Of a stretch of 26,868 nucleotides of DNA, positions 1 to 26,868 are shown in pieces. The position numbers and the translations under genes were made by a program. Origin of the DNA: a virus; the IMG/VR virus record IMGVR_UViG_3300027816_000349, positions 1 through 26,868 of that record. One strand, 5' to 3'. The notes below the pieces were generated by a model, which saw only the letters and a program-made list of their open reading frames with translations, made no database searches and was not told the origin of the DNA. How positions within the stretch are numbered: the first letter of the stretch is position 1; the number at the start of each line of letters is the position of its first letter.

Positions 1-42
1 CCTCGTTAAGACCACCCTTTGGGTTTTGATGTTTTTTTAATG

Positions 43-627
43 TCATTCGTACCACTCAATCATTAAGTGAGCCATATGCGCTTGCCCACTTCTGTTTGTC
101 AATCTAAACAAATACGTTGTTAGCGGAGCCAATACATATTGGAATGAAAATGCAGCGGATCCAGTTGCCTGACCACCAGAGCCACCAGAAAGAAACTCAC
201 CAGTTAACTGTGTTCCAGTAGTGGTAACTGTTGGATTAATTAATATTGCACTTGCGCTTGTGTTGGCTGATGACCTATAGCGATTGATTGCTGTAAACGA
301 TGTGCCACCAGTTACTGTTGCATTTTCAAAAATAGTAAACTCTGCATCACCACCACATTTAACATCAAATACTAGGTGAGGATACTTGCCAGTAGCCCAA
401 GCAACAGCAATATTAATTGATGCATCGTCAGCTAATTGGTTTGCATCACCATTTAAAAAATATGCGTAAAAGGCTCTGCCTTCATGCAATCTGATATGGT
501 TAATGTCAGCCATAACAAATGGCTTCTCTGATCCGGCAACAACTTGATTGCCATCCTTATCAATATATGTTGGTGTAACAAATATTGATTTGGTGTTATC
601 AGACTCCCGCTGGACAATGATAGCCAT
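43..627 (-). CDS. Putative virion structural protein, 194 aa
   Basis: The protein has no signal peptide or membrane segment. It is rich in Thr, Ser, Gly and Ala with a predicted beta-type pattern, and ends in a short aromatic/acidic motif (LMIEWYE), a pattern I associate with small phage virion proteins of unknown role. The N-terminal part (about residues 15-55) holds the motif HLHEG-like RLHEGRAFYAYFLNG; the C-terminal third reads like a beta-sandwich strand set. The start ATG overlaps the stop of the preceding gene as TAATG, so it is translationally coupled to the small-gene run behind the terminase. It is probably a capsid- or tail-associated accessory protein, but no catalytic residues are seen. 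The minus strand ends with a CGAGG motif at the left window edge, consistent with another gene following just outside. Confidence 0.6.
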   Translation of the reverse strand: MAIIVQRESDNTKSIFVTPTYIDKDGNQVVAGSEKPFVMADINHIRLHEGRAFYAYFLNGDANQLADDASINIAVAWATGKYPHLVFDVKCGGDAEFTIFENATVTGGTSFTAINRYRSSANTSASAILINPTVTTTGTQLTGEFLSGGSGGQATGSAAFSFQYVLAPLTTYLFRLTNRSGQAHMAHLMIEWYE

Positions 628-815
628 TAGTCTTCTTCATCCTCTAGCTCGGATGCTTTGTACATATCCATCTCGTTTGGCTTAGAACGGCCAGCCTTTT
701 GAGCAAGCATCTTAGCCACTTTCTTTTGGAAAGGAGTCAACTCCATAGGCTTCTTCTCTTCCTCGCCCATGCCTTTGTGGTCTTCGCCAAACTCAAACGA
801 TAGTTCTACTTTCAT
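627..815 (-). CDS. Small acidic protein, paralogue of the next gene upstream (62 aa)
   Basis: The product has an acidic N-terminus, a central basic helix and a very acidic tail (ELEDEED). Residues about 26-50 (LTPFQKKVAKMLAQKAGR followed by PN..D...AS) align closely with the product of the adjacent gene at 812-964 (LSPMQKAAAKAMAKKAGR, PN..D..RAS). The two genes therefore look like a tandem duplication. The start ATG overlaps the upstream stop as ATGA. The role is unknown; position among virion genes suggests a small structural or assembly factor. Confidence 0.6.
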   Translation of the reverse strand: MKVELSFEFGEDHKGMGEEEKKPMELTPFQKKVAKMLAQKAGRSKPNEMDMYKASELEDEED

Positions 816-964
816 TTTTTAGATGCTCTCATGTTATCTACAAGATTTGGATATGGTCTACCAGCTTTCTTGGCCATTGCTTTAGCAGCAGCCTTCTGCA
901 TGGGAGACAACTTCTCAGGCTTACCTAAACCTTTTGGTCTTTCTTTATCCCAGACTTCTTTCAT
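812..964 (-). CDS. Small basic protein, paralogue of the gene at 627-815 (50 aa)
   Basis: The ORF encodes 50 residues, starting MKEVWDKERPKGLG and ending RASKK. It starts at an ATG that overlaps the stop of the DUF6496-like gene (TAATG) and ends in an ATGA overlap with the next gene, which argues strongly that it is translated. The helix LSPMQKAAAKAMAKKAGR plus PN..D...AS is shared with its neighbour, but this copy lacks the acidic tail and is strongly basic. A plus-strand reading over the same bases is a shadow. The function is unknown. Confidence 0.6.
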   Translation of the reverse strand: MKEVWDKERPKGLGKPEKLSPMQKAAAKAMAKKAGRPYPNLVDNMRASKK

Positions 965-1119
965 TAGTAGCCCCCAGCTTTACGGCCTTCAGACATTGCG
1001 ATTGCTTTTGCCTGAGCTGGTGTTTTTACTTTCTGACCAGAGCTTGACTTGAGCTTTCCTTTGGAATACTCACGCATTACTTTGGCAACTTTGGCTTGCA
1101 TCTTATCTGTATCTGGCAT
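964..1119 (-). CDS. DUF6496-like small basic protein (51 aa)
   Basis: The 51-residue product reads MPDTDKMQAKVAKVMREYSK, then GKLKSSSGQKVKTPAQAKAI and AMSEGRKAGGY. The pattern KVM.E[YF]..GKLKS..G.KV....QA.AIA.SE matches what I recall of the DUF6496 family, small proteins common in phages and bacteria with no known function. A GAGG Shine-Dalgarno motif lies six bases before the ATG. The stop overlaps the next gene's start (TAATG). The small, lysine-rich, helical product could bind nucleic acid or DNA-packaging partners, but that is a guess. Confidence 0.65.
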   Translation of the reverse strand: MPDTDKMQAKVAKVMREYSKGKLKSSSGQKVKTPAQAKAIAMSEGRKAGGY

Positions 1120-1128
1120 ATCTATCCT

Positions 1129-1341
1129 CTATAGGTTTTGATTGGAACCAAGTGTTTCTTGCATACCCATCTCTGGGTTTAGACGTGAATCAGAAAGGAG
1201 TTGACGGCCTCTACGTCTTGCGCCACGCATCTTTGCGCCAGCCTCTTCCTGTGCCTGTGTTGGCTTCTCAACTACTGGCTCTGGTTTTTTTGGTTCTACT
1301 TTTGGACCACCACCGCCACCACCTCCAAATACTCCACCCAT
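1129..1341 (-). CDS. Gly-rich small protein, paralogue of the gene at 1344-1589 (70 aa)
   Basis: It begins MGGVFGGGGGGGP, followed by a Pro/Lys/Glu linker and a conserved C-terminal block RRRGRQLLSDSRLNPEMGMQ then ETLGSN. The next gene upstream ends in a nearly parallel block (SRMLLSDTRLTPETGIQ, TLGSN) and also starts MGG.FGG, so the two are tandem duplicates with diverged middles. Small Gly-rich proteins with an R.LLS motif are frequent next to portal/tail genes in podoviruses; the role is unknown. It is followed closely by the DUF6496-like gene. Confidence 0.6.
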   Translation of the reverse strand: MGGVFGGGGGGGPKVEPKKPEPVVEKPTQAQEEAGAKMRGARRRGRQLLSDSRLNPEMGMQETLGSNQNL

Positions 1342-1343
1342 GA

Positions 1344-1589
1344 TTAGCTCACTTTCATTTCGTTAGAGCCAAGCGTTTGAATGCCTGTCTCTGGGGTTAA
1401 ACGTGTATCGGATAGCAACATACGGCTACCACCACGAACTCTTGCTTTAGCACGAGCTGCGTTTTGCTCTGCGAGCTGTCGCTTCTCTTCTTCAGCTTGC
1501 GCTCTAATTCTTTCGTTCTCTGCTTTAGTCTCAGCAGCTGCTCGTTCAGCACCGCTGGTATCTGGAGATCCACCAAATAGTCCACCCAT
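1344..1589 (-). CDS. Small coiled-coil protein, paralogue of the gene at 1129-1341 (81 aa)
   Basis: The product starts MGGLFGGSPDTSG, carries a charged Ala/Glu-rich helix (about residues 13-50, heptad-like, likely coiled coil), and ends with RGGSRMLLSDTRLTPETGIQ then TLGSN. Both ends match the neighbouring 70-aa product while the middles differ (coiled coil here, Pro-rich linker there). It follows the gp13-like gene with no gap worth noting. It is probably a minor virion or assembly protein; no enzymatic motif is visible. Confidence 0.6.
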   Translation of the reverse strand: MGGLFGGSPDTSGAERAAAETKAENERIRAQAEEEKRQLAEQNAARAKARVRGGSRMLLSDTRLTPETGIQTLGSNEMKVS

Positions 1590-2084
1590 TTAATACCTCG
1601 TCATTAGTAAGTAATCCACCTTGTCAGGGCCATACATCTTTAAAACCGCTTCGGTCTCAAACCTTAATGCTTTCGCATAACGTATTGCCCGAATATCGTC
1701 AGTTCTAACAGTTATTTGCAATCTATGCAAGTTGAGATATCTGGTTGCGATATCTACAAAGGATCTGCCACATCTGAGCATGGATGCTGGGTGTTCTCTA
1801 GCCTGATTGTCAAAGATGCTCCACATCTCGCCAACTCCACCCCAAAAGAATACAACCCCAAAGATGGCTATCGGTTTATTGCGGTAGAAAGCGGTAACCG
1901 CTGCACCAAGCATGGATTGGCTATATATCATGGATCTGAGGTCATAGCCCCTAGCCACAGCCAACAGCTCTGGCTGGGTGGTATCGAGTTGGTCAAAGTG
2001 GTCAATAACGAATGGCAGATAGAACACCCCTCTCTTGGGATGCATCTCCTCGTTTAATACCTCGTAGGGTATAGTCACTTTCAT
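1590..2084 (-). CDS. GNAT-fold protein, T7 gp13-like (164 aa)
   Basis: The C-terminal half (about residues 113-164) has the GNAT signature layout: LNLHRLQITVRTDD, then AIRYAKALRFE and MYGPDKVDYLLMTRY. This matches the end of acetyltransferase-fold proteins (N/H..AI.....LGFE.E...) and the phage gp13 family, an internal-virion-associated family in T7-like phages. A clear acetyl-CoA-binding Q/RxxGxG/A loop is not obvious, so it may be a non-enzymatic relative. The start overlaps the terminase stop as ATGA, placing it in the packaging/virion transcript. Confidence 0.6.
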   Translation of the reverse strand: MKVTIPYEVLNEEMHPKRGVFYLPFVIDHFDQLDTTQPELLAVARGYDLRSMIYSQSMLGAAVTAFYRNKPIAIFGVVFFWGGVGEMWSIFDNQAREHPASMLRCGRSFVDIATRYLNLHRLQITVRTDDIRAIRYAKALRFETEAVLKMYGPDKVDYLLMTRY

Positions 2085-3640
2085 CTTGAGAATATATCAA
2101 AGTCGCTGTTAGCCACAGTCTGGGCAACAAAAGTCCTAGAGGACACGTCTCCTGGGCGAGTCATGCGCTTGTATTCACCGCCACCGAGCAAGAGATATCC
2201 AAAAGCATCGCCAACGTGTGAGTGTTCGTTTTTGTTTGGGCTATCCCTAAAACGCTCTTGACCAGAGCCGACTGATACCCGCTTGAAATGGTAGCCACCC
2301 GCTAGAGACTTGCGTAGTAGCTTGCATTTGCTGTCAACCATCAGCCCCGGCTTGCCGTTAATAAGACGTTGCATGGGCGCAGCAGCGGATTCTCTGCGAA
2401 CCTTGAAGTCATTTGATGGGGTTGGCTGTGCCTTGAGGCCAAGAGTCCTTAAAAAGTCAAAGGCCGTTACCTCATAGATCGCATCTCTAGCCATACCAGC
2501 CGGATCGCCCCACACCAATACTTGCATTCCTGGGTACTTTGCGTTGATTTCAGCCACGAGCTGGTGGCCAAAGCGCTCCAATCCCATGTCAAAGGTAACA
2601 ATCTCGTCAATTACTTGCCACCTACCGCTAGGCAACCTCTGCCCAATCACCGCAGCTGGTGTTAAACCAAAGTCAAGACCGATCTGGATCGGCACAGAGT
2701 TGTCCAAAATAGTCTCTCCAGACATGATGTTATCGTCATATTCAGGCCAAACCGACTTGCCCTCTTGGACATAGGTATATTTCCCTTCTGCGTAGCATCT
2801 GATCCAATCTAGATTTTTACCCAATAGCATCTGCTGATAGTATCCAGCCGGTAGATTGGCTACGTTTTCAGCCTTCTTGTTTAACTGCCACCACTTACCC
2901 GCTGAGAAGATGCAGTCATTGGCCTCTGGGTTTTCGGGCAGATCGTCTTTGCCGACTTCAATAACCCCGCCAGGTTGCTTGTAAAACTTCCAAGCATATG
3001 GTCCCGTCATCTTTTCTTTCTCGGCCATCCTAAACCACCAATGGTCATCATCCATTGGGTTGGTATCCATCCAGATGCCATGCCAACTAGCGCCACCATC
3101 TCGCTTGGTAGGGTATCTACCTACTCGGTGTGTAAGGCCATCGATTACAGCCTTTGGCAACTCTCGTGCCTCGTTAACCCATGCCCCTGTTAGCTCTAGG
3201 GATAATAGCTTTCTAACGTCTTTTGGTTGGTCAAGCGCTAAGAATATTACCTCGCAATCAAGACCAGCAGCTCCATCCCTTGCCGGTAGTCGGATGTGGT
3301 GGGTAATCGGTGGGGTATAGAGCATTGGTCCAAAGGTATTCTCTGGGAAAAGGTCTTGCCACGTCTTAATTGTGGTTGTCTTGAGTTCAGGATAGCTATT
3401 GCGTACAATGACAAAACGGGTATATCGGACACCATCGATAGGGGAGGGCTTTTGCTGAATGGCTCTGATGAACACCTCAGCAGCGCAAGCATAGGACTTG
3501 CCAGACCCTACTGGACCCATCATCCCACGCACGAATGCATTACTCGTTAGGAACTTATAAACCTCTGGGGATTTGGAAAAATCTAAGCTAATACCAGTAG
3601 TCGGTATCTGCTTACTTGACATCTCTTTTGTTTTAGCCAT
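2081..3640 (-). CDS. terL: Terminase large subunit (packaging ATPase-nuclease)
   Basis: This 519-residue protein is the DNA-packaging motor. The Walker A loop GPVGSGKS is at residues 42-49. The Walker B-like strand with catalytic Glu is GAWVNEARELP (about 152-162, Glu157). A coupling motif, MDTNP, is at 191-195. The C-terminal RNase-H-like nuclease shows the expected acidic residues in GLDFGL (Asp323), VWGDPAG (Asp379) and HVGDAFGY (Asp478). Length is normal for the family. There is no good Shine-Dalgarno before the ATG. The gene lies 2.2 kb from the small terminase, separated by a plus-strand island. The stop overlaps the next gene as ATGA. Confidence 0.96.
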   Translation of the reverse strand: MAKTKEMSSKQIPTTGISLDFSKSPEVYKFLTSNAFVRGMMGPVGSGKSYACAAEVFIRAIQQKPSPIDGVRYTRFVIVRNSYPELKTTTIKTWQDLFPENTFGPMLYTPPITHHIRLPARDGAAGLDCEVIFLALDQPKDVRKLLSLELTGAWVNEARELPKAVIDGLTHRVGRYPTKRDGGASWHGIWMDTNPMDDDHWWFRMAEKEKMTGPYAWKFYKQPGGVIEVGKDDLPENPEANDCIFSAGKWWQLNKKAENVANLPAGYYQQMLLGKNLDWIRCYAEGKYTYVQEGKSVWPEYDDNIMSGETILDNSVPIQIGLDFGLTPAAVIGQRLPSGRWQVIDEIVTFDMGLERFGHQLVAEINAKYPGMQVLVWGDPAGMARDAIYEVTAFDFLRTLGLKAQPTPSNDFKVRRESAAAPMQRLINGKPGLMVDSKCKLLRKSLAGGYHFKRVSVGSGQERFRDSPNKNEHSHVGDAFGYLLLGGGEYKRMTRPGDVSSRTFVAQTVANSDFDIFSR

Positions 3641-3658
3641 TGATTTTTAACACTTTTC

Positions 3659-3676
3659 AGTTAATATAAGCTAACT
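3659..3676. repeat. Inverted repeat in the divergent terL / phosphoesterase spacer
   Basis: AGTTA and TAACT arms are separated by eight A/T-rich bases in the 56-bp spacer between the divergent terL and phosphoesterase starts. It could be an operator controlling either gene. The arms are short, so chance is possible. Confidence 0.3.
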
Positions 3677-3681
3677 TTATC

Positions 3682-3687
3682 ATTATA
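3682..3687 (-). promoter_or_regulatory. Candidate -10 box for terL
   Basis: On the minus strand these bases read TATAAT, a perfect sigma-70 -10 hexamer, about 42 bases upstream of the terL ATG. I could not find a convincing -35 hexamer at 16-18 bases, so this is a weak call based on one hexamer and a suitable location between divergent genes. Confidence 0.3.
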
Positions 3688-3696
3688 AGGTATGTC

Positions 3697-4656
3697 ATGG
3701 TACGAAAAGCGTGTAGTGACGAAGAATTTATTGCGGCTTGGAAAGAACACCAATCCCCTGAAAAGGTAAGTTTGGCTATTGGTCTTAGCAATCGCAATGT
3801 TATGAAGAGGCGCAGAATAATAGAAAATAAATATGGCATTATTCTAGAGGCTCTGTCACCCTCTGGCCAGCCTAAGATTTATATTCCTGATGAGCAGATG
3901 CAAGCTAACGTCACCATCGATAATGGTGTCATCTTAGTTGGCTCTGATTGCCACTACAACCCAGAGTATGTTACGACAGCTCACCGAGGCTTTGTTGAAT
4001 TTGTAAAGTATCTGAAACCAAAGATTGTGATTCTCAATGGGGATATTGCGGATTTCGCTAGTATCTCAGCGCATCATCGCATTGGCTGGCAGAAAGGCCC
4101 GACAGTCAAAGAAGAGCTAGATGAGATCCAAGAAAGACTCGGAGATATTGAAAAGGTAAGACCGGCTGGCTGTAAGCTAATGATTACGATTGGTAACCAT
4201 GACCTACGATTCTCAGGCAAGCTGTCTAACATCCTCCCACAATACGAGGGAATCAAGGGCTTTGATATTGCAGACCACACCCCGCATTGGAAGTGGTACT
4301 GGTCAATCATGGTCAACCAGACTTGCATGATTAAACACCGCTGGCACAACGGAGTTCATGCGGTCTACAACAACACCATGAAATCGGGTACGAGTTTCGT
4401 CTCGGGTCATCTACATTCTCTCAAGATAACCCCTTGGACAGACTACACCGGCACACGATATGGGGTAGATACTGGAACGATGGCCTGTATTAAGGACAAC
4501 CAGTTTGCGTACACAGAAAACAACCCGGTCAACTGGAGAGCTGGATACGCAGTATTGACCTTTATCAACGGCAAACTCATGCCACCAGAGCTGGCAGAAG
4601 TTGTTAATGAGGATGAGGGTCTAATTTATTTTCGTGGTCAGTTAATGAAAGTATGA
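3697..4656 (+). CDS. Calcineurin-type metallophosphoesterase with N-terminal HTH-like segment
   Basis: The 319-aa protein carries the metal-binding motifs of calcineurin-like phosphoesterases in order: SDCH (Asp84, His86), NGDIAD (Asp116), GNHD (167-169), KHRWH (about 213-217) and GHLH (237-240). Such enzymes hydrolyse phosphomono- or diesters with two metal ions; the substrate here is unknown. Residues about 5-48 (WKEHQSPEKVSLAIGLSNRN) look like a small helix-turn-helix, so the enzyme may be brought to DNA. A TAAGG motif precedes the ATG. It is divergent from terL and overlaps the downstream protease gene as ATGA, forming a two-gene plus-strand unit among minus-strand genes. Confidence 0.87.
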   Translation: MVRKACSDEEFIAAWKEHQSPEKVSLAIGLSNRNVMKRRRIIENKYGIILEALSPSGQPKIYIPDEQMQANVTIDNGVILVGSDCHYNPEYVTTAHRGFVEFVKYLKPKIVILNGDIADFASISAHHRIGWQKGPTVKEELDEIQERLGDIEKVRPAGCKLMITIGNHDLRFSGKLSNILPQYEGIKGFDIADHTPHWKWYWSIMVNQTCMIKHRWHNGVHAVYNNTMKSGTSFVSGHLHSLKITPWTDYTGTRYGVDTGTMACIKDNQFAYTENNPVNWRAGYAVLTFINGKLMPPELAEVVNEDEGLIYFRGQLMKV

Positions 4657-5009
4657 TCCAGCTCACATCTACTATTCTGAAGAATATGTACACCATGCTT
4701 GTGGTGTGCAAACCCTTTGATAATTGGAATATGCCGTTACCAGAGCAGATTAAATTTATCGTAGATCACGATCCAGATACGATGGGAACCTATCTATACG
4801 ATGATGGGGGCAAGCATGAACACGTCATTACTATCTCAGCAGCTCGTTGTGGCTGGCTCGAAACAAGTATTCGTACGATGGCGCACGAGATGATTCACGC
4901 TAGTCGATGGAATACCTCCACAGCTGCATGGCAGAAACACGATAAGACATTCCGGCACAGGGCCAAGATGGTAGCGGATGAGCTAGGCTTTGATCCGCTA
5001 GAGTTATAA
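4653..5009 (+). CDS. SprT-like zinc metalloprotease (118 aa)
   Basis: Residues 77-82 read AHEMIH, an HExxH zinc-protease motif (His78, Glu79, His82), followed after 13 residues by KHDKTFRHRA, which fits the third His of SprT-type enzymes (H..xF). The protein ends LGFDPLEL. SprT/Spartan relatives cut DNA-bound proteins, but small phage versions have no established substrate. The start overlaps the phosphoesterase stop (ATGA), so the two are co-translated. It has no signal peptide, so action is in the cytoplasm. It could instead be an unrelated minigluzincin; the HExxH call is firm, the subfamily less so. Confidence 0.75.
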   Translation: MIQLTSTILKNMYTMLVVCKPFDNWNMPLPEQIKFIVDHDPDTMGTYLYDDGGKHEHVITISAARCGWLETSIRTMAHEMIHASRWNTSTAAWQKHDKTFRHRAKMVADELGFDPLEL

Positions 5010-5013
5010 AAAT

Positions 5014-5039
5014 GTTACGTTATGTATACATATGGTAAC
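5014..5039. repeat. 26-bp imperfect palindrome between convergent genes
   Basis: GTTAC and GTAAC outer arms and a perfect 12-bp core TATGTATACATA (5021-5032) pair at 11 of 13 positions. It starts five bases after the protease stop. There is no U-tract, so it is not a classical terminator; it could halt transcription from both sides or bind a dimeric regulator. The word AAATGTTAC at its left edge recurs at 5051. Confidence 0.5.
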
Positions 5040-5064
5040 GATTATGTATCAAATGTTACACATT

Positions 5065-5087
5065 ATGCGGTGATTCATGCGGTGATT
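5065..5087. repeat. Tandem direct repeat ATGCGGTGATT x2
   Basis: Two identical 11-bp words lie at 5065-5075 and 5077-5087, one base apart (12-bp period), in the gap between the convergent protease and the 48-aa membrane-protein gene. The second copy touches the stop codon of the latter. The function is unknown. Confidence 0.55.
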
Positions 5088-5232
5088 ATTTAGTGGCCAA
5101 AATAAAAAGCCCTATGTTGCTGAACCCATATCCGCTGTAAACCACCGCCATAGGTACATTGCCTTTGAGTCCTTGCTCTACAGCTATGTAGCCATAAATC
5201 AGACCTGTAACGATAATCAGCCAGGCACTCAT
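5086..5232 (-). CDS. Small membrane protein, 48 aa
   Basis: The product begins MSAWLIIVTGLIYGYIAVEQ and ends IGLFILATK. It has two hydrophobic stretches (about residues 3-18 and 28-46) around a short polar loop (QGLKGN), so it likely spans the inner membrane twice. The ATG overlaps the upstream stop as ATGA, which supports translation. It is the last gene of the minus-strand early block. The role is unknown; a superinfection-exclusion or accessory lysis role is possible but not shown. Confidence 0.6.
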   Translation of the reverse strand: MSAWLIIVTGLIYGYIAVEQGLKGNVPMAVVYSGYGFSNIGLFILATK

Positions 5233-5471
5233 TTCTCTTGTGCCTTTCTTAGTATTGCTCTAGCAAATTCAATCCAGCCTTCATTGGAATCAATAAGATT
5301 TGTAACTGCATTGCCTATTTCTATTATTTCCTCATCTGTTAGTGTCTTTGCTGGATAGGTGTAGAGTGGGATAGTATGTTGCTCATCTTGTTCTCTACGC
5401 ACTACGGCTTTAATAATATGGTCTGCATCCAAAACATCTTGTGATGTCCACGCTACTGGTTCATTGTTCAT
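5229..5471 (-). CDS. Conserved phage hypothetical protein (EPVAW...LYTYPA type), 80 aa
   Basis: The layout EPVAWTSQDVLDAD, IPLYTYPAKTLTDEEIIEI and WIEFARAILRKAQEK is one I recognise from many small phage and proteobacterial hypothetical proteins (EPVAW at the start, PLYT.P in the middle, FARA[IV]L..A at the end). No enzymatic motif is visible. It sits between a 22-codon ORF and a membrane micro-protein, overlapping both by four bases. The function is unknown. Confidence 0.65.
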   Translation of the reverse strand: MNNEPVAWTSQDVLDADHIIKAVVRREQDEQHTIPLYTYPAKTLTDEEIIEIGNAVTNLIDSNEGWIEFARAILRKAQEK

Positions 5472-5536
5472 TTATTGGCTTTCCTCAACGCAATATGCTT
5501 TTGTAGGATGTGCCAGAACTCAGACTTGATCGGCAT
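5468..5536 (-). CDS. Possible 22-aa micro-ORF
   Basis: The ORF encodes MPIKSEFWHILQKHIALRKA followed by NK. A GGGAG Shine-Dalgarno lies six bases before its ATG, the ATG follows the stop of the zinc-finger gene by one base, and its stop overlaps the next gene's ATG (ATGA). It could be a real micro-protein or only a translational coupler bridging the two genes. The short length makes chance likely. Confidence 0.4.
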   Translation of the reverse strand: MPIKSEFWHILQKHIALRKANK

Positions 5537-5537
5537 C

Positions 5538-5783
5538 TTAGTCTCCCGCCCAGCGGACACCAGAGCGCCCAAGCCTAGTATTAATACTGAACTCCATATC
5601 ATTGGCTAGTCTGCACAGCTTTTCATTATCAGACTCTTCATCGTCTAATGGAATAAAGCCAGCAAATGGAACTGGCTCTGTATTCGCACAATGGTGGATC
5701 TCATCAATGGGCAACCGCTCTCCGCAATGCTCACAACTATTACGCATCGCTTCTTCTCTATCTTCAGTCGTAAACGTGGTCAT
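5538..5783 (-). CDS. Small zinc-finger-like protein (81 aa)
   Basis: CEHCGERLPIDEIHHC, near the N-terminus, has CxxC and HHC spaced like a treble-clef or zinc-ribbon site. A consensus GAGGAG lies six bases before the ATG at 5783, which makes that ATG a better start than the GTG at 5786. The 16-bp palindrome at 5802-5817 lies in its leader, so it may begin its own transcript after the small terminase. It may be a DNA-binding or protein-binding regulator; the function is unknown. Confidence 0.65.
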   Translation of the reverse strand: MTTFTTEDREEAMRNSCEHCGERLPIDEIHHCANTEPVPFAGFIPLDDEESDNEKLCRLANDMEFSINTRLGRSGVRWAGD

Positions 5784-5801
5784 CACAATCTCCTCAGTTA
5801 A

Positions 5802-5817
5802 ATAGCGATATCGCTAT
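5802..5817. promoter_or_regulatory. Perfect 16-bp palindrome ATAGCGATATCGCTAT, candidate operator
   Basis: The palindrome is perfect and lies 19 bases upstream of the zinc-finger ATG (5783), just before its Shine-Dalgarno. Its 14-bp core TAGCGATATCGCTA recurs exactly at 9678-9691 upstream of the serine recombinase gene. Shared flanking bases (TATT, AAC) on the gene-proximal side give the two sites matching orientation toward their genes. A dimeric DNA-binding protein is the simplest reader. Confidence 0.6.
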
Positions 5818-5863
5818 AAACGAGATTCTTTCCTAAAAAAATAGAAAAGTAAAGGGGTTGTTG

Positions 5864-6286
5864 TTATTTTATTTCTACGTCTTCAATATCGGGTGGCTTG
5901 ATATTGATGCCGATAACCGATGGCTTATCTGAATCCTCTGGGCTATCAAGCAATCCAGAGGCTTTGGCTAGTAGGCGCAACACTCCAACCTTATCGTACA
6001 GCTCTAACTCTAGATTACCATCCTTATTAACCTTAATACTGCGGATGGCTTGCAGAGCGTGTTCTGGAATATCCTTAGATGCCTTGACTTGGATGTTGCC
6101 TTGGTCATCCCACTCCATAATATCCGTAATCTTGGTGTTGGCCATACAGAGTAGGCTATAAGCCACCGCCTCCTTGTTCTCCATAATGGTAGCGGAGCGC
6201 TCTAACCTCTTCTGTATAGACCGAATCCCACCCCAATTCTGCATGGAGGGGATCTGCGTACTTAGATTTGACTTAACTCTAGCCAT
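5864..6286 (-). CDS. terS: Terminase small subunit-like protein (140 aa)
   Basis: The middle and C-terminal parts follow the pattern of small terminases: ITDIMEWDDQGNIQVKASKD, then a segment with IPEHALQAIRSIK, NLELELYDKVGVLRLLAKAS and GLLD. In known TerS proteins the same order is seen (DI.DFVEWD..., ...I.S.K..., ..I.L.DK..AL..L.....L). TerS recognises viral DNA and hands it to TerL. The N-terminal DNA-binding segment (about 1-50) is basic but less clear. The ATG overlaps the SSB-like gene's stop (TGATG). It is unusual that it sits in the early block, 2.2 kb from terL. Confidence 0.75.
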   Translation of the reverse strand: MARVKSNLSTQIPSMQNWGGIRSIQKRLERSATIMENKEAVAYSLLCMANTKITDIMEWDDQGNIQVKASKDIPEHALQAIRSIKVNKDGNLELELYDKVGVLRLLAKASGLLDSPEDSDKPSVIGINIKPPDIEDVEIK

Positions 6287-6537
6287 CAGAATGGAATATC
6301 GCTATCTGACTTTGGCATCTCATCGTTGCCACGAGGGGTAAAACCAGCTTGCTTGGGCTTACCGATCTTACCGGCTAGGTACTTCTTGCCTGTCTTAGCC
6401 TGTTTCTCATACGCATTGAACCAATACTCGATGCCATCAGCTAACTTGATGGATCCTGTCCAATCCGCATCTGTTTCTCCACGCTTTCTGTCGTTAACGA
6501 ATAGCGTAAAGCTACCTTCTTTCATTTCATATTTCAT
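6286..6537 (-). CDS. SSB-like protein (DUF736-type) with an SSB-type acidic tail (83 aa)
   Basis: The core (KEGSFTLFVNDRKRGETDAD, TGSIKLADGIEYWFNAYEKQ, KTGKKYLAGKIGKPK) is an OB-fold-like beta pattern close to DUF736-type small proteins, proposed to act like single-strand binding proteins. The C-terminus is SDSDIPF, matching the D-D-I-P-F tip that bacterial SSB uses to recruit host repair and replication proteins. It probably coats ssDNA and docks host enzymes. A GAGGAG motif lies six bases before the ATG. The function is inferred from fold pattern, tail and replication context. Confidence 0.7.
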   Translation of the reverse strand: MKYEMKEGSFTLFVNDRKRGETDADWTGSIKLADGIEYWFNAYEKQAKTGKKYLAGKIGKPKQAGFTPRGNDEMPKSDSDIPF

Positions 6538-6551
6538 TTATTGCTCCTCAC

Positions 6552-6722
6552 TTATGGTTTAAATTTACTTTCTTCAATTGCCTCTACTACGTTTGCTGAC
6601 TCCGACAGTCTCTGAGACTCCACTATCATTGCATGAATAACTGCTTGTAGGGAGAAACCCTGTCTCAGTAAGCCAAGACTACAACTGTGCAACTCTCGTT
6701 TCAACTTCTCTTGCTCTTCCAT
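6552..6722 (-). CDS. Small helical protein of unknown function (56 aa)
   Basis: The ORF encodes MEEQEKLKRELHSCSLGLLR, followed by helical sequence ending EESKFKP. GAGGAG lies seven bases before the ATG, and the start abuts the stop of the 14-codon ORF (TAAATG). It is probably all-alpha and soluble, with one Cys. It sits directly before the SSB-like gene, so it is likely part of the replication operon. No family is recognised. Confidence 0.55.
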   Translation of the reverse strand: MEEQEKLKRELHSCSLGLLRQGFSLQAVIHAMIVESQRLSESANVVEAIEESKFKP

Positions 6723-6767
6723 TTACTCGCTCCTCTCGTAAAAGTAATTGTCTGCGACTAATTCCAT
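6723..6767 (-). CDS. 14-codon ORF with a near-perfect Shine-Dalgarno
   Basis: The ORF encodes MELVADNYFYERSE. AAGGAGG, the strongest kind of ribosome-binding site, lies four bases before its ATG. Its TAA stop is followed at once by the ATG of the 56-aa gene. It may be a leader peptide or a ribosome loader for the downstream genes, or a genuine micro-protein. It is one of the best Shine-Dalgarno sequences in the window, which is hard to explain if nothing is translated. Confidence 0.5.
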   Translation of the reverse strand: MELVADNYFYERSE

Positions 6768-6776
6768 GTTGCCTCC

Positions 6777-6959
6777 TTAAAAAAGTGGGGAAAAATTGAG
6801 TGGTACACCCCGCCCATAGTGGCAAGGGTGGGGGGAGAGGTATGCCACTCGCTGGCAGACCGCCTCTGGCCAAGCGCAGAGGGCATCTTGCTTTCTGTAT
6901 ACACACCCACCTCTGCCTGTGCCGTATGCATACCACCGATTGGGTACGTTACAAGCCAT
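6777..6959 (-). CDS. Doubtful Cys-rich ORF (60 aa)
   Basis: The reading frame begins MACNVPNRWYAYGTGRGGCV and contains five Cys, some within CAWPEAVC, and aromatic residues. It overlaps the 3' end of the replication gene by 11 bases and stops just before the next strong Shine-Dalgarno. There is no ribosome-binding site before ATG 6959 nor before the alternative TTG at 6971, and the DNA here is unusually GC-rich and hairpin-forming. It may be a small Zn-binding protein, but a structured non-coding leader for the SSB operon is an equal possibility. Confidence 0.3.
   Translation of the reverse strand: MACNVPNRWYAYGTGRGGCVYRKQDALCAWPEAVCQRVAYLSPHPCHYGRGVPLNFSPLF
6843..6882 (-). other. Two adjacent stem-loops in a GC-rich island
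   Basis: TGCCA/TGGCA (6843-6847 with 6853-6857, 5-base loop) and CCTCTG/CAGAGG (6863-6868 with 6877-6882, 8-base loop) form two neighbouring hairpins between the replication gene and the micro-ORF. The surrounding 6778-6948 segment is far richer in G/C runs than its neighbours. There is no U-tract, so it is not a typical intrinsic terminator. Confidence 0.4.
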
Positions 6960-7668
6960 GGCTGTAGTCAATGATGGAGGCTGGTCGCTCTGGTCTGGCT
7001 CTCAACCACAGCTCCAGGTCATGTGCGAACTGCTCATTGGTTAAACCTATCGATTCCGCAACCTCGATAGCCTTCATGTCTAGTTCATTTATTGTTTTCT
7101 TGTCTTTATATATTTTTCCATATAAGAGACTAACTATCTCCAACTTGCTGTTATAAGCCAATATCTCTTCATCATTGCTCTCAACCACTCGCTTGCTATC
7201 CACATATTCCCCAAGTGTTTTCACAGCCTTAGCGCTCGTTTTAGACCCCTTCTTAGCCATCTCTCTCTCCTCTTTCAAAATCATGTATGGACTTCTTCCA
7301 TCCTCAGTATTCAATGCCAACGCATCAGCCAATGAGATATCTTCGTTATAAACAATCCTCATGGTTGATGTGTGGCTCATTCGTGCGCCCTTGGTTAGCC
7401 GATCAACGTAGTTCTTCTCTCTTAACTTCGTCATCTGGGCGGTAATGGTTCTGCGACTGACTCCCAGATCCTTAGCCAATCTCTCTTGACCAACCCAAGT
7501 AATCCCGCTCCTGTTCGCATAGGCACACACCATGCAAAGAACTCTGAGCGCCCCAAGACTCAGGCTCTTATCCATCACAGCTCGCAATGGCACTATCGCT
7601 ATCTGCCTTCGATCTTGTGGCTTTGGTTTTAACCTAATCTTAGGTTTCTTTGGGATATCAAAATTCAT
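6949..7668 (-). CDS. Winged-helix replication-initiator-like protein (239 aa)
   Basis: Residues about 35-105 form a winged HTH: SLGALRVLCMVCAYANRSG, then WVGQERLAKDLGVSRRTITA and a following recognition/wing segment ending RIVYN. The first 30 residues are Lys/Pro-rich and basic. Phage replication proteins and plasmid Rep-like proteins often have this N-terminal wHTH followed by a variable helical C-terminus, here rich in Lys/Glu (about 130-239). It probably recognises an origin or acts as a regulator. No helicase loader motif or ATPase loop is present. It heads the SSB/terS operon. Confidence 0.6.
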   Translation of the reverse strand: MNFDIPKKPKIRLKPKPQDRRQIAIVPLRAVMDKSLSLGALRVLCMVCAYANRSGITWVGQERLAKDLGVSRRTITAQMTKLREKNYVDRLTKGARMSHTSTMRIVYNEDISLADALALNTEDGRSPYMILKEEREMAKKGSKTSAKAVKTLGEYVDSKRVVESNDEEILAYNSKLEIVSLLYGKIYKDKKTINELDMKAIEVAESIGLTNEQFAHDLELWLRARPERPASIIDYSHGL

Positions 7669-7680
7669 TTGAATAGAACC

Positions 7681-7884
7681 TCACCCGCTTATATAAGCGA
7701 GATATCTCTTTCGAGAGTGTCTATCGTTTATCGCCATGCTTAGGCTATTCGCCATCACAATGCTAGGCCCGATCTCTTCGATGGTCATCCCTTGTGATTC
7801 AGCTGCGTTTATCTTGGTCTGGCAACACTCCATTCCAAAGGGCTGGGTTATGGCCCCGAGTTGTCTTTTTAGCAGATTAGCCAT
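7681..7884 (-). CDS. Hypothetical protein, 67 aa
   Basis: The product starts MANLLKRQLGAITQPFGMEC and ends SRKRYLAYISG, with a paired CC and no membrane segment. It overlaps the NrdR-like zinc-ribbon gene by eight bases and precedes the replication protein by 12 bases, so it belongs to the replication operon. I do not recognise it. The C-terminus (DRHSRKRY) is basic and could contact nucleic acid. Confidence 0.5.
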   Translation of the reverse strand: MANLLKRQLGAITQPFGMECCQTKINAAESQGMTIEEIGPSIVMANSLSMAINDRHSRKRYLAYISG

Positions 7885-8056
7885 GAGTTTGTAAAGGATT
7901 ATCTTTCAATTCAAATTCACCGAGTTCTACTGTCCACCACGAGCAATGACACTCCTTGCAGACCCTACGTCTTCTGATCCAGTTCTTAGTCTCATGCGCC
8001 CTCGTCTCAGCTACCTTAATCTCAAAGCTGTCACAGCCATCATTCACACAAATCAT
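7877..8056 (-). CDS. NrdR-like zinc-ribbon protein (59 aa)
   Basis: The sequence CVNDGCDSFEIKV, then ETKNWIRRRRVCKECHCSWW and TVEL matches the zinc-ribbon half of NrdR (C..C ... V..SR...... IRRRR.C..C...F.T.E), which in bacteria represses ribonucleotide reductase genes. The ATP-cone part of NrdR is absent. It may bind DNA by the ribbon alone. The start overlaps the upstream stop (ATGA), and the end overlaps the next start by eight bases. It is too short for default gene calling but well supported by motif and overlaps. Confidence 0.65.
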   Translation of the reverse strand: MICVNDGCDSFEIKVAETRAHETKNWIRRRRVCKECHCSWWTVELGEFELKDNPLQTHG

Positions 8057-8433
8057 TGCTCTTGCTTTCTCTTCCAGATATCTAACATGGCTGCGTACAA
8101 CTTAGCATAGCCAGCCTCGCCACGCACCCTTGCCACTTCCTTGAGGTACAGTTGCCGAGTTCGCTTGGATCTAAACTTTCGAAAGACCCATTTGGCCTCA
8201 CAGTACACCCTAAACTCGTCTGAATAGGATCCAACCGCTCTGCCATTCGGCAGATGAACCAGCCTTGATGTTGGGTGAACCTTACGACAAGCGAAACAGA
8301 TGGGTCGTAATACATTTATTTGCTCTCCCTCTCTGTCTTCCTTCGGTAACAATCCTTGCACATCCACCGCCTGACTCTTCCCTTTGCGCTTACTTTCCAA
8401 TTGCCACCTTCTATATGTACGCTGTATTGACAA
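8053..8433 (-). CDS. Small zinc-binding protein of unknown function; true start uncertain
   Basis: The reliable part begins around residue 40 (RPICFACRKVHPTSRLVHL) and runs to the end (YAAMLDIWKRKQEQ); CFAC and a later YCEAKW give a likely zinc site, followed by a basic helix (RKFRSKRTRQLYLKE). The first ~39 residues overlap the upstream zinc-ribbon gene in another frame and look like shadow sequence. A strong GAGGGAG sits five bases before an ATA at about 8321 and nine before an out-of-frame ATG at 8315, so the start may be ATA, an upstream GTG/TTG, or obscured by a one-base sequence error. The stop overlaps the NrdR-like gene. Confidence 0.55.
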   Translation of the reverse strand: MSIQRTYRRWQLESKRKGKSQAVDVQGLLPKEDREGEQINVLRPICFACRKVHPTSRLVHLPNGRAVGSYSDEFRVYCEAKWVFRKFRSKRTRQLYLKEVARVRGEAGYAKLYAAMLDIWKRKQEQ

Positions 8434-8510
8434 TTACTGCACCAGCGCTTGCCAGTAATACTAGACTCAGCCTTAACAGCTTTTGTGTATACATCTTTAT
8501 CGTGACTCAT
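8316..8510 (-). CDS. Zinc-ribbon protein (64 aa)
   Basis: KRWCSNCQYSVHIEGG and RRWMCKDCYRRKTE provide two CxxC pairs separated by about 25 residues, a zinc ribbon with basic flanks likely to contact nucleic acid. The start overlaps the GNAT gene's stop (ATGA). It is one of three successive overlapping zinc-ribbon genes (this, 8053 and 7877). The function is unknown. Confidence 0.65.
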   Translation of the reverse strand: MSHDKDVYTKAVKAESSITGKRWCSNCQYSVHIEGGNWKVSAKGRVRRWMCKDCYRRKTERESK

Positions 8511-9049
8511 ATGGCAATTACCACATCATTCTTTGGAACAATTAAACCAGAGCTGGTTTGAAATAAACCATAACTTTGGTATTGATATAAATTAACAATT
8601 CTTTTGCTGGTTTGTTTCCAGGTATTTTTATAACTAATACCAAACCTTTCCCCAAACTTGGTCCATCCCATCTGCTGCCAAAAGAAGTTGCTGGCCAAGT
8701 CATTCGCACAGCCACAAGCAAAGTCTTGTATGCCACGCAAATTACCATGTGATATCGCAGCTGAGAGCAGCGCTTTGCCACGCTCTAAAAGCCTGGCATC
8801 AGACTGTATTGCTATCTGGTTGCACTTTGCAACCTTGCCATAAGAAAACAGCACAAACCCAACCGGTGTATTGTTTTCTTCGCAAATGAAAATCTTATCG
8901 TTACAAGTTGTACTCCAGCGTTTGCCTGTCTTGTGGCCTGTAATGGCCGCTGTATAAGCTGGCTTTGGAATAAACCCCAAAGATAAAGATTCTTTCTTTG
9001 CCAAGTCAACTATGTATGGCACGTCTTCAAGAGTTGCTGAACGAATCAT
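8507..9049 (-). CDS. GNAT-family N-acetyltransferase (180 aa)
   Basis: The N-terminus IRSATLEDVPYIVDLAKKES is a typical GNAT opening. DKIFICEENNTPVGFVLFSY forms the beta2-beta3 hairpin, SDARLLERGKALLSAAI (about 83-99) fits the acetyl-CoA loop and helix, and ANDLASNFFWQQMGWTKFGE fits motif B. The enzyme moves an acetyl group from acetyl-CoA to an unknown amine. It sits between rusA and the zinc-ribbon genes with four-base overlaps at both ends. Phage GNATs may modify host proteins or toxins; the target is unknown. The C-terminus after ~140 is less family-like. Confidence 0.8.
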   Translation of the reverse strand: MIRSATLEDVPYIVDLAKKESLSLGFIPKPAYTAAITGHKTGKRWSTTCNDKIFICEENNTPVGFVLFSYGKVAKCNQIAIQSDARLLERGKALLSAAISHGNLRGIQDFACGCANDLASNFFWQQMGWTKFGERFGISYKNTWKQTSKRIVNLYQYQSYGLFQTSSGLIVPKNDVVIAI

Positions 9050-9399
9050 TTAATCTCTTCAATCATTACTTTGATAGAGCCACCCGGCACAATGTGTGAG
9101 CCACGATAGATCGACAGCTCATCGATCTGTGAGTCATCATCAAACAGGCCAGCATCTTGCAAGCTGTCTAACACGCTCTTGATGCGGTTATCGATATCGA
9201 ATGCTCGCTTATCTCGTGGCCATACAACCATGCTGACAGACAGTCTCTTGTTGCCCATCTTTGGGAAGTCTCCGCCAGAGATGTACTCAGCCACAGCTTG
9301 CTTGTACTCTCGCCCAGCCTTACTCATGTAGGTAGCATGAGCTCCCCTACGATAGTAAGTGTTGACCGATGGCGGGAACGGCAACTCTAGGACAATCAC
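9046..9399 (-). CDS. rusA: RusA-type Holliday junction resolvase
   Basis: The 117-aa protein has PFPPSVNTYY at the start and the catalytic block RAFDIDNRIKSVLDSLQDAG then LFDDDSQIDEL, where Asp68, Asp70 and one of Asp87-89 match the metal-binding aspartates of RusA. The enzyme cuts four-way junctions made during recombination and replication, before packaging. The length is normal. The start codon is GTG, overlapping the stop of the ribbon-helix-helix gene (GTGA). Confidence 0.92.
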   Translation of the reverse strand: MIVLELPFPPSVNTYYRRGAHATYMSKAGREYKQAVAEYISGGDFPKMGNKRLSVSMVVWPRDKRAFDIDNRIKSVLDSLQDAGLFDDDSQIDELSIYRGSHIVPGGSIKVMIEEIK

Positions 9400-9569
9400 G
9401 CAAGCATCTTGTTTAGACGTTGCGATAGGTCTCCATTCTTCGACAGAGAAGACCGCAGTTCATCATTAATGATTACAGCGATGGGCTTATTGCGCTGTTG
9501 GGCAGTCTGTTCTAACAAGGTTCTAACATCTGGGCGCAAGCGCACTAGGAATGGCTTTAATTCGGTCAT
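9396..9569 (-). CDS. Arc/CopG-like ribbon-helix-helix protein (57 aa)
   Basis: FLVRLRPDVRTLLEQTAQQR (about residues 7-26) is followed by NKPIAVIINDELRSSL, a beta-strand then two helices as in Arc/MetJ repressors, whose dimers insert a beta ribbon into the major groove. AAGG lies six bases before the ATG. It is the first gene of the minus-strand early block, facing the divergent control region, so it is a good candidate for the regulator of that region, including the palindromes at 9678 and 5802. This is inference from fold and place. Confidence 0.65.
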   Translation of the reverse strand: MTELKPFLVRLRPDVRTLLEQTAQQRNKPIAVIINDELRSSLSKNGDLSQRLNKMLA

Positions 9570-9647
9570 TGTTTGCCTTATTTGGTTGAGATATCTGATT
9601 GTAGACTAAATATAGCGTAATAAGATTAGGGTAAACACCTACTATTA

Positions 9648-9663
9648 AAACTAGATATAGTTT
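9648..9663. repeat. Inverted repeat AAACTA-N4-TAGTTT
   Basis: This is a perfect 6-bp inverted repeat around GATA in the divergent control region, 15 bases from the larger palindrome. It is a candidate second operator; the arms are short. Confidence 0.35.
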
Positions 9664-9677
9664 GGTATATTCATTCC

Positions 9678-9691
9678 TAGCGATATCGCTA
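9678..9691. promoter_or_regulatory. Perfect palindrome TAGCGATATCGCTA, second copy
   Basis: It is identical over 14 bp to the palindrome upstream of the zinc-finger gene (5803-5816), followed on its gene-proximal side by TT/AAC as in the other copy. It sits 27 bases before the serine recombinase ATG. It could be an operator or, less likely, a recombinase half-site pair. Confidence 0.6.
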
Positions 9692-9718
9692 TTAACCACC
9701 GAGACACAGGAGTTAACT

Positions 9719-10369
9719 ATGTTTGTAACCTACTACAGAGTATCAACACAACGTCAAGGCCAATCAGGTCTTGGCTTAGAGGCACAGCGTTCTGCCGTAC
9801 AGGCTTACCTTGCTGGCAAAGAAATCATTGCAGAGTTTACTGAGGTTGAGTCTGGCCGTAAGAACAATCGCCCACAGCTGGCAGCAGCTCTTGCATTGGC
9901 TAAGAAACAGAAAGCCACACTCGTTATTGCCAAGCTGGATCGTCTTGCTCGTAATGTGCATTTCATCTCTGGCTTACTTGAGTCTAACGTGCAGTTCGTA
10001 GCAGCTGATATGCCAGAGGCAGACCGCACATTCCTACAGATGGCTGCTGTGTTTGCTGAGTGGGAGGCTCGCAAAATATCTGAGCGTACTAAGCTGGCTC
10101 TTGCAGAGGCAAAACTGCGTGGCACAAAATTAGGCTCACCATCCCCACACATTGGATCAAAGGCTGGCCTAAAGGCTATCAACGATAGATGCAATGTTTA
10201 TTTAGAAAACATCTCACCAATTTTGCAAGATATCGTTGGTGACGTAGGCTTTAATTTAAGAGCCATTGCTGCTAGGTTGCAAAGACGTGGTATCAAAACC
10301 GCTAAAGGTTTAGATGTATGGCATCCCGCCCAAGTAGGAAAACTTTTGAGAAAGGTTCAATATGCTTGA
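9719..10369 (+). CDS. Small serine recombinase (resolvase/invertase family)
   Basis: The 216-aa product has the catalytic core: YYRVST with Ser9 nucleophile and Arg7, LVIAKLDRLAR (about 68-78), and the E-helix MAAVFAEWEARKISERTK (about 108-125), followed by a C-terminal HTH (FNLRAIAARLQRRGIKTAKG). These enzymes cut and rejoin paired sites to resolve or invert DNA. The length fits the resolvase group, not large serine integrases. The ATG at 9719 is chosen over upstream alternatives because AGGAG lies six bases before it. It heads the recombination operon; the next gene starts inside its last codons. Confidence 0.88.
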   Translation: MFVTYYRVSTQRQGQSGLGLEAQRSAVQAYLAGKEIIAEFTEVESGRKNNRPQLAAALALAKKQKATLVIAKLDRLARNVHFISGLLESNVQFVAADMPEADRTFLQMAAVFAEWEARKISERTKLALAEAKLRGTKLGSPSPHIGSKAGLKAINDRCNVYLENISPILQDIVGDVGFNLRAIAARLQRRGIKTAKGLDVWHPAQVGKLLRKVQYA

Positions 10370-10541
10370 TTTAATCACCACCATTCTGGCCTTGGTTTAT
10401 ATCGTAGGCAGTCTGCTTGTAATCACTATGCTTGTACTGGGTGCATACATAGTAGTGCAGAACACCCAGTTCTATGCAAGATGGCAACGTAAGCGCAGAG
10501 AGCGCCTCGCTGAAAAATTTATGGAGAGTCTAAAAAAATGA
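10362..10541 (+). CDS. Single-span membrane micro-protein (59 aa)
   Basis: The product begins MLDLITTILALVYIVGSLLV, continues hydrophobic to about residue 33, and has a basic cytosolic tail (WQRKRRERLAEKF). The ATG lies in the last codons of the recombinase gene, an eight-base overlap, and the stop overlaps the next start. It probably sits in the inner membrane with the basic tail inside. The function is unknown. Confidence 0.6.
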   Translation: MLDLITTILALVYIVGSLLVITMLVLGAYIVVQNTQFYARWQRKRRERLAEKFMESLKK

Positions 10542-10663
10542 AAGCATGGAACCAACACAATCAATCTTCCAAGGACTTGTACAAGTCTGAGGACACAGTA
10601 TTTGATCGGATCATCGCCACAATCTCGGTCATTGCATTTGTTTTAATCGTGGCACTTTCATAA
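10538..10663 (+). CDS. Tail-anchored membrane micro-protein (41 aa)
   Basis: A polar head (MKAWNQHNQSSKDLYKSE) is followed by a C-terminal hydrophobic helix (IIATISVIAFVLIVALS). The ATG overlaps the previous stop by four bases (ATGA). TAAGGAG at the end of the gene supplies the ribosome site for the next gene. The pair of membrane micro-proteins between a recombinase and a recombination operon is unexplained. Confidence 0.55.
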   Translation: MKAWNQHNQSSKDLYKSEDTVFDRIIATISVIAFVLIVALS

Positions 10664-10671
10664 GGAGAACT

Positions 10672-10845
10672 ATGTCAACCATATACGACATCAATAAGCA
10701 TTATGTGCCATCGCAGAAGACAGATGTGATGGCCACATTTATCAAGCATGGATTCCAGCCCCCATCCGAGTGCAGCAAGACTCAAAAGAAATGGGAAATC
10801 TACCGCAACCTTTTATCAAGGAACGAAAAACGTGAGCAAAAATGA
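10672..10845 (+). CDS. Small hypothetical protein (57 aa)
   Basis: Starts MSTIYDINKHYVPSQKTDVM and ends SRNEKREQK; AAGGAG lies five bases before the ATG. It is basic at the C-terminus and has no membrane segment. It overlaps the next gene's GTG by 14 bases. The family is not recognised. Confidence 0.5.
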   Translation: MSTIYDINKHYVPSQKTDVMATFIKHGFQPPSECSKTQKKWEIYRNLLSRNEKREQK

Positions 10846-11077
10846 TACGCAACTTCAAACAATACTGGCCCATCTCAAGCAAAAGAAAGCTCGTGGTATT
10901 ACTTCTTGGGATGCTATTAGCACCTATGGTATTACTCGCCTGGCACACTACATACACCTACTTAGAGCAAGCGGTTATCGAATTGCTGACCAGTACGAGC
11001 ATGAGCCAGACAACCGAACCCACAAGTGGAAACGCTACTGGCTTACAAGTTCACCAAAAGCTGTAGCCAAAAAATAA
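10832..11077 (+). CDS. HTH-domain protein (HTH_39-like), 81 aa
   Basis: The core, GITSWDAISTYGITRLAHYI then HLLRASGYRIADQYEHE, fits the small phage helix-turn-helix type with I...A...G..RLA..I..LR..G. The GTG at 10832 has AAGGA nine bases before it and is preferred over an in-frame upstream ATG at 10748 that lies inside the previous gene. It may regulate the recombination operon. Confidence 0.65.
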   Translation: MSKNDTQLQTILAHLKQKKARGITSWDAISTYGITRLAHYIHLLRASGYRIADQYEHEPDNRTHKWKRYWLTSSPKAVAKK

Positions 11078-11089
11078 GGAGAAATAATA

Positions 11090-12046
11090 ATGGTAGGTAA
11101 GGTCACTCCCAACGATATGCTCTCTGCAAGCCGCCTCCCAGCGGTTTGTGGGATGAGCCAGTATCGCTCGCCAAACGATGAGTTGCTTTCAAGTATTGCA
11201 GCCATCGATGGTAAGGAATTAGAAAACATAAGTAACGAGTCAATGGATTGGGGCAACAAGCTAGAGCCAACCATATTGACCGAGGCAGCTCACAGGCTGG
11301 GTTGCCACCAGCTAGACATCAACCACGAGAAACCATACTTTCACGATAAGTGGCCTATCTCATGCAGTCTCGATGGCACAGCCACAGGATCCATGGAGGA
11401 GGTCTTCACCGATCCAGAGCGTGGCATCTATGTGGTGGGTCAGTCTTCTATAAGACTTGAGGGTACAGGAGTCTTGGAGGCCAAGCTAACTGCGATGGAT
11501 GCCGAGGATGTCTTGCCCCTGTATCGGGGGCCAATCCAACTGCAAGCGCAGATGGCTATAACTAAGGCATCATGGGGCGCTATCGCTGTGCTGTATCGTG
11601 GCACAGAGTTGCGGATCTTTTTGTTTGGACCACACCCAGAGACCTTAGAACTCATTGAGAGAACGTGCAAAGAGTTTCAGGACAAACTGGATCGCTATAA
11701 GAACACCGGCTACATTGACCACTACCCACCCATCAGCCCAAAGGATGCAGCTAGGACTTGGTCTACTAGCTCGGATAGTGAGCTAGTAAAGCTGGATGAT
11801 TATGGTGTGGAGCTAACCAAATTAATCCTAGAAAACAAGCAAAAAATATCTAGGCTTGAAGAGGAAACCGCTAAGGCACAGACTGAGATTATGGGAATGA
11901 TGAGAGACCACAGCCATGCATTGGCTGGTGACTTTCAGATAACGTGGCCACAGCGTAGCTACAAAGCAGCCCCAGCCAAGATTGTGCCAGCCAAAGAGGC
12001 TTACACAATTCGTCAATCAACATTAAATATTAAGGCACTCAAATGA
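11090..12046 (+). CDS. YqaJ-type exonuclease (recombination nuclease)
   Basis: The 318-aa protein has the PD-(D/E)xK-type layout of the YqaJ/lambda-exonuclease group: RLPAVCGMSQYRSPNDELL near the start, GNKLEP (Glu59), SCSLDGT (Asp95), VLEAKLT (Glu130, Lys132) and GPIQLQAQMAI (148-157). Such exonucleases chew one strand at a DNA end so a partner annealase can act. The C-terminal third is helical/charged and probably the interaction or regulatory part. AAGGAG precedes the ATG. It overlaps the ERF gene by four bases (ATGA), the usual pairing. Confidence 0.88.
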   Translation: MVGKVTPNDMLSASRLPAVCGMSQYRSPNDELLSSIAAIDGKELENISNESMDWGNKLEPTILTEAAHRLGCHQLDINHEKPYFHDKWPISCSLDGTATGSMEEVFTDPERGIYVVGQSSIRLEGTGVLEAKLTAMDAEDVLPLYRGPIQLQAQMAITKASWGAIAVLYRGTELRIFLFGPHPETLELIERTCKEFQDKLDRYKNTGYIDHYPPISPKDAARTWSTSSDSELVKLDDYGVELTKLILENKQKISRLEEETAKAQTEIMGMMRDHSHALAGDFQITWPQRSYKAAPAKIVPAKEAYTIRQSTLNIKALK

Positions 12047-12801
12047 AAGCAATATCAACCGCATTAGTACAGGCTCAAAAGGAGTTTGGGCCAGCACTCA
12101 AGACATCCACTAACCCACACTTTCGCAGTCGCTATGCTGACCTATCCGCTTGCGTGGAGGCAGTCATCGATGCGCTAAACAATAACGGCATCGCTCTGAT
12201 ACAGAAGTGTCACGAGTCTGATACAGGAGTCAATGTAGAAACATTGCTACTGCATGAGTCTGGTGAGTCTCTGTCCTGTGGAGTTCTGCACGTTCCAGCT
12301 AGCAAGCAAGACCCCCAAGGGTACGGATCAGCTCTGACCTATGCTCGCAGATACAGCCTCATGGCTGCCTGTGGGATAGCGCCAGAGGATGACGATGGCA
12401 ACGCTGCCTCTAGAACCGCTAGAAACCCCCTAGATTCGATTCCTAAAGTACCGCCAGTACCTACAGCTATGCCAGCAAAGAAAGTCGATCTGAACTCGAT
12501 TAAAGAGGACATACCTGATAGTAGCGAAAATACAACACTTCCGACTCCGGGGTCGGTTAGGCTACAGATCCCAGGCAAGGATGCCGTCAACTGTAAAAAC
12601 ATTGAAGAGTTTATTAGCCAATACAACACAGTTGCGGACAAGGTAGCCAACTCCAAGCTGGCTCTAGCTGATAAACAAAAGAAACTGCTTGAGTTCAACA
12701 CGCTGAATAAGGACACCATCGAGATGCTCTCGCCCATCCAGATGGTCATAATGACCAGCGCAAAGCAGAATCGTAAGAAAGTATTAGATGGTGTTGCTTA
12801 G
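12043..12801 (+). CDS. ERF-family single-strand annealing protein
   Basis: The N-terminal half carries the ERF signature: NPHFRSRYADLSACVEAV (about 24-41), HESGESLSCG, and QGYGSALTYARRYSLMAACG then IAPEDDDGN (about 92-120). ERF proteins coat and anneal ssDNA for recombination or genome circularisation. The C-terminal ~130 residues, with a Pro/Ala linker and a helical segment, are likely partner-binding. It pairs with the YqaJ gene upstream. The last 18 bases overlap, tail to tail, the end of the opposite-strand lysozyme gene. Confidence 0.92.
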   Translation: MKAISTALVQAQKEFGPALKTSTNPHFRSRYADLSACVEAVIDALNNNGIALIQKCHESDTGVNVETLLLHESGESLSCGVLHVPASKQDPQGYGSALTYARRYSLMAACGIAPEDDDGNAASRTARNPLDSIPKVPPVPTAMPAKKVDLNSIKEDIPDSSENTTLPTPGSVRLQIPGKDAVNCKNIEEFISQYNTVADKVANSKLALADKQKKLLEFNTLNKDTIEMLSPIQMVIMTSAKQNRKKVLDGVA

Positions 12802-13266
12802 GTAGAGCGCTCGCTCATCATTGCGCCTTGACACCAACCCTTTGAGAACCTTGCCGCCAGCCTTTGTCCAATCGAGAAAGGCTTCAGCGGCTCCCTCAAA
12901 GTCTCCACGATTGTGTTTCATTCTGAGGCTAGATCGCTGGAGATTGCCTAGCCCAACATTAAACGCAAAGCTGACGAGTGCGCCAAACCTCCCAGGAGTA
13001 AGGCCATCAGGACATAGTCTGCGTACCCCGCTTTCAAATCTCTGTAAATCTTCTTCAAGCAACTTGTTAACTTCATCCATGCTGAGGGTTCTGTTCCACC
13101 CCTCTGGGATTGGTAGGTTCTTGCGGTCTTCAAGTTTCACCTTTATATGATTAGGATCAATTACTCTTCCGACACCAACTGTCCACAATAATGCTGGGCA
13201 GCGATAGGGGGTAGTTCTAACACCTTCATGGTGCTTAATCATCTCAATGACTTTGTGGTCAAGCAT
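12784..13266 (-). CDS. GH24 lysozyme (endolysin), 160 aa
   Basis: The enzyme cleaves peptidoglycan. The E-8aa-(D/C)-5aa-T triad is exact: HHEG (Glu14), Cys23 in YRCPALL, Thr29 in WTVGVGR; Cys replaces the Asp of T4 lysozyme, as in many lambdoid relatives. FNVGLGNLQRSSL (about 102-114) is also family-typical. The ATG at 13266 is preferred because it overlaps the holin stop (TAATG) and removes a non-homologous extension of 18 residues. It has no signal peptide, so release needs the holin. Its 3' end overlaps the ERF gene on the other strand. Confidence 0.88.
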   Translation of the reverse strand: MLDHKVIEMIKHHEGVRTTPYRCPALLWTVGVGRVIDPNHIKVKLEDRKNLPIPEGWNRTLSMDEVNKLLEEDLQRFESGVRRLCPDGLTPGRFGALVSFAFNVGLGNLQRSSLRMKHNRGDFEGAAEAFLDWTKAGGKVLKGLVSRRNDERALYLSNTI

Positions 13267-13751
13267 TACTTGCTCTTGAAAGCCTGTGACCCGAACCAAA
13301 ATGCCACGACTGAACTCCAAATGATTTGTGTCTCGTTATCCCATAGGACATCAAGAGCAATGCTGAAGTCAACTCCTGTCTTCCAAGCGTAGACGAAACC
13401 AAAGATTTCTACGAAAGCAAAGAGGACAAACATTCCATAGGTAATCGCTGGGCGCACCATTGCACGAGCATTGATGACCCATGTAGATGCGCCTTGGCCA
13501 ATCGCTATGTCGTGGGCATAGAGCGACTCACGCTCTTGTACTGCTGTGGTCATGGCTATCTGGTCTGTGCGGATCTCTTCGATGCGCTCTTGGGATGCGA
13601 GGCCAGCCTTACGCATCTCTAGCTCACGCTCGATCTGGAGTCTAGCAAGATCCATCTCATGCGCTTTGTCTGATTTATCTTGGAAAAAATCTAGGAGCTT
13701 TGGTAAGCCACCGGCTAAGAATGAAACGAGAGTTGTTAACAAAGTAAACAT
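13266..13751 (-). CDS. Three-TM-type phage holin (161 aa)
   Basis: An N-terminal hydrophobic stretch (LLTTLVSFLAGGLPKLLDFF) is followed by a long charged coiled-coil region (about 25-85) and two C-terminal membrane helices (about 100-120 and 140-155, ending WSSVVAFWFGSQAFKSK). This layout fits the GTA_holin_3TM group. It would form holes that release the lysozyme encoded by the next gene. The role as holin is inferred from layout and neighbour. Confidence 0.72.
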   Translation of the reverse strand: MFTLLTTLVSFLAGGLPKLLDFFQDKSDKAHEMDLARLQIERELEMRKAGLASQERIEEIRTDQIAMTTAVQERESLYAHDIAIGQGASTWVINARAMVRPAITYGMFVLFAFVEIFGFVYAWKTGVDFSIALDVLWDNETQIIWSSVVAFWFGSQAFKSK

Positions 13752-14197
13752 TATTTATTTCCCCATACTAAAAAATAAGCTATCCATGCAGCGACTGCGA
13801 AACACCAGAACTGCGCCCACTTGGCTTTGGCTAGATCAGAATCAAAGGCTTTCTTCAAGTCCCTCTCTTGTTTCTCTAGCTTTGCTTTCAGAGCCTCAAC
13901 CTCTGCCCACCGCTTGCCATACTTCTTTAAGAACTCTTCTCGCAGTCTTGCCTCTTCTCTGCGTACTTGCTCTTCATGTTCCCAGACAATCAACACACGC
14001 TTTAAGAACAGCTCCTTGCGGACTTCGTTCTCACGCAGTTCTCTGCGCCTGTCAAGGTTGCGTTGCTGGGCTACATCGGATGCCTCTTTCTGTGTATCTG
14101 CAATGCTCTTGGACAGCTCTTTGCTGACCTCACGACTAGCGTTTAGAGAACTGCTGATGCCCTTTGCGCTATCAAGAAACCCGAACTGATCTGCCAC
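13751..14197 (-). CDS. Tail-anchored coiled-coil protein (148 aa)
   Basis: Highly charged Glu/Arg/Lys helices (about 20-120) form a long coiled coil, and a single C-terminal membrane helix follows (WAQFWCFAVAAWIAYFLVWG). Such proteins near holins may act as lysis regulators, pinholin partners or spanin-like linkers, but the orientation (membrane helix at the C-terminus) differs from i-spanins. It overlaps the holin start by one base. The function is unknown. Confidence 0.6.
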   Translation of the reverse strand: MADQFGFLDSAKGISSSLNASREVSKELSKSIADTQKEASDVAQQRNLDRRRELRENEVRKELFLKRVLIVWEHEEQVRREEARLREEFLKKYGKRWAEVEALKAKLEKQERDLKKAFDSDLAKAKWAQFWCFAVAAWIAYFLVWGNK

Positions 14198-14198
14198 A

Positions 14199-14393
14199 TT
14201 AGTTGCCGATCTTGATATGGCCCATCCCAGCTAGGAATGTAACTAAACCTACAGCTCCGACTCCAATAATCCAAAAGAACTTAGTGACCACAGACTTACC
14301 GATATTGGTATAGACCTTCTCAATGACACGCTCAGTCACCTTCTCAACGATATCTTCAATCTCTTTGTCAGTAAGCTGTGTCATAGTAATCAC
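14199..14393 (-). CDS. Small membrane protein (64 aa), lysis-module neighbour
   Basis: An amphipathic N-terminal region (LTDKEIEDIVEKVTERVIEK) is followed by a hydrophobic helix (FFWIIGVGAVGLVTFLAGMG). A GTG at 14393 overlaps the preceding stop (GTGA) and an ATG lies three codons further in; either could be used. It resembles small one-TM holin-like or holin-antagonist proteins (KIYTNIGKSVV...), but identity is not certain. Confidence 0.55.
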   Translation of the reverse strand: MITMTQLTDKEIEDIVEKVTERVIEKVYTNIGKSVVTKFFWIIGVGAVGLVTFLAGMGHIKIGN

Positions 14394-14539
14394 GCTTTCT
14401 TTCGTACTGTTTTGCGTACTACTTTCTTGGCAGCCTTGCGAGCTGGCTTAACAGTAACTGGTTTCTCAATAGGGAACTCAAGCGTTGCCCTGGGGATAAA
14501 GCCAAAGCGATCTAGGATCCATGTAAAGATGAAGTTCAT
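14390..14539 (-). CDS. Small protein with a histone-like basic tail (49 aa)
   Basis: A hydrophobic N-terminus (MNFIFTWILDRFGFIP) precedes a tail built of Lys/Arg/Ala/Val repeats (KPARKAAKKVVRKTVRKKA). The tail resembles bacterial histone-H1-like proteins and would bind nucleic acid or acidic lipids. The ATG overlaps the upstream stop (ATGA) and the stop overlaps the next GTG. The role is unknown; membrane-plus-DNA contact is a speculation. Confidence 0.5.
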   Translation of the reverse strand: MNFIFTWILDRFGFIPRATLEFPIEKPVTVKPARKAAKKVVRKTVRKKA

Positions 14540-14736
14540 GCCAAGCTCGCAACAAATTGATTAGCCTGTTCTTGTGTCATCACATTCCCATCGGCATCTT
14601 GCAGTTCTTTACCAGCTTTTATGTGTGTTTGAAACTCAGAGTGTTCTGCTGTACAAGTAAGACGACATAAACCATCGTCATCAATGCGAGCAAAGATTGT
14701 AATATCGTCTGTTTCTTTAATAATTTTATAAATCAT
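14536..14736 (-). CDS. Small protein at the end of the fibre cassette (66 aa)
   Basis: MIYKIIKETDDITIFARIDD at the start and DADGNVMTQEQANQFVASLA at the end, with one central Cys pair region; soluble and acidic. It follows the last fibre gene with a four-base overlap, a common place for small fibre chaperones, but I see no known chaperone signature. Confidence 0.5.
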   Translation of the reverse strand: MIYKIIKETDDITIFARIDDDGLCRLTCTAEHSEFQTHIKAGKELQDADGNVMTQEQANQFVASLA

Positions 14737-15845
14737 AGTTCAGCACTCCAGCCTAAATATGATGCGTTTGTTAAGTTACCTAAACAAGATTGTCCCTGAA
14801 CAAAATTATTTAATGATGTCATGCCAACAGTACCAGCCGTTATGTTTGCTCCGTCAAAAGTAGGAACTGCTGTGCCAGTATATAATGAGCCGCCTTGACT
14901 GAGAACTCTGTAGTTTGAAGCTGTTCCTGTTTGTTCTAATGCAGAAGGAGATGCTCTCATCGGAACTGGAAACGGAAATATAAGTAATGCATTGCTAACA
15001 GTATAAGTTATACCAGTTCCAATATATGTATTTGCAGAAGCAGTAAATCTGTAATAATAGCGTTGTGCTAATTGCAATTCAGTTCCATAAGAACGCACAT
15101 CAAAGCTAGTAGCTGTAGAGCCTACCTCAAGCTGAACTCCTGTGACATACCATGTGGCATTAAGAGTTCCAATAACAGATACCGCACCTGTTGCCGATAA
15201 AAAATTAGAACCAGACCATGCTCCAGCAGTACCACTAAATGAAGAACCAACACCTAGACCAAAGAATATTTTTAATCCAGCACCATTGTCAGTTAGCCAT
15301 GTTCCGCTAGTATCGCCAGCAATAGTAATTGTTTCAAATTCCCATGTATCTGCGACTGAAATTGTGTAAGTAAACGGATAAGAACGATTGTTTGCACTAT
15401 TTCTAAATGAGCCACCAAAAGTGCCTGTTAACGAACTGCGTACCCAAAACGAAAGGGTTACTGTTTTTGCATTAGCTGTACCCCAGTTTAAATCTGCAAC
15501 ATTAAAACCTTCAATCGATTGGCTAATCCCAGCATACTGAGAGGCAATTGAAGTATCTGCTGTAGTTGTAGTCCACTTTAAAGAATTTATAAAGCCAGCA
15601 GGAGCATTTGTATCTCGTTGTGCAGAATAAGCACCATCCGTATCTTCAAAAACTATAAACCTATCAACAGGATATGCACCATCTGTTGTAACTGCACTAC
15701 CAGCATTACGCTGGTCAATCACCATCGCACCATTGATGATGCGATTCTTCATATTAACGGATGGTGTTACCGCATTAGCAGTAATACTCCCGTTGTACAT
15801 GGGAGTTGTTATTCCTAGACTTCCATCGATAGTTACTGGTGGCAT
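14733..15845 (-). CDS. Tail fibre / receptor-binding protein (370 aa)
   Basis: The N-terminus has MKNRIINGAMVIDQRNAGSA and a following YPVDRFIVF, a recurrent phage tail-fibre motif, and the middle has the beta-sandwich block TLSFWVRSSLTGTFGGSFRN, TWEFETITIAGDTSGTW and TWYVTGVQLEVGS typical of carbohydrate-binding fibre domains, ending near RSYGTELQLAQRYYYRF. The C-terminal ~100 residues are Gly/Thr/Asn-rich and likely the host-facing tip. It probably binds a surface glycan or protein. The start overlaps the preceding stop. Confidence 0.72.
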   Translation of the reverse strand: MPPVTIDGSLGITTPMYNGSITANAVTPSVNMKNRIINGAMVIDQRNAGSAVTTDGAYPVDRFIVFEDTDGAYSAQRDTNAPAGFINSLKWTTTTADTSIASQYAGISQSIEGFNVADLNWGTANAKTVTLSFWVRSSLTGTFGGSFRNSANNRSYPFTYTISVADTWEFETITIAGDTSGTWLTDNGAGLKIFFGLGVGSSFSGTAGAWSGSNFLSATGAVSVIGTLNATWYVTGVQLEVGSTATSFDVRSYGTELQLAQRYYYRFTASANTYIGTGITYTVSNALLIFPFPVPMRASPSALEQTGTASNYRVLSQGGSLYTGTAVPTFDGANITAGTVGMTSLNNFVQGQSCLGNLTNASYLGWSAEL

Positions 15846-16108
15846 TATTTTGCTCCTAACTTATTGGCTTGTTCAGCCTTAAATGTTTCGTATGCTTGGC
15901 GAACTTCGGGTGTCCATGCCGCATTGCAAATGTCTTTGACCTTTTGTTCTTGACCGCTAATGTCGGAATCAGGAGTTAATACCCAACGATGGAATGTGCG
16001 AGCAACAAATTGACCATCTCGCTCAATAACAGTAGCTTGGCGAACTTGGATATTCCAATCGTTTACAACTTCAATTTGGTCAATGTTTGTGTTTTCTGTA
16101 AGTGCCAT
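15845..16108 (-). CDS. Small fibre-cassette protein (87 aa)
   Basis: The product starts MALTENTNIDQIEVVNDWNI and includes IERDGQFVARTFHRWVLTPD, ending AEQANKLGAK. GGA lies six bases before the ATG at 16108, which is preferred over an earlier in-frame ATG. It sits between two fibre genes. No known domain is recognised; it could be a chaperone or a fibre connector. Confidence 0.55.
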   Translation of the reverse strand: MALTENTNIDQIEVVNDWNIQVRQATVIERDGQFVARTFHRWVLTPDSDISGQEQKVKDICNAAWTPEVRQAYETFKAEQANKLGAK

Positions 16109-16110
16109 AA

Positions 16111-16761
16111 TTAATCCGTATAGTAAGATGCATTTAAATACCAAGTTATTGCAGTTCCCATTTCTGAAACTGCTATTGGTAATGGTGCGGAATCAACGCC
16201 AGCCGCAGTCATTCGATACATATCAAATCTAGTATTATTGTTTGGCACAATAGCTTGAACATTTATAAATGATGTTCCTGATGGGTTATACCAACCAGAC
16301 CAATTAGTCGTTAATGGAAAACTTGCAGATGCGGCACTTGTAAAAGGTAACCCATTTATGTAAGCGATATAACCACCACTTAAAGTATTTTTGCTAAATG
16401 ACAAATAAACTTGAACAGTTACAAATTTACCAATTTTTGTGTATCTGCCATTTTGATTGGTGTATGTCGGACTTCCTGTTGTTCCACCGCTAGTTCCCAA
16501 AGTAGGTGTAAACGTTCCCTCTTCATAATCATCTAGCGTATTAGCGTCTGTGCTTGCTGATTGAGTAGCTGGGAATGTAATACCAGCACCGCTAGTAGAT
16601 GGGGTAGCGTTACCCACACCCAAGCAGTTTAGGATTTGAATACCCTCGTTGGTGTTTACTTTTAGAGCAGTTGTGCCGTTAGATTGAAGTTCAATCTCAC
16701 CGCTTGTATCGGCACTTTGAATCAGCCCTGTGCTGGTGCTGGCATTTATCAATACGGACAT
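16111..16761 (-). CDS. Tail fibre-like protein (216 aa)
   Basis: Low-complexity Ser/Thr/Gly beta-rich sequence begins SVLINASTSTGLIQSADTSG; GAGITFPATQSASTDANTLD and the following DYEEGTFTPTL are very common in phage tail fibres, and NGRYTKIGKFVTVQVYL marks the start of the C-terminal beta domain. It likely forms a trimeric fibre tip or side fibre. It is flanked by two small genes. Confidence 0.7.
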   Translation of the reverse strand: MSVLINASTSTGLIQSADTSGEIELQSNGTTALKVNTNEGIQILNCLGVGNATPSTSGAGITFPATQSASTDANTLDDYEEGTFTPTLGTSGGTTGSPTYTNQNGRYTKIGKFVTVQVYLSFSKNTLSGGYIAYINGLPFTSAASASFPLTTNWSGWYNPSGTSFINVQAIVPNNNTRFDMYRMTAAGVDSAPLPIAVSEMGTAITWYLNASYYTD

Positions 16762-17030
16762 TATGCTACTCCCTTCGGATACTTAGCCTTGACCGCCAAG
16801 CAGTCAGCAATGTATTTATCAATCTGTGCTTGGTCACCCTTTACTACACCATCAATGTAATCGGTCATGGGTGGGTATTCTGCGGCTCGTTTAGCAATAT
16901 AAGCATGAGCATCTACATAAGCCTGTACTGCATCTTTATCGTATGCGACTTCGTTGCCGTCTTTGTCATAGGCTTTATCGCCATTAGTGGTAAGAACTTG
17001 TGGATATAGTTTATAAATAGCTTCAATCAT
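16761..17030 (-). CDS. Small conserved fibre-cassette protein (89 aa)
   Basis: The C-terminal YPPMTDYIDGVVKGDQAQID and the trailing CLAVKAKYPKG form a pattern I associate with small phage proteins next to fibres (PP..DYIDG.VKGD..Q...Y...C..VK.KYPK). The N-terminus is MIEAIYKLYPQVLTTNGDKA. It lies between two fibre genes with one-base and four-base overlaps. The role is unknown, perhaps tail-fibre assembly. Confidence 0.6.
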   Translation of the reverse strand: MIEAIYKLYPQVLTTNGDKAYDKDGNEVAYDKDAVQAYVDAHAYIAKRAAEYPPMTDYIDGVVKGDQAQIDKYIADCLAVKAKYPKGVA

Positions 17031-17626
17031 GCCGCAATCTCCAAAGCTGTAATTGTTGAACCAGTAACAAAAGTAGTATCGTTACCACGCCTGTTCACAT
17101 ATCCAGTTCCAGTTGTTACAAATTGTTGTATTTTGTAAGTTGTAGCAGAAGTGGTCGCTGGCGAATCTAAAAATGAAACGCTAGTGCATCCTAAATTATC
17201 TCCAGCACCACTTGCCCAATCAGCGTTATAACCTGAAACATTATAAGTTCCACCAGTTCCTACACCTATTGCTGTTGAATCACGCATTAAACGAACACCA
17301 GTTCTAGCACTAGAAGCAACACCTAGCCAAGTGCTTACTAATATAAGAATTTTGCTTGATGCACTTGTAGGTGTAATTGATAAAGAAAAACCTGTTATAT
17401 CCACAAAACTTGTGCTCGTGGTTGAAAAAGTGTCATTTTTAAGGGTGCTTACCACTTGCAACACAGAACCAGTAGGTAATGCGGCTTTAGGAATAGACTG
17501 ACCGCTAGAGCCTGTGGTTAGGATTGTTCCTGATACGGCTGGTAAGGTTAATACAGTAGTACCAGCAACGGCTGGTTCTTGTAATGTAACGCTACCCGAT
17601 GTTGAGCCTACTAAAACAATACTCAT
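17027..17626 (-). CDS. Tail fibre-like protein (199 aa)
   Basis: The N-terminus (SIVLVGSTSGSVTLQEPAVA, then GTTVLTLPAVSGTILTTGSS) is a beta-helical-type fibre repeat often found in phage fibres; the C-terminal part holds a jelly-roll-like region with a Tyr/Asn-rich end (TYKIQQFVTTGTGYVNRRGN). The ATG at 17626 is preferred, overlapping the previous stop (ATGA), over a GTG at 17638. It may be a fibre tip that attaches to the 540-aa adaptor fibre upstream. Confidence 0.68.
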   Translation of the reverse strand: MSIVLVGSTSGSVTLQEPAVAGTTVLTLPAVSGTILTTGSSGQSIPKAALPTGSVLQVVSTLKNDTFSTTSTSFVDITGFSLSITPTSASSKILILVSTWLGVASSARTGVRLMRDSTAIGVGTGGTYNVSGYNADWASGAGDNLGCTSVSFLDSPATTSATTYKIQQFVTTGTGYVNRRGNDTTFVTGSTITALEIAA

Positions 17627-19245
17627 AATATTACCCACCTTTGTCCTGATGCAACTGTTACTGAGAATCCGCTAGAGATTGTGATTGGCCCAACTGACAG
17701 GCAATTGTTGCCCGATGTCGTTGTAATGTTTTCAGCAATCGTGGTGCTGTTATAAGCAATTGCTTTAGTAGCAGCTGATCCAAAGTATTGACCACCAGCT
17801 ACGGCTGACGTTGTAACCGATGTTACTAATCCCTTGCCATTAACTGTAACTACAGGAATAGAGCTAGATGAGCCAAAGGTTCCAGTAGTTGAGTTGACTG
17901 TGGCTAATGTCAGAGCAGACGATCCAGCAGAGCTAGTCGCATCACCAGTAAACGCTGGCAGTCTGGCTGCACCGAGTGTGCCACTAGAGATATTGCTTGC
18001 GTTAGTGGTATCAGTTGTTGCCGATGCAACTAATCCAAGGTTTGTCCTAGCTGTAGAAACAGAGGCTAGATCAGATAAGTTGTTTGCTGAAGAAAGAAAG
18101 CCTGTGCCAGATACATAGGCAGCTACCCAAGCAGAGCCTGTATATACTCGCATCTCACCAGCGACAGAGTTAAAGTATAGAGCGCCACCAACTAGAGCGT
18201 TGCCGTCATTGTCTAATGTAGGATTGCTTGTCTTGCTACCGAGATATCTATCATCAAAGTTATCGTATGCTGCTAGTGTTGCATCACGAGCTGCCTCGGC
18301 TGCGGTCTGTGCGTTACCAGCTGCGGTAGCGGAGTTGGCTGCGTTGGTTGCGTTGGTTGATGCGTTCTGAATAGCAACAATGTTTGTAGCGTTTGTGTTA
18401 ACCGCTGCAATGTTTGTAGCTACAGTTGTTACGTTTGCAGATACACCGGCTACAGTTGTTACGTTACTAGAGATACCAGCTACTGTAGTCACATTGGCTG
18501 ATATCCCAGCCACAGTCGATACGCTGGAGGAGACTCCAGCAACTGTAGTCACGTTGCCTGAGATGCCAGCAACTGTATTGATGTTGCTTGAGTTGCCAGC
18601 AACCGATGTGACGTTAGCGCTAATCCCAGCAACTGTGGTTACGTTACCCGATATCCCAGCAACTGTATTAATGTTTGAATTATTACCAGCAACTGTGTTA
18701 ACGCTTGCTATATTTGTAGCAACAGTATTGATGTTTGCTGACTGAGCTGCGACTGTAGTTACAGAGCCAATGCTTGGGCCAGCCTCTGGGTTACCAGTTG
18801 TTGCGTTAAAGGCTAAGACTGTACCAGCACGAGTTGCCTTAGCTGGCAAGGTCATGTTGATGTCAGTCGGATCTACTACTGGAGCCTTGAGGCCACGCTC
18901 TGCGGTCTCGGCTACTTGCTGTGCGTAGATTGTCTGGGAGTCTAGGTCAGTATTAAGGGTGCTGGCGAACAAGTCACCGCCTGTCGTATAGTCGCTAGTG
19001 CGTTGAATTGCTCTTGCGCCAACAATCGTAATATTGCCTGTGCCAGCGGTTACTAAGGTAATTGATCCTGTGCCATTAGCATTGATGGTTACGCTGTAAT
19101 CTGTGGTCAGAGTCAGCAATGTACTGCCCCGATATACAGCGATATCGGTATTGGCAAGAATTTCAAACGTAAACGAGTATGGCCCGACACCAGTATTGGT
19201 GTAGACCACACGTCTTGCTACGTTAGATATCGCATAATCAGCCAT
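17623..19245 (-). CDS. Tail fibre with T7 gp17-like N-terminus and ten-residue repeats (540 aa)
   Basis: The N-terminal ~150 residues (VARRVVYTNTGVGPYSFTFE, DYSVTINANGTGSITLVTAG, YTTGGDLFASTLNTDLDSQT) match the virion-attachment domain of T7-type tail fibres. Residues 161-290 are 13 exact ten-residue repeats with the pattern NVTTVAGISA, then a helical Ala/Asn/Thr-rich segment (about 291-330) and beta-rich domains (DRYLGSKTSNPTLDNDGNAL, FLSSANNLSDLASVSTARTN). It probably forms a trimeric shaft fixed to the tail; later fibre genes supply tips. It is the first and longest gene of the fibre cassette. Confidence 0.82.
   Translation of the reverse strand: MADYAISNVARRVVYTNTGVGPYSFTFEILANTDIAVYRGSTLLTLTTDYSVTINANGTGSITLVTAGTGNITIVGARAIQRTSDYTTGGDLFASTLNTDLDSQTIYAQQVAETAERGLKAPVVDPTDINMTLPAKATRAGTVLAFNATTGNPEAGPSIGSVTTVAAQSANINTVATNIASVNTVAGNNSNINTVAGISGNVTTVAGISANVTSVAGNSSNINTVAGISGNVTTVAGVSSSVSTVAGISANVTTVAGISSNVTTVAGVSANVTTVATNIAAVNTNATNIVAIQNASTNATNAANSATAAGNAQTAAEAARDATLAAYDNFDDRYLGSKTSNPTLDNDGNALVGGALYFNSVAGEMRVYTGSAWVAAYVSGTGFLSSANNLSDLASVSTARTNLGLVASATTDTTNASNISSGTLGAARLPAFTGDATSSAGSSALTLATVNSTTGTFGSSSSIPVVTVNGKGLVTSVTTSAVAGGQYFGSAATKAIAYNSTTIAENITTTSGNNCLSVGPITISSGFSVTVASGQRWVIL
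18376..18765 (-). repeat. 13 tandem 30-bp units encoding ten-residue fibre repeats
   Basis: The units code for residues 161-290 of the 540-aa fibre, each NxxTVAGxSx or close, in a strict ten-residue register with no indel. The DNA units are diverged in third positions and near-identical at some (for example ACAGTTG/ACTGT type words), suggesting old duplication under protein-level constraint. Confidence 0.85.
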
Positions 19246-19265
19246 AATATTTCCCTAATCTAATT

Positions 19266-19283
19266 GATTTTTGAATAAAAATC
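19266..19283. repeat. A/T-only inverted repeat before the fibre gene
   Basis: GATTTTT-gaat-AAAAATC forms a weak stem in the 45-bp gap between the fibre gene start and the end of the 992-aa virion gene. There is no strong GC stem, so it is not a convincing terminator; it may affect fibre expression. Confidence 0.3.
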
Positions 19284-19290
19284 TACTACG

Positions 19291-22269
19291 TTATTTTGGT
19301 ACACCATAAATCGGTAGCTTTGCCTCAGCCTCTTGCGCCCTAATAGATATCGCTGGGAAACGCTCAAGCAAATCCTCTTTTGCTAAGTTAACAAATTCTC
19401 TGTATACCTCTCTAATAGTCTCTTGTTTCTCATTTTTCCCAAGAGAATTAAAGCCAGGCATATTGGCTGTTTCAACAATAGCTTTTTGCACATTGTTATC
19501 GCCAATCTTTACTTTGCCAATTCGGCTTAACCAGTATTGGTATTCCTCTGGTGTAATCTTTACCTTAACATCGCCAACATCAATGATGCGCTTTGGCTTT
19601 TGAATTGGCAGACCCAAAGAAATAATTATCTTGTCGGATGTTCTTTGCTTGCTTTCTTGATACCTAATGCCAGACAGAGAGGATAGCCCTGGATTAGATG
19701 GGTCATCCCTGTACTCTGGATCACCAAACATATCATACCGATCAGGCAAATCCTTAGAAAGTCCTGGGGTCTTGGATCTGTATTTGTTTATGGCTTGACG
19801 AGCAGCCTTAGTTATCATGTCTTCGTTTGGATCGGCTGCCACATCCTTTGCCGCTGGATCTACAATCCTTGCAACCGCACCTCTAGCCGAGCTGAATATA
19901 CCAGCCGGAGAACCCTCTATTGCGTATGTTGCGCCACCAGATAAAATGGACTCTATGGCTGCCTTAAACGATGCCTTGGGATTCTCTATGGTTGACGAGA
20001 ACGCACCAGTTACAGAGCTTAGAGCTGTTAACCAAGGTTGCTGACCAACGTAATTGTAAAGGCCCCATACAGCACCAAGCACAACTTGTGCTACTAGGTC
20101 TTGGTCATCCTCGTACCTTGCGTACTCAACCGCATCAGCCACCATAGCCAATGAACCAGCTATAGGATCTAAGCCCCTGAATGGAACATATAGTTTCCCA
20201 TCCTGTCCAATCGATGGATCCATACGCATCTTACCAAGGAAAGCAACAAACTCCTGATCCCACTCGCCATCAGAAAACACAAACGAGTATGGCCTCCACC
20301 CACTCGCCAAATAAACCGCTCTTAGGTTTTGGTTGGCTGGGCCACCGCCAGTTATCCTACCATCCGCAACATAAGATCCAGCGCCTATCATAATTCCAGA
20401 ACCCATTGCCCACTTGGCCATAGCAAGCTCACGAGTTGCGCCACCAGCTGCCATATCTTTTCGCCATTGACTTGATAGCGGGGCAATCATGCTGTTTTGC
20501 ATTGATTCGCTAGTAACCCAGATTGGACTCTTAACAAATGGCAAATTAATTCTGCCAATCAGGCTTTCTTGGGCTAACTCTTGTATTGCTTTTGATGCGC
20601 CAGTTAGCTTTCTGCTAAATGACAACATATGGCTAAAATCTGTGGCTGCCTCATCAATTGCTTTTGGTGTGTTTACAAAGATGTCGCTCATGGCTTTTAG
20701 ACCAATCTCTTCTATCTCGTCACTAGATTTTCCATCTAACCTTGCTTGGCGCCTGGCTTGCTCTGATGCCCTATAGGCTTGCGTATAAAGCTCGGCTCTG
20801 TAACCAAGAAACTTAGTTACCTCATCCATTGCCATAATTGGTCTATTGCCTAGCAATGATACAAATGTTGCGTATGAATTTATGGCTTTATAGTAGGTTT
20901 CGTCTTCTATTCCTAAAGGCTCAGTAATAAACTTTTTAAAGTAACCAGTTGGTGGTCCGTAGTCTTTAGCATTAAACTTACCAGACTGCACCTCAAACTT
21001 AACACCGGCATCGCTAAGCACGTCTTGACCCTCACGCATTTCTCTGGTGGTTCCTGTTTTTAAAGCAACCCAACCAAGACGTAACGCATCTCTCCAGGTG
21101 TGAGTTACTGCGGCTAGTGCAGATGCAGCCTCGCCTATCTCAACCTCTGCCTGTAATCCAAATCCACGTTTAATCGATCCAGCAATTCCAGCCAACTGTC
21201 TAGTCGCTAATGTACTAGCCATAAATGTTACGCTTGAACTTAGGTTAATAAGGTGTGTGCCTGTTGCAGATAGCAATCCATTTTTGTATGTTAAATCCCA
21301 CAGATCACGCAAAAGTCCAACCTTAGATACTTTGTTTAAGAGACCCTCTTTTGAGGATGTCTCAAGCAAGTTATCCATTGCGCCCATCAAATCCTTTAGC
21401 CCCTCATCAACCTTTGGATCAGCAAGCAACCTCTTCATTTCATCAGAATCTGGAGCTGGTATAACAATGTTGCCGGATGCGGTTGTTTGTGCAGCCTTAG
21501 TTCTGATAGATATACCAGACTCTAGGATTGCACTTTGTAGATTTAAACGATAAAGCAGCTCGGCCTTTAACTCTTGGTTGTTAGGATCAAGAGCAGACTT
21601 CTGCATTGTTTCGTAAAACTGGGAGACGTTATTGTGCGCTGCAAACCTAAACCGCATATAGTCAATAGGCAAGTCACCATACAGAGATTTAAGGTCTTCC
21701 ATCTCCCGAATAAACGATGTGCCAAAGCCACGCTCTACGGCTAACTTTTGCAACTGCTCAAAGGTGGTTCTTTCTACCTCAATGCCTGATGCTCTATTGA
21801 TTGCATCTGCTACACGCTTGAGGTCATCTGGCCCCTCAATGCGGTTAAGGTTTTGTAATAGCTCTGGTGGCACACCCTCAGTCTTAGCAAGGGGCAAAGC
21901 CTCCTCAAACTTTTGGATTGATATGGGTTGCTCTATGCCCTTAGCTTTGGGTACTTTTAATGGTACATCTGTGGTATCTGGCTTAATTATTTCTGGTGGA
22001 ACAACCTCGTCTACCGCATTCTTCCCCTTGTTTGCCAAGCCCTTGGTCTCTTTGCTAAACATCTTAGCAATGTTTTCAAAGGGGGTGAACTTGCCAGCGA
22101 CTTGAATAGACTGTGATTCGTCAATATCGCTTGGCTCAAAATCAAGAGGCTGGACATCCTGTAAATTGATTCCAGCGCCCTCCTTTGGCATTTCAACTAC
22201 TGGCTTAGGTTGCACCTCACCTTGACCAGCCAACTCATCTAACCGCTCGTTTAATGGCTTTATAGACAT
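19291..22269 (-). CDS. Large putative internal virion (ejected) protein, 992 aa
   Basis: The gene's position after the gp14- and gp15-like genes and before the fibre matches T7 gp16. The sequence has no transglycosylase motif that I can see. It contains hydrophobic or amphipathic stretches (LINLSSSVTFMASTLATRQL, GSGIMIGAGSYVADG) that could insert in or cross the host envelope. The C-terminal region (about 790-992) is rich in charged helical sequence ending AKLPIYGVPK. It probably leaves the capsid with the DNA. The start overlaps the preceding stop (TAATG). Function is inferred from order and size only. Confidence 0.62.
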   Translation of the reverse strand: MSIKPLNERLDELAGQGEVQPKPVVEMPKEGAGINLQDVQPLDFEPSDIDESQSIQVAGKFTPFENIAKMFSKETKGLANKGKNAVDEVVPPEIIKPDTTDVPLKVPKAKGIEQPISIQKFEEALPLAKTEGVPPELLQNLNRIEGPDDLKRVADAINRASGIEVERTTFEQLQKLAVERGFGTSFIREMEDLKSLYGDLPIDYMRFRFAAHNNVSQFYETMQKSALDPNNQELKAELLYRLNLQSAILESGISIRTKAAQTTASGNIVIPAPDSDEMKRLLADPKVDEGLKDLMGAMDNLLETSSKEGLLNKVSKVGLLRDLWDLTYKNGLLSATGTHLINLSSSVTFMASTLATRQLAGIAGSIKRGFGLQAEVEIGEAASALAAVTHTWRDALRLGWVALKTGTTREMREGQDVLSDAGVKFEVQSGKFNAKDYGPPTGYFKKFITEPLGIEDETYYKAINSYATFVSLLGNRPIMAMDEVTKFLGYRAELYTQAYRASEQARRQARLDGKSSDEIEEIGLKAMSDIFVNTPKAIDEAATDFSHMLSFSRKLTGASKAIQELAQESLIGRINLPFVKSPIWVTSESMQNSMIAPLSSQWRKDMAAGGATRELAMAKWAMGSGIMIGAGSYVADGRITGGGPANQNLRAVYLASGWRPYSFVFSDGEWDQEFVAFLGKMRMDPSIGQDGKLYVPFRGLDPIAGSLAMVADAVEYARYEDDQDLVAQVVLGAVWGLYNYVGQQPWLTALSSVTGAFSSTIENPKASFKAAIESILSGGATYAIEGSPAGIFSSARGAVARIVDPAAKDVAADPNEDMITKAARQAINKYRSKTPGLSKDLPDRYDMFGDPEYRDDPSNPGLSSLSGIRYQESKQRTSDKIIISLGLPIQKPKRIIDVGDVKVKITPEEYQYWLSRIGKVKIGDNNVQKAIVETANMPGFNSLGKNEKQETIREVYREFVNLAKEDLLERFPAISIRAQEAEAKLPIYGVPK

Positions 22270-24602
22270 TATTTATTATCCTCTTGTTGCATTGCAGCGC
22301 CAGCTCCACCTACAGCAAATAATGGTTGACCTTTAGTTAAAACAGATTCTTTCATTTTAGGGGTAATGTCAATGTACTGGACAGACTCAAACTTATCTAT
22401 TCCTTTTTTAACTGGGCCACCTTCAAGCCGCCTAATATTTGGTGGATAATTGTCACTAGCTTTTTGGGTAATTATGTCTGTCATGCCAACTTTAGCATCC
22501 CACTTCTTAGCGTACTTGTCTAAAAACTTAGGTAGGATTTGGTCATAAAAACCTTTCATGCCTTCACCGCCAATAGTTAAATCTGCTGGCTTAGAATCAT
22601 AAAACTTAAATTGGTCTTTACTTACCTTGCCACGATTAAGTTCATCAGATTTTTGCATAATTGTTTTGGCAACATCTTTACCTACTAACTCCTCAAACTC
22701 CTCTGGAGTTACAATTTTTTGACCATATTCGCCAAATCCATTTTGATTTCTAAATAAGGCATCGCCATTGTTGCCTTCAATATAAATGTTATATGTACCA
22801 TTTTTGTCAGGCATTGCGCTAATCATTTTTACTTGCTTACTCAAGTCATAACGAGCCGCCTGAGTCTTGCCAGTAGTAAACGCTACTCGGTCATAGCCGC
22901 CTTCTGACGCTAACTGAATAGCACGTTTCATAGCAAGTTCATGCCATGTGGTTTTGAATGGTGCGTCTGGTACACCACTTTCTATTTTTTTCTCAAGTTC
23001 AGTAAGCCTATCTGCATCATCAGAAAATAACAAACCATCTCCGTCAAGTTCTTTTTTGCGTAAATCTTTAAGTTCAGCAGTTTCTTCTTTTGAAAGTTTT
23101 GTTTTATACCCTTGCTTGCGCCCAGCTTGATGCCAATCAGATTGCACCTCTTCAACAAATAGAACCTTCTTGCCGTCAGCATCTACTCGGTCATTGACTC
23201 GCATATGGGCAAGGACGTTTGGCTGGTCAAAGTGAGACCCAAAATAATCTTTGTTAGCATTTTGTGGCAATTCATTAAAAAGTTTTGATGATGCAATAAA
23301 CTTTTCTACCTCTTCTAGATTTTTAGAAGTTATATCACTCCTATCAACCATTGCGTAATATTCGCCATTTGGCAACTTTTCAATATATGCTCCTGATGGA
23401 TAGTGCAATACTGTTGTTCCCTCAGCAAAATCACTTTCATACATACCAATTGTTTTTGCAGCTTGTGATGGAGTTAATTCATTTGGAGCGCCACCCAAGG
23501 CATCTCTTGCATTTCCTTTAGCTGGCAAAGTCAGCAATATCTCTCTGTAGTTCTCACCACCTGGTAGGGTGTATTTAGAGAATTTAGTTGAATCATCAAC
23601 GGCTGGGGCAAAGTCAACATTTTCAAGTCGATCTGCCACATTCTTAGGCAACTGTACATAGCGCAACTCTTGTCCGTCTGGGGCTATGTATTTGTATGTG
23701 TCGTTAACTCTATCATATTGAGCTTGATATCCTAAATCTCCAATAGCATCATTGATATCTTTTTCAACTATTTTGCCAACGCTTCCACCAAGACTAAATT
23801 CTTTAACCTCAACTCGATTCTTATCTAGGTACTCTTGAACCTCAGCCTTGGTTACAGACTTCTTAGACTTTAAGAAGTCATCCAAACCTGTCCACTTAAT
23901 CTCTTCTGGTTTAACTCCGGGAGTCTTTTCAATCTGTTTTAGGAATTGCTCGCCAGTTCCCTTTGGTTGCTGAATAGAATCTACAGCCTCTTTAGCTGCT
24001 GAATAGAATCCAAGCTCGCTAACACCTTCGCCAACCATCTGCGTACTCATGCCAACTGGCATACCCTTGGTAGCCTGTACTGCTTTAGTTGCACCTTTAA
24101 CAACACCCTTACCAACAACCTTTGCAGCTGCTCCAGCAATTGGCGCAATATTTAAAAGCTCTAGCGCTGGATCAGGTTTAATCCTAGTTGTGCCAGAGAT
24201 AAAACCACCAGCTCCCTCAACAGGATAAAAGCCTAGAGCCATATCCTCTAATACTTTGCCAGACTCTCCAACAGTTAAATCTTTGAGAGATATCCTTCCC
24301 AATACTGGTATATCTAAACCAACCTTATCAAGTTGTACACCAGCCTTAGTTAGCAACTCACCAATGTATCCCAATGCCTCTTGGGCTTTATTCTGTGGAA
24401 TAGGTCTAGCTACACCAAGCTCTGGCTGAACATCTGTCCTAACTTGCTGTGGCTTAAATCCAGACACAGTAACTTGACCAGTAGGCTCGGTAGTAGGTGC
24501 TGAGGCCAGCATAGTATCTTGAGGTTGTTCTTCCTCAACATCTGGATACATATTGTTTAAATATGCATCAACGTAGGTTTGTTCAAATTTAGTGTATGCC
24601 AT
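22269..24602 (-). CDS. Internal virion-type protein with a polyvalent-protein domain (777 aa)
   Basis: Residues about 215-765 match the order of segments I know from large phage/plasmid polyvalent proteins: KTPGVKPEEIKWTGLDDFLK (about 227-246), NYREILLTLP (351-360), FDQPNVLAHMRVNDR then VLFVEEVQSDWHQAGRKQGY (480-499), VPDAPFKTTWHELAMKRAIQ, and ITPKMKESVLTKGQPLF. This region is thought to be an enzyme-like module of unknown chemistry. The first ~200 residues look like a virion-docking region with hydrophobic patches. Its place, between the gp15- and gp16-like genes, suggests ejection into the host. The start overlaps the preceding stop. Confidence 0.7.
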   Translation of the reverse strand: MAYTKFEQTYVDAYLNNMYPDVEEEQPQDTMLASAPTTEPTGQVTVSGFKPQQVRTDVQPELGVARPIPQNKAQEALGYIGELLTKAGVQLDKVGLDIPVLGRISLKDLTVGESGKVLEDMALGFYPVEGAGGFISGTTRIKPDPALELLNIAPIAGAAAKVVGKGVVKGATKAVQATKGMPVGMSTQMVGEGVSELGFYSAAKEAVDSIQQPKGTGEQFLKQIEKTPGVKPEEIKWTGLDDFLKSKKSVTKAEVQEYLDKNRVEVKEFSLGGSVGKIVEKDINDAIGDLGYQAQYDRVNDTYKYIAPDGQELRYVQLPKNVADRLENVDFAPAVDDSTKFSKYTLPGGENYREILLTLPAKGNARDALGGAPNELTPSQAAKTIGMYESDFAEGTTVLHYPSGAYIEKLPNGEYYAMVDRSDITSKNLEEVEKFIASSKLFNELPQNANKDYFGSHFDQPNVLAHMRVNDRVDADGKKVLFVEEVQSDWHQAGRKQGYKTKLSKEETAELKDLRKKELDGDGLLFSDDADRLTELEKKIESGVPDAPFKTTWHELAMKRAIQLASEGGYDRVAFTTGKTQAARYDLSKQVKMISAMPDKNGTYNIYIEGNNGDALFRNQNGFGEYGQKIVTPEEFEELVGKDVAKTIMQKSDELNRGKVSKDQFKFYDSKPADLTIGGEGMKGFYDQILPKFLDKYAKKWDAKVGMTDIITQKASDNYPPNIRRLEGGPVKKGIDKFESVQYIDITPKMKESVLTKGQPLFAVGGAGAAMQQEDNK

Positions 24603-26272
24603 TATTGTGCTTGCAATATAGTTTGTAAACCAATTAAATAATTGTACTGACTCTCATCAATAATTTTTCTTTGACGCAAGTCATCTAGGCTAGTACTTTC
24701 ATCAATCACAAAACCTTCTTTAACTTTTTGTTTACTGACTAATGTTTTAACAACATTAGAAATATCTGTTCTTGCTTTATTTTTTACAATGTTAGCTTTG
24801 TCTTCATTTTCGTATCTTTGTATAGCAACACTAGCAACAGATTTTGGATCAAATGAACCAGTATCTAATAGCTGTGCTTTCTTAGCCTCGTTATAGTATT
24901 CGGTTATCTTTGCCTCTTTAGCGAAAGCATGAGCATTGGCTTTGTTTTTACCAACGCTAACATCCGGCAATCCAGCGTTTCTGCGGATTATGGCAGCTGC
25001 CTGTCCTTCATCTTTTTCGGTTCTATCTATTAGCTGTTTGGATAGATCAGCAAGTTGCTTTCCACTTATTCCGGCTCTAGCAGATATTTTACGCAAATCA
25101 TTCAAATCAGTAATAACACCAGTTCTGACTTGTAGGCTTATATTTGAGAAAACAGCAGAGTCACCATCTGATGATGGATTTAAGAACTTTTCCATTTGTT
25201 CTATTGACAGTACTTTTGATTTTGCTATTTTTAAACCAATATCACGTTTTCTTATTGCGTTAGTGGCTGGGTTATGATACTCAATCAACAGATCGTTTAC
25301 CATTTCTTCGTTGCCCAACTTCTCAATATTCTTAGCAGCACTTAATGAACTAGCTCTCTCTGTGGCTCTCTTTAAAAACATAGCACCCAACTTGTCTTTG
25401 TCTAGGCCTTTGTACAATTCACTTAGGTTGCCAACATCTCCCTTTTGCAACTTTAATAAAGCCTGTGTTGCGTTTGGGCTAGAGTCAATAAGGTGGTCAA
25501 CAATATTAGAATAAATCTTATCTTGTAACTCATCTCGTTTTTGTTTTACAAACTCAGGCCTTGAACTTCTTTCTATTAATTTAATTGCACTATATTCTTC
25601 AGCCTTAATTCTTTCTGCAAGCATTGTTGGATCTTGCTCTGCTTTTAAGACGTCTGCAATCATTGTTGAATACGAATTAAGAGATTCGGTAACCAACCTT
25701 TCGTTTTGCATTCCAACCAATTTTAAATATTGATCTGTTGCTTTTTTGTATACAGCATTACCAGCGCTTGTTATTGATGCGCTAAACTTCAAGGCCTCAT
25801 CAGCATCTACAGATGCAAGTACCTTTCGATAGCTACCATTTTTAGTAGTAATGGCTTTTATTTCAGTTTGTATTTGATTTAAGTCAAATGCTCCAGAATC
25901 AATGGCAGCACTTACTGCATCTAAGTTTTGTCTAGCTTTTGCTTCAAAATCAATGCGAACTTGTTGTGCTTGAACTTTTCTAGCTGCATCGCCAAAGTAT
26001 GTGCCTGGTTTAGCAAACAGCTCTTGTGGTGTTTGCCCAGCCTCTTGTGCTTTTAATACTTGCTCCATTGTTGGTGCGTTCTCTACACCATATTGAGCGC
26101 CTTCTCGTTGCGCTCTTTCTGCAGCTTCTTTAAAAGCAAATCCAGCCAATCGATCCAAGGCAGAATTAATACCCTGAGTCATTGCCACTTGCTCTTTAAT
26201 ATTGGCAAAGTCTAGACGTGGTATATCTGCTGGCAGATAGCCAGTTGGTTGGTAGCGTGGAAGTTCAGCCAT
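24602..26272 (-). CDS. Internal virion protein, gp15-like (556 aa)
   Basis: The N-terminus (LPRYQPTGYLPADIPRLDFA, RLAGFAFKEAAERAQREGAQ, YGVENAPT) is characteristic of podovirus internal core proteins. Most of the rest is long charged alpha-helices, as expected for gp15-type proteins that form a tube during DNA entry. There is no membrane helix and no enzyme motif. It follows the gp14-like gene by 16 bases and overlaps the polyvalent-domain gene by one. Confidence 0.72.
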   Translation of the reverse strand: MAELPRYQPTGYLPADIPRLDFANIKEQVAMTQGINSALDRLAGFAFKEAAERAQREGAQYGVENAPTMEQVLKAQEAGQTPQELFAKPGTYFGDAARKVQAQQVRIDFEAKARQNLDAVSAAIDSGAFDLNQIQTEIKAITTKNGSYRKVLASVDADEALKFSASITSAGNAVYKKATDQYLKLVGMQNERLVTESLNSYSTMIADVLKAEQDPTMLAERIKAEEYSAIKLIERSSRPEFVKQKRDELQDKIYSNIVDHLIDSSPNATQALLKLQKGDVGNLSELYKGLDKDKLGAMFLKRATERASSLSAAKNIEKLGNEEMVNDLLIEYHNPATNAIRKRDIGLKIAKSKVLSIEQMEKFLNPSSDGDSAVFSNISLQVRTGVITDLNDLRKISARAGISGKQLADLSKQLIDRTEKDEGQAAAIIRRNAGLPDVSVGKNKANAHAFAKEAKITEYYNEAKKAQLLDTGSFDPKSVASVAIQRYENEDKANIVKNKARTDISNVVKTLVSKQKVKEGFVIDESTSLDDLRQRKIIDESQYNYLIGLQTILQAQ

Positions 26273-26288
26273 AATTAATATATTGTCC

Positions 26289-26837
26289 TTAAACTATTTT
26301 GCCACCCATGTATGCAGCAGAACCTAATTTTCCAGCAGCATCAAAGTAGCCAGCCTGTTCAGCAATTTTCCCAGCCCCTTCATATAGACTTGCTTGGATA
26401 AGACCGCTACGCTTTGCCATGTCTGCATTTTGTAAAGCAAACACAAACTCTTTGCCACCACGAGTATTGTTGACTTGCTGTATCAATCCAGCCGATCCCT
26501 CAAAGCCTTGTGTGCCACCAGCAAAACCACGAGCCACTACAGCTGCGTTAGTTTGGTTGGTACGTCTAAGGATCTCGTTAGCCTGTAACTCATATTGCAC
26601 AGCTTTGCGGTCAGACTCAACCTCTGCTTGCTTGGCTTGCATCTGATACATTTTGTTTTTATCTTGGCCAGCTTTAATAGATCCATAAGCACTAACAGCG
26701 GTCAAAGAAACAGCAATAACAGTAGCCGTTACTGGGTCTTGATATTTCTGTCCAATATGCTTGTTTACGGCTGGGCCATTAAATGGATCACCGATTGGGC
26801 CATCAAAGTTTTTAAGGTCTTGTCTAGAAAATCTCAT
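26289..26837 (-). CDS. Internal virion protein, gp14-like (182 aa)
   Basis: A hydrophobic segment (VTATVIAVSLTAVSAYGSIK, about residues 36-55) is followed by an Ala/Gln-rich helix (QMQAKQAEVESDRKAVQYEL) and a motif RGFAGGTQGFEGSAGLIQQV found in podovirus gp14-type proteins that are ejected first and form a pore in the outer membrane. AAGGA five bases before the ATG supports the start. The preceding few bases appear to end an upstream tail gene outside the window. Confidence 0.68.
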   Translation of the reverse strand: MRFSRQDLKNFDGPIGDPFNGPAVNKHIGQKYQDPVTATVIAVSLTAVSAYGSIKAGQDKNKMYQMQAKQAEVESDRKAVQYELQANEILRRTNQTNAAVVARGFAGGTQGFEGSAGLIQQVNNTRGGKEFVFALQNADMAKRSGLIQASLYEGAGKIAEQAGYFDAAGKLGSAAYMGGKIV

Positions 26838-26838
26838 A

Positions 26839-26868
26839 TTAAGTTCCTTGATGTGTTGCTACTTTGTA
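26839..26868 (-). CDS. Possible C-terminus of an upstream gene, partial
   Basis: The only open frame up to the window edge reads ...YKVATHQGT then stop, ending one base before the gp14-like ATG. This is consistent with the tail end of a tail-tube-type gene lying outside. Only nine codons are visible, so it is weak. Confidence 0.3.
   Translation of the reverse strand, partial: YKVATHQGT

Follow-up and report, generated by a model that had tools for sequence, protein, structure and literature searches.

Short palindromes at three early phage promoters as probable operators of a 57-residue RHH repressor

Two identical 14-bp palindromes and a degenerate third copy in the window, the 26,868-nt stretch of viral DNA analysed here (IMG/VR record IMGVR_UViG_3300027816_000349), are probably the operators of a phage RHH repressor of 57 aa that would act on three early promoters. 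Comparison with related phages supports the suggestion of an earlier note that the palindromes are copies of a common operator, possibly read by the RHH protein: the class of the site at the rightward promoter, PR, goes with the RHH strand motif rather than with the sequence of the neighbouring serine recombinase.

Results

Three copies of the palindrome at early promoters

Both occurrences of TAGCGATATCGCTA claimed earlier are exact matches, one before the serine recombinase gene and one before a zinc-finger gene (Table 1). Their inverted orientation was also borne out by the flanks, CTATTTAACTGAGGAG on the minus strand and CTATTAACC...AGGAG on the plus strand. The PR copy lies 27 nt from the recombinase ATG (9719), and the copy at the leftward promoter P2 lies 16–19 nt from the zinc-finger gene start, depending on whether GTG at 5786 or the ATG three bases further along is used. 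The statement that there is no third copy stands for sites within one mismatch of the 14-mer, of which there are only two, but not for the degenerate TGAGATATCTGA that precedes the RHH gene. When up to three mismatches were allowed, the window yielded six matches against 0.84 expected, a number reached in 0 of 100 shuffles. Record G000, which is the window itself, has the same two exact copies.

All three copies are located no more than 8 nt from a putative -10 box. A generic promoter scan called none of PR, the RHH promoter and P2, and found seven promoters against 9.0 expected. The divergent region between PR and the RHH promoter contains further symmetrical elements, of which the second dyad was found in 83 of 113 such regions, some from every RHH class. 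The recombinase itself reached only 16 bits with PF07508, for which the cut-off is 21.1.

Table 1. Features of the early region discussed in the text, with positions in the window
Feature	Position	Strand	Remarks
Putative operator copy 1	9678..9691		Rightward promoter PR, about +1 to +14; exact palindrome
Putative operator copy 2	5803..5816		Leftward promoter P2, downstream of terS gene
Putative operator copy 3, degenerate (TGAGATATCTGA)	9587..9598		RHH gene promoter; abuts TACAAT box
Predicted RNA hairpin over ribosome-binding site, PR leader	9692..9716	+	Covariation, prediction
Putative extended -10 of PR (TGGTATATT)	9663..9671	+	Conserved 5' of site in relatives
Putative -10 of RHH promoter, TACAAT	9598..9603	-	Abuts copy 3
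Putative -10 of P2, AAGAAT	5825..5830	-	Weak match to consensus
Second dyad (minus strand TAGGTGTTTACCCTA)	9627..9641		Between divergent promoters
Third dyad type (AACTAGATATAGTT)	9649..9662		Just upstream of PR -10; spotted by eye
Partner of third dyad type (ACTAAATATAGC)	9605..9616		Upstream of RHH -10; spotted by eye
RHH (Arc/CopG-like) protein, 57 aa	9396..9569	-	Proposed reader and autorepressor: profile, fold model, operator-class association
Zinc-finger (NinF-like) gene	5538..5786	-	First in short P2 operon; PF05810 NinF E=0.0025, below cut-off
Small serine recombinase, 216 aa	9719..10369	+	PR operon; PF00239 E=3.9e-28
Winged-HTH gene (HTH_39)	10832..11077	+	PF14090 E=2.1e-12

The sites keep to promoters in related phages

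We checked the conservation of the palindrome in 69 related main-clade loci, window included, covering 573 kb in all. The core GCGATATCGC recurs 83 times in these sequences, 68 times at PR, 15 times at P2 and nowhere else, with 0.44 copies expected. The exact PR core is present in 68 of the 69 loci, in 47 distinct contexts, and the 4-fold sites of the recombinase gene differ by about 0.4–0.6 in the more distant members; the PR dyad is broken in L047. Outside the 573 kb, the whole records G009, G011 and G014 each contain one GCGATATCGC within a 164-aa gene. Seventeen main-clade loci, the window among them, extend over 5 kb beyond the recombinase on its upstream side; 14 of them have a copy at P2, and L031, L044 and L052 lack it. 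It is also missing from 19 of 20 group 2 loci in which that stretch is visible. In distant relatives either the dyad sequence is altered or the dyad is shifted into the -35/-10 spacer, the position that we assigned by eye to the group 2 dyad.

A predicted operator within the promoter of the RHH gene itself is similarly widespread. Among 78 loci, the RHH leader carries GATATC in 64, although in L240 this motif may sit inside an inserted gene; two leaders have neither this motif nor another dyad. In the remaining 12, in which the RHH protein shows 40–42% identity, the leader is devoid of GATATC and TCRCnGYGA occurs at both divergent promoters.

Two wider scans were also performed. When viral contigs were searched for the 12-mer together with GGAG, at least 120 stretches were returned; the search is prone to chance matches and was left out of the counts; 5 of the 12 leaders compared for the putative P2 -10 box stem from it. 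In genome contigs, scanned with a possible prophage in mind, 41 loci were found, the best on a Burkholderiales MAG contig of 4.5 kb (66%) and the rest at 58% or below; some of them may be prophages.

Operator class goes with RHH class

The 57-aa protein matched a PHROG Arc-like repressor (E=0.0028), and a Pfam search returned no RHH family and a single unrelated match at 0.065. The AlphaFold2 monomer model has an extended N-terminus followed by helices 13–26 and 30–44 (pLDDT 67.7), that is, the strand-helix-helix fold of about 45 residues. The leading PDB matches of this model are RHH proteins, with CopG at Z 6.4 (45 residues aligned, 1.5 Å) and Arc at Z 6.1; all Z scores are below 8, the register in which the model aligns with Arc and CopG is ambiguous, and its confidence is middling.

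RHH proteins of the family can be grouped by their strand motif, and the sites at PR largely vary with these groups. The classes FLVRL and FLTRL are found with CGATATCG or CGATAGCG, VLARL (four regions only) with TGATATCA, FLMRL with TGTATATCGC, and LVVRL with TCRCnGYGA; the LVVRL site also contains CGATGTC, which is CGATATCG with one mismatch. Sites at the RHH promoter match the RHH class less cleanly than those at PR do. Only one of the four VLARL regions has TGATATCA on both sides, and the FLMRL site at the RHH promoter shares nothing but ATATC with its PR counterpart.

We compared PR operators between pairs of loci, each operator being the best match to three cores picked after the sequences had been seen. 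Where recombinases are at least 90% identical, the mean operator match is 9.19/10 for the same RHH class (296 pairs) and 5.65/10 for different classes (43 pairs); where they are less than 70% identical, the values are 9.95/10 (56 pairs) and 6.16/10 (272 pairs), the pairs being non-independent and mixed RHH classes occurring in only two recombinase clusters at either threshold. The rank correlation of the operator is modest with both proteins, 0.45 with RHH and 0.32 with the recombinase, and the partial values are 0.37 and 0.17. The case for RHH as the reader is weakened because its gene is linked to the sites: all three, the gene and the two divergent sites, fit into a few hundred bp and could travel as one block.

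On this comparative evidence we propose that the RHH protein binds the dyads, which are ATATC-centred in most classes. A bound dyad would overlap the transcription start in the main clade, or the -35/-10 spacer in group 2, and would block the host sigma-70 polymerase at three promoters. The targets would be the RHH gene's own leftward operon, through a weak site; the divergent rightward operon with variable early genes, the serine recombinase and RecE/Erf-type genes; and the short leftward P2 operon after terS. With sites graded in this way, PR and P2 may be shut first and the RHH promoter last, giving delayed negative feedback on the early genes.

Other readers of the palindromes

It is improbable that the sites are read instead by a transcription factor of the host or by a different phage protein, for instance the replication HTH protein encoded at 6949–7668. 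The gene of the latter is present in every locus that reaches its position in either clade (15/15 and 3/3), and the HTH protein has a partial rank correlation of 0.26 with the operator. The PR operator class, however, changes along with the RHH class where recombinase genes are near-identical, although in the one listed pair for which both HTH sequences are available the HTH also differs (0.64).

Resolvases can repress divergent promoters, as those of the Tn3 type do at their res sites, and the serine recombinase might likewise repress through the palindromes, or recombine them and so invert the 3.9-kb block between them. Its gene lies near the site throughout the family, with a match in 77 of 80 group 2 loci, and two sites are in inverted orientation. 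We nevertheless consider either role quite improbable, as the PR operator differs between recombinases up to 99% identical and is the same between recombinases below 70% identity, in pairs that are not independent. Serine recombinase crossover sites are 26–28 bp long and consist of a central dinucleotide between two half-sites, each about 12 bp and inverted relative to the other, whereas conservation here extends over a dyad of only 10–14 bp, with variable outer flanks. A third site, moreover, sits in the RHH leader. Nor is the proposal of recombination sites supported by the other comparisons: the site lies anywhere from 27 to 654 nt from the recombinase gene, keeping to the promoter even when other genes lie in between; the site sequence does not track the recombinase sequence; and the 15 loci that carry both sites show a single arrangement, none of them inverted.

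The winged-HTH protein, raised earlier as a candidate, might read the palindromes in the manner of Cro, being made from the PR operon, and its gene occurs in all 58 main-clade loci that extend to its position. It was found in none of 8 distant and none of 51 group 2 loci, however, and group 2 retains GATATC-type dyads, which makes this reader very unlikely even if a non-homologous substitute, such as the 109-aa gene of L078, is conceivable. Equally hard to credit is a hairpin at the 5' end of the mRNA (AGCG-AUAU-CGCU) with a role in transcript stability or regulation: the palindrome would start the PR and P2 RNAs and is predicted to fold in most leaders shown, but the copy in the RHH leader of the window is not, L047 has lost the stem, and the group 2 dyad would stay untranscribed from these promoters by virtue of its spacer position.

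Discussion

Relation to known regulators

A phage RHH autorepressor is a regulator of a known kind, and the three-promoter regulon proposed here is a new form of it. Arc and Mnt of phage P22 and CopG of a plasmid are small RHH repressors that act on their own promoter; the window's protein resembles them in its size, its predicted site at its own promoter, and its fold match to CopG and Arc. What sets the present case apart is that a single dyad type lies at three promoters, of which two are divergent and flank the repressor gene, and that it occurs in sequence classes paired with the protein. At Tn3-family res sites, similarly, a divergent regulatory region containing dyads adjoins a serine recombinase gene, but the dyad described here is short and does not track the recombinase sequence.

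A cultured distant relative, Methylophilales phage MEP301 (MW452941), encodes homologues of the RHH protein (38%) and the recombinase (39%) and shares YqaJ, ERF and terminase genes. Its record contains no GCGATATCGC and one CGATATCG, at 31661, and annotates the RHH gene just as a hypothetical protein. Among the papers listed by our literature searches, we recognised none on this operator or its regulation in this phage family. If the RHH protein is indeed the reader, the 57-aa gene, whose MEP301 homologue carries the "hypothetical" label, would be the early-gene repressor of a large phage family, and RHH specificity could be tested on at least four operator types, each with its partner strand motif.

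Leader hairpin and first-gene slot

Directly downstream of the PR operator, the leader is predicted to fold into a hairpin over the ribosome-binding site, and all 64 leader contexts close its loop with a C-G or G-C pair. In the main clade 97.3% of cells are paired; the outermost pair is broken in 8 of 37. Paired cells, cells changed on both sides and the covariation score all exceeded shuffled controls (0/500), and pairs changed on both sides and further pair types did not (359/500 each). In group 2 four measures exceeded the shuffles and further pair types did not (425/500). Rfam searches at the gathering threshold, with five sources, gave no match.

More tentatively, a fixed cassette of promoter, RHH operator and RBS hairpin may mark a hypervariable first-gene slot in this large uncultured phage family. 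The slot could hold interchangeable anti-defence or host-takeover genes that RHH would shut off after an early burst, the hairpin providing a second, RNA-level control, and repressor and sites might have switched specificity several times. Such a system would be an RHH counterpart of the control of anti-CRISPR operons by Aca regulators, where a small phage repressor likewise closes a strong early promoter ahead of a changing set of small genes. The Aca regulators known from bacteria are of the HTH type, whereas the regulator here is RHH, and the anti-defence role of the cargo is only putative. If the specificity switches are real, they would form a natural series for RHH–DNA recognition. The constant operator-leader cassette could further be used to search for variable early genes, among them possibly some that counter host defences; regulatory sequences are reported to have been used in this way in archaeal viruses (PMC11065993).

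Family searches with the cargo genes gave no informative match. The first-gene slot behind the constant leader is variable, with 22 gene clusters after 65 leaders.

The palindrome at three putative promoters

Checking of the window, which is the entire 26,868-base virus record of a distant relative of Methylophilales phage MEP301, recovered both exact 14-bp palindromes described in the earlier note. The statement that there is no third copy holds for exact copies; a degenerate one, TGAGATATCTGA, precedes the gene for RHH, the 57-aa Arc/CopG-like proposed repressor. If the -10 boxes, assigned by conservation among relatives, are right, their positions would place all three copies at the expected transcript starts of the RHH promoter, PR (rightward, before the recombinase operon) and P2 (leftward, downstream of terS). 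A generic sigma-70 scan did not call these boxes (7 found vs 9.0 expected by chance).

Positions of the palindrome copies and neighbouring features in the window
Feature	Position	Strand	Context
Exact palindrome	9678-9691		divergent region, RHH gene vs serine recombinase gene
Exact palindrome	5803-5816		between terS and zinc-finger genes
Degenerate copy TGAGATATCTGA	9587-9598		before RHH gene, abutting TACAAT box
RHH gene	9396-9569	minus	
Serine recombinase gene	9719-10369	plus	
terS gene	5864-6286	minus	
Small NinF-like zinc-finger gene	5538-5786	minus	
Winged-HTH gene	10832-11077		
PR-leader hairpin	9692-9716		over or beside the ribosome-binding site
TAGG-N7-CCTA type dyad	9627-9641		between the divergent promoters
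AACTAGATATAGTT	9649-9662		upstream of a -10 box
ACTAAATATAGC	9605-9616		upstream of a -10 box

Conservation among relatives

Among relatives the palindrome proved conserved. The set of 69 loci comprised the window and the best 80 loci of 353 relatives in a recombinase scan, less L055 and L066, which are cut off at the site, and the ten distant L073-L082; it includes near-duplicates, with 47 distinct PR contexts. GCGATATCGC occurs 83 times in these 573,115 bases (0.44 expected from base composition): before the recombinase operon in 68 of the 69 loci, 15 times at the leftward site, and nowhere else. L047, the sole locus without the exact PR core, carries GAGATATCGC. Of the 17 loci that extend over 5 kb upstream, 14 have the leftward site; L031, L044 and L052 lack it. 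Whole records (n = 22) hold one to three cores, one of which lies within a 164-aa gene in G009, G011 and G014. Among the more distant members listed, the recombinase gene has differences of about 0.4-0.6 at four-fold degenerate sites, so selection is what keeps the palindrome.

The PR dyad varies with the RHH class

Using window proteins in tblastn, RHH was found in 59/59 main-clade loci (from the set of 69) and six of seven distant loci, counting those that reach it; the seventh, L074, was missed by tblastn and also carries RHH (the same contig is L381 in the group 2 RHH scan). The RHH profile scan kept 80 loci of 130 relatives, and a scan with an RHH from the more distant group 2 kept 80 of 113. 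Among RHH leaders with at least 150 nt upstream, GATATC is present in 64 of 78 loci; 12, with an RHH of 40-42% identity, have TCRCnGYGA instead and CGATGTCACCGCGACATCG at PR, and two have neither motif. By eye, the group 2 dyad lies in the -35/-10 spacer. The dyad at PR tracks the strand motif of RHH in a set of 113 distinct upstream regions; RHH-promoter sites fit the class more loosely. The LVVRL PR site also contains CGATGTC, which is CGATATCG with one mismatch.

Dyads by RHH strand-motif class
Class (regions)	PR dyad	RHH-promoter sites
FLVRL (71)	CGATATCG or CGATAGCG	
FLTRL (15)	CGATATCG or CGATAGCG	mostly CAATATCG
FLMRL (14)	TGTATATCGC	ATATC, flanks different
VLARL (4)	TGATATCA	TGATATCG, CGATATCA (two), TGATATCA
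LVVRL (9)	TCRCnGYGA	

RHH and the recombinase were compared in the 1,770 pairs formed by 60 group 2 loci in which the recombinase had a match. With recombinases at least 90% identical, the mean PR operator match (the operator being the stretch that best fitted any of three cores, themselves selected once the sequences had been seen) was 9.19 of 10 for the same RHH class (296 pairs) and 5.65 for different classes (43 pairs); with recombinases below 70%, it was 9.95 (56 pairs) and 6.16 (272 pairs), the pairs being non-independent and RHH classes mixed in only two recombinase clusters at either threshold. Operator match correlated by rank with RHH identity (0.45; partial 0.37) and recombinase identity (0.32; partial 0.17). 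Among 666 pairs with a replication HTH protein, the partial correlation was 0.26 for HTH vs 0.36 for RHH. The RHH gene and its neighbouring sites may have moved jointly as one block, a linkage that explains less easily the same core at the leftward site, 4 kb off. Yet outside the main clade this site was seen only in L435, one of 20 group 2 loci with 220 nt readable past the terS match (six further loci end earlier). This group 2 phage has a P2 module of main-clade type behind terS, including GCGATATCGC, as though it had come in along with terS.

The match between PR operator class and strand motif thus favours a shared operator with RHH, one of the readers suggested in the earlier note, as its likely reader; that RHH binds it is what we infer. 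The winged-HTH protein, another reader proposed there, fares worse: its gene was found in 58/58 main-clade and 0/8 distant loci by tblastn with window proteins, and in 0/51 group 2 loci, of which 50 have the recombinase.

Two observations speak against the bolder reading that the palindromes are recombination sites: the site keeps its place at the promoter rather than at the recombinase gene, 27 to 654 nt away because one or two small genes may intervene, and all 15 two-site loci share one arrangement, with terS opposite to the recombinase in 15/15. Passages of the MEP301 paper doubt that the recombinase of MEP301 is functional, since PF07508 is missing there; the window recombinase has a sub-threshold PF07508 match at residues 177-214 (16 bits).

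Proposed repression by RHH

The predicted RHH structure (pLDDT 67.7) has CopG (Z 6.4), Arc (6.1) and PutA (6.0) among its top matches, although values below 8 may reflect just a common arrangement. These matches and a PHROG Arc-like match support the RHH label. The alignment ends imply different registers, so the model does not fix the DNA-facing strand residues. RHH would most likely repress its own promoter, the divergent PR and P2 by sterically occluding the start site or the spacer. PR and P2 would presumably close first, because their sites are perfect and that at the RHH gene is degenerate.

Other dyads, leaders and the first-gene slot

The TAGG-N7-CCTA type dyad occurs in 83 of 113 regions (FLVRL, 42/71) and in every RHH class, so its reader is probably not RHH. 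AACTAGATATAGTT and ACTAAATATAGC, whose place is taken by CACAACATATTGTG in the group of L031 and L035, are perhaps a further operator type. L032, L039, L042 and L065 have an RHH leader of about 80 nt whose ends are complementary (CGGATAG...CTATCCG or similar) and whose interior is conserved; it looks structured and matched nothing in Rfam.

Between PR leader and recombinase, L003-L082 have a hypervariable first-gene slot. The first gene after the constant leader falls into 22 clusters across 65 distinct leaders (main clade and group 1), the recombinase being first in 14. Pfam gave no significant match for ten cargo proteins that represent ten of the 21 non-recombinase clusters, and of eight compared with PHROGs one matched, to a family without assigned function (E=3.5e-12); an anti-defence role is our guess.

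A hairpin in the PR leader

A covarying RNA hairpin was seen in the window and in the PR leaders of L369-L448, its loop conserved (main clade, AGANA; group 2, AGAURAM) whatever gene follows. In the main clade it includes the ribosome-binding site; of 64 contexts, 39 close the loop with C-G and the other 25 with G-C. In 37 distinct sequences, aligned without two of L035 type, 97.3% of cells are paired (at most 39.2% in slid versions) and two pairs change on both sides; two of five measures were no higher than for shuffles. In group 2, a search requiring AGAT[GA]A found the loop AGAT[GA]A[AC] in 79/79 leaders examined, with four Watson-Crick pairs in 78 and both-sided changes at all four (16 distinct sequences). 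In some loci, such as L004, L006 and L046, the hairpin is duplicated before the recombinase gene.
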